Positions 1 through 64,000 of a stretch of 64,000 bases of DNA are shown in pieces. The position numbers and the translations under genes are program-made. The notes below the pieces were generated by a model that ran no database searches, was not told the DNA's origin, and saw only the letters and a list, made by a program, of their open reading frames with translations. Origin of the DNA: an uncultured Pelagibacteraceae bacterium (GTDB lineage Bacteria > Pseudomonadota > Alphaproteobacteria > Pelagibacterales > Pelagibacteraceae). The DNA is taken from the NCBI GenBank assembly GCA_902587295.1, contig CACIKS010000003.1, positions 1-64,000 of the forward strand, in the 5' to 3' direction. How positions within the stretch are numbered: position 1 is the first letter of the stretch; each line of letters starts with the position of its first letter.

Positions 1-198
1 TAAATAAACAAGTAATCTCTTTCTTTGGTTAACAGATTTAGTTAATCCTCTTGTTGAGTGTTTGTCTTTTTTAAATTTTTTAAAATGATCCGAAAGCTTA
101 TTTATTTTTTGACTTAGAAGGCCAATTTGGACAACTGTTGATCCTACATCTTTACTATGCAAAGCCAATGATTTGATAATATCTTTTTTTAACTTCAT
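1..198 (-). CDS. rpsO: 30S ribosomal protein S15 (3' end cut by window edge)
   Basis: Reverse-strand translation [66 protein letters not shown] is typical S15; runs off the left edge. Confidence 0.93.
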
Positions 199-569
199 TT
201 TTTTTTGTTCTCCTTGATTAGTGTTTCAATCCTTTCAGCGTAATCAAAAGATTTGTCCTCAACAAAATACAACCTCGGAAGAAATTTTATATCAAGTTTT
301 TTTGACAGAGCTTTTCTAACAAGATAAGAAAATTCGGTCAAGATATTAACTGTCTTTTTAGTTTCTTTTCCTCCTAGCGGGATCACATATGCCCTTGCAG
401 ATTTTAGATCTGAGCTCATTTTAACCTCGGTTACTGTAACCATTTTGGTGTTTAGCGAAGGTATTTTAGCTTCATTTCTTAAAAAAATTTGACCCAAATT
501 TTGTTTTACGAGTTCGCCTACTCTAAGATGACGGAGATTTATATTGCTTCCTTGTACGCTCTTAATCAT
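195..569 (-). CDS. rbfA: ribosome-binding factor A
   Basis: RbfA-like protein ([16 protein letters not shown]...[19 protein letters not shown]) next to infB and rpsO. Confidence 0.92.
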
Positions 570-2769
570 TTATTTGTCTTTCTATCATATCAACTTTGTA
601 GGATTCTATCATGTCTTTTTCTTTGAAATCTAAAAAATTCCTAAAAGTTATACCGCACTCAAGTCCACTTTTTACTTCTTTTGCTGCATTTTTTTCTCTA
701 AATATACTGGCTATTTGCCCATCGTAAATAACTTTACCATCTCTAATAATTCTTGCTTTAGAATTATTTTTTATTTCACCCTCTGTTACTTTTGATCCTG
801 CTACTTTACCAGATTTTGAAAGTTTAAAGATTTTTAAAATTTCTGCCATACCCTCTATCTTTTCTTTCTTTTCAGGCTCTAATAAACCTGAAAGAGATTG
901 TTCTACAAATTCAATGGCTTTGTATATAACGTTAAAAAACATAACTTTAACTTTTTGATCTTCAGATATTTTTTTAGCTTCTTTATTTGGTTTAACATTA
1001 AATCCTATTACAATTGCCTCAGAAGCTTTTGCAAGAGATACGTCTGTTTCATTTATCATACCAATGTCAGATAAAATTATTTTAGGGCTTACTTCTGAAT
1101 GATTAATTTTTTTTATTGCATTTCTTAGAGCTTCGTTAGAGCCTTGAACATCGGATTTTAAAATTATATTTAATTCTGATTTACCATTCTCTTTATCGAA
1201 GATATTGGTTTTATCTTGACTAATCATTGGATTGTTAGTTTTAGGTCCTGTTTTTTGAAAGTCATTTATTCTTTTAGCTTCATCCTCGCTTTCAACTACT
1301 AAAAACTCATCACCAGCATCTGATGGTTCATTCATTCCAAGAATTTCTACTGGTGTAGATGGGTGAGCTTCATTAATATTCTTTCCATCAAAATTCAACA
1401 TAGCTCTAATTTTACCTAATGTTTTGCCACATACAAAGTGGTTGCCTCTTTTCAACTCACCTTGGGTGATTAAAATAGTTGATACAGGGCCTTTACCTTT
1501 ATCAATTTTTGACTCTAAAACTATTCCTTTGGCATTACCTTTTTTTGGTGCCTTTAATTCTAACAATTCCGATTGTAAAATTATTGTTTCTTTTAATTTA
1601 TCAAGATTAGTTTTTTTTGCAGCTGATACTTCTACAAATAAAGTATCGCCACTTAAATCTTCTGATACCAATTCATATCTCATTAAATCATTTTTAATTT
1701 TTGCAATATTTGAATTTGGCAGATCACATTTGTTTATTGCAACTATTATTGGAACTTTCGCTGCCTTCGCGTGTTGTATGGCTTCTACTGTTTGAGGTTT
1801 TACACCATCGTCGGCAGCTATGACTAAAACTACAATATCTGTAACTTTTGATCCTCTTGCTCGCATCTCAGTAAAGGCTGCATGTCCAGGAGTATCAATA
1901 AAAGTTATTATCTTTTTATTTTCAGTACTTACCTGATATGCTCCTATATGTTGAGTTATTCCACCAAATTCTCCCTCAACTACACTTGAGCTTCTTAAAG
2001 CATCTAAAAGAGAAGTTTTTCCGTGATCCACGTGACCCATAATAGTTACAATTGGTGGTCTTGATTCCTCTGGATATTTTTTTTTATCAAAATTTTTATT
2101 TAGAATTGCATTTGGAGCTTCTTCTATAATTGGTGTATGTCCAAATTCCTTCACAATATATTCTGAGGTATCTTTATCAATTGAATGATTGATTGTAGCT
2201 TTAACACCCATATTTAATAGAAACTTAATAATACTACCAGACTGTTCTGCCATTCGATTTGACAATTCTTGAATTGTTATTTGATTTGGAATTTTCACTT
2301 CTCTGATAACTTTTTTAAATTCTTTTTTTGGATCGTCTTTAATATTTTTTTTCTCCTTCATCCTTGCCCTTTTGACAGAGGCTAAACTTCTTTGTTTAAT
2401 TTCGAATTCCTCAACATCCATTGCTCTGGAAATTGTTAATTTTGATTGTCTTTTGATTTGATATCCCTCTGCTTTTTTTGAGGTTTTTTCTTTTCCTTTT
2501 TCTGAGTCTTTTTTGTCAGAATGTATGAATCTTTTAGTTGCTTGTTGCTCTGCAAATTTTCTATTAAAATTTCTATTATTTGGCTTACCTTTTACACCAG
2601 GCTGAGATGGCCATTGTCTTGTTGATTTAAAAGGTTTTTTAAAATTACTTTTCTTTTTCTCAATTAAAAATGATTTTTTTTTGTTTGAACTATAAGAATC
2701 AGTTTTAAGTTTCTTATTAAAAGATCCTGATATCGTTAGCGTTTTTTTTTTATTTCTATCTTTTTCCAC
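562..2769 (-). CDS. infB: translation initiation factor IF-2
   Basis: [32 protein letters not shown] and NKCD GTPase motifs; Lys-rich N-terminus. Confidence 0.98.
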
Positions 2770-4325
2770 TATTTTTCCTCAAATACTATATTTCTTGCGC
2801 TCATTATTAAATTATCAGCTTCTTCTCTGGTTAAATTAAAATCCTCAAGATAACCATTTATCTTAATTCTCTTACCTTTGATTTCATCCATTCCACCAAT
2901 CAATTCATCGGAAGATAAATCTGCAAAATCTTTTAACTTTTTAATATTTTTTTCACCTAAAACCACTAACATTCCTTGAGTCATGCCCTTAAGTTTAATT
3001 AAAGAATCTTCTACACCTAATTTTTTTAATTTTTCAGCTATTTCTAATTTTTCTTTTTCTAAAAATTCTTTTGATCTTTCAATTAACTCTTTAGCTGTTG
3101 AATCCTCTATACCTTCAATTTTTGAAATATCATCTATGCTTGCCTGTGCTATATCTTCAACATTTTGAAAGTTTTCAGATACTAAAAGTTGTCCTAAAGT
3201 TTCATCTACCTCAAGTGCTTTTATAAAAAGCTCAGTTCTTTCTTTAAATTCTGTTTGTCTTCTTTCAGAGTCTTCCTTGTCTGTTAAAATATCTATTTCA
3301 TAATTAATTAATTTTGATGCTAACCTAACATTTTGACCTCTTCTTCCTATGGCTTTACTTAAATTTTCCTCAGATAAAATTACTTCGATTCTTTTATTTT
3401 GTTCGTCAATTAAAACTTTCTGTATCTCTGCCGGAGATAAAGACTCGGCTACTAATGTTGGTAGATCTTCCGTCCATTTTATAATATCAATTTTTTCACC
3501 TTGTAGTTCATTAACGACTGTTTGTACTCTACTACCTCTCATTCCAACACATGCTCCAACTGGATCCAATGAAGAATCTTTTGAATTAACACATATTTTT
3601 GCCCTACTTCCTGGATCTCTAGATACAGATTTGATTTCAATAACACCTTCATAAATTTCAGGGACCTCTTGAAAGAATAATCTTGCTAAAAATTGAGGAT
3701 GTGCACGTGAGAGAAATATTTGGTGTCCTTTTGCATCTTCTTTTACCTCAGAACAGTATGCTTTTACTCTGTCTCCATTCTTTAATATCTCTCTTTGAAT
3801 TAATTCTTCTTTTCTAATTATTCCTTCTGCTCTACCTAGGTCTATGATAACATTTCCATATTCTGTTCGTTTAATTATACCACTTAAAATTTGTCCTTGT
3901 TTATCCTTAAAATCTTCATATTGCCTATTTTTTTCTGCTTCTCTTACTTTTTGTGAAATTACTTGTTTTGCGCTTTGTGCTGCTATTCTACCAAAATCAA
4001 TTTGGGGCAATTCTTCATAAATCTTATCTCCTATTTTTAAATCCTTATTTTTTTTATCAATACTGGAAGCATCTTTAAGAGTAATTTGTTTTACTGGATC
4101 TTCAACTTTTTCAACTATCTCTAAAACCTTATGTATCTTTATACTGCCATTTTCCCTATTTATTTTGGCTTCTATTGAATTATCAAAACCAAACTTACTA
4201 TATGCGGCTCTTTGAATAGCCGTTTCCATTGAAGTGAGTATTAACTCCTTATCTATTGATTTCTCATTAGCTACGGAGTCTACAATCCTTAATAATTCTT
4301 GCTTATCTAAACCTCTGTTTAACAT
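2769..4325 (-). CDS. nusA: transcription termination/antitermination protein NusA
   Basis: NusA N-terminal, S1 and KH domains (VGACVGMRGSRVQTVVNELQGEKIDII, AIGRRGQNVRLASKL). Confidence 0.97.
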   Translation of the reverse strand: MLNRGLDKQELLRIVDSVANEKSIDKELILTSMETAIQRAAYSKFGFDNSIEAKINRENGSIKIHKVLEIVEKVEDPVKQITLKDASSIDKKNKDLKIGDKIYEELPQIDFGRIAAQSAKQVISQKVREAEKNRQYEDFKDKQGQILSGIIKRTEYGNVIIDLGRAEGIIRKEELIQREILKNGDRVKAYCSEVKEDAKGHQIFLSRAHPQFLARLFFQEVPEIYEGVIEIKSVSRDPGSRAKICVNSKDSSLDPVGACVGMRGSRVQTVVNELQGEKIDIIKWTEDLPTLVAESLSPAEIQKVLIDEQNKRIEVILSEENLSKAIGRRGQNVRLASKLINYEIDILTDKEDSERRQTEFKERTELFIKALEVDETLGQLLVSENFQNVEDIAQASIDDISKIEGIEDSTAKELIERSKEFLEKEKLEIAEKLKKLGVEDSLIKLKGMTQGMLVVLGEKNIKKLKDFADLSSDELIGGMDEIKGKRIKINGYLEDFNLTREEADNLIMSARNIVFEEK

Positions 4326-4342
4326 TATATTTTATTCTACCT

Positions 4343-4368
4343 AAAAAAAAATGGGCAAAAGCCCATTT
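4343..4368 (-). terminator. intrinsic terminator between metK and nusA
   Basis: Minus strand AAATGGGC-TTTT-GCCCATTT followed by more Ts: 8-bp stem, 4-nt loop, U-tract; ends 17 nt before the nusA ATG. Confidence 0.85.
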
Positions 4369-4424
4369 CATACTTCCAGGTAACTTAACTTATACTTAAT
4401 TTATATTTTTATATTTTTCAAGAG

Positions 4425-5588
4425 CTACTTTTTAAAAATTGAGGATTTGTCAGTTTTTTCCCAAGAAAAAGAACCGTTAGATCCTGGCTTTCTACCAAAA
4501 TGACCGTATGCTGCGGTGCACTCGTATATTGGTTTGTTTAAAGATAACATTTCTCTTATTCCTCTCGGACTTAAATCAAAATTTTCTTGAATTATTTTTT
4601 CGACATATTTTGATTTTTCTAAATCCCCATCAAAAAGGTTTACGTAAATTGATAGAGGTTTTGAAACACCAATTGCATATGATAATTGAATCAAACATTT
4701 GTTAGAAATTTTGGATGCAACTACATTTTTAGCGACATATCTCGCCGCATAAGCAGCTGATCTATCTACCTTACTTGGGTCTTTTCCTGAAAAAGCTCCT
4801 CCACCGTGGGGTGCAGCTCCGCCATATGTGTCGACTATAATTTTTCGACCAGTAAGACCAGTATCTCCATCGGGACCTCCAATGATAAATTGGCCAGTAG
4901 GATTTACATAAAACTCTTCTTCTCTCAATTCGGAAAGTAAATCTTTTGGAAATGATTTCTCTAAATATTTTCTAACAATTTCTTTAACTTGAGATTGATT
5001 GACTTTTGAGGAATGTTGTGTAGATATCACTACCGATGTTACTTTGGTTGGTTTGCCGTTTTCATATTTCATTGTTACTTGACTTTTAGAATCAGGCTCT
5101 AATTTATCAGCAATACCTTTTTTTCTGTCTATTGCCATTAACTCTAAAATTTTATGTGAATAATAAATTGGCGCAGGCATTAAAACGTCTGTTTCATCAC
5201 ATGCATAACCGAACATTATACCTTGATCGCCCGCTCCTTCATCTTTGTTATCTTTGGAGTCGACTCCCATAGCTATGTCAGACGATTGAGAATGAAGATG
5301 AACATCAATATTACAATTTTTCCAATGAAACCCTTTTTGCTCATAACCAATATCTTTAATACAATTTCTTACATTTTCTATTATATCGTCTTTTTTAATT
5401 TCAGGACCTCTAGTCTCTCCAGCTAAAACAACTTTGTTTGTTGTTGTAAGGGTTTCGCAAGCCACTCTCGAATAAGGATCTTTAGATAGATATGTATCAA
5501 CAACCATATCTGAAATGCGATCACAAACTTTATCTGGGTGACCCTCCGATACAGACTCGCTAGTAAAAAAATATTTATTTGATTTCAT
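4425..5588 (-). CDS. metK: S-adenosylmethionine synthetase
   Basis: [32 protein letters not shown] and [19 protein letters not shown] motifs. Confidence 0.98.
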
Positions 5589-7141
5589 TAAATTTTAAGT
5601 TTACGTAAAATAAAAAATGTGAATACAAATGTAATTAAAAGTAAGAAAAATATCAAATCTTTTTTAAATTGTTTTTTGGATGTTTCAAAAATTGGTAAAT
5701 CTAACTCTATATTTCCTATTTCATCGGGTGCTAAACTTTTTATAATTTTTCCTTTGGGACTAATGAAAGCACTTAATCCTTTATTAGCCGACCTGATTGT
5801 AAAAGTTTCTACTTCAATTGATCGGAAGATTGCTTTGGAAAAATGTTGATACGGCCCAATACTTTTTCCAAACCACGCATCCTCAGAAATATTCAGGATA
5901 AAATTAAAATTTTTTGAATTGTTTACTAGATTAGGAAAAATTATTTCGTAACATATTAGTGGCAAAAATTTAATATTTTGTGAATTGAATTTTATATTAA
6001 TTATATTTTTTCCTATCCCTTTTTTAAAGGAGGAATAGCCAGGTGTAATTTTTTTCAGACCAATAAAATTAAATAGTTTTTCGAATGGAAGAAACTCGCC
6101 AAAAGGTACAAGCTTTTTTTTATCATATTTTGAAATAATACCAAAGTTATTATCAACAAAAATCATACTATTAAAATATTTTTTTGCAGATGATGATTTT
6201 TTAGATGTGTTAGCACCCAATATGATCAAATGATTTTCAGAAAAATTTTTTTTGAATAATTCTTTAATATTTTTTTTTTTATAAAAATTATCATCTAAAA
6301 AAATACCCTCGGGCCAAATAAAAATAGTTTTTCTTGTTTTTATAGGCTCACTATATTTTATTAATTTTGATACGACTTCAGTTTCATCCTTAAATTCATT
6401 TAAATCTATCCCTGCAGATACGATTTTAAAATTTATTTTATTTAAATTTTTATAATTTTTTTCTGAATTTATTTTATAAGATCCATAGATATGATTTGCA
6501 AACATTAACAGGATAAAAAAAGAAATGAAAAAAAATTTCGACCGTGATTTGACAAATAAAATGGATGGGGAAAAGAAAATTATTATAATTAAAAGATTTA
6601 ATGAAAAAAGCCCAATAACCGATAATATCTGAATACCTTCCAACGAAGACGAAATACTATACGCCCAAAGATTCCAAGGAAATCCTGATAAGATTTTACT
6701 TCTTAAAAAATCAGCGATAGCAAAAGTTAAACTAATTAAAAAAATTGAGGAAATATTTTTATCGCAGTAATTCCCAATTAATAAAATAGGTAATGAAAAA
6801 AAAAGGGAAAGAAAAAGTGGAATTATTATTAAACTAAATGGTATTAAAAATTTAAAAGAGTCATCAAAAGTCAATGAGTTAGAAATCCAATAAATACCAA
6901 AAAGAAAAAATCCAAAACCATAAGAGGTACCTAATATAAAAAAATTTTTTAGGTAGGGTTTTTTCCTATATACACTTTTTGATTTTTTTTTTACATAAAC
7001 TATTAGAAGAAATAGTAAAGGAAGAGATAAAAAATTGACAAAAAAAAGATTAAATGGACTAAAACTTAAAACCGTAAATGCACCTAAAATAAGTGGAAAA
7101 ATAAATATAATAAAAATTCTTTTATTAAAAAAATTTAACAT
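5588..7141 (-). CDS. lnt: apolipoprotein N-acyltransferase
   Basis: Multi-TM N-terminus plus nitrilase-like domain ([23 protein letters not shown]). Confidence 0.93.
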
Positions 7142-7593
7142 TAATTGAAATTAATTTTTTTTAATATCAACTTTTCTAATTTATTCATTTTGTAGAAATC
7201 TGTATCCTTGTCGTGCTTATATCCAAGTAAATGAAGAAACCCATGGATCCACAATCTATCAAAATCATATTCAAAATTTCTTTTATTTATTTTATAATAA
7301 TTTAATATTATATCTCCTAAATAAATATTTTTTCTTTTAATTTTTTTCAAAATTTTACTCTCGTAAAAAGGAAAAGATAATACATCAGTTGTCTTATTTT
7401 TTTTTCTAAATTTTTTATTTAAGTCTCTGATTTCTTTGTTTCCAGACAGAACAACTGAAAAATTATATTTATTATTTTTTGACAATTTAATTGAATTCTT
7501 TAAACCTAATGATTTTTTATTTAAATACTTAACGGGATTGGATAAACGCTTTTTCCAATTCTTATCTTCAACAAAAACATCAATTTTTATCAT
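7141..7593 (-). CDS. ybeY: endoribonuclease YbeY
   Basis: TTDVLSFPF and HGFLHLLGYKHD zinc motif. Confidence 0.95.
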   Translation of the reverse strand: MIKIDVFVEDKNWKKRLSNPVKYLNKKSLGLKNSIKLSKNNKYNFSVVLSGNKEIRDLNKKFRKKNKTTDVLSFPFYESKILKKIKRKNIYLGDIILNYYKINKRNFEYDFDRLWIHGFLHLLGYKHDKDTDFYKMNKLEKLILKKINFN

Positions 7594-8593
7594 TACTATT
7601 ATGATTATATGCTTGAATAATTTTGGATACTAAAGGATGTCTAACAACATCATTATGATCAAACTTGATACATTTAATCTCTTTAACATTTTTTAAAATT
7701 TTAGTTGATTGTATTAAACCTGAATGACTCTTATTTAATAAATCAATTTGAGAGGGATCTCCATTTACAACTAGTTTAGAATTTTCACCAATTCTAGTTA
7801 AAAACATTTTAATTTGAGTCAAAGAAGCGTTTTGTGCTTCATCTAAAATAGCAAAAGAGTTTTTTAAAGTTCTTCCCCGCATAAAAGCTAGTGGAGCTAT
7901 TTCAATTTCGCCTGTTTCTATTTTTCTTTGAACTTTATCGAAACCAAAAAGATCGTATAAGGCGTCATACAAAGGTCTTAGGTAAGGATCAACTTTCTCC
8001 TTTAAATCACCTGGTAAAAAACCGAGTCTTTCGCCCGCTTCTACTGCTGGCCGAGATAATATTACTTTCTCTACTTTTTTCTCCATAAGCATATTTACTG
8101 CTACTGAAACAGCAAGATAACTTTTTCCTGTACCTGCTGGACCTAAAGACATCACTACATTTTCATTTAATAATGCCTTAAGATAATCAGATTGTTTTTT
8201 AGATCTAGGTATTACAGATCGTCTTGGAGTTTTAATAACTTGGTCTATCGATCGAATATTATTTTTGTTTTCTTTCATATCTTCAGAAATACCATTTTTA
8301 ATGGAGTAAATAATATCATCATTCTCCACAGAATTTGTAACTAGATATTTGTTTACTAGAAATGTCAAAGAATTAGATGCGGCTAAAATTGATTGCTCAT
8401 CCCCTTTTACTGTGATTGAGTTTCCACGAAAAAATAACTTAGTATTGGTTAGTTTTTCAATTTTATTAAGATTTTTGTTAAATTCCCCTACAATTGCTAT
8501 CAAAATATTATTGTTAAAAATCTTAATATTTGATGTTTCCTTATCAATTTTTTTAATAGAAATTTCTTTATTTAAATTTTTTGCCTCTAACAT
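7580..8593 (-). CDS. PhoH-like ATPase (YbeZ)
   Basis: SLGPAGTGKSYLAV Walker A, FAILDEAQNAS; adjacent to ybeY. Confidence 0.95.
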   Translation of the reverse strand: MLEAKNLNKEISIKKIDKETSNIKIFNNNILIAIVGEFNKNLNKIEKLTNTKLFFRGNSITVKGDEQSILAASNSLTFLVNKYLVTNSVENDDIIYSIKNGISEDMKENKNNIRSIDQVIKTPRRSVIPRSKKQSDYLKALLNENVVMSLGPAGTGKSYLAVSVAVNMLMEKKVEKVILSRPAVEAGERLGFLPGDLKEKVDPYLRPLYDALYDLFGFDKVQRKIETGEIEIAPLAFMRGRTLKNSFAILDEAQNASLTQIKMFLTRIGENSKLVVNGDPSQIDLLNKSHSGLIQSTKILKNVKEIKCIKFDHNDVVRHPLVSKIIQAYNHNSNDKN

Positions 8594-9936
8594 TAAGCTG
8601 CTTCTTCGTTTTTAATAATTTTTTTTGTTCCAGATAATGAATGATGATTAAATCCCTCAATTTTTACCTTCACTATATTTCCTATATCAAAGCTCTTCGC
8701 CTCTTTGATAATTACAGGAGTAAGATCACTTGATCTTCCAAAATATACTTCTTGATTTTTTAACTTATTTTCAACTAAAATTTCTTTAAATTTTCCAACT
8801 TCATTATGATTTTTTTTAATCTGTATATTTTTTAGTAAAGTTTGTAACGTTATTAACCTTTTTTTTTGTATTGTATTGTTCACATTTTCAATTTTCGAAG
8901 CTGGAGTTCCTGGTCTTGGGCTATAGATAAATGAATAGGAATTTATAAAATTAACTTCTTTTACTAATGAGATTGTGTCCTCAAAATCTTTATCAGTTTC
9001 ACCTGGATACCCAACAATAAAATCACTAGAAAATTTCATATTTGGTCTGATTTTTAATAAGTCTTTAATTATTGCTAGATATTCATCCCTAGAGTGCTTT
9101 CGATTCATATTTTTTAACACATTATTAGAACCGCTTTGAACTGGTAAATGAAGGAATGGCATAAGTTTTTTTGTATTTCTATAACAGTTAATAAGATCTT
9201 TCGACATATCTTTAGGATGAGATGTTGTATATCGAATTCTTTTTAATCTCTCTAAACCTTCAAGATTATTAATTAAATATGATAGTTTAAATTTTTCTTT
9301 ACCCTTAGTGTAATTATATGCATTAACATTTTGCCCCAACAATGTGATCTCTTTTGCGCCATTGGATATTAAATTTTTTGCTTCATTAATTATATCAACC
9401 GGTGACCTTGAAAATTCCGGTCCTCGAGTATATGGAACAACACAAAAATTACAAAATTTATCACATCCCTCTTGAATAGTTATAAAAGAAGAAACTTTTG
9501 ATTCTGTATTTTTGATTTTACTTATCTTGTCAAATTTTTCTATTACATCGAATTCCGTAGAGTTAATTTTTTTCTTTCGCTTATCTAATTCAGATAAAAT
9601 TTTAGATATATGTTGATAAGACTGAGGTCCTATTACTGCATCAATATATGGTTCTCTTTTTAACATATTTTCGTTTTCAGCTTGTGCAACACATCCTGTT
9701 ATTAAAACAATAGGCTTTTTTTTATTTCTAAATTTTTTCTTTAACCTTCCAACATCTGAATAAACTTTTTCCGTTGCCTTCTCTCTTATGTGGCAAGTAT
9801 TTAGAACATAACAGTCTGTATCTAGAATTTTGTCTGTTAGAATATACCCTTGTTCTATCGCTAAATCAGCTATCCGATTACTATCGTATTCGTTCATTTG
9901 ACATCCGAAAGTTTTAATGAAAATTTTTTTTGACAA
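8593..9936 (-). CDS. miaB: tRNA-2-methylthio-N6-dimethylallyladenosine synthase
   Basis: KTFGCQMNEYDS and radical-SAM CDKFCNFCVVPYTRG motif, TRAM-like C-terminus. Confidence 0.97.
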   Translation of the reverse strand: MSKKIFIKTFGCQMNEYDSNRIADLAIEQGYILTDKILDTDCYVLNTCHIREKATEKVYSDVGRLKKKFRNKKKPIVLITGCVAQAENENMLKREPYIDAVIGPQSYQHISKILSELDKRKKKINSTEFDVIEKFDKISKIKNTESKVSSFITIQEGCDKFCNFCVVPYTRGPEFSRSPVDIINEAKNLISNGAKEITLLGQNVNAYNYTKGKEKFKLSYLINNLEGLERLKRIRYTTSHPKDMSKDLINCYRNTKKLMPFLHLPVQSGSNNVLKNMNRKHSRDEYLAIIKDLLKIRPNMKFSSDFIVGYPGETDKDFEDTISLVKEVNFINSYSFIYSPRPGTPASKIENVNNTIQKKRLITLQTLLKNIQIKKNHNEVGKFKEILVENKLKNQEVYFGRSSDLTPVIIKEAKSFDIGNIVKVKIEGFNHHSLSGTKKIIKNEEAA

Positions 9937-9940
9937 AGCG

Positions 9941-10369
9941 TTAATTTTTTTTAATTTTTGTTGCGTATAATTCTAGCTTGTGGTCCACCAATTTATATCC
10001 AAGTTTTTGAGCAACTTTTTTTTGTAACTCTTCAATATCTTTGTTAACAAACTCAATGATCTCACCGCTGTTAATATCTATAAGATGATCATGGTGCTCT
10101 TCTGTTAAAGGTTCGTATCTAGATTTACCTTCTTTGAAATCGTGTCTTTCAATTATTCCAGCTTCTTCGAAGAGTTTCACGGTTCTGTAAACAGTGGCAA
10201 TACTAATATTTTTATCTAAAGAACTTACCCTTTTATGTAACTCATCAACGTCTGGGTGATCTTTTGATCCATAGGTTGTTTTTGAATCAGACATAACTTT
10301 AGCTATTAGTCGCCTTTGATCCGTCAGTCTAACTCCTTTATTTTTACACTTTTCTTCAATCTCACTCAT
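9941..10369 (-). CDS. fur: Fur family transcriptional regulator
   Basis: RLTDQRRLIAKVM, ISIATVYRTVKLFEEAGII, HHDHLIDINSGEIIEF. Confidence 0.88.
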   Translation of the reverse strand: MSEIEEKCKNKGVRLTDQRRLIAKVMSDSKTTYGSKDHPDVDELHKRVSSLDKNISIATVYRTVKLFEEAGIIERHDFKEGKSRYEPLTEEHHDHLIDINSGEIIEFVNKDIEELQKKVAQKLGYKLVDHKLELYATKIKKN

Positions 10370-10381
10370 AATAATTATAAT

Positions 10382-10765
10382 TTAACTTAAATATACTGGT
10401 TTAATCAAATTATTTTCTATTAAATTTTTTTTAATTAATAAACTAATATTTTTAACATTAAATTCAGGTAAATCAGTGTCTAAATAACCATACAGTTTGG
10501 TTCCTTTTGCTAATTTAATACCCTTTGCTACTGCTAATGAGATCCTTATACCGGAAAAGCTTCCTGGACCAATATTTACAATAACTGAAAAATTTTTATC
10601 AATTTTAACATTTTTTTCTTTAATAAGTTGCAATATATTGTCCACAAGCATCTCGTTATTTTTTATATTAGTTTGAAATTTTTTTATGAAAAATTTACTA
10701 TTAACCATTAAGCCAATAGAATTATTTTTACCTGTGAAACTAATTATTAAAAAATTATTTATCAT
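10382..10765 (-). CDS. tsaB: TsaB-like protein (short/degenerate), probable start at MINNFLIIS
   Basis: VNIGPGSFSGIRISLAVAKGIKLA is the TsaB signature; protein ends early and lacks the usual N-terminal DTS. The ORF track start is 10801. Confidence 0.7.
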   Translation of the reverse strand: MINNFLIISFTGKNNSIGLMVNSKFFIKKFQTNIKNNEMLVDNILQLIKEKNVKIDKNFSVIVNIGPGSFSGIRISLAVAKGIKLAKGTKLYGYLDTDLPEFNVKNISLLIKKNLIENNLIKPVYLS

Positions 10766-11783
10766 TTTTTTATTTATAAATTTTTTATGCTTTACAAACA
10801 ATTCCTATTCTGAGACCAAAATCTTTAAAGATAATGGGATTATCGTAATAATGTATCATCGTTTTGAAGAAAACAAGTACCCTTCGACAAATATACGTAT
10901 TGAGGATTTTAAGTTACATTTGGATTTAATAAAAAAATCAAATTTTGAATTTGTATCTCATAACGAATTTGACCTGTTAATTAATGAAAGTAATAATAGA
11001 AAAAAAATATTATTAACTATAGATGATGGTTTTTCATCATTTTATAAAAATGCTTGGCCTATTTTAAAAAAAGAAAAAATTCCATTTATTATATTCATTA
11101 ATACAGAAACCATCGGATCTAGAGGTTATATGGATTGGAATGAAATTAAAGAGATATCTAAATTTGATTTTGTTCATATTGGTAATCATAGCCATTCCCA
11201 TGATTACCTTGTTGATAAAAGTGACGAAGAAATTAAAAATGATCTCGAAACATCAATTAAAATTTTTAATTCAAAACTAAATCATAAAACAAAATTTTTT
11301 GCTTATCCATTTGGAGAATATAAAAATTCATTCAAAAAAATTGTTAAAGATTTAGGATTTATTTATGCATTTGGTCAACATTCAGGTGTTGCCGATAAAA
11401 CAAAAGATAAATTTGAATTGCCTAGATTTCCAATCAATGAAAAATATGGTAATGAAAAAAGATTCAAAAACTTATTGAAAACAATACCTTTTCAGTACAA
11501 AACAATTCTTCCAAGTGAAAAATATATTTCTAACAAAAATAACCCGCCTGATGTAAAAATTATTTTTTTTGATAATATTGACAATTTAAGTAATATTAAT
11601 TGTTACTCAAATGAACAAGATAAATGGAGAAAATCAAAGTTACATTTTTTAAAAAAAAATGAATTGAAAATATTGTTAGATGGAAAATTTATAACTGAAA
11701 GAGGAAGAATAAACTGTTCATTGAGAGAGTCGGATGGAAGATGGAGATGGTTGGGAATTCAGTTTGTCGTAAAAGAAAAATAG
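10734..11783 (+). CDS. polysaccharide deacetylase (NodB-like), secreted
   Basis: LLTIDDGFSSFYKNAWPIL and HIGNHSHSH motifs. GTG at 10734 gives a good signal peptide (MKLIIKKLFIIFLFINFLCFTNNSYSE); track start is 10686. Confidence 0.82.
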   Translation: MKLIIKKLFIIFLFINFLCFTNNSYSETKIFKDNGIIVIMYHRFEENKYPSTNIRIEDFKLHLDLIKKSNFEFVSHNEFDLLINESNNRKKILLTIDDGFSSFYKNAWPILKKEKIPFIIFINTETIGSRGYMDWNEIKEISKFDFVHIGNHSHSHDYLVDKSDEEIKNDLETSIKIFNSKLNHKTKFFAYPFGEYKNSFKKIVKDLGFIYAFGQHSGVADKTKDKFELPRFPINEKYGNEKRFKNLLKTIPFQYKTILPSEKYISNKNNPPDVKIIFFDNIDNLSNINCYSNEQDKWRKSKLHFLKKNELKILLDGKFITERGRINCSLRESDGRWRWLGIQFVVKEK

Positions 11784-11784
11784 T

Positions 11785-12975
11785 TTATAATGTCAAAGAT
11801 GTGTCTTTATTTCTATTCATCAAAATTGATTTGTCAAAGTCTGTTAGATCGTTTTGTGTGATAATTTTCTTTAAAATTTTTACGTATTCTGAACCAGTTT
11901 GAGCATAATTGTAAAGGTACTCTACGAGATCCAGTCCTGAAATATTTTTATTTTTATCTCTCAAATCAGATCTTTTTTCTCTGAATTCTCTATAACCTCT
12001 ATGAGTATTTAAATTTCTCATATAAGCTTTAACAGATGACTGCAGCATTGGAAATTTCAAAATTTTATGGCTTTCATTTTTGCCTTTTTCACTTGGTTCG
12101 ATTCCTTCTTTATCCCAAGTCCATTGTCCATACATCGCGTTTCCGTCCAATGCAAATCTAGAGGTTCCCCAACCACTTTCTTTAGCGGCTTGAGCAATCG
12201 CTATTGAGGTCGGAACGATGTCCATTCTTAATTTTAATTCTGCTATGTCTTCACCATCTATCTGATAATCCTTAAATCTTCTTTTTAGCCAGACTTTTTC
12301 TCCCATCGAATTTGATTGTTTGCTCAAAATTTTAAATAACTTTTTTCTATCTTCTAATATCTTATCATTTTCATCTAAGATAAGAGGTATTACAATTTTT
12401 ATAAATGTATCCTTCTTTTTTTGGGTGCTTTTAATTTTATTTAGGTCTCTAGGAAATCTTCTTAGATAAACCGGTTTTACCGCTTGTCCTAATCTTATAC
12501 TTTTCAAATCGTATTTGAAATCCTCAAAAATTTTGAGGGTTATTTTTGTGTCTAAACTTATAAAATCATCGTCTTGACTTAAAGGCTTTTTGGCAGAAGA
12601 ATTAAAATCTTTACTTCCTTTAAGGTTTTTTTGAAGATTAGACTTATACTCTTTTGCGACGTGAGTAAATTTTATTTCGCTTGTAACCAACTTTATTAAA
12701 GGCCTGGTCGTTAATAAACTTACAACAAAACCAATTAGAAATAACGTTATAAAAATATTCGTTACAACTTGCTCTTTGAATTCTATTTCGGCTATTCTTT
12801 TCTTATTATAACTTTGTTCTGGTAACCTAATTTTATTTTTCAGCAAAATTAATTCTATTTGTGAAACTGTCAAATTCTTTTTTGTTTTTGCATAAAATTT
12901 TAGTTCGTTTATTTTATAAAGTTTTCCAAGCTCTAAGAGCTGTTCTCGGTAAGGTAATTGCAGATTTTTTTTCAT
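11785..12975 (-). CDS. Bax/glucosaminidase-family membrane protein
   Basis: IAQAAKESGWGTSRFALDGNAMYGQWTW and LNTHRGYREFR motifs; TM segment near residue 80. Confidence 0.8.
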   Translation of the reverse strand: MKKNLQLPYREQLLELGKLYKINELKFYAKTKKNLTVSQIELILLKNKIRLPEQSYNKKRIAEIEFKEQVVTNIFITLFLIGFVVSLLTTRPLIKLVTSEIKFTHVAKEYKSNLQKNLKGSKDFNSSAKKPLSQDDDFISLDTKITLKIFEDFKYDLKSIRLGQAVKPVYLRRFPRDLNKIKSTQKKKDTFIKIVIPLILDENDKILEDRKKLFKILSKQSNSMGEKVWLKRRFKDYQIDGEDIAELKLRMDIVPTSIAIAQAAKESGWGTSRFALDGNAMYGQWTWDKEGIEPSEKGKNESHKILKFPMLQSSVKAYMRNLNTHRGYREFREKRSDLRDKNKNISGLDLVEYLYNYAQTGSEYVKILKKIITQNDLTDFDKSILMNRNKDTSLTL

Positions 12976-12979
12976 TTAA

Positions 12980-13534
12980 TTATTTTGCTTCAACGTTATT
13001 TACTTCCTTAACATAATGGCGCAACAAATTTTGAACACCATTTTTAAGAGTCATAACTGAACTTGGACAACCAGAGCAACTCCCTCTTAATTCTACATTG
13101 ACAGTCCCATCTTTAAAGGAAACAAACTTGATATCTCCACCATCTTTAGAAACTGCTGGTTTAATTTTAGTATCAAGTACTTCTTTGATTTGTTTTATTA
13201 TTAAATCATTTTCTTTATCTTCTATCTCTTCATTTTCTTTTTGATTTTTAATTAATATAGGTTTTTCATTTTTTTCAAAATAATCGTTAATTTCTGATAT
13301 TATAGATGGTCTTAGTTTATCCCAGCTAACTGAATCAGATTTTTTAACGCTTATGAAATTTTTGGATATTAAGATTAATTCAACACCATCGAATTGAAGT
13401 AAATTTTTAATAAAACTATTTTGTATTTTTTTTTCGTCTTTTTTTTGAAACTCTTGTACTCCAACCTCTGAAAATATGTTTTTAGATACAAATTTTAGCG
13501 CATTTGGATTGGGAGTATTTTCTGTATAAATCAT
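12980..13534 (-). CDS. NifU family Fe-S scaffold protein
   Basis: MIYTENTPNPNALKF N-domain and C-terminal GSCSGCPSSVMTLKNGV. Confidence 0.93.
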   Translation of the reverse strand: MIYTENTPNPNALKFVSKNIFSEVGVQEFQKKDEKKIQNSFIKNLLQFDGVELILISKNFISVKKSDSVSWDKLRPSIISEINDYFEKNEKPILIKNQKENEEIEDKENDLIIKQIKEVLDTKIKPAVSKDGGDIKFVSFKDGTVNVELRGSCSGCPSSVMTLKNGVQNLLRHYVKEVNNVEAK

Positions 13535-13561
13535 AAGAGGATTTTTATCACAAAAATAGGG

Positions 13562-14572
13562 TTAAATAAATCCCACAATTTTTTTAATTTGGGTTAAATT
13601 TCTGTCAGATATATCCCTAGCCTTATTAGATCCTTCTTCGATTATTTTTATCAAATAAGATTTATCTTTTCTTATTTCATTTATTTTTTTTCCTATGGGA
13701 CAAATGGTATCAATTAAAACCTCTGAAAGATTTTTCTTAAATTTTGAGAAATCCTTGCCCGACATATTTTTTAATGTTTGTTCGAGTTGCGAATTTGTAA
13801 TTGATGAATAAATGTTTAATAAGTTTAAAGCTTCAGGTCTATCCTTTAGCTCATCAATTTTTTCAGGTATAGATAGAGAGTCTGTCTTTGCTTTTTTAAT
13901 TTTTTTATTTATATCATCTTTGCTATCTGTCAAATTAATCCGTGAATAGTCTGATTCATCAGATTTGCTCATTTTTCTTTTTCCATCTCTCAGACTCATC
14001 ACCCTTGAAAAATTTTTTTGTATAAGTGGCTCCGGTATTGGAAAAAAATTATTGCTTTTAAAATCTTTATTGAACTTTTGCGCTATGTCTCTAGATAATT
14101 CCAAGTGCTGTTTTTGATCATCTCCAACTGGAACATGTGTTGCTTTATATAATAATATGTCGGCAGCCATTAAATTCGGATACACGTACAATCCAACACT
14201 GGCGTTTTCTTTATTTAAACCTGCCTTTTCTTTAAATTGAGTCATTCTATTCATCCATCCAACTCTAGATACACAGTTAAAAATCCAAGCTAATTCAGCA
14301 TGGCCACTAACAGAAGATTGATTAAAAATTATACTTTTTTTAAAATCTAAACCACAAGCTAAAAAGCCAGCAACAGTTTCCAGAATATTATTTTTTAAGT
14401 CCTTAGGATCTTGAAATACAGTTATTGCATGTAGGTCAACCACGCAATAAATGCAATCCATATCTTTTTGAAGTTCTACGAAGTTTTTTATTGCACCCAA
14501 ATAGTTACCAAGATGAAGATTTCCAGTTGGTTGAACTCCCGAAAAAACTAACTTCTTGAAATTTTTGTTCAT
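13562..14572 (-). CDS. trpS: tryptophanyl-tRNA synthetase
   Basis: SGVQPTGNLHLGNYLGAI; KMSKSD motif. Confidence 0.97.
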   Translation of the reverse strand: MNKNFKKLVFSGVQPTGNLHLGNYLGAIKNFVELQKDMDCIYCVVDLHAITVFQDPKDLKNNILETVAGFLACGLDFKKSIIFNQSSVSGHAELAWIFNCVSRVGWMNRMTQFKEKAGLNKENASVGLYVYPNLMAADILLYKATHVPVGDDQKQHLELSRDIAQKFNKDFKSNNFFPIPEPLIQKNFSRVMSLRDGKRKMSKSDESDYSRINLTDSKDDINKKIKKAKTDSLSIPEKIDELKDRPEALNLLNIYSSITNSQLEQTLKNMSGKDFSKFKKNLSEVLIDTICPIGKKINEIRKDKSYLIKIIEEGSNKARDISDRNLTQIKKIVGFI

Positions 14573-16095
14573 TTTACATTATAATTCTTCAGACTTAGTA
14601 CACCTAAAAGCCTAGCAATTAATAGATATATAGTTGTTGATAAACCTATCATAATTACTAAATAAATTAATTTAAATTTATAAGAGTATTCAAACTTATC
14701 CTCAAAATAATCTAAACCAAAATATAGAAAAAGGCTCATAAACATTGTTGCAATTAAAATTTTTAAAAAGTTTGATAGCAATTTATTTCCAAATTCAATT
14801 AAACTTTTTCCTTTTAGCAAAATAAAATAAGTTATTACAGCAACCCAAGTTGAAAGCGATGTCGCAATTGGAATTATAATAAATCCATATTTTTTAAATA
14901 AGGAAACACTTATCAGAATGTTAAGTATCATACTTAATAAAGAAATATAAAAAGGAACTATCGTATTATTTCTTGCAAAATAAAAATTTGATAAAACTTT
15001 AATAAGAGCAAAAGCAGGAACACCTAAAGCAAAAAATGTTACTGCCAACGAGGTATAAAAAACATCTGAAATATCAAAAGATCCATAACCAAATAAAGAA
15101 TTTACTATTTGGTTGGACGCGATTAATAATCCAAATGTTGCTGGAATTGAAAACAGTAAAGACAACTCGATTGACTTATTTTGGATTTGGTTCGTAGAAA
15201 ATTTGTCATTAAGCTTTATACTCTTTGCAAGATTAGGTAGTGCAACAGTTCCGACTGCTATACCTGCAATAGCCAAATTTATTTGATAAACTCTATCAGC
15301 ATAATATAAATAGGATACTGCCCCAGATTGAAATGAGGCTATAATTGTACCTACTAAAATATTTATCTGAGTTATCCCTGAAGCAAAGATGCTTGGTAAC
15401 AATTTTTTAAAAAAATTTTTTATAGCTTTTGAGAATTTAAAAATAAATTTAATTGAGGGTACATAAAAACTTTTAGTAAAAATGATTAAAATTATAAATT
15501 GTAGTATGCCGGCTAAAGTTACGCCAATTGATAAACTTTTTGCGATACTATGGTTATAATAAAAAGATATTAATAGAAAGAAGATTAACACAATGTTAAG
15601 AATAATTGGTGCTGCAGCTGCAGCTGCAAATTTATTGTTTGTGTTTAAAATACCTGAAAGCAAAGATGATAAACTTACAAAAAGTAAAAAGGGGAAAGTT
15701 ATTCTTGTAAATTCAATTGCTAAATTAAATTTTTCTGTATTTTCAAAAAAGCCCGGAGCAATCAAGTAAACTAAAAATGGAGTAAATATTTCAATAATAA
15801 TTATTAATAAAATTAAGAAAAACAAAAGCAAACTAAAAATTTCATCTGCAAATTTTTTTCCTGATTTTTTCCCTTTAATTTTCTCCTCGGTATAACTTGG
15901 GATAAACGCTGCGTTAAATGTTCCCTCTGCAAATAATCTCCTAAATGTATTTGGCAATCTAAAAGCAACGAAGAAAGCATCTGCATAAATACTTGTTCCT
16001 AGAAAAATTGCTATTAAGATATCTCTTAAGTAGCCCAAAACCCTACTAACTAGTGTATAAAAACCAAAAACTGATGTAGAAGACAATAAATTCAT
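14569..16095 (-). CDS. murJ: lipid II flippase MurJ/MviN
   Basis: FRLPNTFRRLFAEGTFNAAFIPSY signature; multi-TM. Confidence 0.95.
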   Translation of the reverse strand: MNLLSSTSVFGFYTLVSRVLGYLRDILIAIFLGTSIYADAFFVAFRLPNTFRRLFAEGTFNAAFIPSYTEEKIKGKKSGKKFADEIFSLLLFFLILLIIIIEIFTPFLVYLIAPGFFENTEKFNLAIEFTRITFPFLLFVSLSSLLSGILNTNNKFAAAAAAPIILNIVLIFFLLISFYYNHSIAKSLSIGVTLAGILQFIILIIFTKSFYVPSIKFIFKFSKAIKNFFKKLLPSIFASGITQINILVGTIIASFQSGAVSYLYYADRVYQINLAIAGIAVGTVALPNLAKSIKLNDKFSTNQIQNKSIELSLLFSIPATFGLLIASNQIVNSLFGYGSFDISDVFYTSLAVTFFALGVPAFALIKVLSNFYFARNNTIVPFYISLLSMILNILISVSLFKKYGFIIIPIATSLSTWVAVITYFILLKGKSLIEFGNKLLSNFLKILIATMFMSLFLYFGLDYFEDKFEYSYKFKLIYLVIMIGLSTTIYLLIARLLGVLSLKNYNVK

Positions 16096-16151
16096 AATTA
16101 AGACAAATTATTAGTGATTTAATCTCATTTATATTACATACTTAAATTTTA

Positions 16152-18446
16152 ATGACAAAAAAATCAAAAATTGATCATTACACGGATAAAGAAGCATTAG
16201 ACTTTCATAATAAAGGAAAGTCTGGCAAAATTGAGATTGTTTCGTCAAAATCTTTAACAACAAAGAGAGACTTATCTTTAGCTTATTCGCCTGGTGTTGC
16301 TGTTCCAGTAAAAGAAATATCAAAAAACCCTGATGCGGCTTATGAATATACAAGTAAGGGAAACTTAGTGGCAGTAATTAGTAATGGATCAGCGATTTTA
16401 GGGTTGGGAGATTTGGGGGCTTTAGCATCCAAACCTGTTATGGAAGGTAAGGCAGTTTTGTTCAAAAGATTTGCTGATATTGATGCAATTGACATTGAGA
16501 TAGACAATAAAGACTCAAACGAAATAATTAAATGTATTCAAAACATTGGAAATAGTTTTGGTGGAATAAATTTAGAAGATATTGCAGCACCTGATTGTTT
16601 TATTATTGAAAGAAAATTAAGAGAAACTTTAGACATACCTATATTTCATGATGATCAACACGGAACAGCGATTATTACTTCTGCTGCACTTATTAATGCT
16701 CTAGATATTTCAAAGAAAAAAGCAGGTGAAGTAAAAATTGTTATTAATGGTGCCGGAGCATCAGCACTAGCGTGTGCAAATCTTTTTAAGAGCATTGGTA
16801 TCAAAACTCAAAATATAATTATGCTTGATAGAAAAGGTGTAATTTACAAAGGCAGAGATAATATTGATCAGTTCAAATCAGCATATGCCGTTGATACAAA
16901 ACTAAGAAATCTTAGGGAAGCAATAAAAGGTGCTGATGTTTTTTTAGGTTTATCAGCTAAAAATGTTATGGATAAAGAGATGGTAAAATCTATGGCAAAA
17001 AATCCAATTATATTTGCATGTGCTAACCCTGATCCTGAGATTAAACCAGAGTTAGTTGACGAGGTAAGATCAGATGCGATAGTAGCTACTGGGAGATCTG
17101 ATTATCCAAATCAAGTTAATAATTTGATTGGATTTCCATACATCTTTAGAGGCGCTTTAGATGTGAGAGCAAAAGAAATTAATGAAGATATGAAAATAGC
17201 AGCCGCAAAAGCAATTGCAGCACTTGCAAGAGAAGAAGTACCTGACGAAGTCGTAAACGCATATGGAGGAGACAGACCTCACTATGGAAAAGAATATATA
17301 ATTCCCTCAACATTTGATCCTAGACTAATCAGCAGAATTCCTGCCGCAGTAGCACAGGCTGCAATGAAAAGTGGTGTCGCAAGAAAAAAAATATTGGACA
17401 TAGAGACTTACAAAGATCAGTTAACTAATAGACTTGATCCTTCTATGAGTGTTATGCAAGGTATCAATGCACAGGTTAAGAAAAGACCTAAAACAGTTGT
17501 TTTTGCTGAGGGCGAAGATGCTAATATGCTTAAAGCTGCTGTTGCGTATAAGAATAGTAAATTAGGAACACCAATTGTAATAGGAAATGAAAAAAGAGTA
17601 AAAGAACAATTAAAGGAAATTGGGTTAGACGAAAATTTTAATATAAAAATTGTCAATTCCACAAATAAAGATAAAAGAGAAACATACTCAAAAAGATTAT
17701 ACGCCAAGCTTCAAAGAAAAGGTCTTTTAGAAAGAGATGTCGACAGATTAATAAGAAACGATAGAATTATTTGGGGATCCTCAATGGTAGAATGTGGAGA
17801 TGCAGACGCAATGGTAACGGGGAATATAAGACACTACGCAGCATCAATTGAAAGTCTCAAAAAAGTTGTAGATCCTAGACCTGGAGAGATATTATTCGGT
17901 CTTAACCTGCTAATAACTCCTAAAAAAACTGTATTTATTGCAGACACGCAAGTAAATGACTTCCCGTCTGCAGATCATTTAATAAAGATTGCGATGTCTA
18001 GTGTAAGGGTAGCTAGATTATTTGGTTTTGATCCTAAGGTAGCATTTTTATCTCATTCTACATTTGGCAAACCGACATCCAGAAATACAAAACACGTTAG
18101 AGAGGCTATTGAAATTTTAAAAAATAAAAAAGTTGATTTTGATTTTGATGGAGAAATGCAACCTGATGTGGCTTTAAATCCCAAATATAAGGAAACTTAT
18201 CCTTTTTCTAAAATAGTTGGTAATGCAAACATTTTAATAATGCCTGCTCTTCACAGTGCAGCGATATCAACTAAACTTATGAGAACTATTGGTGGAGCTA
18301 AAACAATTGGTCCACTTTTAATCGGGCTAGGCTTACCAATAGAAATTGCTCCTTTAAGGTCTTCAGCAAATGACATATTAAATCTCGCTTCAGTCGCTGC
18401 CTATTCTGCTGAAATAATTGATTATAAAAACAAGAAAGTTAATTAA
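16152..18446 (+). CDS. maeB: NADP-dependent malic enzyme with C-terminal phosphotransacetylase-like domain
   Basis: [25 protein letters not shown]-like C-terminal half. Confidence 0.95.
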
Positions 18447-19054
18447 TTTTTATTTCTACTTAGTTCTGAAACTAAAATTATACTAGGAATAACTTCTTTA
18501 ACACCATAAATTTCCTGAGCCTCTTTAATTATTTCTTTTTTTTCATCTTTTGTCATTGCAATACCAAAAATATAAATTTTACCATTTATTGTGTCTATAT
18601 TATAATTTGTTGATCTTACAAGCTGATTAAAAATAAGAGCAGTTCTTAATTGAGAAGTAATCAATATATCTTTGGCATTATTTTTAAAATTAGTTTCACC
18701 CTTTATGATTACTGCGCTCTTAACAGACCTTACTCCTTTGGTCTCCCAGGACATCTTTGTTATTTTTAATTTTTCCTCTGGATTGTCGACTTTTCCAGAT
18801 AAATAAATATTTCCATCAATAACCTTCGAAGAAATTGAGACTATATATTTTTTATTTTCTAGAGCTAATCTTGCACCCAAATTTTTTTGCATTATTGAAT
18901 CATCAATTTGCATACCAACAGTTCTTGGGTCAAATGCAATACTTACTCCAGATCCAAAAACACCCACGGAAGAAGTTCCTACACAGGAGTAAAAAAGAAA
19001 TGATAGTAAAATTATTCCTAAAAAATTATTTTTTATTTTTTTATTTTTAAACAT
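18443..19054 (-). CDS. BON-domain lipoprotein
   Basis: Lipobox LLSFLFYSCVG and two BON-like repeats (DGNIYLSGKV, NGKIYIFGIA). Confidence 0.8.
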   Translation of the reverse strand: MFKNKKIKNNFLGIILLSFLFYSCVGTSSVGVFGSGVSIAFDPRTVGMQIDDSIMQKNLGARLALENKKYIVSISSKVIDGNIYLSGKVDNPEEKLKITKMSWETKGVRSVKSAVIIKGETNFKNNAKDILITSQLRTALIFNQLVRSTNYNIDTINGKIYIFGIAMTKDEKKEIIKEAQEIYGVKEVIPSIILVSELSRNKN

Positions 19055-19872
19055 AAATCGTATATTTGCTTTTTTGGTAACTTATATTTTTCTGAAACTA
19101 ATTTTGCAACATCTTTTAATGAATACCTTTTAAGGTAGTCATTTATTTCAATGCTTATTTTTTTTTTATTAAAATCATTTTTTTTAAAATTATATCTTTC
19201 TTCCTTTTTTGACAATACAACTGTTAGTTCTCCTTTGATTGTTTTTTTAAAACCCTTAAAAGACTTAAGATTTTCTCTATAAAAATTCTCATGCAACTTT
19301 GTCATTTCCTTTGCTATTACAATCTTTCTATCAGAAAAAAATTTTTTGAAGAATTTCATATAAAAATTAATCTTTAATGATGGAATAAAAAAAACAATGC
19401 TGACGTTATAATTGCTAAGATTCTTAAGTACTTTTTCCAATTCTTTTTCTTTTTTTGTCAAAAAACCATAAAAAAAATATTTTTCTTCAAAACCCGATAC
19501 ACTTGTGGCTGTTGTAATTGCTGAAACACCAGGAATTGGAAAAATTTTTATATCTTCTTTGATACATTCCTTTAACAAAAGTAGTCCTGGGTCAGATAAA
19601 ATTGGTGTTCCAGCATCAGATATTAGTGAAATCTTTTCTCCATTACTAATAAACTTAATTACGGATGGGATTAATTTTTTTTCATTAAATTTATGATATG
19701 CAACAAGTTTTTTTTTAATATTATAATGGTTAAGCAGTTTTAATGAGTGCCTGGTATCCTCACAAAGAATTTTATCAGAATTTTTTAATACATTTAAAGC
19801 CCTTAATGTAATATCTTCTAAATTGCCTATTGGAGTGGAAACGATGTATAAACCTGGTAAGAAATTATTCAT
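19033..19872 (-). CDS. rsmI: 16S rRNA 2'-O-ribose C1402 methyltransferase
   Basis: LYIVSTPIGNLEDITLRAL, LCEDTRHSLKLL, SDAGTPILSDPG. Confidence 0.95.
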   Translation of the reverse strand: MNNFLPGLYIVSTPIGNLEDITLRALNVLKNSDKILCEDTRHSLKLLNHYNIKKKLVAYHKFNEKKLIPSVIKFISNGEKISLISDAGTPILSDPGLLLLKECIKEDIKIFPIPGVSAITTATSVSGFEEKYFFYGFLTKKEKELEKVLKNLSNYNVSIVFFIPSLKINFYMKFFKKFFSDRKIVIAKEMTKLHENFYRENLKSFKGFKKTIKGELTVVLSKKEERYNFKKNDFNKKKISIEINDYLKRYSLKDVAKLVSEKYKLPKKQIYDLCLKIKK

Positions 19873-19882
19873 AAAATAAAAA

Positions 19883-21046
19883 ATGAAAAAACTCTTTACG
19901 ATAGTTTTATCTTATTTGCTTATAACATTTAACACATTTGTTTTTGCAAATGAAAATAATAACGCTCATCATCTAAAAATTGGGGTATTAGTGCCTTTGT
20001 CAGGCGAATTAAAAAGTTTGGGGGAGGAAATACTTTATGCAATTAATTTGGCATTATATGACATTAATGATCCGAAAATTAAAATTTTTCCTAAAGACTC
20101 TGGCTACGATAAAAAAAAAATAATTGAATCTTGCAACCAATTTAGAGATGAAAAAATTAATATTATTCTAAGCCTCGTGGATTCTAAATTTGTAAAAGAC
20201 CTATATAATTTTAAAGATCTAACATTTGTATCCCTTTCTAATATGGATTCTAATATTAGGGAAAATGTAATAATGACTGGTATAAATTTAGAGTCTCAGC
20301 TGCTAGCGATAAAGAAATTTATAAAAAAAGAAAAAAGAAAAAAAACAGTTATCTTATTTCCTAAAAATAAATACTCAAAACACGTTGAAAAAAATATTCA
20401 ATTAATTAATTTTACGAATACAAGGCTTTTTAAATATGATGAGGATCCTAAAATTTTAACAAGACAAATTGAAAAATTAACAAATTACAAACAGAGAAAA
20501 ATAAACTTAGACTCTAGAGTAAAGAAACTTGAGGGATCAGAAAATCCAAAAGATATAAGGGAATTAAATGAATTAAAACAAAAATATACTCTTGGGAAAG
20601 TTAATTTTGACTCAGTTGTAATTATTGATTTTGGAGATAATTTAAAAACGGTTCTTACATCTTTGGCTTATACTGATGTATCAGAAAAAGATATTCTAAT
20701 AATCTCAGGAAATCAATGGTTTGATAAAAGTATTTTAGAGGAAACATCAATCAAAAAATTTTATTTTCCTTCTATAAATTTAAAAAATTTTGAAAAATTT
20801 AATAATAGATTTCATAAAACTTACAAGAGTAAACCAAATGAAATCACAATTTTAGCTTACGATTCTGTTGGGTTAATTTACTATCTATGGAAAACAAAAG
20901 GAGAGATAGTATCTGTAAATAATTTTAATATAAAAACTGAAATTAAAGGGAAGATTGGTAATTTTAAAATATCTGAGAATAAAATTATACAAAAATTAAA
21001 TATTTATAAATTAGAGAATGGCAATTTTATTAAAAATAATTTTTAA
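19883..21046 (+). CDS. penicillin-binding protein activator (LppC/LpoA-like)
   Basis: Signal peptide, periplasmic-binding fold start KIGVLVPLSGELKSLGEEILYAINLAL; next to rsmI. Confidence 0.75.
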   Translation: MKKLFTIVLSYLLITFNTFVFANENNNAHHLKIGVLVPLSGELKSLGEEILYAINLALYDINDPKIKIFPKDSGYDKKKIIESCNQFRDEKINIILSLVDSKFVKDLYNFKDLTFVSLSNMDSNIRENVIMTGINLESQLLAIKKFIKKEKRKKTVILFPKNKYSKHVEKNIQLINFTNTRLFKYDEDPKILTRQIEKLTNYKQRKINLDSRVKKLEGSENPKDIRELNELKQKYTLGKVNFDSVVIIDFGDNLKTVLTSLAYTDVSEKDILIISGNQWFDKSILEETSIKKFYFPSINLKNFEKFNNRFHKTYKSKPNEITILAYDSVGLIYYLWKTKGEIVSVNNFNIKTEIKGKIGNFKISENKIIQKLNIYKLENGNFIKNNF

Positions 21047-21626
21047 TTCTTTTTTCTAATTTTTTATAAGCTATATATCTATGATCTATCAAAAGTTTTT
21101 CATTATAATTCATTTCGGCAAAAGTTTTTGAATAACCAATCGGGATAAAAATTGGATCATATCCAAATCCATTTGACCCTTTTTTTGATGATATATTTCC
21201 TTTAATAATTCCTACCTCAGAAATTTTATTTCCATTTGGCCATTGAATGGTAAGACTACAAACGAATTGTGCTTTTGTCTCCCCATTTATTTCGTTAACT
21301 TTCTTTAAAATTTCTGTCATTGCATTATCAAAATTACCAAATTTTTCTGCCCATCTTGCAGAAAAAATACCTGGCTGTTTATTTAAACAATCCACCTCTA
21401 GACCAGAGTCATCAGATAAAGTAATTAATTTAGATTTTTTACAAAAATATTCTGCTTTTATCTCCGAATTTTCTTTAAATGTTTTACCATTTTCAATTGG
21501 GCTATCAATGTTTAGCTTTTTAGGTGAAACTTTTTCCAAGGAATTTGGTAATAAATCGCTTATCTCTTTAAATTTACCATTATTATGAGTTCCAATTAGA
21601 ATTTTTTTAATTTTATCCATATGCAC
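21030..21626 (-). CDS. rdgB: XTP/dITP pyrophosphatase
   Basis: IGTHNNGKFKEI, LSDDSGLEVDCLN, GFGYDPIFIP. Confidence 0.95.
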   Translation of the reverse strand: MHMDKIKKILIGTHNNGKFKEISDLLPNSLEKVSPKKLNIDSPIENGKTFKENSEIKAEYFCKKSKLITLSDDSGLEVDCLNKQPGIFSARWAEKFGNFDNAMTEILKKVNEINGETKAQFVCSLTIQWPNGNKISEVGIIKGNISSKKGSNGFGYDPIFIPIGYSKTFAEMNYNEKLLIDHRYIAYKKLEKRIKNYF

Positions 21627-21661
21627 CTAGAAATTATATATATTATAATTATATAACAAGT

Positions 21662-22228
21662 ATGACAAATATAAATGAAGAAAATAATCCTGATGAAATT
21701 AAGAAGAGTGATGAGAAAGAATTAACTCTTGAAGAAAAATTAAAAGAAACGGAAGATAAGCTTCTCAGATCTCTTGCTGAAATAGAAAATCAACGCAGTA
21801 GATTCGAGAAAGATATCAAAGAAGCAATAAATTTTGGTGGTTTTAACTTTGCTAAAGAAAATTTAGCAATATTAGACAATTTACAAAGAGCTCATACATC
21901 AATTAAAAACGATCCTGATCTAAAAGATAACAAGGATATAGATAAATTTCTTAAAAACATAGAGATTATTGAAAAAGATTTAGTATCAATTTTTAAAAAA
22001 AATAAAATCGAAAAAATTAATTCTATTAATAAAAAATTTGATCCAAATTTTCACCAGGCTATGACTGAAGTGGAAGATGACAGTACAAAACCAGGAACTA
22101 TCGTGCAAGAAATACAGGCAGGCTATATGTTTGGTGAAAGGTTGCTTAGACCAGCCTTGGTTGCTGTATCTAAAGAAATTACCAATAAAACCCCAAAAAA
22201 TCAGGATAAAAATAAAAAAAATCAGTAA
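21662..22228 (+). CDS. grpE: nucleotide exchange factor GrpE
   Basis: Coiled-coil N-terminus, NFDPNFHQAM-like motif and GYMFGERLLRPALVAVSK. Confidence 0.95.
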   Translation: MTNINEENNPDEIKKSDEKELTLEEKLKETEDKLLRSLAEIENQRSRFEKDIKEAINFGGFNFAKENLAILDNLQRAHTSIKNDPDLKDNKDIDKFLKNIEIIEKDLVSIFKKNKIEKINSINKKFDPNFHQAMTEVEDDSTKPGTIVQEIQAGYMFGERLLRPALVAVSKEITNKTPKNQDKNKKNQ

Positions 22229-22235
22229 AAACGAC

Positions 22236-22264
22236 CTTGCAGAAATACAAATAAACCCCATATA
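22236..22264 (+). promoter_or_regulatory. putative sigma-32 heat-shock promoter for dnaK
   Basis: CTTGCAG, 13-nt spacer, CCCCATATA, ending 9 nt before the dnaK ATG. Confidence 0.65.
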
Positions 22265-22273
22265 TAATTTATT

Positions 22274-24193
22274 ATGAGTAGAGTAATTGGAATAGATTTA
22301 GGAACTACAAATTCATGCGTTTCTGTAATGGAAGGTAAACAGGCCAAAGTTATTGAGAATGCTGAGGGTCAAAGAACAACACCATCTGTAGTTGCCTTTC
22401 TTGAAAAAGAAGAGAAGTTGGTTGGACAGCCTGCAAAAAGGCAAGCTGTAACCAATCCTAATAATACAATTTTTGCTGCCAAAAGACTTATAGGAAGAAC
22501 GTTTGATGATAAATCTGTAAAAAAAGATATTGAAAAAGTACCTTTTCAAATTGTGAAGTCAGACAAAAACGACGCATGGATTGAAGCAAGGGGCAAAAAA
22601 TATTCACCTTCACAAATATCTGCTTTTATTCTTCAAAAAATGAAAGAGACGGCTGAGAAGTACTTAGGACAACCAGTTACAAAAGCTGTAATAACAGTTC
22701 CAGCATATTTTAATGATGCACAAAGACAGGCAACAAAGGATGCAGGTAAAATAGCTGGTCTAGAAGTTTTAAGAATTATCAACGAACCTACTGCTGCATC
22801 TTTGGCATATGGTTTAGATAAAAAGGGAGGAAAAAAAATTGCAGTTTATGACCTTGGGGGAGGAACTTTTGATGTATCTATTTTAGAAATTGGAGATGGT
22901 GTCTTTGAGGTAAAATCTACAAATGGTGATACCTTTTTAGGAGGAGAAGATTTTGACGATACAATTGTGGATTATTTAGCCTCTGAATTCAAAAAAGATA
23001 GCGGAATTGACCTTAAAACTGATAAATTGGCATTGCAAAGATTAAAAGAAGCTGCTGAAAAAGCAAAAATAGAATTATCATCAGCTACTCAAACCGAAAT
23101 TAATCTTCCTTTTATTACTGCTGACAAAACAGGTCCAAAACATATTAATTTAAAATTTACTAGAGCTAAATTGGAAGCTCTTGTTGAAGGTTTGGTTGAA
23201 AGAACTTTAGAACCTTGCAAAATAGCTTTGAAAGATTCTGGTTTCTCAGCAGCTGAAATTAACGAAGTTGTTCTGGTTGGTGGAATGACTAGAATGCCAA
23301 AAATTGTTGAGACTGTTAAAAACTTTTTTGGAAAAGATCCAAACAAAAGTGTAAACCCAGATGAAGTAGTTGCAATGGGAGCTGCTATTCAAGCTGGTGT
23401 ACTACAAGGAGATGTAAAAGATGTATTACTTTTAGATGTTACTCCTTTGTCACTTGGTATTGAAACTCTTGGTGGAGTTTCAACTAAATTAATCGATAAG
23501 AATACAACTATACCAACAAAAAAAAGCCAAGTTTTCTCAACTGCTGAAGATAATCAACCTGCAGTATCAATAAGGGTTCTTCAAGGAGAAAGAGAAATGG
23601 CATCTGATAATAAAATTTTAGGGAATTTTGAACTTGTAGGAATCGCACCTGCGCCAAGGGGGGTTCCTCAAATTGAAGTAACTTTTGACATAGACGCGAA
23701 TGGTATTGTCAATGTATCTGCAAAAGATAAGGGTACTGGTAAAGAACAGAAAATACAAATTCAAGCGTCTGGGGGATTATCAGATGAGGAAATAAACAAA
23801 ATGGTTAAAGATGCTGAAGCTAATAAAGAAACGGATAAGAAAAAAAGAGAGTCTGTTGATGCTAGAAATCAAGCTGACACTATGATTCATACTACTGAAA
23901 AAAATCTTAAAGAACACGGCTCCAAAGTTAGTGAAACTGAAAAAAAAGCGATAGAAACTGCAGTTTCAGATCTGAAAAATGCATTGAAAGGAACCGATAC
24001 AGAAGAAGTAAAGAAAAAAACTCAGGCTTTAATACAGGCATCTATGAAACTAGGAGAAGCTGTATATAAAAGTCAGCAAAAAACTGATGATAAAACCTCA
24101 AATAGTAAAGATTCTAAAAACACAAAAGATAAAGATAATGTCGTTGATGCAGAGGTAGTAGACGCAAAAGAAGATAAAGAAAAAAGAGCCTAA
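22274..24193 (+). CDS. dnaK: molecular chaperone DnaK
   Basis: [21 protein letters not shown] and full Hsp70 architecture. Confidence 0.99.
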
Positions 24194-24221
24194 GACAAAT
24201 TGATTAGGAGCATAGCTTCTT

Positions 24222-25361
24222 ATGGCAAAAAGAGATTATTATGATGTCTTGGGCATAGACAGATCAGCTAAAAAAGAAGAGATCAAAAAATCCTATAGAA
24301 AACTAGCACTTAAATATCATCCAGATAAAAATAAAGGCAATAAAGAGTCGGAAGAAAAATTTAAAGAGGCAAGCGAAGCTTATCACGTACTCTCTGATGA
24401 TAAAAGAAAAGCCAATTATGATCAATTTGGGCACGCAGCTTTTCAGGGAGCAGGTGGCCAAGGTGGATTTGGAAACTTTGATTTTTCTTCTTCCTTTTCA
24501 GATATATTTGAAGACGTATTCGGGGATTTGGGGGATTTTGGTTTTTCTACAACTGGAAGATCCAGAAGGAGTAGATCAAATAATAGGGGTAGTGATTTAA
24601 GATATGATATTTCAATAGATCTAAATGACGCTTTTACCGGAACTGAAAAAAAAATAAATTATACTACATATAAAAAGTGTAAAACATGTACAGGCAGCGG
24701 CGCTAAACCTGGCTCTAAAGCATCTGCTTGTAAAAGCTGTAATGGACAGGGCAGAGTTAGATCAAACCAAGGATTTTTTACCATACAGCAGACATGCCCC
24801 CAGTGCGGAGGTGAAGGTGAGGAAATTAGCAATCCCTGTACTATTTGTAGTGGAATAGGAAAAGTTCAATCAAACGAAACAATATCTATAAAAATACCTA
24901 AAGGAGTGGATGACGGGACAAGAATCAGATTGGCAGGAAAAGGTGAGGCAGGAACTAAGGGTGGAATTAACGGAGATCTTTATTTGTTTGTTTCAGTAGA
25001 ATCTCACAATCTTTTTAAGAGATCAGAGGAAAATCTATATTACGAACTTCCAATTTCTATTACAGATGCTGCTTTAGGAACAACAGTTGAAGTACCTTCA
25101 ATTGATGGTGGAAAAACAAAAATTAAAATTCCATCTGGAACCCAAAGTGGAAAACAGTTAAGACTTAAAGGAAAAGGAATGCCTATTTTAAGAAGGAATT
25201 TATCAGGTGATTTATATATAAGAATTATAACTGAAGTGCCAACATATTTAACAAAAAGACAGAAAGAATTACTCTCTGAATTTAAAAATTTAGAAGACTC
25301 AAAATCAAACCCTTTAATTAAAAGTTTTTTTGAAAAAGCTAAAAAATTTTGGAAAAATTAA
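24222..25361 (+). CDS. dnaJ: molecular chaperone DnaJ
   Basis: J domain with HPD; four CxxCxGxG zinc repeats. Confidence 0.99.
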
Positions 25362-26138
25362 ATGAAAAAAATTAATTTAACTATAACTGGTTGTCTTGGA
25401 AGAATGGGACAGCAGCTTATTAAATCATCTAAGAAAAATAAAAATTTTAAAATTATTTCTGTTACAGAAAGTAAAATATTAAGTAAGAAAATATTAGGTT
25501 TTAAAACACAACTTAATTCAATTGCTGCATTTAAAAATACAGACATTATAATAGATTTTACGACTCCAAAATGTACTTTGGAAGTTCTTAAAATTGCATC
25601 AAAATTAAAAAAAAAGGTAATTATTGGAACCACTGGATTTTCTAGAAACGAAGAAAAATTAATAAAAAGATATTCAAAAAAGATACCTATACTTAAAGCG
25701 GGAAATATGAGTATAGGTGTAAATTTAATTGTTTATTTAACTGAAATTGCATCAAGATCCCTTAGTAGTAATTTTTTAAGCAAAATTTACGAAGTTCACC
25801 ACAAGAAAAAGAAGGATCATCCTTCCGGAACAGCGCTTATGTTAGGAAGGGGTATAGCTTTAGGAAAAAATGAAAATTTAAATAGATTGATGGGATCTAA
25901 ATTTCTTAACAAAAGGTCTTTTCCTTTTGGAAAAAAAATCAATTTTAACTCTTTAAGAAAAGGAAAAATAATTGGCGAGCATGAAGTAAAATTTTCCAGT
26001 GGAAAAGAAATAGTAACCATAAATCATGAAGCTTTTGATAGAAGTTTATACTCTGAAGGTGCTTTGACTGCTTCAAAATGGTTAATAAATAAAAAACCTG
26101 GTTTATACTCAATGCGAAATGTTTTAAATTTTAAATAA
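25362..26138 (+). CDS. dapB: 4-hydroxy-tetrahydrodipicolinate reductase
   Basis: GCLGRMGQQL, EVHHKKKKDHPSGTAL. Confidence 0.96.
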   Translation: MKKINLTITGCLGRMGQQLIKSSKKNKNFKIISVTESKILSKKILGFKTQLNSIAAFKNTDIIIDFTTPKCTLEVLKIASKLKKKVIIGTTGFSRNEEKLIKRYSKKIPILKAGNMSIGVNLIVYLTEIASRSLSSNFLSKIYEVHHKKKKDHPSGTALMLGRGIALGKNENLNRLMGSKFLNKRSFPFGKKINFNSLRKGKIIGEHEVKFSSGKEIVTINHEAFDRSLYSEGALTASKWLINKKPGLYSMRNVLNFK

Positions 26139-26147
26139 TTTAAAACA

Positions 26148-26798
26148 ATGAAATCTAAAAGAGCAAAAATAATACTTAAAATTTTAAATAAAATTTATCC
26201 AAAAACTCCGATACCATTACAACATAAAAATACTTTTACCTTATTGTTATCCGTTGCATTATCAGCGCAGACTACGGATGTTAATGTAAATAATGTTACA
26301 AAAAATATATATTCAAAATATTATAAACCAGAACATTTTGTTAAATTGGGAAGAAAAAAAATAGAAAGATTGATTAAAAGAATTGGACTTTTTAGAAACA
26401 AGGCAAAAAGTGTATTCTTATTATCTAAACAACTAATTAAGAGACATAATGGAAAAGTTCCAAAAAACTTTAAGGACCTAGAGAATCTTCATGGGGTCGG
26501 ACATAAAACTGCCAGTGTAATTATGTCACAAAAATTTGGTATTCCAGCATTTCCTGTTGATACTCATATTCATCGTTTAGCACAAAGATGGGGCCTCAGT
26601 AATGGAAAAAACGTTATTCAGACAGAAAAGGATTTAAAAAAAATTTTTCCAAAGAAAAGTTGGAACAAGCTTCATCTTCAAATAATTTATTATGGAAGAG
26701 AATATTGCAAAGCAAGAGAGTGTTATGGACTGACTTGTAAAATTTGTACTACTTGTTATCCTTTGCGAAAAAGACCGATAAAAACAAAGAAAGCCTAG
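26148..26798 (+). CDS. nth: endonuclease III
   Basis: LHGVGHKTASVI HhH, VDTHIHRLAQRWG, C-terminal Cys cluster for FeS. Confidence 0.96.
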   Translation: MKSKRAKIILKILNKIYPKTPIPLQHKNTFTLLLSVALSAQTTDVNVNNVTKNIYSKYYKPEHFVKLGRKKIERLIKRIGLFRNKAKSVFLLSKQLIKRHNGKVPKNFKDLENLHGVGHKTASVIMSQKFGIPAFPVDTHIHRLAQRWGLSNGKNVIQTEKDLKKIFPKKSWNKLHLQIIYYGREYCKARECYGLTCKICTTCYPLRKRPIKTKKA

Positions 26799-26799
26799 T

Positions 26800-27729
26800 A
26801 TGAAAATTTTAGGAATTGGAAATGCAATCGTTGATGTTATCTGCGAAGTTGATGAAATTTTTTTAAATAAAAATAATCTTAAAAAAAGCACTATGAAATT
26901 GGTCGATGAAAATGAATTTAAAAAACTCCTATCTAAATTAAATATTAAAGAAACAATTTCTGGAGGATCAATCGCCAATTCTGTTGTTGGCCTTTCTCAA
27001 TTGGGAAATGATGTTGGTTTTATAGGAAAAATCAATGATGATGATCTTGGAAAGAAATACGAACAAGGTTTAAGAAAAGAAAATGTAAAATATTTCTACT
27101 CTAAAAAAAAAGAGAGTTATCCTACTGGAACTTGCTTAGTCCTCATAACTCCAGACTCTGAGAGAACAATGTGTACTTATTTAGGAATAGCCGGAAAAAT
27201 AAATGAAGGTGATATTGATGTTAGTGCCGTCAAAAATAGTGAAATAACATTTTTAGAAGGTTACCTTTGGGACGCAGGCGAACCTAAAAAAGCTTTCGAA
27301 AAAGCAATCATTAACTCCGATAAAGTTGCTATGTCTTTATCTGACCAATTTTGTGTTGATCGACATAAGACAGATTTTTTAGAATTAGTTAAAAATAAAT
27401 TGGATATAACTTTTGCAAATGAACAAGAGATTTTTTCTTTGATTGGAGCAAAAAGTTTTAAAGATGTGATTGATTTTGGAAAAAATTTAGCAAAAATTAT
27501 GGTTATTACAAGGGGGGAAAAAGGAAGTGTTGTGATTGATAAAAATAATTTATTCGAATGTGATTCACAAAAAAATTTAAAAATCAAAGATTTAACAGGT
27601 GCGGGAGATCTTTTTGCTGCAGGATTTTTGCACGGATATTTGAACGGTTTAGACTTGCAAAAATGTTTAATAAAAGGAACTGAAATGTCATCAAAAATAA
27701 TACAAAAAATTGGAGCTAGACTTTCTTAA
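26800..27729 (+). CDS. PfkB-family sugar/adenosine kinase
   Basis: GGSIANSVVGLSQLG, DLTGAGDLFAAGFLHG. Confidence 0.9.
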   Translation: MKILGIGNAIVDVICEVDEIFLNKNNLKKSTMKLVDENEFKKLLSKLNIKETISGGSIANSVVGLSQLGNDVGFIGKINDDDLGKKYEQGLRKENVKYFYSKKKESYPTGTCLVLITPDSERTMCTYLGIAGKINEGDIDVSAVKNSEITFLEGYLWDAGEPKKAFEKAIINSDKVAMSLSDQFCVDRHKTDFLELVKNKLDITFANEQEIFSLIGAKSFKDVIDFGKNLAKIMVITRGEKGSVVIDKNNLFECDSQKNLKIKDLTGAGDLFAAGFLHGYLNGLDLQKCLIKGTEMSSKIIQKIGARLS

Positions 27730-27832
27730 ATTTTTTTCTATTGTAACTTCCCTTGCCTTTCTTGGGTTTAACAATTCTTTTACTGTATTTTTTAGAAAAT
27801 AAATCTTTTGCAATAGCATTTCTTTTTTTCAC
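27716..27832 (-). CDS. arfA: ArfA-like alternative ribosome-rescue factor (38 aa, GTG start)
   Basis: Not in ORF track. Reverse-strand translation MKKRNAIAKDLFSKKYSKRIVKPKKGKGSYNRKKFKKV carries the KKGKGSYxRK motif of ArfA. Start overlaps the upstream gene's stop (GTGA). Confidence 0.75.
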   Translation of the reverse strand: MKKRNAIAKDLFSKKYSKRIVKPKKGKGSYNRKKFKKV

Positions 27833-28461
27833 AGAGAATACCCTTCTGAGGTATTTTTTATAAAATTATTGTCTCCAAAATTATCTTTTATTTTCTGTCT
27901 CAATCTGTAGATATGCGTTTCTACAGTATGTGTGTCAGTATCTGAAGAATAAGACCAAATATTTTTTAGAATATAATTTTTACTTAAAGGTTTTTGAAAA
28001 GAATTTAGTGCATCAATAAAATTAATTTCTTTTTCAGTTATTTTAAGGACTTTATTATTTTTTTTTAACAATCTCTCATTTTTATCTAAAATATATTCTT
28101 TTATCTTAATTAAGGAATTTTTATTAAATTCATATCTTTTGCATAATTCAATTACCTCCTGATTAAATTGAGAAATATTTAATGGAAACTTAAAAATTTT
28201 TTCAAATTGATTTTTTGTATTTTTTTTTTGATTTTGTTTCTGAATAAAAATCTTTGGAATATCTATGTTATTTAAGGGTAATTTTTTTTCTAGATCGGTT
28301 TCAATTATAATCGCATTGTATTTATTTTCTGTTAATTTTTTAAAATCGTTGTTTATATAGTGTAGTGTAAATGAAAAAAAGGATTTTATTTCTTCAATAG
28401 ACTTGGTAAAATTTTCGCTTGAGATTAAAGCAATGTTAACGTTATATTTTTGTTTATGCAT
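27829..28461 (-). CDS. OmpR/PhoB-type winged-helix regulator with degenerate receiver domain
   Basis: C-terminal TVETHIYRLRQKIKDN...FIKNTSEGYSL is typical; the receiver part lacks the acidic pocket. Confidence 0.8.
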   Translation of the reverse strand: MHKQKYNVNIALISSENFTKSIEEIKSFFSFTLHYINNDFKKLTENKYNAIIIETDLEKKLPLNNIDIPKIFIQKQNQKKNTKNQFEKIFKFPLNISQFNQEVIELCKRYEFNKNSLIKIKEYILDKNERLLKKNNKVLKITEKEINFIDALNSFQKPLSKNYILKNIWSYSSDTDTHTVETHIYRLRQKIKDNFGDNNFIKNTSEGYSL

Positions 28462-28947
28462 ATACTTTTAAAAAATAAGATTCTTTACTTTTATAACTAT
28501 AAGATTAAATGCTCAATAGGAAAAAGAGGGTTAACAGAAAAAAAAAGAGAGGGCGACTTAAAAACTCCTAGAGGCAGTTTTAAATTTAAGTTTTTGCTCT
28601 TTAGAAAAGATAGAATCAAGAAATTTAATTGTAAGTTAAAAAAGAGAGAAATATTGAAAAATATGGGCTGGTGTGATGATCCAAGGTCAAAAAAATACAA
28701 TACTTTAATTACATTTCCATTCAAGAATGGTGCTGAACATTTATATTTAAAAAAAAATATTTATGATCTTGTTTTAGTAATTAATTATAACACAAATCCA
28801 GTTTTTAAAAATAAAGGAAGTGCCATTTTTCTTCACCTTACGAACAAAAATTTTTCTCCCACAAAAGGCTGCATAGCAATTTCGAAGAAATATTTTTTAA
28901 GAATTTTACCTTTAATTAATGAAAAAACGAAATTATTAATTGTTTAA
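28456..28947 (+). CDS. L,D-transpeptidase (YkuD) family protein
   Basis: GSAIFLHLTNKNFSPTKGCIAISKKY matches the H...S.GC catalytic motif. Start set at ATG 28456; track start is 28450 (TTG). Confidence 0.78.
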   Translation: MHILLKNKILYFYNYKIKCSIGKRGLTEKKREGDLKTPRGSFKFKFLLFRKDRIKKFNCKLKKREILKNMGWCDDPRSKKYNTLITFPFKNGAEHLYLKKNIYDLVLVINYNTNPVFKNKGSAIFLHLTNKNFSPTKGCIAISKKYFLRILPLINEKTKLLIV

Positions 28948-29603
28948 ACTCTTGGACCAAATATTTCTGAACCAATTCTTAAAAATGTTGATTTATACTT
29001 CAAAGCTATTTCATAATCAGACGACATTCCCATACTTAAATGTTTTAGACCTAGTTTGAAATTTAATTCTGAAATATTTTTAAAATATTTTTCTACATTC
29101 CCATCGTTAGGAGGTAAAACCATAAGCCCTATAACATTTAAGTCTAGCTCAGTTTTACAATAATTTAAGAAATTATTTGTATTTTTAACTAATATTCCAG
29201 CTTTTTGAGCTTCATCTCCAATATTAACTTGGATAAAATAAAATAATTTTTTTTTTAATTCTAATTCTCTTTTTTTGAGAGAATTAGCCAATTTAATACT
29301 ATCTAAAGAGTGAATGTAATCAAATATTTCTACAGCCTTTTTTGTTTTGTTTGATTGCAACTTTCCTACCATATGAAGCTTAATTTCTTTGTTTTCTTTT
29401 TTTATTTCAGTCCATTTATTTTCAGCCTCTTGGACTTTATTTTCTCCAAAATGTAAGTGTCCATAATCCAATAATGGCCTGATTTTATTAATTGAAAAAG
29501 TTTTGGAGACACAAATAACTTGAGGTTTATTGTTATGTATATTTGATATTTTTTTTATATTACCTTGTATTGATATAAGTTTGTTTATACTTTCTTCAGA
29601 CAT
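28944..29603 (-). CDS. YggS family PLP-binding protein
   Basis: VCVSKTFSINKIRPLLDYGHLHFGENKVQEAENKW, LSMGMSSDYEIAL, RIGSEIFG. Confidence 0.94.
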   Translation of the reverse strand: MSEESINKLISIQGNIKKISNIHNNKPQVICVSKTFSINKIRPLLDYGHLHFGENKVQEAENKWTEIKKENKEIKLHMVGKLQSNKTKKAVEIFDYIHSLDSIKLANSLKKRELELKKKLFYFIQVNIGDEAQKAGILVKNTNNFLNYCKTELDLNVIGLMVLPPNDGNVEKYFKNISELNFKLGLKHLSMGMSSDYEIALKYKSTFLRIGSEIFGPRV

Positions 29604-30189
29604 GATTTACAAAAAAAAATATTTATACTTTTTGATTAATAATTTAAGTGAGATTAACTTAGATTATGCAAAAAAAATAGGTGCTATTTTAATTTTAAGG
29701 AATACTCAAAAGTATAAACCTCAAGATTTATTAAGGTTTAAATCAAAATGTGATAGCAGGAAATTGGACCTTTTCATTGCTAATGATGTGAAAACCTTGT
29801 TTCTTTTAAAATCAAATAAGTTTTACATATCTTCTTATAATAAAAGTCAATATTGGGACTTAAGCAAAAAAAACAAAAAATTAACAATAGTTGGAAGCGC
29901 GCATAGTGTTTCTGAAATAAATGAAAAATTAAGACAAGGTTGTAAACAGATTTTTTTATCAAGACTATTCAAAACAAAGTATAAAAATAAAAAAGGTTAT
30001 TTAGGTACTACTAAATTTAATTTATTATCAAGAAGTTTTGCAACTCAATTTGTAGCTTTAGGTGGTATTAATGAAGGAAATTTTAATCAAACTAAGAGGT
30101 TAAATAGTGTGGGTTTAGCTTTATCTTCAGATAAAAAAAAAGCCGGTAAATACATACCGGCTTTTTTTAAAAAAGTTTTTAAACCTTAA
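29602..30189 (+). CDS. divergent thiamine-phosphate synthase/TenI-like protein
   Basis: TIM-barrel with GSAHSVSEINEKLRQGCKQIFLSRLFKT and FVALGGINEGNF; several canonical ThiE residues not recognisable. Start set at in-frame ATG. Confidence 0.7.
   Translation: MIYKKKYLYFLINNLSEINLDYAKKIGAILILRNTQKYKPQDLLRFKSKCDSRKLDLFIANDVKTLFLLKSNKFYISSYNKSQYWDLSKKNKKLTIVGSAHSVSEINEKLRQGCKQIFLSRLFKTKYKNKKGYLGTTKFNLLSRSFATQFVALGGINEGNFNQTKRLNSVGLALSSDKKKAGKYIPAFFKKVFKP
30135..30168. terminator. bidirectional intrinsic terminator
   Basis: AAAAAAAGCCGGTA-AATACA-TACCGGCTTTTTTT: perfect 14-bp stem, U-tract on both strands, between convergent genes and inside the upstream CDS. Confidence 0.85.
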
Positions 30190-31202
30190 AATGCGACTGA
30201 CATCTGTACAGATGTTGCAGACTGAGTTCTGCCTCTTGTATAAGCAGCATTATCAGCTTCAGCATCAAGTACACCGATAGTCATTCCGCCAACTGTGTAT
30301 GATAAGCTTATAGAATCAATTTCTTGATCTACAGCGTCACCAACAGCATCGCTAGACTTTCTTGACTCAATTCTATTGTAAGATACTGACAGATCGTCTG
30401 ATATCGCGTAAGACACACCAACATATTCGTTTAAATATGCTGTCTCAGCTGTACCACTAGATGCTACTGCACCTTTTTGGTAACCAACTGTGAAACCGCC
30501 TATTGCATATGTTGCATAAGCTGTTCCTTCATCTACGCCTTGATCAGCTGCTAAAATGTCGTTTTTGCTTAACTTAGAGTATCCAAGACCGATATTTAAA
30601 CCTTCAACGGCTGGAACTGCACCAGTTAACACAACGTCATATCCATCATCATTAGCTTGTGTACCAGCAACATCTCCTGATGTACCTTTTTCGTTTGCAG
30701 CATCACCAGTACCATGTTTTGGAACATACATAGCATCAAGTGTAAAACCTGATCCACCTATGTCTGCTAATGTGTATCTAATACCATATGTTCCGTTCAC
30801 ACCAGCTACGTCATCGATAGAACCCACTGCAGCATTTGCTTCTTCAAATGCGATAGGAGTTTTATCATCAATAGCATCTAATGGAGAACCAGTAGATGTT
30901 AATGCAAGAGTAGCAGAACCTAACATTGGCAAGTTTGAAAATACAAGTTCACTGTCGTTGTATGCAAATGCACCAGTAACAGTTTGTTTGTATGCAAGAG
31001 AAGTACCATTATCTAATTCACCTGAACCAGTAATAGATAGCTCTTTGTTTAAACCAAAAGGGTTACCAGTTGTATTGTAACCACCAAGGTTTGTGTAAGA
31101 GGCAATCATGCTACCAGTGATGCTCACATCACCTGCATTTGCAGATGTAAATGCAAGAGCACCAGCTAATGCTGATATACCCGCTTTTGTTACGTTTTTC
31201 AT
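30186..31202 (-). CDS. outer-membrane porin
   Basis: Signal peptide MKNVTKAGISALAGALAFTSANAGDVSITGS, beta-barrel pattern, C-terminal Phe (VQMSVAF). GGAG RBS upstream of ATG at 31202; track start 31271 is over-extended. Confidence 0.88.
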   Translation of the reverse strand: MKNVTKAGISALAGALAFTSANAGDVSITGSMIASYTNLGGYNTTGNPFGLNKELSITGSGELDNGTSLAYKQTVTGAFAYNDSELVFSNLPMLGSATLALTSTGSPLDAIDDKTPIAFEEANAAVGSIDDVAGVNGTYGIRYTLADIGGSGFTLDAMYVPKHGTGDAANEKGTSGDVAGTQANDDGYDVVLTGAVPAVEGLNIGLGYSKLSKNDILAADQGVDEGTAYATYAIGGFTVGYQKGAVASSGTAETAYLNEYVGVSYAISDDLSVSYNRIESRKSSDAVGDAVDQEIDSISLSYTVGGMTIGVLDAEADNAAYTRGRTQSATSVQMSVAF

Positions 31203-31219
31203 GTTTATCTCCATATTAT

Positions 31220-31235
31220 GTTTATTTAAATAAAC
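31220..31235. promoter_or_regulatory. 16-bp perfect palindrome upstream of porin
   Basis: GTTTATTTAAATAAAC, 17 nt upstream of the porin ATG. Confidence 0.5.
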
Positions 31236-31384
31236 TGGTGTAAAAATATATAAAACAGGGCTTTTTTTCATTTAATTAATAGATTTATAAGCTTTTTTTT
31301 CATAACTGTTGTATAAATATCACATAAATATACAGGTTTTTTTAATGTTTATTTATAACCTATGGATTATAAAAAATTATCAAT

Positions 31385-31933
31385 ATGCAAAATTTAATAA
31401 AAACTCTATTTAAGGTTGCTGTCATTTTTTTGATCATAATTACCTTAAACTCTTGCGGTGGTGGATTGAAACTTCCAAAAGCTGGTGATGCTAGAAAAAT
31501 GGAAGTTGAGGGCCGAGAAAGGGCTAGAAAAAATATTGAGGAAGGAAGAGGAATATCATTAAAAAATTTAGGAAAAAATCGTTCCACGAATTATGAGTTT
31601 AGTACATCTAATCCTTTGTGGAGGGCAACTTTTGATGTGATAGATTTTATGCCTCTAGTAACTGTAGACTACTCTGGGGGAATGATTATTACAGATTGGT
31701 ACACTGACTCGAATACAAGCAATGACTCTCTTAAATTTACTATAAGATTTCTATCCAATGAAATAAGAGCAGATAGTCTAAAAATAATAATTCATAAAAA
31801 AACTTGCAAGCTGCAATCAAATTGCGTTGTTCAAAAGTTTTCTTCAAATAAACTGGAAAATACAATTAGAGCAGATATTATTAAAAAAGCTGCAATCTTA
31901 GAGGCAGCCTCGAAAAACAAGAAAAAGAATTAA
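31385..31933 (+). CDS. DUF3576-like lipoprotein
   Basis: Lipobox LNSCGGG; position upstream of leuS. Confidence 0.7.
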
Positions 31934-31944
31934 ATTTAAACTTC

Positions 31945-34479
31945 ATGGATAAAATTAACGTCGGAGAAATCGATAAAAAATGGCAGATCTTTTGGTCTAA
32001 GAAAAAGAATCAATTTAAATTCACAGATAAAAAGAAAAAATTCTACTGTCTCGAAATGTTTCCTTATCCTTCTGGGAAGATCCATATGGGGCACGTTAGA
32101 AATTATGCGATAGGGGATGTAATAGCCAGATACAAAATGATGAATAAATTTAACGTATTACATCCAATGGGCTGGGACTCTTTTGGTTTGCCAGCAGAAA
32201 ATGCTGCGAGAGAAAATAATTTGAGCCCGAAAGATTGGACAAAAAAAAATATTTCAACTATGAAACATCAGTTACAATTACTAGGTCTATCTATTGATTG
32301 GGACTTGGAAATATCAACTTGCGATCAAGAATATTATAAACATCAACAAGAATTATTTATTGATTTTTTTAACAAAGGTTTGGTTATAAGAAAAGAAACT
32401 TATGTTAATTGGGATCCCGTTGAAAAAACTGTTTTAGCAAATGAACAAGTAATAAATGGAAGAGGTTGGAGATCAAATGCTGTAGTTGAAAGAAAAAAGC
32501 TTAATCAATGGTTTTTTAATATTTCTAAATTTTCTAATGAATTACTGGATGATCTAAAAACTTTAAATGAATGGCCTGAAAAGGTAAAATTAATGCAACA
32601 AAATTGGATTGGAAAATCAGTGGGATGCGAAATAGATTTTCAAATTTTACAAACTAAAAAAACTATAAAAATTTTTACAACACGGCCAGATACCATATTT
32701 GGTGCTACTTTTTTAGCTGTATCAACCGACCACCCAATTTGTGAGAATTTTAAGGAGTCGAATGATTTTATAAAATTTAGAAATAAATGTTCTTCAGTAG
32801 GTACTACTGAAGAAGCTATAGCTAATGCTGAAAAAATCGGCTTTAAAACTAATCTATTTGCACAACACCCTTTCATTGAGGGAAAGAAAATTCCAATCTT
32901 TATTGCAAATTTCATTTTGATGGATTACGGGACAGGAGCTATTTTTGGATGCCCAGCACACGATCAAAGAGATTATGATTTTGCAAAAAAATATGCCCTT
33001 GAAATACTTCCGGTTGTAAAACCAGAAAATTCAGATCAAAAAAATATTGAAGGAGCATATACTGGGGATGGGACTATTATAAATTCAGATTTTTTAAATG
33101 ATTTATCGATTTCAAAAGCAAAAGAAAGAATAATAAAAGAAGTTGAGAATAAAAAAATCGGCGGAAAAAAAATTACTTTTAGATTGAAGGATTGGGGTAT
33201 TTCCAGACAAAGATATTGGGGGTGCCCAATACCTATGATTTATCTTAAAAACGGAAAAGTTGTCCCAGTAGATAAAAGCGAGCTTCCAGTAAAATTGCCT
33301 GAAGATATTGATATGAATTACAAAGGTAATCCATTGGATAATCACCCAACGTGGAAAAAAACGAAGTATAAAAAAACAGGAGAAGATGCTGTAAGAGAAA
33401 CTGATACTTTAGATACATTTGTCGACTCTTCTTGGTATTTCATAAGATTTTGCTCTCCAAGATTAGATAAAAAACCTTTTGACGAAAAGTCTTTTAAATA
33501 CTGGATGCCAGTGGATCAATATATTGGGGGGGTTGAGCATGCTATATTACATTTATTGTACTCAAGATTTTTTATGAGAGCTATAAATCTTTGTAATAAA
33601 GAAATTAAGCTGAATGAGCCTTTTAAAGGTCTTTTTACACAAGGAATGGTGTGCCATGAAACTTATAAAAATGAAAAAAATCAGTGGTTAAGTCCTGATG
33701 AAATTGAAAAAACAAACGATGGGTTTTTATCAAAAATCGACTCAACAAGAGTAAAAGTTGGACCGTCAGAAGCTATGTCAAAATCCAAAAAGAATATTGT
33801 TGATCCAGAAAGTATGATAAAAATTTACGGGGCAGATGCTGTTAGATGGTTTATTCTATCTGATAGTCCTCCTGAACGAGATGTTCAATGGTCAACTGAG
33901 GGAGTTTCTGCAGCACACAAATTTATACAAAGAATATGGAATTTAAATAACAAGATCATAAGCCATAAGCTTAAAAATTCTGATTCTAATAACGAAAAAA
34001 AATTTTTAGCTAAGTTTAATGATTATCTATTTAAAATTTCTGATCTAATTAAAAAATTTCAACTAAATGTAGCTATCGCAAAAATCCACGAATTAGCTAA
34101 TCTTTTTGAGGAAGGTTTAAACAAGAAATTAAGTAAAAAAAACCTGTGTGAATCTCAAATAAAATTTATGAAAATTATGTTGCCTTTTACTCCACATTTA
34201 GCATGTGAGTGTCTATCAAAACTGGAGGGAAAGAATTTTTACGAAAATATAAGTTGGCCTAAGGGTAATAAATCGTTACTAAATGATCAGGAGATTACAT
34301 TAGTAGTTCAGATAAATGGAAAAAAGAGGGGTCTCTTTATTACTAAAAAAGACCTTTCAGAAAAAGATGCTCTGGTGGAAGCTAAAAAAATTGAAAACAT
34401 TAGGAAAAACTTGAAAGATAAAAAAATTATAAAAAATATTTTTGTTAAAAATAAAATAATTAATTTTATTACAGCTTAA
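31945..34479 (+). CDS. leuS: leucyl-tRNA synthetase
   Basis: [33 protein letters not shown]. Confidence 0.98.
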
Positions 34480-34950
34480 ATGAATATTAAATACTTTAAA
34501 AATCTATTATTTTTTATTATTTTCATATTAATTTCTAACTGCGGATACCAACCATTACTAACTGATAAGAATCAAGTTTTTAGCGTGAATAGCTTTAACA
34601 TTTTAGGTGACAAAAAATTAGGTCAAGCTCTGGCAAACAAATTTAACAAAATTGAAGCTGCAGAAAACAACTTAACACTTGAAATAAAAGCAGGTAAAAA
34701 AAGGACTATCTCGAATAGATCCTCAGCAGGGGCGATTTTGGAATATACCATAACTATTGATTTCCATTTTAAGGCGTTTTCGGAAATGAGTGGTAAAAAG
34801 GTTTTTGAAAATTCTTTTTCTGAAAGCAGAAACTATAAATCATCAACGATGTATATTGACACTTTAAATAGAGAGAAAAAAATTGTTGATAATCTAATTA
34901 AAAGTGTGGCAAATCAGATAAATACCCAGCTAAATATCATTTTTAAATAA
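34480..34950 (+). CDS. lptE: LPS assembly lipoprotein LptE
   Basis: Lipobox ISNCGYQPLL; between leuS and holA. Confidence 0.85.
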   Translation: MNIKYFKNLLFFIIFILISNCGYQPLLTDKNQVFSVNSFNILGDKKLGQALANKFNKIEAAENNLTLEIKAGKKRTISNRSSAGAILEYTITIDFHFKAFSEMSGKKVFENSFSESRNYKSSTMYIDTLNREKKIVDNLIKSVANQINTQLNIIFK

Positions 34951-34951
34951 A

Positions 34952-35956
34952 ATGATATTAAAAAGTTTCTTAATTGAAAAAAATATTTCACTTTTGGATA
35001 CCTATGCGATTTCATTATTTTACGGTGAAAATATAGGTCTTAAAGATGAAATAAAATTTGAGATTAGAAATAAATATAAAGATTATGAAATAATTAATTT
35101 AAATCAAGATGAGGTAATCAAAAATAAAGATCTTTTAGAAGAACAGATTTATAATATTTCATTATTTAACAAAAATAAAATTATTTTTATAAACGAAGTA
35201 TCTGACAAAATTAGAAAAGAAATTGCTAAAATAGTTGAGGATCCACCAGAAAATATAAAAATTTTTCTTTTTGGACATAATTTAGAAAAAAAATCTGGAA
35301 TTAGATCCGATTTTGAAAAAGGTAAAATAATTGCTACAATTCCGTGTTATCAAGACAATCATAGAACACTTACAGAATATCTAAAAAAAAACTTAAAAGG
35401 ATATAGTGGTTTAACCCAAGAAATTATTAATATGCTTATTGAAAATTCAAATCTAGATAGAAAAGTTTTGAGCAATGAGATTAACAAAATAAGAGTTTTA
35501 TTTTTAGATAAAAATATAAAATTAGAAAAACTAGAAAATCTAATAAATAACACTTACAATATCGATTTTGATAAACTTAGAGACTCATGTCTCGAAGCAG
35601 ATGCCAAAAAGCTTAATGAAAATCTAGGAAATATTATATTACAAAATGAAGATATATTTTTTTACTTATCAAATTTAAACTTAAGAATAGGAAGATTATT
35701 ACAATTACATGAAAATTTAAAATCCCAAAGAAATATTGACTTAGTAATGGATAATATTAGACCTAAAATTTTCTGGAAAGACAAACCTGTTTTTTTAAAA
35801 CAGTTAAAAAACTGGAACATTGAAAAGTTAGAAGAGGCAAAAAAAATTATAGTAGAAACAGAAATAAAGATGAAAACAAAATTGAATAATTATAACATCT
35901 TATTGATGAAAAACCTTTTAATTAGATTGTTTCAAATAGCAAAATCTACTTCCTAA
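34952..35956 (+). CDS. holA: DNA polymerase III delta subunit
   Basis: HolA-like sequence and leuS-lptE-holA order. Confidence 0.85.
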   Translation: MILKSFLIEKNISLLDTYAISLFYGENIGLKDEIKFEIRNKYKDYEIINLNQDEVIKNKDLLEEQIYNISLFNKNKIIFINEVSDKIRKEIAKIVEDPPENIKIFLFGHNLEKKSGIRSDFEKGKIIATIPCYQDNHRTLTEYLKKNLKGYSGLTQEIINMLIENSNLDRKVLSNEINKIRVLFLDKNIKLEKLENLINNTYNIDFDKLRDSCLEADAKKLNENLGNIILQNEDIFFYLSNLNLRIGRLLQLHENLKSQRNIDLVMDNIRPKIFWKDKPVFLKQLKNWNIEKLEEAKKIIVETEIKMKTKLNNYNILLMKNLLIRLFQIAKSTS

Positions 35957-36794
35957 GTAATTTTGAAATTAACTCAAATTGCTCTAAAGAGTTATATTTT
36001 ACAATAATTTTTCCTGAATTGTTTTTTTTATTTACAATTTCAATGCTTAATCCAAGCTTACTTTCAATTTCATTTTTAACAAATTCAATATTTGGATCTT
36101 TAATTTCTCTTGATTTTTTTCCCAACTTTTTGAGCTTAGCAAGGGACTCTACTTCTCTGGAATTTACCTTCTTTTTTACAATGTTTTCAGCAATTTCAGA
36201 TGCATTTGGCATACCTATTAAAGGTCTCGCCTGACCAGCTGTAAGTGAACCCTCCTCAAGTAATGATATTATATCTTCTGGGAGACTTAATAACCTTAAA
36301 GTATTACTAATATGACTTCTACTTTTCGACATAAATTTAGAAATTTTATCGTGGTCATATCCAAATTCTTTAATTAATCTCTGGTATCCTTTGGCTTCCT
36401 CAATGATATTTAAATCTTGCCTTTGAACGTTTTCTACAATTGCAATTTCCAAACTTTTTTGATCGTTGATATTTAATATTACTACCGGGACCTCATTTAA
36501 ACCTGCTTTCTGAGCTGCCAACCATCTTCTCTCGCCTGCTATTATCTCATACTTGCCTGGTTCATACTTGTTTGGACGAACAGCTATAGGCTGTATTACT
36601 CCATTTTCTTTTATTGAAGAAGAAAGTTCGGAAATTTTTTCATCATCAAAAATTATTCTTGGTTGATATTTATTTCTGCTCAAATCAGCTATTGGTATTT
36701 TGCTTCCCTGAATTTTTTCTGAACTTGTTGTATTTTCAATATCTCCAAACAATGCTGATAATCCCCTTCCAAGGCCTTTTTTTGCTGCACTCAT
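35946..36794 (-). CDS. parB: chromosome partitioning protein ParB
   Basis: GLGRGLSALFGD, GERRWLAAQKAGL, IVENVQRQDLN. Confidence 0.97.
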   Translation of the reverse strand: MSAAKKGLGRGLSALFGDIENTTSSEKIQGSKIPIADLSRNKYQPRIIFDDEKISELSSSIKENGVIQPIAVRPNKYEPGKYEIIAGERRWLAAQKAGLNEVPVVILNINDQKSLEIAIVENVQRQDLNIIEEAKGYQRLIKEFGYDHDKISKFMSKSRSHISNTLRLLSLPEDIISLLEEGSLTAGQARPLIGMPNASEIAENIVKKKVNSREVESLAKLKKLGKKSREIKDPNIEFVKNEIESKLGLSIEIVNKKNNSGKIIVKYNSLEQFELISKLLRK

Positions 36795-37591
36795 GCTGCA
36801 CTACCCATTGATTGATTAACTTGATTTATAAATTCTTCAGCTAAGTTCATATAAGATTTACTGCCTGAACAATTTTTATCATAAATTAAACAGGGCATTC
36901 CGTGTGAAGGCGCTTCAGATAATCTAACGTTCCTGGGAACAACTGTTTTGTATACTTTCTCCTTAAAATGTTTCCTTGCCTCAATATCAACTTGGGATGA
37001 AAGTTTGTTTCTTCTGTCGAACATAGTTAATAAAACTCCTCTTATACTTAAACCTGGATTCAAATTAACCTTGATACGGTCAATTGTTTTCATTAGTTGG
37101 GTTATTCCCTCTAAGGCAAAAAATTCTGTTTGAAGAGGTATGAGAAGCTCGTCAGCAGAGACTAGGGACATAACCGTTAGTAGGCTTAAAGATGGGGGAC
37201 AATCGATAAAAATATTTTCATATTTTTTAAAGCAAGTATCCTTTCCACCACTTAAAATTTCTTTTAAAAGGAAAGCCCTATTTTTATCATTTGCTGTTTC
37301 GACCTCTAAACCCGAAAGATTTACATTTGACCCAATAAGATCTAAATCATTTATGTCTGTTTTTTGAATAGATGTTTGAACTGAAGTTTTTCCAATAAGA
37401 ACATTGTAAATGCTTTTTTTCTCGTCGTTATTGGACTTTCCTAATCCTGTTGTGGCATTGCCCTGAGGATCCAAATCGATTACTAAAATTTTTTTTCCCT
37501 TTTTGGCTAGAGCTGTGGCTAAATTTATTACGGTCGTAGTTTTGCCGACACCGCCCTTTTGATTTATTACTGATATTATCGATGCATCCAC
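36791..37591 (-). CDS. parA: chromosome partitioning protein ParA
   Basis: NQKGGVGKTTTVINLATALA, DPQGNATTGLG, DCPPSLSLLT. Confidence 0.97.
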   Translation of the reverse strand: MDASIISVINQKGGVGKTTTVINLATALAKKGKKILVIDLDPQGNATTGLGKSNNDEKKSIYNVLIGKTSVQTSIQKTDINDLDLIGSNVNLSGLEVETANDKNRAFLLKEILSGGKDTCFKKYENIFIDCPPSLSLLTVMSLVSADELLIPLQTEFFALEGITQLMKTIDRIKVNLNPGLSIRGVLLTMFDRRNKLSSQVDIEARKHFKEKVYKTVVPRNVRLSEAPSHGMPCLIYDKNCSGSKSYMNLAEEFINQVNQSMGSAA

Positions 37592-37594
37592 AAT

Positions 37595-38233
37595 TTATTT
37601 CTCAGCATTGACCAATAGTATTTTAGAATCACTATTGGTGATGCTAGGTATAAGCTTATACTTATAAATGATGCCCTTTGAAGCTTTATTTATCTCCTCC
37701 TGTGCACTCTTTCCCAACATTACGATTAATTTATGAGGTTTTTTTGCAATTTCACGTGAAATTCTAAGTATTTCAGGCAGTTTTTTAAATGCTCTACAAA
37801 TTATATAGTCGGTGTCTAAACTATGATATTGATAATCATTATCATATAAAGAAATACCTTTTAGTTTTAACTTATGGATTATTGCTTTAATAAAATCATT
37901 TTTGATCTTAGATTTTTCATAAAGTTTCACGTGAAACGTGAGCATATCACTATAAAAAATAGATAGTATAATTCCAGGAAAACCAGCTCCAGTGCCTAGA
38001 TCAGATAAACTATTAAAATTTTTATGGTCTATATGCTTAACAAGCTGAGCAGAATCTAATATATGCCTGTTCCAGATATCTTTTTCAGAATTTTTAGAGA
38101 TTAAATTATATTTTTTATTATAATTTAGAACTTCATATACAAATAACTCAAGCTTCTGAAGTTTCTCATCATTAAAATTAAGATCTTTAGCTAAAACTAA
38201 CTTTGATTTTACCTTAGATTTGCTAGACTCCAT
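37595..38233 (-). CDS. rsmG: 16S rRNA G527 N7-methyltransferase
   Basis: LSDLGTGAGFPGIILSI; next to mnmG/parA. Confidence 0.93.
   Translation of the reverse strand: MESSKSKVKSKLVLAKDLNFNDEKLQKLELFVYEVLNYNKKYNLISKNSEKDIWNRHILDSAQLVKHIDHKNFNSLSDLGTGAGFPGIILSIFYSDMLTFHVKLYEKSKIKNDFIKAIIHKLKLKGISLYDNDYQYHSLDTDYIICRAFKKLPEILRISREIAKKPHKLIVMLGKSAQEEINKASKGIIYKYKLIPSITNSDSKILLVNAEK
37748..37763. promoter_or_regulatory. parS: parS-like palindrome 2
   Basis: AATTTCACGTGAAATT, perfect 16-bp palindrome with TTTCACGTGAAA core. Confidence 0.65.
37924..37937. promoter_or_regulatory. parS: parS centromere-like site 1
   Basis: GTTTCACGTGAAAC, 14/16 to consensus TGTTTCACGTGAAACA, inside rsmG beside parAB. 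Confidence 0.85.
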
Positions 38234-38240
38234 AAGGATT

Positions 38241-40112
38241 CTAGGCTGGAACTCTGTTTTTTGTCTTTTTTATAGCTCCCAATAGTATTATTGCTGCTGC
38301 TGGGGTCACTCCATCAATCCTTAAAGCCTGTCCCAGGGTTTTTGGTCTAATCAATTTCAATTTCGACTTAACTTCGTTAGAGAGCCCACTGAAAGAGTCA
38401 TAGTCAATCTCATTTGGTATAACTAGACTTTCATCTTTTTTAAAAGTTTTAATATCGCTTTCTTGTTTGGATAAATAACCTGAGTAATGTGCATTTATTT
38501 CAACCTGCTCATCAACATAATGTCCATATTGGGGTATATCGGCCCAAACTTTTCTTAAATGATCTAATTGAACATTTTTCATTCCCAAAATTTGTAGTCC
38601 TGATCTTTTAACTCCATCCATTGCAATCTTAATGGAATGCTTCGCAGCAGCATTTGGTGTCATAGATTTTTTTAACAAACAGCCTTCTAGGCTAGTTATT
38701 TTTTTCTGCTTATCATTAAATAATTTTTTTCTGTAAGATTTTACCAAATTCATTTTTATACCCACAGGCGTAAGTCTTTGATCTGCATTGTCTGCTCTCA
38801 ATGATAATCGATATTCAGCCCGAGACGTAAACATCCTGTAGGGTTCGGAAACACCCTTGGTGATGAGATCATCTATCATCACCCCGATGTATGAGCTCGA
38901 CCTATCTAAAATAAACTCGTCTCCTTTTTGAACTTTTAGGGCAGCATTAATTCCAGCTATCAATCCTTGAGCTGCAGCTTCTTCATAACCTGTTGTCCCA
39001 TTGATTTGGCCAGCCAAGAAAAGGGACCCTATTTTTTTGGCTTCTAGACTCGCTTTTAGCTCCCTTGGGTCCACATAGTCGTACTCTATGGCATATCCTG
39101 CTCTTACCATTTTAACTTCTTCTAAACCCTTAATTTTACTTAATATTTTAAGTTGAACATCTTCAGGTAAAGAGGTCGATATACCATTTGGATAAACTGT
39201 ATGATCCTCTAAACCTTCAGGTTCTAAAAAAATTTGGTGTTTTTGTTTTTCCTTAAACTTCACAATTTTATCTTCAATGGATGGACAATATCTTGGGCCC
39301 ACTCCTTTTATGTTGCCAGAGTATATTGCGCTTCTTGAAATATTATCACTTATGATTTTGTGTACTAGGTCATTGGTGTAGGTCACACCACAGTTAATCT
39401 GTTTGTTAATAGCTTTTGTTGTTAGAAATGAAAAAAAGTATGGCTCCTTATCAGCCGGCTGCATTTCTAAATCATCATAATTAATAGTTCTTCCATCCAA
39501 CCTTGGAGGTGTTCCGGTTTTAAGTCTTCCAATTTTGATCTTAAATTTCTCTAATTGCTCACTCAAACCTGTGGAAGGTTTCTCATCATATCTTCCAGCT
39601 GGTATCTGTTTTTCGCCTATGTGTATCAAACCATTCAAGAAAGTGCCTGTAGTAAGAATTAGCTGACCACACATTACCTCTCTACCGCTTTGACAGATGA
39701 ATCCTGTTATTTTATCCTTTTCAAAGATAAATTTTACAACAGGATCAGCTATCACCTCTAAATTAGGGTAGTTGAGCAATAGCTTCTGCATATATTTTTT
39801 ATAAAGCTTTCTGTCTGACTGAGTTCGCGGCCCTCTGACTGCTGGACCTCTACTTCTGTTTAATAATCTAAACTGAATTCCTGATTTGTCGGCCACATCA
39901 CCCATAACTCCGTCCAAAGCATCAATTTCTCGAACCAAGTGGCCTTTGCCTAGTCCTCCTATAGCCGGATTGCACGACATCTCACCTATAGTCTCTATTT
40001 TGTGTGTAAAAAGACCAGTATTTACGCCCATTCTGGCCGATGCTGCCGCAGCCTCACATCCAGCGTGTCCACCGCCTATTATAACCACATCAAAGGTCAT
40101 TTTCTTGCTCAT
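38241..40112 (-). CDS. mnmG: tRNA uridine-5-carboxymethylaminomethyl modification enzyme MnmG
   Basis: [35 protein letters not shown]. Confidence 0.98.
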
Positions 40113-40159
40113 AGAGTAAATGTATCGATGAAATATGATTTTACAAGCTCAAAGATAGG

Positions 40160-41491
40160 TTATTTACCAATACAAAAGTCCTGAAATATAGATCCTAGTA
40201 TTTCCTCTACATCAACTTTGCCCACTATGCTTCCAAGATGCCTTGTAGCTAGTCTAAGATCTTCCGCAGCTGTTTCGATTTCTTTTTTTTGATCTTTCTC
40301 TAAAAATTTTTCTATTTCTTTTAATGCCGCATTAAGCTTAACTCGATGTCTTTCTCTGGTAACCAAAATATTGTTTACTTTCATAAATTTTTTACTCAAC
40401 TTCTCTTTTATTGTCTTAATAAGGCTATCAATATTTTTGTTGTTTTTTACTGATATCAAAATTTGATCATTTTCCTGAAACTCATTTTTAAGAGGTTTTT
40501 TACTTAAATCTGACTTATTAAAAACTAGTATACAATCTTTATTAATTAATTTTTTTATATCTTTGTTAATTGTTTTTTTTGATGCGTCTATCATAATCAA
40601 GGTTAGATCAGCGTCTTTGGCTTTCTTAATAGCTCTTTTTATTCCCTCTTTTTCAACCTTATTTTTAACCTTTCTGATACCAGCAGTGTCTGCCAAAATG
40701 ACAGGGTAACCATCGATGTTAAGATAGGTTTCTATTACGTCTCGAGTGGTGCCTTCTTGTTCGGATACAATGGCAGCTTCTCTTTTTGAAATGAGATTTA
40801 ATAAAGAAGATTTTCCTGCATTTACATCTCCGATAATAGAGATTCTAAATCCATCTCTAATTTTCTCTCCTATTTTTTGGTCCTCTAATATTTTTTTGAT
40901 ATCTTTATGAACCTGCTTTATAGAGACCTGCACTTCTTTTAAAACATTCTCTGGAAGATCATCTTCAGCAAAGTCTATTTTTGCCTCAATGTAAGACAAG
41001 GATTTAACTAGTTTTTCCCTCAAAGAATTATAATGATTTGATGCATTGCCCTGGATCAATTTTATGGCCTGTTGTCTTTGAAGCTCCGTTTCAGCATGTA
41101 TAAGATCTCCTATGCTTTCAGCCTCTAGCAGATCCATCTTGTTATTTTGAAATGCGAGTTTTGTAAACTCTCCTGGTTCTGCTAGTCTGCAATTTGCTTG
41201 ATTTCCAAGTACCCTCAAAAAACAACTAACTACAGCATTGCTGCCGTGAGTGTGAAATTCTGCTAAATCCTCTCCTGTATAACTATTTGGACCAGGTGAC
41301 CACAAAAGTAATCCCTCATCAATCATTTTACCATTTGAAGGATCATAAAATTTACAAAGATTAACCTCTTTGGATTTGATGTCATTTTTCTTTGTTATCA
41401 GTTTTAAAATTTGAAGACTATCTTTTCCAGATAATCTCAAAATTGCAATCCCTGAAGGACCTTTTCCTGTTGATAGCGCAAATATATTCAT
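40160..41491 (-). CDS. mnmE: tRNA modification GTPase MnmE
   Basis: SIIGDVNAGKSSLLNLISKREAAIVSEQEGTTRDVIE; C-terminal CIGK. Confidence 0.98.
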   Translation of the reverse strand: MNIFALSTGKGPSGIAILRLSGKDSLQILKLITKKNDIKSKEVNLCKFYDPSNGKMIDEGLLLWSPGPNSYTGEDLAEFHTHGSNAVVSCFLRVLGNQANCRLAEPGEFTKLAFQNNKMDLLEAESIGDLIHAETELQRQQAIKLIQGNASNHYNSLREKLVKSLSYIEAKIDFAEDDLPENVLKEVQVSIKQVHKDIKKILEDQKIGEKIRDGFRISIIGDVNAGKSSLLNLISKREAAIVSEQEGTTRDVIETYLNIDGYPVILADTAGIRKVKNKVEKEGIKRAIKKAKDADLTLIMIDASKKTINKDIKKLINKDCILVFNKSDLSKKPLKNEFQENDQILISVKNNKNIDSLIKTIKEKLSKKFMKVNNILVTRERHRVKLNAALKEIEKFLEKDQKKEIETAAEDLRLATRHLGSIVGKVDVEEILGSIFQDFCIGK

Positions 41492-41526
41492 TTGTTTTTT
41501 TTCTAGTTTTTCATAGCATAGAATAT

Positions 41527-41985
41527 ATGGAAAATACTATTTCTTTTAATAGTAAGTTTGGCCTGATTTCTGCTACCGAAATTGACAATAAAATAACAAA
41601 AATCAAATTTTCCAAAAAAAAAACAAGAGGTAGAATGACTAAAGTTCTCAAAAATCTCAAAAAAAAAATTAACTTATATTTTCAAAATAAGACAGACAAA
41701 ATAGAAGTTAAAATTAGGATTCAAGGAAACTTAGTTCAAAAAAAAGTATGGAAACAATTAAGAAAAATCAAAAAGGGACAAACAAAAAGTTACGGGGAAA
41801 TTGCAAAAAAGCTGAGAATTTCTCCAAGATACGTTGGAAGAATTTGTGGTGAAAACCGCCATATATTAGTTATTCCATGTCACAGAATTTTAAGATCAAA
41901 TGGCGCCTTAGGAGGTTTTTCAGCCCCAGGGGGAATAAGTTTAAAAAAGAAATTGCTGAAATTTGAAGGATTAAAATTTAAATGA
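41527..41985 (+). CDS. ogt: methylated-DNA-protein cysteine methyltransferase
   Basis: KKGQTKSYGEIAKKL and active site IPCHRI. Start set at ATG 41527; track start is 41392. Confidence 0.9.
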   Translation: MENTISFNSKFGLISATEIDNKITKIKFSKKKTRGRMTKVLKNLKKKINLYFQNKTDKIEVKIRIQGNLVQKKVWKQLRKIKKGQTKSYGEIAKKLRISPRYVGRICGENRHILVIPCHRILRSNGALGGFSAPGGISLKKKLLKFEGLKFK

Positions 41986-42362
41986 TTCATCTAAAAAACA
42001 ACAAGTTATTAATTTTTTTTTTTATAATAGGAATTATTCAGATCTTTTACTATTGGAATAAAAGGAGTAATTTTGAATTTGAAGTTTTAAAAAATCCATT
42101 TGAAAAAAATTCTCACATAAATTATGTTTTGCCTGAAGTAATAATTGAAACCAATAAAATATTAATTTCCAATAATATTCAAAAATTTAATTTAAGCAAA
42201 AATTTAAAAAATGATATGTACAATTATCAAAGAATAATTGAATTTAATTATCCAATAAAATTTGACGAAAAATCAAAATATACACTCTTACTAATAGAAG
42301 AGAACTACATCTGTGAGAGCATATTTGAAGGAAAACTTATAAAATTACAAAAATGCCAGTAG
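41982..42362 (+). CDS. small membrane-anchored hypothetical protein
   Basis: N-terminal TM helix, overlaps ogt stop and next ORF. Confidence 0.55.
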   Translation: MIHLKNNKLLIFFFIIGIIQIFYYWNKRSNFEFEVLKNPFEKNSHINYVLPEVIIETNKILISNNIQKFNLSKNLKNDMYNYQRIIEFNYPIKFDEKSKYTLLLIEENYICESIFEGKLIKLQKCQ

Positions 42363-43549
42363 ATCTTAAAAAATTTAATTATAAAATCTCAATTGCACTT
42401 TTGCTATTAATCCTTAATAATTATCTCCTCATAAGTATAGGTTTTTTTAATATTGTTTTAAAAATAAATATAATTTTATTTTTTCTTACAGTTGCATTTT
42501 TTTATTTTAAAAATTTTAAAAATAATTTAACGCTTAAGATATATTTCTTACTTATATTGTTAATTTGCCTAGGTACGGCTGCAAAAGGTTGGGATTTAAG
42601 AAGTCTGTATCTATTTCATGCAAAAAGAATTTTTTTTGATCAATCAATTTATTCTGTCGCTGATAATTACGCAGCATTCAGTCATAATGATTATCCACAA
42701 TTATTGAATGCTTTTTCTGCTTCATTTGCATTTTTGATTGGCTATTGGCACGAAGTTTTTCCTAAAAGTGCATATTCATTTATTTATTTGCCGCCTTTAA
42801 TATTTTTATCTGTAAGTTTACCAAGAAAAAAATATATAATTTTTCTTTCATTAATAATTTTCTTTTTAGGATCCCACTTGTATGACGGTGGCATTGATGG
42901 GGCTGTAGCATTATATTTTGTAACTACAGCTTATTGTTTCTATAAAATTTTTTTTCAAAGGCACAGTGAGAATGTAAATTTTTTATATATTATAACATTT
43001 ATGTTCGGGTTAACTTTATCACTGATAAAAAATGAAGGATTTGCTCTACTTTTATTAATATTTGGGAGTACTGCTTTAATTAAGCTTTTTGAAAGAGATT
43101 TTACGAATAATTTAAAAAATATTTTTAGTTTATTTCTTTGTGTCATTCCATTTATATTATGGAAAATTTTTTGTTTTAAGAACGGTATAGTAAATACAGA
43201 TTTCACCTTAACATTATTAAAGGAGAATTTATTTGGCAGACTAGTACTGTTTGATAATTATAAATTATTTATTGAATACATTTTTATATCCAACGAAAAA
43301 TCTATTATCGCTTTATTAATTTTTTCAATTTCATTTTATATTAACTTTGATAAAAGAATGTTCAATTTTGTCAGCCTGTTGTTTTTATCCTATTTGGCTA
43401 TATTGTTGATAGTTTATTTTTCAACACCTTATGACTTCGATTACCATCTTAGAACTAGTGCTCATAGAGTGCTGGAATCTTTGACCTTGCTTTTGGGATT
43501 TTTCTGTTTGTATAACCTTAATTTAAAATCTTTAAAAGAAACGTCTTAA
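42353..43549 (+). CDS. multi-TM protein, possible PMT/ArnT-type glycosyltransferase
   Basis: Repeated hydrophobic helices; no decisive motif identified. Confidence 0.55.
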   Translation: MPVDLKKFNYKISIALLLLILNNYLLISIGFFNIVLKINIILFFLTVAFFYFKNFKNNLTLKIYFLLILLICLGTAAKGWDLRSLYLFHAKRIFFDQSIYSVADNYAAFSHNDYPQLLNAFSASFAFLIGYWHEVFPKSAYSFIYLPPLIFLSVSLPRKKYIIFLSLIIFFLGSHLYDGGIDGAVALYFVTTAYCFYKIFFQRHSENVNFLYIITFMFGLTLSLIKNEGFALLLLIFGSTALIKLFERDFTNNLKNIFSLFLCVIPFILWKIFCFKNGIVNTDFTLTLLKENLFGRLVLFDNYKLFIEYIFISNEKSIIALLIFSISFYINFDKRMFNFVSLLFLSYLAILLIVYFSTPYDFDYHLRTSAHRVLESLTLLLGFFCLYNLNLKSLKETS

Positions 43550-44221
43550 AATAATTTGATATAAAACAAAAATAAAGTCATACGGTCTTATTTTTTTTCC
43601 CTCATTGTAAGATCGGCCATTGTAATTTATGGGAACTTCGTAAAATTTTCTTCCCTTTTTTACTACTTTACAAATTATTTCTGCATGTTGTTCAAAACCA
43701 GATGTTTGAAGTTGATTTGCATCTAAAAGATCCTTTTTAAAGGCAAAATAGCAAGAATATATATCGGTAAATGTAGTGTTATATAACAAATTAAATAAGA
43801 ATGTTAAAAAATTATTTGCAAATTTATTAAGTATATTATGAGATCTGGTGTAATTGGCATAATTAAACCTAGAACCAATAATTCCATCTGCATCAAAATC
43901 GGAAAATATTTTTTCGAATTTTAAAATATCCGATGGATTATATTCTAAATCCGCATCATGAAAGATAATATAAGTTCCGGTTGATTCAAGAATGCCACGT
44001 TTGATAGAATGTCCTTTTCCTTTATTATTTTTATTTATTAAGAGTTTATCGTATAGATTTTTATTACTTTCTAGAATTTTTGGAGAATCATCAGTTGAGC
44101 CGTCGTCGATAACGATAATTTCATATTGAAATAAATTTGATTTTAAATTTCTTACTGCTTGTAGAGATTTAAGCAATGTTTTTTCTTCATTGTAAACTGG
44201 AATTAAAATGCTCAAAATCAT
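43532..44221 (-). CDS. family 2 glycosyltransferase (DPM1/UgtP-like)
   Basis: LSILIPVYNEEKTLLKSL, IIVIDDGSTDDSPKIL, HDADLEYNPSDI. Confidence 0.92.
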   Translation of the reverse strand: MILSILIPVYNEEKTLLKSLQAVRNLKSNLFQYEIIVIDDGSTDDSPKILESNKNLYDKLLINKNNKGKGHSIKRGILESTGTYIIFHDADLEYNPSDILKFEKIFSDFDADGIIGSRFNYANYTRSHNILNKFANNFLTFLFNLLYNTTFTDIYSCYFAFKKDLLDANQLQTSGFEQHAEIICKVVKKGRKFYEVPINYNGRSYNEGKKIRPYDFIFVLYQIILRRFF

Positions 44222-44249
44222 AATTTTTGACCAATAGATCAGGGTAAAA

Positions 44250-45521
44250 TTACCCTGGTTTATTCATCGAAACAAAAAAATCTGCATTATTTTTTGTATT
44301 TTTAAGCTTGGACATTAAAAATTCTATTCCATCCATAGTGCCCATTGGACTTATAATCCTTCTTAAAACATTTACTTTCGTTAAATCCTCTTTTTTAAAC
44401 AATAGCTCCTCCCTTCTTGTACCAGATCGCGTTATGTCTATTGCAGGATAAATTCTTTTATCTGCAATTTTTCTATCAAGAATTAGTTCTGAATTTCCAG
44501 TCCCTTTAAATTCTTCAAAGATTACTTCATCCATTCTGCTACCAGTATCTATCAATGCAGTAGAAATAATTGTTAATGATCCACCTTGCTCCACATTTCT
44601 TGCTGCTCCAAAAAATCTTTTTGGACGCTGAAGTGCATTTGCATCGACCCCTCCTGTTAAAACCTTCCCAGAACTTGGAACTACAGCGTTATAGGCTCTA
44701 CCTAATCTGGTAATTGAGTCTAACAAAATAACTACATCTTTTTTATGTTCAACTAATCTTTTTGCTTTTTCTATAACCATTTCTGCAACAGCAACGTGCC
44801 TTGAAGCTGGTTCATCAAATGTTGAACTTATTACCTCACCTTTTACGGTTCTTTGCATATCTGTTACTTCCTCTGGCCTTTCATCTATCAAAAGAACCAT
44901 TAAAAAACACTCTGGATGATTTGTTGCTAAAGAATTAGCGATATTTTGGAGAATAATTGTTTTTCCTGCCTTCGGTGGAGATATTATAAGAGACCTTTGA
45001 CCTTTTCCTATCGGACTTACTAAATCTATTAGTCGTGCTGTTTGGTCAGGTTTTTTTTCTGTAGTATTTTTCTCAACTTCCATTTTTAACTGGTTGTCTG
45101 GATAAAGTGGAGTCAAGTTATCAAATGCTATTTTGTTTCTTCCTTTTTCAGGATTTTCGAAGTTAATTTGGCTTACTTTTAGTAATGCAAAATACCTTTC
45201 GGCATCTTTTGGGGCTCTTATTTCACCCTCTACGGAATCTCCAGTTCTTAATCCAAATTTTCTGATTTGACTTGGACTTACATAAATATCATCGGGACCC
45301 GGAAGATAATTTGATTCAATCGCTCTCAAAAATCCAAATCCATCTTGCAAAACCTCTAAAACACCTCCACCGGTAATTTGCTCTTTTTTTTCTGCTAATT
45401 TTTTTAGTATTGCAAAAAGAATTTCTTGTTTTCGCAAGGTACTTGGGTTTTCAATACCAAGCTTTTCAGCCTGTGATATTAGTTCAGATGGCGATTTTTG
45501 CTTTAATTCTTGTAAGTTCAT
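44250..45521 (-). CDS. rho: transcription termination factor Rho
   Basis: [34 protein letters not shown]. Confidence 0.98.
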
Positions 45522-45584
45522 AAGGATTTATTTTAAGAGGTAAGTATACTAACAATATAGTCATTTAATATTTAAAATTCAAGT

Positions 45585-46019
45585 CTAAATAGGCTTAAAA
45601 ATTACAATAAATACTATTCCTATTAATAAAATTGTTGGTACTTCATTGACAAATCTGAAGAATTTTGATGAATGCTCGTTATTATTTTCACTAAACTTTT
45701 TTAAACAACTAAATAAAAAAAAATGGTAAAAAGTTAATGAAATTACCAATATAAGTTTTGTAACTACCCAGAATTCTTTTAGAGATTCTAACCCTATTGA
45801 ATGAAGTAACAACAATCCAAAAATCCAGGAAAGTATCATTGATGGATTCATAATATAAAGAAAAAGTCTTCTTTCCATTGTTTTAAAAATATTATTTATA
45901 TCTTCGTTATTAGATTTATCAGAATGGTATACAAAAATTCTTGGTAAATATAACAAACCTGCCATCCAAGATATAACAGCTATTAGATGTAAGGATTTAA
46001 ACAGCAAGTAAGTATTCAT
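45585..46019 (-). CDS. hemJ: protoporphyrinogen oxidase HemJ
   Basis: Four-TM protein LKSLHLIAVISWMAGLLYLPRIFVYH, next to hemH and rho. Confidence 0.88.
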   Translation of the reverse strand: MNTYLLFKSLHLIAVISWMAGLLYLPRIFVYHSDKSNNEDINNIFKTMERRLFLYIMNPSMILSWIFGLLLLHSIGLESLKEFWVVTKLILVISLTFYHFFLFSCLKKFSENNNEHSSKFFRFVNEVPTILLIGIVFIVIFKPI

Positions 46020-46020
46020 T

Positions 46021-47022
46021 TTATTTTATAAGATATTTTTTTATTAAATGTGAAAATAATTCAATATGATCCTTATTATCATTTAAACAAGGAACAATAT
46101 CAAAATTTTTTCCTCCATTTTTTTCAAAACTTTCTTTACCTTGAATGGCAATTTCTTCCAAAGTTTCTACACAATCAGATGAAAATCCTGGACATAATAC
46201 AATTATATTTTTTTTTCCATCTAAAGGCAATTTTTCTAAAGTCTTATCTGTATAGGGTTGCAGCCATTCTTGAGGACCAAATCTAGATTGAAAAGTTGTG
46301 ATTATAGGAATTTTATTTTTAAAATTTTCACTTAAAAGCCGTGTAGTTTTTTGACAATAACAATGATAAGGGTCTCCTTTGTCAAAATATTTTTTTGGTA
46401 TACCGTGGTAAGAAGCAACTATCAAATCTGGTTTCCAATTGATTTCTGAAAGTTTTTTTTCCAAACTATTTTTAAGAGCTTCTATGTATAAAGGCTCAGA
46501 CTCGTAGTGTGGAATAATCTGCAAGCTTGGTTGCCATCTCATTTTCATTAATGATCTGTAAACTTCATCACACACTGTAGCTGTAGTTGCTGCAGCATAT
46601 TGTGGGTACAATGGCAAAATAATAATATTCTCACATCCCTCATTCTTGAGATATATCATTTTTTTGTTTATACTTGGATTTCCATATCTCATAGCGTAAT
46701 CAACTATTGTAGAGTCGTCGTTAATTTTTTTTTGTAAATTTTTTGATTGCATAATAGTATAATACCTAAGGGGAGACATATTTTCTTTCTTCATCCATAT
46801 TTTTTTATATGCTTCTGCCGTTTTAGATGGTCTTAAGTTTAAAATAAAAATATTTAAAATTATTTGCCAGATAAATGGGTTTATCTCTATAACTCTTTTA
46901 TCAGATAAAAATTCTCTCAAATATTTTCTTATATCCAACCACCCTGTCGAGTCAGGAGTGCCCAAATTAACTATTAAAATACCTGTCTTGCCATATTTTA
47001 CTTTAGGGTGATTTTTATCCAT
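46021..47022 (-). CDS. hemH: ferrochelatase
   Basis: ILIVNLGTPDS, ASYHGIPKKYFDKGDPY, CPGFSSDCVETLEEI. Confidence 0.96.
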   Translation of the reverse strand: MDKNHPKVKYGKTGILIVNLGTPDSTGWLDIRKYLREFLSDKRVIEINPFIWQIILNIFILNLRPSKTAEAYKKIWMKKENMSPLRYYTIMQSKNLQKKINDDSTIVDYAMRYGNPSINKKMIYLKNEGCENIIILPLYPQYAAATTATVCDEVYRSLMKMRWQPSLQIIPHYESEPLYIEALKNSLEKKLSEINWKPDLIVASYHGIPKKYFDKGDPYHCYCQKTTRLLSENFKNKIPIITTFQSRFGPQEWLQPYTDKTLEKLPLDGKKNIIVLCPGFSSDCVETLEEIAIQGKESFEKNGGKNFDIVPCLNDNKDHIELFSHLIKKYLIK

Positions 47023-47080
47023 TTTTTTATTTTTTTTTAAAACTTTATCAATTTTTTATAAATGATACAAAGTAAAGCAG

Positions 47081-49147
47081 GTGATTCGACAAATGAAATT
47101 AGATAAGAATATTTACAATAATACTATAAATTTTTTCAAAAAGAGATTTATTGAGCTCTTTGGGCTTATACTTATAAGTGTTTTTTTCTTATTTTCATAC
47201 TCATTATTTAGTTACTCTCCAGAAAATTCTACACTAATCTACAAGATCGAATCTCCAGAAACTGGGATAATTTTAAAAAAGTATTTAAATAATATTGCAG
47301 ATCTTTTTCTTCAATCTTTTGGTCTAGTTTCTTTTTTAATTTCTGTAAGTATATTGTCTTGGGGTATAAACCTTATAGTCAAAAAAAAAATTAATAATTT
47401 TTTGAGTAAAGCCTTTTATACAGTTTTATATATTAATATAGGCTGCTTATTTGTTTACCTAACAAATAATAATTCATTTTGGTTAATAGATAATGGAAAC
47501 TCTGGTTTTATAGGTGAACAAAGTTTTATACTATTAAATAAGTTTACTCCACTAATCGAGAAGAATTTTGTAAAAGTCTTTCTCTTATTTCTTACTGTAG
47601 TATTTTTTATTTTAGCATCCGATATTAACGTCAAAAGTTTATTTCAGAAGTTTTTTTTAAAAAAAGAACAAGACAAAGTACAAATTGATGATAGTGAAAC
47701 TGAAATGAATATTAATGAAAATGAAAAATTAGAAACAAAACAGCAGGTTTTTTCATTTAAAACATCTTCTGAAAAAAAAACAACTGAATATAATTTACCA
47801 AAAATTAGCTTACTAGAAAAAAAACAAAGCAACAAAAGTTCTATTGCAAAAAATCCTAGTTCTGATTTCATAGAAAAAATTTTATTAGATTTTGGGATTA
47901 AAGGAAAAATAAAAAGAGTAAGCAATGGTCCAGTTGTTAGTTTATATGAGTTTGAACCTGCACCGGGAATAAAAGTATCAAAAATAATAAATTTATCAGA
48001 TGATATTGCTCGAAATACAAGCTCTGTTTCGACAAGAGTTTCAATTATTCCTGGAAAAAATACTGTCGGAATTGAAATACCAAATACTAAAAGAGATGGT
48101 GTAATTCTTTCTGAAATTATTTCATCAGAAAATTTTAACAAAAAAGAGATTAAACTTCCAATTGCTCTTGGCAAAAGCATTTCGGGTCTACCTATTATTG
48201 CTGACCTAACATCAATGCCACACTTATTAATAGCAGGAACAACTGGTTCTGGTAAATCTGTTTGTGTTAATACTATAATTTCTTCTCTTCTCTTCAAACA
48301 TAGCCCTGATAACTGTAAGTTTATATTAATTGATCCTAAAATGTTAGAATTGTCCTCTTATGAAGGGATTCCTCATTTGCTATCGCCAGTTATTACTGAC
48401 TCAAAAAAAGCAACGTCAGCATTAAGTTGGACTGTGAAAGAGATGGAAAACAGATATAAATTGATGAGTTCTGAGGGAGTAAGAAATATCGACGGTTATA
48501 ATCAGAAACATAAATTAAAAATGCCATACATAATAGTTGTTGTGGATGAAATGTCTGATCTGATGTTGATTTCTGGAAAAGAAATTGAAAACTATGTACA
48601 GAAACTATCTGCAATGGCAAGAGCAGCTGGAATTCATATCATTATGGCTACACAAAGACCAAGTGTTGATGTGATTACTGGAACTATTAAAGCAAATTTT
48701 CCAACTAGAATATCTTTTCAAGTAAGTTCTAAAATAGATAGTAAAACAGTTCTGGGTGAACAAGGGGCAGAACAACTTTTGGGTAAAGGGGATATGCTAT
48801 TTATGTCTTCTGCAAATAAAATATTTAGAATTCATGGCCCATATATTTCAGAAAGTGAAATTGAAAAAATAACAAGTTTTTTAAGATCTCAGGGTAAACC
48901 TGATCATATTGAAGAAATTACAAGAATTTCAGAAACTAACTCTGGGGACTACAGTTTTAACGAAGAACAAGACGATTTATATGGAGAAGCTCTTAGAATA
49001 ATAAAAAATGAAAAAAAAGCATCAACTAGCTTTCTTCAAAGAAAACTACAAATAGGTTACAACAGAGCTGCCAGAATAATTGATAAAATGGAAGAAAATG
49101 GGATAGTAAGTAAGGCTAATCACACTGGCAAGAGAGAGGTATTGTAA
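47081..49147 (+). CDS. ftsK: DNA translocase FtsK
   Basis: N-terminal TM helices, LLIAGTTGSGKSVCVN, IMATQRPSVDVITGTIKANFPTRISF, gamma domain. Confidence 0.96.
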   Translation: MIRQMKLDKNIYNNTINFFKKRFIELFGLILISVFFLFSYSLFSYSPENSTLIYKIESPETGIILKKYLNNIADLFLQSFGLVSFLISVSILSWGINLIVKKKINNFLSKAFYTVLYINIGCLFVYLTNNNSFWLIDNGNSGFIGEQSFILLNKFTPLIEKNFVKVFLLFLTVVFFILASDINVKSLFQKFFLKKEQDKVQIDDSETEMNINENEKLETKQQVFSFKTSSEKKTTEYNLPKISLLEKKQSNKSSIAKNPSSDFIEKILLDFGIKGKIKRVSNGPVVSLYEFEPAPGIKVSKIINLSDDIARNTSSVSTRVSIIPGKNTVGIEIPNTKRDGVILSEIISSENFNKKEIKLPIALGKSISGLPIIADLTSMPHLLIAGTTGSGKSVCVNTIISSLLFKHSPDNCKFILIDPKMLELSSYEGIPHLLSPVITDSKKATSALSWTVKEMENRYKLMSSEGVRNIDGYNQKHKLKMPYIIVVVDEMSDLMLISGKEIENYVQKLSAMARAAGIHIIMATQRPSVDVITGTIKANFPTRISFQVSSKIDSKTVLGEQGAEQLLGKGDMLFMSSANKIFRIHGPYISESEIEKITSFLRSQGKPDHIEEITRISETNSGDYSFNEEQDDLYGEALRIIKNEKKASTSFLQRKLQIGYNRAARIIDKMEENGIVSKANHTGKREVL

Positions 49148-49151
49148 TTTT

Positions 49152-49715
49152 TTGCTTAATAAGAAGTATTTAATATTTTTTTTTTTAATTTTTATAACAA
49201 TTAATAATAATTTGCGGGCTAATGATAAAATGCAAATTATTAACAATTTTAATAGTATTGAGACCTTAATATTTAATTTTGAACAAATTTCACAAGAAAA
49301 AACGGAAAGGGGGAAATGTTACTTAAAGAGACCACATTTTTTGAAATGTCTGTATAATGATGAGAAAGGAAAAGAATTAATAATCAATAGAAAAAACCTT
49401 GTGGTGTATCATAAAAAATATAATAGAAAATACTATTATCCAGCATCAAAATCCTATTTTTTAAATATCTTAAATAAAAATAAATTTAAAAATTTAATTT
49501 TAGATAGCAGAATCTTTTCAAAAAATAATTTTGAGATTGTGAATTTAAATAATGAAAAGGGAAATATTTTATTTTATTTTGATAAAAATAAATTTGATCT
49601 GTTAGGCTGGGAAATATCAGATATAAATGAAAATAAAACTATTTTTAAAATTGAAAATCTTACAAAAAATCAAAAAATAGAAAATAAATTGTTTTTTATT
49701 CCTGAAACTAATTAG
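49152..49715 (+). CDS. lolA: outer-membrane lipoprotein carrier LolA-like
   Basis: Signal peptide; IETLIFNFEQIS..KRPHFLKCLY pattern; downstream of ftsK. Confidence 0.75.
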   Translation: MLNKKYLIFFFLIFITINNNLRANDKMQIINNFNSIETLIFNFEQISQEKTERGKCYLKRPHFLKCLYNDEKGKELIINRKNLVVYHKKYNRKYYYPASKSYFLNILNKNKFKNLILDSRIFSKNNFEIVNLNNEKGNILFYFDKNKFDLLGWEISDINENKTIFKIENLTKNQKIENKLFFIPETN

Positions 49716-50073
49716 AAACCATTTTGCCTACTTTTTCTCCCCCAAAAATATGAAAATGTAAGTGTGGAACTTCTTGCCCTCCGTTTTGTCCTACGTTAGT
49801 CAAAGTTCTATAACCGCCTTCTATATTAGAAACTTTAAGTAAATTGGCAACATGTGATAATGCTTTAAAAAATTCAAAAATTTCTTTTTCTTTCGCGTTT
49901 TTAATAAAATCATCCAAATCTACATATGATCCTTTTGGAATAACCAATGCATGTATTTTTTTTTGAGGGTTTATATCATAAAAAGAAAGAACGTAATCGT
50001 TCTCATAAATTTTTTTACATGGTATTTCTCCACGTAAAATTTTAGCAAAAATATTATTAATGTCATATTTCAT
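49708..50073 (-). CDS. HIT family hydrolase
   Basis: IFAKILRGEIPCKKIYE and HLHFH motif. Confidence 0.95.
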   Translation of the reverse strand: MKYDINNIFAKILRGEIPCKKIYENDYVLSFYDINPQKKIHALVIPKGSYVDLDDFIKNAKEKEIFEFFKALSHVANLLKVSNIEGGYRTLTNVGQNGGQEVPHLHFHIFGGEKVGKMVSN

Positions 50074-50074
50074 T

Positions 50075-50350
50075 TTATTTTTTTTGCCTTTTTTTAAGTT
50101 CGTTCATTACGTCCTCTATTTTAATATCGTTTGCCTCTAAAAGCACCATTAGATGGTATAAAACATCAGCGGACTCGTGAATTTTGTTTGAATTCTTTTG
50201 AACTGCATCAATGAGCTCTGAGATTTCTTCTTTTACTTTTTCAATACTTAATTTTTTGTCCGATAGTAATTTATTAGTATAGGATTTTTCAGGCTTAGAT
50301 CCTTTCCTTTGACGTATAGTATTAATTAAATCTTCCAAAGTTTTTAACAT
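50075..50350 (-). CDS. hisE: phosphoribosyl-ATP pyrophosphatase
   Basis: EISELIDAVQ, ADVLYHLMVLL; next to hisF. Confidence 0.93.
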   Translation of the reverse strand: MLKTLEDLINTIRQRKGSKPEKSYTNKLLSDKKLSIEKVKEEISELIDAVQKNSNKIHESADVLYHLMVLLEANDIKIEDVMNELKKRQKK

Positions 50351-50353
50351 TTT

Positions 50354-51109
50354 TTAAATTCTTACAGGAATTCCCTTTGATTCTAAATATTTTTTTGCAT
50401 CTAAAATAGAAAATTCACCAAAATGAAATATCGATGCGGCTAATGCTGCGCTGGCTTTACCTTTTTTGAAGCCTTCATAAAGATGATCAAGATTACCGAC
50501 GCCGCCCGATGCTATAACTGGAATATTAACTAAATTAGAGATTTTTTCTGTCAATTCTAAATCATATCCTTTTTTTGTTCCATCCCTGTCCATTGAAGTT
50601 AAAAGTATTTCACCTGCACCGAGTTGTTCGACTTCCCTAGCATAATTCAGAACGTCTTTACCTGTAGAATTTCTACCGCCATGAGTAAAAACTTCCCACT
50701 TGTTCTCTGATATCTTTTTTGCATCAATAGCGATTACAGTACATTGTGATCCAAAATTTTCAGCTGATTCTTTTACTATATTTTTATTACTAACCGCAGC
50801 AGTATTTATTGAGACTTTATCTGCACCTGAACTTAATAAATTTGAAATATCGTCTATACTTCTTACTCCACCCCCGACTGTTAAAGGTACAAAGCACTGA
50901 GCTGATGTTTTTTTCACTACATCTAAAATAGTATCTCTATTTTCATTGGATGCAGTTATGTCTAAAAAACAAATTTCATCTGCACCATTTTCGCTATAAA
51001 ATTTAGCTTGTTCAGTTGGGTCACCTGCATCAACAAGGTTTATGAAGTTAATTCCCTTAACAACTCTACCATTTCTAACGTCTAAACAAGGTATGATTCT
51101 TTTAATCAT
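50354..51109 (-). CDS. hisF: imidazole glycerol phosphate synthase subunit HisF
   Basis: [31 protein letters not shown]. Confidence 0.98.
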
Positions 51110-51116
51110 TTGTAAT

Positions 51117-51843
51117 TCAGATTAACAAATTTACTAAATTCTGATGTGTCAAACGTCCATCGTACAATGCTTTTCCAACAATTACACCCTCTAAATCTGC
51201 TTCAAGTTTTTTGACGGCAATTATATCATTTATTGATCCAACGCCTCCAGAAACTACAACTGGAATAATATTTTTAACAAGTTTTGCAAATTTAAGAGTT
51301 TCAGATAAATTTGGCTTGGTCAAAGTTCCATCTCGTTCAATATCTGTATAAATTATTCTTGATACACCTATGTCTTTGATTTTCATTAAAAAATCTGAAG
51401 CAAGAATTTTTGTTTGTTCTTTCCATCCTCTTAAAGCTATAAATCCCTCACGAACATCAAGACCTACGGCTATTTTATTTTTAAATTTATTACAAACATT
51501 CTTCAGAAAATTAACATCCTCTACTGCAACTGTTCCCAAAACTATACGATCTACACCGAAATCCGTTAATCTTTTTATATGATCTAATTTTCTTATTCCT
51601 CCCCCCCATTTGGACTCTAATATTTGTTAATTTGCATATTTCCTCGATAAACTTCACATTGACTGGTTCACCTTTTAGCGCACCGTCTAAATCAACTAGG
51701 TGAAGATCTAAAAAACCTTGATCTAAAAATTCTTTGGCTTGATCTATAGGAGATTTTTTGTATTCGGTTGATTTATCAAAATCTCCTTTGAGAAGTCGAA
51801 CACACTTCCCCGCTTTGATATCTATAGCAGGAAATATTTTCAT
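51117..51843 (-). pseudogene. hisA: HisA (ProFAR isomerase), split by +1 frameshift at a G7 run into ORFs 51511-51843 and 51117-51539
   Basis: N-part MKIFPAIDIKAGKCVRLLKGDF...VQMGG and C-part GIRKLDHIKRLTDFGVDRIVLGTVAVED...VVSGGVGSINDI are continuous if one G is removed at 51601-51607. Confidence 0.9.
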
Positions 51844-51850
51844 TAATTTT

Positions 51851-52441
51851 TTAAATTTTTCCTTTTGTAGAAGGAAGAATATTTTTAATTCTTTTATCTA
51901 TTTGTAAAGCCTCTCTAAGAGATCTAGCCAAGGCTTTAAAACAAGACTCAATTTTGTGGTGACTATTGTCTCCGTATAAATTCTCAATATGTAAAGTAAT
52001 ACCTGCAGCTTGAGAAAAAGCTTGAAACCATTCTTTAAATAATTCGGTATCCATTTCTCCTAACTTCTCGACTTTTAAATCCACCTTCCAAATCAAGTAC
52101 GGTCTATTAGAAATATCCATAGAAACTCTTGTTAAAGTTTCATCCATAGGAATAGTTATGCTTGAAAAACGTCTAATACCTTTAAGATTTCCTGCTGCCT
52201 TTTTTATAGCCTCACCTATGGCAATACCACTATCTTCAGTGGTGTGATGTAAGTCAATGTGAGTATCACCCTTGGCAATAACTTTCATGTCTATCAAAGA
52301 ATGTTTAGAAAGTTGCTCCAACATATGATCTAAAAAACCTATTTTGGTCTTAATTTGGTACTTACCTTTACCGTCAAGGTTTACCTCTACAGATATATTT
52401 GTTTCTTTTGTTTTTCTTAAAATTTTAGCTTTTCTACTCAT
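51851..52441 (-). CDS. hisB: imidazoleglycerol-phosphate dehydratase
   Basis: [30 protein letters not shown]; start at MSRKAK, not the track start 52537. Confidence 0.96.
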
Positions 52442-52509
52442 ATAACTTTGAGATTTAAGTAAAGATATATAGCTAAATTTGCATTTTAGCAATAAATGCC
52501 GCACAGAAC

Positions 52510-52538
52510 CTTGAAGATTCAAATTAAATCTCCACATA
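52510..52538 (+). promoter_or_regulatory. putative sigma-32 heat-shock promoter for hslVU
   Basis: CTTGAAG, 13-nt spacer, CTCCACATA, ending 7 nt before the hslV ATG. Confidence 0.6.
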
Positions 52539-52545
52539 AGTAATT

Positions 52546-53085
52546 ATGAATACAAATCAGAGTTGGCACGGAACTACAATTGTCCTTATAAGGAAGGGAA
52601 ACCAAACAATAGTTGCTGGTGATGGCCAAGTTAGCCTTGGTAATACAGTCTTAAAAAGTAAAGCCAAAAAGGTCAGAAAAATTGAGAAAAGAAATGTGAT
52701 AGCAGGTTTTGCTGGTTCAACAGCTGATGCGTTAACTTTATTTGAAAGATTAGAAGCCAAATTAGAAAAACACGCTGGAAACTTAACAAGGGCAGCAGTG
52801 GAATTAGCAAAAGATTGGAGAACTGATAAATATTTAAGAAGATTAGAGGCATTAATGGCAGTAGCTGATAAAGAAAAAAGCTTTATCATTTCAGGAACAG
52901 GCGATGTATTAGAACCCGAGGATGGACTAATTGGAATTGGATCGGGAGGCAATTATGCTTTGGCAGCAGCAAAAGTTTTAATTGAAACTAATATGTCTGC
53001 AGAAGAAATAGCTAAAAAATCATTAAAGGTTGCTTCTGAGATATGTGTTTTTACAAACAATAATATTACAACTGAAAAAATATAA
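52546..53085 (+). CDS. hslV: ATP-dependent protease subunit HslV
   Basis: [26 protein letters not shown]. Confidence 0.98.
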
Positions 53086-53087
53086 TT

Positions 53088-54458
53088 ATGATGCAAAAAG
53101 CTCCAAACCTTAAAGTCGTGAAAGATAGTAAAAATAAAAATAATTCAAAAGTAAGTGCACTATCTCCTAGGGAAATAGTTTCAGAGTTAGATAGATATGT
53201 TATTGGACAAAACCAGGCCAAAAGGGCCGTTGCGGTAGCATTGAGGAATAGATGGAGAAGACAAGCACTTTCTGAGGATTTAAAAGAGGAAGTTTTACCA
53301 AAAAATATATTAATGATAGGACCAACTGGAGTTGGAAAAACAGAAATTTCACGAAGACTATCAAAATTAGCGCAAGCTCCTTTTATTAAGGTTGAAGCTA
53401 CAAGATTTACTGAAGTAGGATATGTAGGAAGAGATGTTGAGCAGATTATAAGAGATCTAATTGAAATTGCAATTTCTATGGAAAAAGAAAAAAAAAGGAA
53501 GGAAGTCAAAGCAAAGGCGCAACAATCTGCTGAGGAAAAAGTATTAGATGCTCTTGTTGGAAAAAAAGCAAGCTTGGCTACGAGAGAAAGTTTTAGGAAG
53601 AGATTACGTTCTGGGGACTTAGATAAAAATGAAATAGAAATTGAGGTTAATGATGCAAAGTCAGGTATGCCTAGTTTTGAAATACCCGGTATGCCTGGTG
53701 CTAACATTGGAATGGTCAATCTTGGAGAAATGTTAGGAAAATCAACAAATCTTAAGGGAAAGAAAAAGAAAATGACAGTTAAAGAGTCTCATGAAATCTT
53801 GATTGCCCAAGAGTCAGACAAAATGATCGAGCAAGATAAAATTATAAAAGAGGCTAAGGACTCAACAGAAAACAATGGAATTGTTTTTTTAGATGAAATA
53901 GATAAAGTTTCGGCAAGAACTGACAGAGTAGGTGGTGATGTTTCGAGAGAAGGAGTCCAAAGGGATCTATTGCCTTTAATCGAAGGAACTAGTGTTAACA
54001 CAAAGTATGGACCAGTAAAAACTGATCATATCTTGTTTATTGCATCCGGTGCTTTTCAATTAGCAAAACCGTCAGACTTGCTTCCTGAACTGCAAGGAAG
54101 ATTACCAATAAGAGTGGAGCTTAAAGCGCTTACAGAAAAAGACTTCATTAGAATTTTAAAAGAACCTGATAATAGCTTAATAAAACAGTATAAGGCATTA
54201 CTTAAAACAGAAGATGTTGATTTGGATTTTTCTGATGATGGAATTGAAATGCTTGCAAAACTATCTACAGAGATAAATTCAACGGTTGAAAATATTGGAG
54301 CGAGAAGGTTGCATACTATAATAGAAAAAGTTTTAGACGAGATTAGTTTTAGTGCATCAGACAAAGCTGGTCAAAAAATTTCTATCGACAAGAATTATGT
54401 TAAAAAGAATCTTGGTGATCTTGTAAAAGATACTGATTTATCAAAGTTTATTTTATAA
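53088..54458 (+). CDS. hslU: ATP-dependent protease ATPase subunit HslU
   Basis: [48 protein letters not shown]. Confidence 0.98.
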
Positions 54459-54872
54459 TTTTTTCAATTTTATTACAAATGCTCCACTACCACCTAGCTT
54501 TGCGGGTGCCAATTTTATTGAGGTAATTTTTGAAATTAGGTCTGGGTTATTTTTTATAAACTCTGGCAATGTATTTTGAAGTTTGTTGTGTTCTTTAGAA
54601 GAGTACACATCATTTTCGTTGTTTGAATGAATACCTTTTCCTGTAATAATAAGAATTTCACCAAACCCTTTTGCGTGGCAAGTATTTATTAACTGTTCTA
54701 CTTTTTTATTTGCATCATCTATTTTAAAACCATGAAAATCAAATTTAAATTTTCTTGATGAATTTTGATCTTTATTTAATACCTTGTCTTTATCATAAAT
54801 TTCTTTTGGATTGTTTATAAATTCTTTCCAATATTTGGAGTCAGAATTCTTTTCTTTTGTATTTTTACTCAA
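54453..54872 (-). CDS. Smr domain protein
   Basis: [19 protein letters not shown]...[11 protein letters not shown]. Confidence 0.9.
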
Positions 54873-55492
54873 GGAGTTTTAATTTCAGCAAGGTACCAAT
54901 TGGGACTAACACTTGAAATCTTTTTAGTAAATTTCCATTCGTCAACAACAGTTTGAATTGTATCAGGATTACCATCAATTACTTTATTATTTTCATCTTT
55001 TTTGACTGAAATAATCTCACTAACAAATTTCACTGTGAAAAAAAGGGCTTCTGCAGTTTTTTCAAATTTTTGAATTGCAGAGGATTTTATTCCTATAAAA
55101 GTTAATTCAGATTGGATTTTTTTTCTTTTTCTATCTTCTATAGCTGATGAAAAATTTGATTGCATCTTTTCTGTTAATAAACTTTTTAAACTTTCTTTGT
55201 CTCCTTTGGAGAAAGAAGTTAATATTGTCTCATAAGCTATTTCAGCACCTTTTAAAAATTGTTTTTTTTCATTTTTATCGAACTCTGTAAGAGACTTTTT
55301 GACTTTATTCTCTGAAACTTTTTTAAATTGACCAAATCTTTTTTCAGTAAACTCAGAATATGCTTTTTCTTCGTGGCCTGTTTTCCTACCTAGAATATTC
55401 CTAAGCCTTAAAATTATAAATCCAGCAATCATTGCCAGAAGTATAATGTCCAGATATCCAAAATTATTACTCATTATTTGATAAATATACAT
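54869..55492 (-). CDS. Tim44/TimA domain protein
   Basis: N-terminal TM, GAEIAYETILTSFSKGDKESLKSLL, C-terminal VVDEWKFTKKI. Confidence 0.9.
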   Translation of the reverse strand: MYIYQIMSNNFGYLDIILLAMIAGFIILRLRNILGRKTGHEEKAYSEFTEKRFGQFKKVSENKVKKSLTEFDKNEKKQFLKGAEIAYETILTSFSKGDKESLKSLLTEKMQSNFSSAIEDRKRKKIQSELTFIGIKSSAIQKFEKTAEALFFTVKFVSEIISVKKDENNKVIDGNPDTIQTVVDEWKFTKKISSVSPNWYLAEIKTP

Positions 55493-55518
55493 TAATAATA
55501 TAATTTAGAAACCGTCAA

Positions 55519-55941
55519 ATGAACACACTTATGTTATTTTTAATTGGAGTTCCGGCTATAGAAATATTTGTAATGATTAAAATTGGCCAGAACATTGGTG
55601 CATTATCTACTATAGGCCTGATTTTTTTAACAGCTGTGATTGGCATTTACTTTGCTAAAATCGAAGGTTTAAATACTTTGAGGTCTGGAGTTTATAATGT
55701 ATATCAAAATAAATTACCCATTTTTGAAATAATTTCAGGAGCGTCAATAGCATTTGCAGCTTTTTTACTAATCGTTCCTGGTTTTATAACCGATTTAATT
55801 GGTTTCTTATTACTTATACCGTTTACTAGAAAAATAATAATAAAATTTTTTATTTCAAAAAATAAGGAAAACTTGAAAAAAAATAATGATTACATTGAAG
55901 GTGAAATTATAAATAAGGAAAAAGATAAAGATGAATTATAA
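55519..55941 (+). CDS. fxsA: FxsA family membrane protein
   Basis: GVPAIEIFVMIKIGQNIGALSTI, LLIVPGFITDLIGFLLLIP. Confidence 0.9.
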   Translation: MNTLMLFLIGVPAIEIFVMIKIGQNIGALSTIGLIFLTAVIGIYFAKIEGLNTLRSGVYNVYQNKLPIFEIISGASIAFAAFLLIVPGFITDLIGFLLLIPFTRKIIIKFFISKNKENLKKNNDYIEGEIINKEKDKDEL

Positions 55942-56347
55942 AATTGTTACTAAATATATTAAGGATTTATCGTTTGAAATACCTGAGGCAAAATCTTATT
56001 TCTTATTAGAAAAAAATATAAAAAAATACAAATATATGTGTGATATTAAAAGCAAAAATATTAAACAAAATATTATACAAATAGATGTAAATTTAAGATT
56101 AGTACCTATTGAAAAGACTACGGATAAAAATATTTATGTTTCAGTAGAACTGTCATCAATAATCGAGGTTGAGAATAATTTAGAAAAAAAGGATTTGGAA
56201 AAAATTATTTTAATAAATGTTCCTGAAAAAGTGTACCCTGAAATAAGAAATATAATTATTTTTTTATTCGAAAAATCAGGATTCAATAAAATTAATATTG
56301 AAGAAAAAATCGATTTCCTTAAGTTGTATGAAAACAGAAAAACTTAA
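55931..56347 (+). CDS. secB: protein-export chaperone SecB
   Basis: YIKDLSFEIPEAKSYFLL; NVPEKVYPEIRNII; conserved position beside fxsA/dnaQ. Confidence 0.85.
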   Translation: MNYKIVTKYIKDLSFEIPEAKSYFLLEKNIKKYKYMCDIKSKNIKQNIIQIDVNLRLVPIEKTTDKNIYVSVELSSIIEVENNLEKKDLEKIILINVPEKVYPEIRNIIIFLFEKSGFNKINIEEKIDFLKLYENRKT

Positions 56348-57015
56348 AAAAAATTTCTTTTAAGTTCTTTTTTTAAAAATTTATCGTGACTTTCGATTTC
56401 TTTTTCTGTTAATTTTATAATATTTTTAAAATATTTCTTTTTTTCTTTTTTTCCAGTTATTGGAATATTTTCAATAGAATCCTTAAATGCTAAAGCGGGC
56501 TCTTTTTCGTCAATTAAGTTTATGTAAACTTTTCTTAATAATTCACAATCAAGCAATGCATTATGTTTGGTTCGTCTGGATAAATCTATACTAAATTTTT
56601 TACATAGGTTGTCTAAAGAATTTGAGGACCCTGGATACTTAGATCTTGCCACGGAAAGCGTGTCTACTATATTTTTTTCAGTATCAAGTATTTTCATATT
56701 AATTTTTTTAAGCTCATGATTTATAAATCCAATGTCGAAAGGAGCGTTGTGAATAATTAATTTTTTTCCGGAAATAAATTCCATAAATTCATTTACAATA
56801 TCCTTAAATTTTGGTTGTTTTTTTAAAATTTCATTTGTATATCCGTGTATTTCTATGGCATCGTCAGATACTTTTCTTTCAGGATTTATAAGCTTATGAA
56901 AAATTCTATTAGTTGGAATTAGATTTTTAGTTTCTATACAAGCAATTTCTAAAATTCTATGATCATCATTAACGGATAAACCTGTGGTTTCGGTGTCTAA
57001 AATAATTTCATTCAT
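56344..57015 (-). CDS. dnaQ: DNA polymerase III epsilon subunit
   Basis: MNEIILDTETTGLSVNDDHRILEIACIE, HNAPFDIGFINHEL. Confidence 0.97.
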   Translation of the reverse strand: MNEIILDTETTGLSVNDDHRILEIACIETKNLIPTNRIFHKLINPERKVSDDAIEIHGYTNEILKKQPKFKDIVNEFMEFISGKKLIIHNAPFDIGFINHELKKINMKILDTEKNIVDTLSVARSKYPGSSNSLDNLCKKFSIDLSRRTKHNALLDCELLRKVYINLIDEKEPALAFKDSIENIPITGKKEKKKYFKNIIKLTEKEIESHDKFLKKELKRNFF

Positions 57016-57574
57016 ATTTTTTTTTTATAATTTTAACATTTTTTTTTAGATTTTTTAAGGAACTGTTATTGTTGATAACATAATCAGAAAATTTTATTTT
57101 CTTTGCAGGTGGAAGTTGTCTTTTATCGAGGATCTTAAAGATTATGCTGCTTTTGCCTTGTTTTATATATCTTTTTAAACGAAGAGTTTTTTTGGTTTTT
57201 ACAAAAATTACTTTATCAAAAGTTTTCATTAGTTTGCTTTCTATTAAAAGTGGAATTTCAAAAATTAATAAATTTTTGTTTTTATTTTTATTTGAAAATT
57301 TAGCTAATTCTCTTCTTACAAGAGGGTGTATTATTTTTTCGAGCTTTCCAAGTGATTTTTTATCTGCTGATATAATTTTTTTCAATTTGCTTTTAATATT
57401 ATTTTTGTTCTTGAGTTTAAATTTTTTACATATTTGATTTTTAAAAGAGTTTTGTCTATAAATTTTACTGACTTCTCTATCTGCATTGAAGAGTGGATAT
57501 TTTTTACCTGATAGCAATTTTGCTACGGTTGTTTTTCCTGATGCTATTGATCCAGTAACTCCTATTTTAAACAT
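57008..57574 (-). CDS. coaE: dephospho-CoA kinase
   Basis: IGVTGSIASGKTTVAKLL, FNADREVSKIY, HPLVRREL. Confidence 0.95.
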   Translation of the reverse strand: MFKIGVTGSIASGKTTVAKLLSGKKYPLFNADREVSKIYRQNSFKNQICKKFKLKNKNNIKSKLKKIISADKKSLGKLEKIIHPLVRRELAKFSNKNKNKNLLIFEIPLLIESKLMKTFDKVIFVKTKKTLRLKRYIKQGKSSIIFKILDKRQLPPAKKIKFSDYVINNNSSLKNLKKNVKIIKKKYE

Positions 57575-58364
57575 TCTCTACTAGTTTAATTATGTTATCA
57601 TCAATTTTTGGCAATATTTTATGCCAAATCTTGAATGCTAATTGTGCTTGATAAATAAACATCATTTTACCGTTTTCTATATTATGGTTTGTTTCTTTTG
57701 CTTTTGAAAGAAATTTTGTTTGAGGTGGGTTATAAATAACGTCATAAAATAATTTTCGAATACCTATTTTGGAATAATCTAAATTTATTTCATCATTAGA
57801 ATTGAGCCCTAAACTTGTAGCATTAATAATTACGTCAGAACTAATACTATCTCCCCAATTTATTATTTTTAATTCTCTGTATTTTTTTCTTAAAGTTTCA
57901 GCTTTCTCTTTAGTTCTATTGCTCAAGAAAATATTTGATGTACCCAATTTGTTTAAAGCAGAAATAATTGAAGGTGCAACCCCGCCTGCACCAAGAATTA
58001 AGGCACTTTTACCTTTCATATCAAAGTTGATATGATTTAATGCAAGCCTGAAACCATCAACGTCAGTGTTGTCTCCTATTATTTGATTACCTTTTTTAAA
58101 TATCGTATTCACTGAGTCCGTTTCCAGTGCAGTAGAGGTTAGTTTGTTTAAAAAGGGTATAACTGCCTTTTTAAAAGGCACGGTTACATTTATTCCATAT
58201 ACTTTTTCATTTTTTAAATCTTCAATTATTTCCTTGATTTTTTCATTGTTGACTAATTTTTTGTCATAAGTCGCATTTAAATTATTTTGTTTAATCCAAT
58301 AATTATGCAACTTGGGGGAAAGAGAATGTTTAATTGGATTTCCTATTACTAAATATTTTTTCAT
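57567..58364 (-). CDS. aroE: shikimate dehydrogenase
   Basis: VIGNPIKHSLSPKLHNYW, GINVTVPFKKAV, NTDVDGF. Confidence 0.96.
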   Translation of the reverse strand: MKKYLVIGNPIKHSLSPKLHNYWIKQNNLNATYDKKLVNNEKIKEIIEDLKNEKVYGINVTVPFKKAVIPFLNKLTSTALETDSVNTIFKKGNQIIGDNTDVDGFRLALNHINFDMKGKSALILGAGGVAPSIISALNKLGTSNIFLSNRTKEKAETLRKKYRELKIINWGDSISSDVIINATSLGLNSNDEINLDYSKIGIRKLFYDVIYNPPQTKFLSKAKETNHNIENGKMMFIYQAQLAFKIWHKILPKIDDNIIKLVENV

Positions 58365-58942
58365 TTAATATTTTTTAAATACTCCTTAATCTGTTTAATA
58401 GGCAAACCCATTATAGCATCCTTATCACCTTCGATTTTTGAAAATAGAGATCTTCCGCCAGCTTCAATTTGATAAACGCCATAGGCGTATAAATCTTTAT
58501 CTTTTACATTAGATAGGTAAATTTTGATCTCTTCCAAATTAAGTTTTTTCATTGTAAGTGTTGAAGCATCAGTATAATTCCAAATCATAGATCCATTTTT
58601 AGAAATACAAACAGAACTTATTAATTGGTGTTTTTGTCCATTTAACTTTTTTAATATATTCAAAGCTTCTTCTCTGTTTTTAGGCTTCGAAATTAATTCA
58701 CCATTTAGATCGATCACGCTATCGGCACCTAACACAATTTGGTCTGGTTTTTTTATACTAACCTTATTTGATTTAAGTTCGGCTAAATTCTTAGATATCA
58801 AAGATGGAGTTGCACCTTCCGAGATTAAGGAAATTTTTACCTCTTCCTCATTCACATTTGAGGGACAAACGTCTGAAGCTATTTTATGACTGTCTAATAT
58901 ATCTTTCCTAACGCCACTTTTAGATGCTAAAATAATTCTCAT
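58361..58942 (-). CDS. Maf-like nucleotide pyrophosphatase
   Basis: ILASKSGVRKDIL, VLGADSVIDLNGELISKPKNREEA. Confidence 0.93.
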   Translation of the reverse strand: MRIILASKSGVRKDILDSHKIASDVCPSNVNEEEVKISLISEGATPSLISKNLAELKSNKVSIKKPDQIVLGADSVIDLNGELISKPKNREEALNILKKLNGQKHQLISSVCISKNGSMIWNYTDASTLTMKKLNLEEIKIYLSNVKDKDLYAYGVYQIEAGGRSLFSKIEGDKDAIMGLPIKQIKEYLKNIK

Positions 58943-59760
58943 TTATTTTTTTTTATCTCGTGTATTTTAATTATTGATGCAGCTGTTTCTTCGACTGACC
59001 TTCTGGTAACATCTATTGAGGGCCAGTTATATTTATTAAATATTTTTTTTGAATCATCCACTTCTTGTTTAATTTGGTTAACATCTGTGTAAGATTGTAA
59101 ATCAGTTGAATGATTAACATTTGCTCTTGTTTTTCTAACTTCTGATAATCTTTCTGGGTCAGCGAACAAGCCAATAACACACAATTTTTTACTGTCTTTT
59201 ATTAAGGTCTCTGGAATAGATTGTTTAAAAACCAATGGTATATTCAAAGTTTTATATCCCCTGTTTGCTAAATAAATTGATGTTGGTGTTTTGCTAGTTC
59301 TACTTACACCTAGTAAAATGATATCAGATATAGAAATATCCTCGTTTTTCTTTCCGTCGTCGTGGGACATTGTAAACTGAATTGCCTCTATCCTTTTATA
59401 ATAATCGTCATCAAGAATATGTTGTGCGCTGGGTTTATAAATTGCTTTTTGGTTTAGAAGTTTTGAAAAACTTAAAATTAAATTTCCTAAAACACCAAAA
59501 CAAGGAATATTATTTTTAAGGCATTCGTTTCCAAGGTATTTGGCAAGTTTGGTATCAACTATTGTATATAAAATAATTGAATTTTTTTTATCATTACATT
59601 CAGTTATAATCTTATCAATTTGTTGATTTGTTCTTGTAAAAACATATTCTTTCTTTTCATAATCAAAATTTGCAAACTGTGATTGTAAAGCCAAGAAAAT
59701 TCTATCTAGAGTTTCTCCAGTAGAGTCAGATATTAAAAATATTTGATATTTATTTGTCAT
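58939..59760 (-). CDS. pyruvate, phosphate dikinase regulatory protein (PPSRP/DUF299)
   Basis: FLISDSTGETLDRIFLALQSQF, ILLGVSRTSKTPTSIYLANRGYKTLNIPLV. Confidence 0.95.
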   Translation of the reverse strand: MTNKYQIFLISDSTGETLDRIFLALQSQFANFDYEKKEYVFTRTNQQIDKIITECNDKKNSIILYTIVDTKLAKYLGNECLKNNIPCFGVLGNLILSFSKLLNQKAIYKPSAQHILDDDYYKRIEAIQFTMSHDDGKKNEDISISDIILLGVSRTSKTPTSIYLANRGYKTLNIPLVFKQSIPETLIKDSKKLCVIGLFADPERLSEVRKTRANVNHSTDLQSYTDVNQIKQEVDDSKKIFNKYNWPSIDVTRRSVEETAASIIKIHEIKKNK

Positions 59761-60031
59761 TAAATTTGTGGATTATTTTAATATAACTATTAGATATCAA
59801 TATTATTTTGTAAAACAATTTTTTTACTCACTTTAGTTAACAAACCTTCAACAAGTTACCTTGTGTTAATAAATTTATATCTAATAATTAACATTGTGTA
59901 TAATAAATGAAAATAGAGCTTTATAACCACTTTTAAGTCCCAATAAATGTAGATAAAATCAAGGTTATCCCTATTACGTAGACTAACATAACCTATTACA
60001 TCAACTATACTTTAAACCTATACTATTAATA
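59761..60031. other. oriC: putative chromosomal replication origin (oriC)
   Basis: 271-bp non-coding AT-rich gap between divergent PPSRP and hemE, as at Caulobacter Cori; DnaA box TTATACACA (59895-59903, minus) and near-box TAATCCACA (59767-59775, minus). Confidence 0.75.
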
Positions 60032-61039
60032 ATGAATAAATTGTTGAAATGTATAATAGATAAAAACAACTCTTACGTTCCTATTTGGTTTATGAGGCAA
60101 GCAGGTAGGTATTTGCCTGAATTTATGGAAATAAGAGAAAAAAACACAAATTTTATCAATCTTTGTCTAAACCCAGAGTTGGTCAAAGATATAACATTAC
60201 AACCTTTAGAGAGATTTAATTTAGATGCTGCTATTATCTTTTCCGATATCTTAATGGTTCCATTTGGATTAGGACAAAAAATAGAGTTCAAAAAAGGTTT
60301 TGGACCCATATTAGAAAATATTGATCTAGAAAAAATTTTAAAAGTAGAAGAAAAAAACTTTATAGAAAAGCTATCACCTGTTTATAAAGCAATAAGTGAA
60401 ACAAAAAAATTAACAGGAGAAAAAAGCTTAATCGGTTTTGTAGGAGCACCCTGGACAATATTAGTTTATATGTTGAACAAGCAATCACCAAAAAAAGATT
60501 TTAATTTTAACCTAATAAAAAAAAACCCAAATTTAATAAAAACACTACTCAAAAAAATTGAAAAATTTATTTGTTTACATATTAAAAAACAAGTAGATGC
60601 AGGAGCAGATATAATTCAGGTGTTTGATTCTTGGGCCGGACTATTATCAGAAAAGGATTTCAACGAGTTTTGTTTAGAACCCAATTTAAAAATTGTTAAA
60701 TTTATTAAAACTTTAAATGTTCCAGCAATTTGTTTCCCAAGAGGCATTGGAAAAAACTATTCTATTTTTTCCTCCACAGTAAAACCAGACTGTATTAATA
60801 TTGATTATGAAATTGATCCTAATTGGGCTAATAACAATTTAAACAATGTAGTGATTCAAGGAGGTATGGATCCCAAAGTCTTACTCGAAGATAAAAAGCA
60901 AATTGAGAAAGAAACTAAAAAATATTTGGAAATCTTTTCTAAACGACCCTACATATTTAACTTAGGTCATGGTGTGTTGCCCCAGACGAAACCAGAAACA
61001 ATAGAATTCATAATAAACTTAGTGAAAGATAATAAATGA
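60032..61039 (+). CDS. hemE: uroporphyrinogen decarboxylase
   Basis: VPIWFMRQAGRYLPEFMEIR, FSDILMVPFGLG. Confidence 0.98.
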   Translation: MNKLLKCIIDKNNSYVPIWFMRQAGRYLPEFMEIREKNTNFINLCLNPELVKDITLQPLERFNLDAAIIFSDILMVPFGLGQKIEFKKGFGPILENIDLEKILKVEEKNFIEKLSPVYKAISETKKLTGEKSLIGFVGAPWTILVYMLNKQSPKKDFNFNLIKKNPNLIKTLLKKIEKFICLHIKKQVDAGADIIQVFDSWAGLLSEKDFNEFCLEPNLKIVKFIKTLNVPAICFPRGIGKNYSIFSSTVKPDCINIDYEIDPNWANNNLNNVVIQGGMDPKVLLEDKKQIEKETKKYLEIFSKRPYIFNLGHGVLPQTKPETIEFIINLVKDNK

Positions 61040-62175
61040 AGCTTCAAAGGATATGTATAATAGGAGATGGATTAACAGGTTTAACTGCCGCCTTGGCTTT
61101 AAAAAAACTAAACATTCAAATCCATCTTTTTGGAAATTTTTTAAATAAAAAGAAAATTAATGACAATAGAGTTACCGCAATCTCTCCGAGCAATTATGAT
61201 TTTTTATTTAAATTCCTAAACCCAAAAAAGAAGAATTTATTTAATGCAATAAAGAAAGTTGATTTATACCACGAACAAAAAAATGAATACTTTAATTTTC
61301 TTAATTTTGAGAACGAAGGAAAAAATGTTATGTATATTACTAAAAATAATCTACTAAAAAAAACTATTATACAAAATTTAAAAAAACAAAAAAATTTAAA
61401 AATTATCAAAAAAAGCATTAAAGACATTAATACTACAAACTCAACCATCTCGACGAATAACACCAAATCTTTTTATGACTTAATTTTACTCTGTGGAGGT
61501 AGAAATTCTGTCCTAGCCAGAAAGCTCATGGGAAACAGGGAAATTAAAAATGATAAAAACGAGATAGCACTGACAACTATAGTTAAACACAAGTCAAATA
61601 TTATTACCTCTAAACAATTTTTTCTCAAAGAAGGCCCATTGGCAATACTTCCTTTGGATAAAAATAAATTTTCTCTAGTATGGAGTGTGAAAAAAAATGA
61701 TTATATTATAAAAAATATCAAAAATTCGCTTAAACAAAAATTAAAAAAAATTTTAAAATTAAATAAAGAAATTAAATTATCAAAAATAAGCTTTTTTCCG
61801 ATCTCATTCAATTTGAATACAAATTTTACAAAAAGGAATGTTTTGATTTTAGGTGAAGGATCATACAATATTCACCCAATAGCTGGTCAGGGTTTTAATT
61901 TGATTTTAAGAGATATTTCAAAATTATTAGATGAAATCAAACACAACTTAAACCTCGGATTACAATTAAAAGATTCATCCATTCTGGAAGAATTTTCAAA
62001 TTCAAGAAAACCAGAAAATTTACTTTTTGGTCTTGGAATAAGCGTTATTAATAGTTTTTTTATGTACAAACATATTAGTCCTGTAGCAAAAGAATTAATT
62101 TTAAGAGATATCGATAAGTTTAAATTTTTAAAAAGCCTAAATCTTAAAATTTCCGATAAAGGTATATTTAAATAA
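61036..62175 (+). CDS. UbiH/UbiF/VisC-family FAD-dependent hydroxylase
   Basis: ICIIGDGLTGLTAALALKKLN, LILGEGSYNIHPIAGQGFNLILRDI. Confidence 0.88.
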   Translation: MKLQRICIIGDGLTGLTAALALKKLNIQIHLFGNFLNKKKINDNRVTAISPSNYDFLFKFLNPKKKNLFNAIKKVDLYHEQKNEYFNFLNFENEGKNVMYITKNNLLKKTIIQNLKKQKNLKIIKKSIKDINTTNSTISTNNTKSFYDLILLCGGRNSVLARKLMGNREIKNDKNEIALTTIVKHKSNIITSKQFFLKEGPLAILPLDKNKFSLVWSVKKNDYIIKNIKNSLKQKLKKILKLNKEIKLSKISFFPISFNLNTNFTKRNVLILGEGSYNIHPIAGQGFNLILRDISKLLDEIKHNLNLGLQLKDSSILEEFSNSRKPENLLFGLGISVINSFFMYKHISPVAKELILRDIDKFKFLKSLNLKISDKGIFK

Positions 62176-62224
62176 ATTATTGACGTATTAAAAATTATTA
62201 TAATATAATGTTGAGAATTTTATT

Positions 62225-62299
62225 GCGGGAGTAGCTCAGTGGTAGAGCGAAACGTTGCCAACGTTTAGGCCGAGGGTTCAATTCCCTTCTCCCGCTCCA
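62225..62299 (+). tRNA. tRNA-Gly (anticodon GCC), CCA encoded
   Basis: GCGGGAG acceptor pairs with CTCCCGC; TTGCCAA anticodon loop; GTTCAATT T-loop; ends TCCA. Confidence 0.95.
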
Positions 62300-62352
62300 A
62301 AAATGAGACAAATTGTTTAGTTAATATTAGTTTTAAAAGGTTTAAATAAATA

Positions 62353-62691
62353 ATGTCAGATCTTCATACAAAAAAATGTATTCCATGCGAAGGAGGAATT
62401 CCTAGCTTTGATATTAAAGAGATTCATAAATATTTAAAAATGGTTGATGGTTGGGAAGTTAAAGCCGATGAAAACAAAATTTACTATTTAATAAAAAACT
62501 TTAAATTTAAAAATTTTTTGGATAGTCAAAATTTTGTTAACAAAGTTGGAACTATAGCTGAAAAAGAAGGACACCATCCAGACATTTGGTTTGGTTGGGG
62601 ATATGCAAAAATTAAAATTTTTACTCATGCTATTAAAGGTTTGCACGAAAGTGATTTTATCTTAGCCGCAAAAGTTGATAAAATATTCTAA
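62353..62691 (+). CDS. pterin-4a-carbinolamine dehydratase
   Basis: FLDSQNFVNKVGTIAEKEGHHPDIWFGWGYAKIKIFTH. Confidence 0.93.
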   Translation: MSDLHTKKCIPCEGGIPSFDIKEIHKYLKMVDGWEVKADENKIYYLIKNFKFKNFLDSQNFVNKVGTIAEKEGHHPDIWFGWGYAKIKIFTHAIKGLHESDFILAAKVDKIF

Positions 62692-64000
62692 TGATTAAAA
62701 TGTCTTATACCTGTAAAAATCATTTTAACTTTAGCTTTATCAGCCATAGCAATAGAATCTTTGTCTCTAATTGATCCACCTGGTTGAATTATAATTTTAA
62801 CACCTGAATCAATTAATTTTTTAACCCCGTCAGAGAACGGAAAAAAAGCATCTGAAGCTGCAATAGAATTTTTAAGTTTTTTTGGTTGAAATTGTTTAGC
62901 TTTTTGAACAGCTATTCTACAACTATCAACTCTACTTGGTTGACCTGCACCAATACCTATAGTTGAAAAATTATTCGATATTACAATTGAATTAGATTTT
63001 ACGAATTTACATATACTAAAAGCAAATTCAGCTAATCCGATTTCTTTTTTTGTAGGTTTGAGCTTCGTAGCGAATTTAAGATTTTTTTTATCAAATATGA
63101 TGTCGTTCTTATCTTGCACCAAAAATGAATTATTTAATTGTTTTATTTGAATTTTATTTTTATTTTTGAATTTCGATATATCAACTAATATTAAATTTTT
63201 CCTCGATCTTAAGATTTTAATAGCCTCTTTATCAAATTTTTTTGCCATAATAACCTCAAAAAATATTTTTGACATTTCTTTCGCTATTTTTATATCTATT
63301 TTATAATTGCAAACCACAACTCCACCAAACGCGCTTATAGGATCAGAATTATAGGCTTCTTTAAATGATTTAATCGAGGAATTATTAATTGCTACGCCCG
63401 ATGGATTTGCGTGCTTAATTATAACTGTTCCAGTTTTTTTAAGTGACAATAAAATATCTAGACCTGTAAATATATCATTATAATTATTATAGCTCAGTGG
63501 TTTTCCGGTAATTTTTTTTAGACCAATTTCTTGATTGAATAAATCATTAACATATATACTGCTTTTTTGGTGGGGATTTTCTCCATACCTCAATTCTGCA
63601 ATTTTTTTACCGAAGATAGTTTTTTTTTCAGGAAACATTATATTTAATTTTTCGTTAAACCAATTAGATATAATTGAGTCATAATAAGCAGTTAAACCAA
63701 ACGCCTTGCTCGCCATTTGCTCCCTAAACTTAAGACTCGTAGAACCATTATTCCTGTTTAATTCAGTTATAAGATAAGAATAATTTTTTATATCTGTAAT
63801 AATCGATACATCTTTAAAATTTTTTGCCGCCGCTCTGACCAAGGTAGGCCCGCCAATGTCAATATTCTCGATTATTTGAGACGGATTTTTAGTCTTTTGA
63901 ATAGTTGTTATAAAGGGGTAAAAATTTATAATAACTAAATCTATATAATTAAATTTTTTCTTTCTCATTGTTTTTATGTGTTTTTTGTTTGATCTTTTAC
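62688..64000 (-). CDS. purH: bifunctional AICAR formyltransferase/IMP cyclohydrolase (5' end cut by window edge)
   Basis: IDLVIINFYPF, NIDIGGPTLVRAAAKNFKDV, RYGENPHQKS; frame remains open to 64000. Confidence 0.95.
   Translation of the reverse strand, partial: KRSNKKHIKTMRKKKFNYIDLVIINFYPFITTIQKTKNPSQIIENIDIGGPTLVRAAAKNFKDVSIITDIKNYSYLITELNRNNGSTSLKFREQMASKAFGLTAYYDSIISNWFNEKLNIMFPEKKTIFGKKIAELRYGENPHQKSSIYVNDLFNQEIGLKKITGKPLSYNNYNDIFTGLDILLSLKKTGTVIIKHANPSGVAINNSSIKSFKEAYNSDPISAFGGVVVCNYKIDIKIAKEMSKIFFEVIMAKKFDKEAIKILRSRKNLILVDISKFKNKNKIQIKQLNNSFLVQDKNDIIFDKKNLKFATKLKPTKKEIGLAEFAFSICKFVKSNSIVISNNFSTIGIGAGQPSRVDSCRIAVQKAKQFQPKKLKNSIAASDAFFPFSDGVKKLIDSGVKIIIQPGGSIRDKDSIAMADKAKVKMIFTGIRHFNH

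Follow-up and report, generated by a model that had tools for sequence, protein, structure and literature searches.

A probable ribosome-rescue gene of a minimal ArfA type, overlooked in SAR11 bacteria and conserved beside a regulator gene

A short reverse-strand reading frame in the 64,000-nucleotide stretch of SAR11 DNA analysed here (the window) is, judged by its sequence, a real and overlooked gene for a minimal form of the ribosome-rescue factor ArfA, common to most of this SAR11 family. The frame had been predicted as a 38-codon ORF, and exactly such a frame was present. Its translation is VKKRNAIAKDLFSKKYSKRIVKPKKGKGSYNRKKFKKV, with the GTG start read as M and a TAG stop. With high probability the frame is an arfA gene whose product, a naturally minimal ArfA, would carry out RF2-dependent rescue as a backup to trans-translation and would be made by translational coupling or re-initiation. 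The gene has plausibly been overlooked owing to its short length. ArfA is already a known kind of protein. What is new, as far as the open-licence literature that we searched shows, is its range of hosts, its architecture here, its broad occurrence in marine viral contigs and the non-stop switch apparently having been lost. The features are listed in Table 1.

Table 1. Positions of arfA, its neighbours and the divergent ArfA-like frames (window coordinates, or coordinates within the named locus)
Feature	Position	Strand	Evidence
arfA, minimal ArfA, 38 codons	27716..27832	-	GTG start, TAG stop; PF03889 over cut-off
Conserved basic core KPKKGKGSYNRK, codons 22-33	27734..27769	-	Corresponds to residues 31-42 of the E. 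coli protein; columns invariant or nearly so
GTGA, overlap of arfA start and regulator TGA stop	27829..27832	-	NTGA in 89/115 loci
Upstream regulator gene, OmpR-type C-terminal DNA-binding domain	27829..28461	-	PF00486, 46 bits; conserved neighbour
14-base convergent 3'-end overlap, arfA (-) / pfkB (+)	27716..27729	.	ORF coordinates
Convergent PfkB-family kinase gene, conserved locus marker	26800..27729	+	PF00294, 152.8 bits
Divergent mini-ORFs, genus g4 and sister family f2	L195:1501-1608; L194, L196-L199, L297-L326	+ (L195)	N-terminal ArfA half only
45-48 aa ArfA-like ORF KKKNPMAKLLSSPMLRNKIVKNKKKIYNRKK, g3 clade lacking canonical arfA	L292:1486-1632; L327-L331	- (L292)	Conserved

The assignment to ArfA, made originally from the sequence motif, was borne out by the Pfam model PF03889, which matched the ORF with 28.7 bits (E 9e-7) against a curated cut-off of 25.5 bits. 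The six best matches in a search of PDB sequences were all chains of E. coli ArfA (YhdL), with E-values of 0.007-0.02, and the alignment ran without gaps over 31 residues, so that residue i of the window protein corresponds to residue i+9 of E. coli ArfA. No NCBIfam model matched the ORF. The KKGKGSYxRK core was that of E. coli except for the replacement of Met by Asn at position 31, and the equivalents of E. coli N14, I16 and L20 were also kept. Compared with its E. coli counterpart, the SAR11 protein lacks nine N-terminal residues and the C-terminal tail, and Ala18 and Ile11 of E. coli are replaced by Lys9 and Lys2. Its last residue is the equivalent of E. coli Asn47. In E. coli, ArfA cut back to Asn47 still works, and shorter forms do not (PMC5378476); the change of Ala18 to Thr inactivates it. 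The commonest SAR11 tail, KRKKK, stops at the equivalent of E. coli residue 44, short of the minimal active E. coli form. This early end, together with the shortened N terminus and the lysine in place of Ala18, is the main ground for caution about activity. Folding of the window protein is expected on the ribosome only. For structural studies it provides a naturally occurring minimal ArfA.

Both overlaps described in the original prediction, that of the GTG start with the TGA of the upstream gene and that of the last codons with the antisense end of the PfkB kinase gene, were found exactly. The arfA start codon (27830-27832) shares bases with the stop codon (27829-27831) of the upstream ORF on the same strand. 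The name OmpR-like, given earlier to that ORF, held for the C-terminal DNA-binding domain and no further; there was no other significant Pfam match, and no receiver domain was detectable with Pfam. The regulator was also seen to diverge faster (~31-55% identity) than arfA and the other genes around it. Both genes presumably lie on one transcript. A YkuD transpeptidase gene (Pfam) was a further neighbour. The order of pfkB, arfA and the regulator gene proved to be kept across four genera (g1, g3, g5 and g6): nth and pfkB point toward arfA and the regulator gene, which lie on the opposite strand and are followed by a ykuD gene pointing away, with yggS beyond. In genus g2 arfA lay elsewhere, adjoining a photolyase-related gene.

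The four-base NTGA overlap with the regulator stop was present in 89 of 115 distinct regulator-bearing loci, as ATGA (37), TTGA (31), GTGA (17) or CTGA (4). The overlap is thus kept while its first base changes, a pattern that re-initiation following the regulator stop would permit. Overlapping genes are frequent in streamlined genomes, and this weakens the argument for coupling. With good support from the retained overlap, we infer that arfA is translationally coupled to the regulator.

Conservation was examined over the genomes of the same order. PF03889 matched in 160 of 247 genomes, 86 of them over the cut-off, and a profile made from 26 SAR11 sequences improved the E-values to ~1e-18 and matched in 167. 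Canonical arfA was found in ~156 of the 194 genomes of the window's family (~80%), a number counted from the result tables after eleven weak divergent matches had been left out, of which eight came from the sister family, two from genus g4 and one from genome G174. The named relatives carrying arfA all belonged to the Pelagibacteraceae or Pelagibacterales, that is, SAR11. The frame was intact in all 140 chromosomal SAR11 loci examined, which held 121 distinct copies. Over these copies pN/pS was 0.09 when close pairs were compared and 0.12 with independent ones, and the third codon position was by far the most variable. Purifying selection on arfA is strong. In the alignment of 26 relatives, N5, L11, P23, K24, K25, G26, K27, G28, S29, R32 and K33 were invariant, and A8 in the N-terminal half was invariant or nearly so. 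The original prediction had named an unconserved KKGKGSYxRK motif, or in-frame stops in relatives, as grounds for giving it up. In the event KKGKGS[YF]xR was invariant or nearly so, and no stop was present inside the core.

About one-fifth of the family genomes had no canonical copy at intact loci, so arfA is not indispensable. In sixteen g3 genomes that have no canonical arfA and whose site was read (L167-L182), pfkB and the regulator gene were retained with the frame cleanly missing between them. This clean absence points to loss or non-gain and not to decay.

The other rescue components of the order suggested where such a protein would fit. The alphaproteobacterial type of tmRNA was found in 223 of 247 genomes, and the few genomes without a match were in many cases incomplete. 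The window's genome was among those with tmRNA, which had been left to be looked for, and ArfA would consequently be a backup and not the sole pathway. RF2 exceeded its cut-off in 37 of 40 genomes, and the window's genome carried prfB with 476 bits. In these respects SAR11 resembles E. coli, with RF2 in the genome and tmRNA as the main system. ArfB (NF006718) was over the cut-off in none of 58 genomes of the order. The window's genome gave two weak ArfB matches, inside the loci of RF2 and of its below-cut-off paralogue, presumably RF1; across the 58 genomes, too, weak ArfB matches came only from the two full-length release factors. Over the Alphaproteobacteria as a whole, 94 of 289 sampled genomes had ArfB over the cut-off, and PF03889 exceeded its cut-off in only 6 of ~335 genomes outside SAR11.

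ArfB (YaeJ) serves as a backup to trans-translation in many Alphaproteobacteria, and SAR11 ArfA would take this role. The two proteins differ in that ArfB is a release-factor-like hydrolase, needs no RF2 and is unrelated in sequence. A 2024 survey by DNA profiles counted 2,022 arfB genes and no arfA gene in 2,376 Alphaproteobacteria (PMC11633108), and a review restricts ArfA to the beta- and gammaproteobacteria (PMC8012679). The premise of the original prediction that ArfA is a known alphaproteobacterial family was weak in view of that survey, whose DNA profiles could easily have missed a short AT-rich gene. SAR11 bacteria are the most abundant marine microorganisms (PMC12753301). The presence of ArfA in ~80% of the genomes of a SAR11 family in which no ArfB was detected alters the known distribution of ribosome-rescue systems. 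It suggests that one backup was exchanged for another as the lineage became streamlined or within the streamlined lineage.

In E. coli, the basic C terminus of ArfA enters the empty mRNA channel and RF2 is recruited, and the N-terminal minidomain folds as RF2 opens (PMC5378476). By homology, the basic C-terminal half of the SAR11 protein, KPKKGKGS[YF]xRK with its lysine-rich tail, would enter the mRNA channel left empty when a ribosome runs to the end of a broken mRNA and stalls. The N-terminal half would then let RF2 adopt its open form and cleave the peptidyl-tRNA in the absence of a stop codon. Pairing with RF2 is species-specific. Synthesis would proceed from the regulator mRNA, through translational coupling or by re-initiation.

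An ArfA-derived protein might instead have another ribosomal role, for example shielding the mRNA channel of idle ribosomes during starvation with no recruitment of RF2. The channel-binding C-terminal core is the most conserved part of the protein, the N-terminal half, which in E. coli accompanies RF2 activation, is shorter and differs at Ala18, and coupling to a regulator would suit a starvation role. We nevertheless consider such a role unlikely. Residues N5, L11 and A8 of the N-terminal half are as constant as the core or nearly so, RF2 is present in the genome, the backup role is vacant with ArfB not found, and arfA is also carried by phages, to which idle ribosomes are of no use.

If the protein is a rescue factor of the ArfA type, as we prefer to read it, its synthesis appears to be controlled differently from that in E. 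coli. In E. coli, RNase III cleaves the message from which functional ArfA is produced (PMC4245945). Expression there is from a non-stop message, through which tmRNA represses arfA. SAR11 arfA differs in having an ordinary stop codon, retained in all 121 distinct chromosomal copies, and in starting inside the regulator stop. An RNase III-type hairpin was not found within arfA, where folding was no better than that of shuffled sequence, and no terminator-like site was seen in the gene. With the stop kept and no hairpin in the gene, repression by tmRNA through a non-stop message is probably inoperative. The tmRNA-dependent switch thus seems to be absent, making this a case of an arfA apparently without it. 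Control through the coupled upstream gene would be the simplest replacement. The poly-A run before the stop, which encodes the KRKKK tail, was considered as a slippage device and rejected; AAA made up 0.85 of lysine codons in the tail and 0.815 of the other lysine codons, which is no appreciable enrichment.

Relatives of the gene were also found in viruses. A tblastn search of phage records returned similar ORFs, several with weak E-values, in phages of Caulobacter, Brevundimonas, Roseobacter, Erythrobacter and Pelagibacter. Two pelagiphages were among them: gp30 of HTVC027P adjoins the small terminase gene and gp63 of HTVC034P lies near the large terminase gene, both annotated as hypothetical. 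A 2025 paper assigns PF03889 to HTVC027P gp30 and calls it ArfA (PMC12753301). This protein and the similar ORFs of alphaproteobacterial phages share the short architecture and the core of SAR11 ArfA, although the phage ORFs often have an extra C-terminal stretch. The window protein matched two PHROGs of unknown function, 20887 and 37108. A scan of viral contigs confirmed at least 318 arfA relatives, from which 80 marine loci were fetched. A T4-like clamp-loader gene was present in 25 of these (L212, L273 and 23 more among L203-L276), and UvsW-like and SbcD-like genes in 6. Misfiled SAR11 DNA was rejected as a source of the viral contigs, since none of the 80 loci held the SAR11 chromosomal neighbours.

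This viral distribution raises the question of whether SAR11 arfA is chiefly a phage-derived passenger, kept for infection-linked reasons and not for housekeeping rescue. Close relatives abound in marine viral contigs; among the matches listed, the closest viral copy had 93% amino-acid identity to a chromosomal copy over the core, and nucleotide identity there reached up to 89%. The two pelagiphages with arfA, and the rarity of PF03889 in other Alphaproteobacteria, fit the same picture. We regard this origin-and-use scenario as very unlikely, because the chromosomal gene keeps the same neighbours in four genera under strong purifying selection. Phage genes are absent around the SAR11 copy in its pfkB locus, whereas the phage copies have as neighbours genes for terminase, a T4-like clamp loader, UvsW or SbcD. 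A rescue function would in any case be compatible with a phage origin. Melnitz, a T4-like phage akin to the SAR11 myophages, carries a tmRNA (PMC9004378), and with arfA in hundreds of marine viral contigs this makes the use of ribosome rescue by phages directly testable.

A chance reading frame, ArfA-like by composition in AT-rich DNA, can practically be dismissed: the ORF is indeed short, AT-rich, lysine-rich and below the usual length cut-offs, but a random lysine-rich frame is ruled out by a pN/pS of ~0.1 and the conserved gene order, in addition to the PF03889 score, the 140 intact loci, the third-position variation and the absence of the whole frame from loci that have no arfA.

Among the known rescue factors, ArfT of Francisella and BrfA of Bacillus resemble the predicted SAR11 ArfA as small proteins that bring a release factor to non-stop ribosomes. 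Both are separate families by their descriptions (PMC8012679, PMC6299226, PMC6881298).

A further set of ORFs may represent divergent ArfA proteins, and we treat it as a lead. In genus g4 and the sister family f2, ORFs of 35-45 aa carried the N-terminal half of ArfA (NP[IV]AK.LRT..F...) without GKGSY. A profile of seven such mini-ORFs matched in 40 of 53 genomes of f2 by our own count, and in a few other Alphaproteobacteria. Comparison of this profile with that of arfA gave a probability of 96% over 28 columns, a value from two profiles that is not calibrated against a database. A plasmid search with a divergent mini-ORF gave no match. One divergent member, from a genus without canonical arfA, just reached the cut-off of DUF7230 (PF23876), with 27.0 against 27. 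DUF7230 may accordingly be related to ArfA, although it differs from SAR11 ArfA in having no GKGSY core, and the window protein does not match it.

On this basis a bolder proposal can be made, which we hold only tentatively and think rather doubtful. The minimal, stop-bearing ArfA of SAR11 and phages would form a distinct class, made continuously through regulator coupling and not induced when trans-translation fails. A wider family without GKGSY, related to DUF7230, would replace it in other SAR11 lineages and some other Alphaproteobacteria as a further, hitherto undescribed type of rescue factor.

An alphaproteobacterial protein from genome G357 (L034/L294) has GRKVYTRKVKH in place of the E. 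coli GKGSYMRKGKH and still scores as ArfA; it may represent a step between the canonical and the divergent proteins. The 45-48 aa ArfA-like ORF of the g3 clade, picked up by the profile of the seven mini-ORFs, lay near photolyase genes, and in most of the six copies read it overlapped the end of a glutamine-amidotransferase gene. Vicinity to photolyase was also observed for the canonical arfA of genus g2, with its photolyase-related neighbour.
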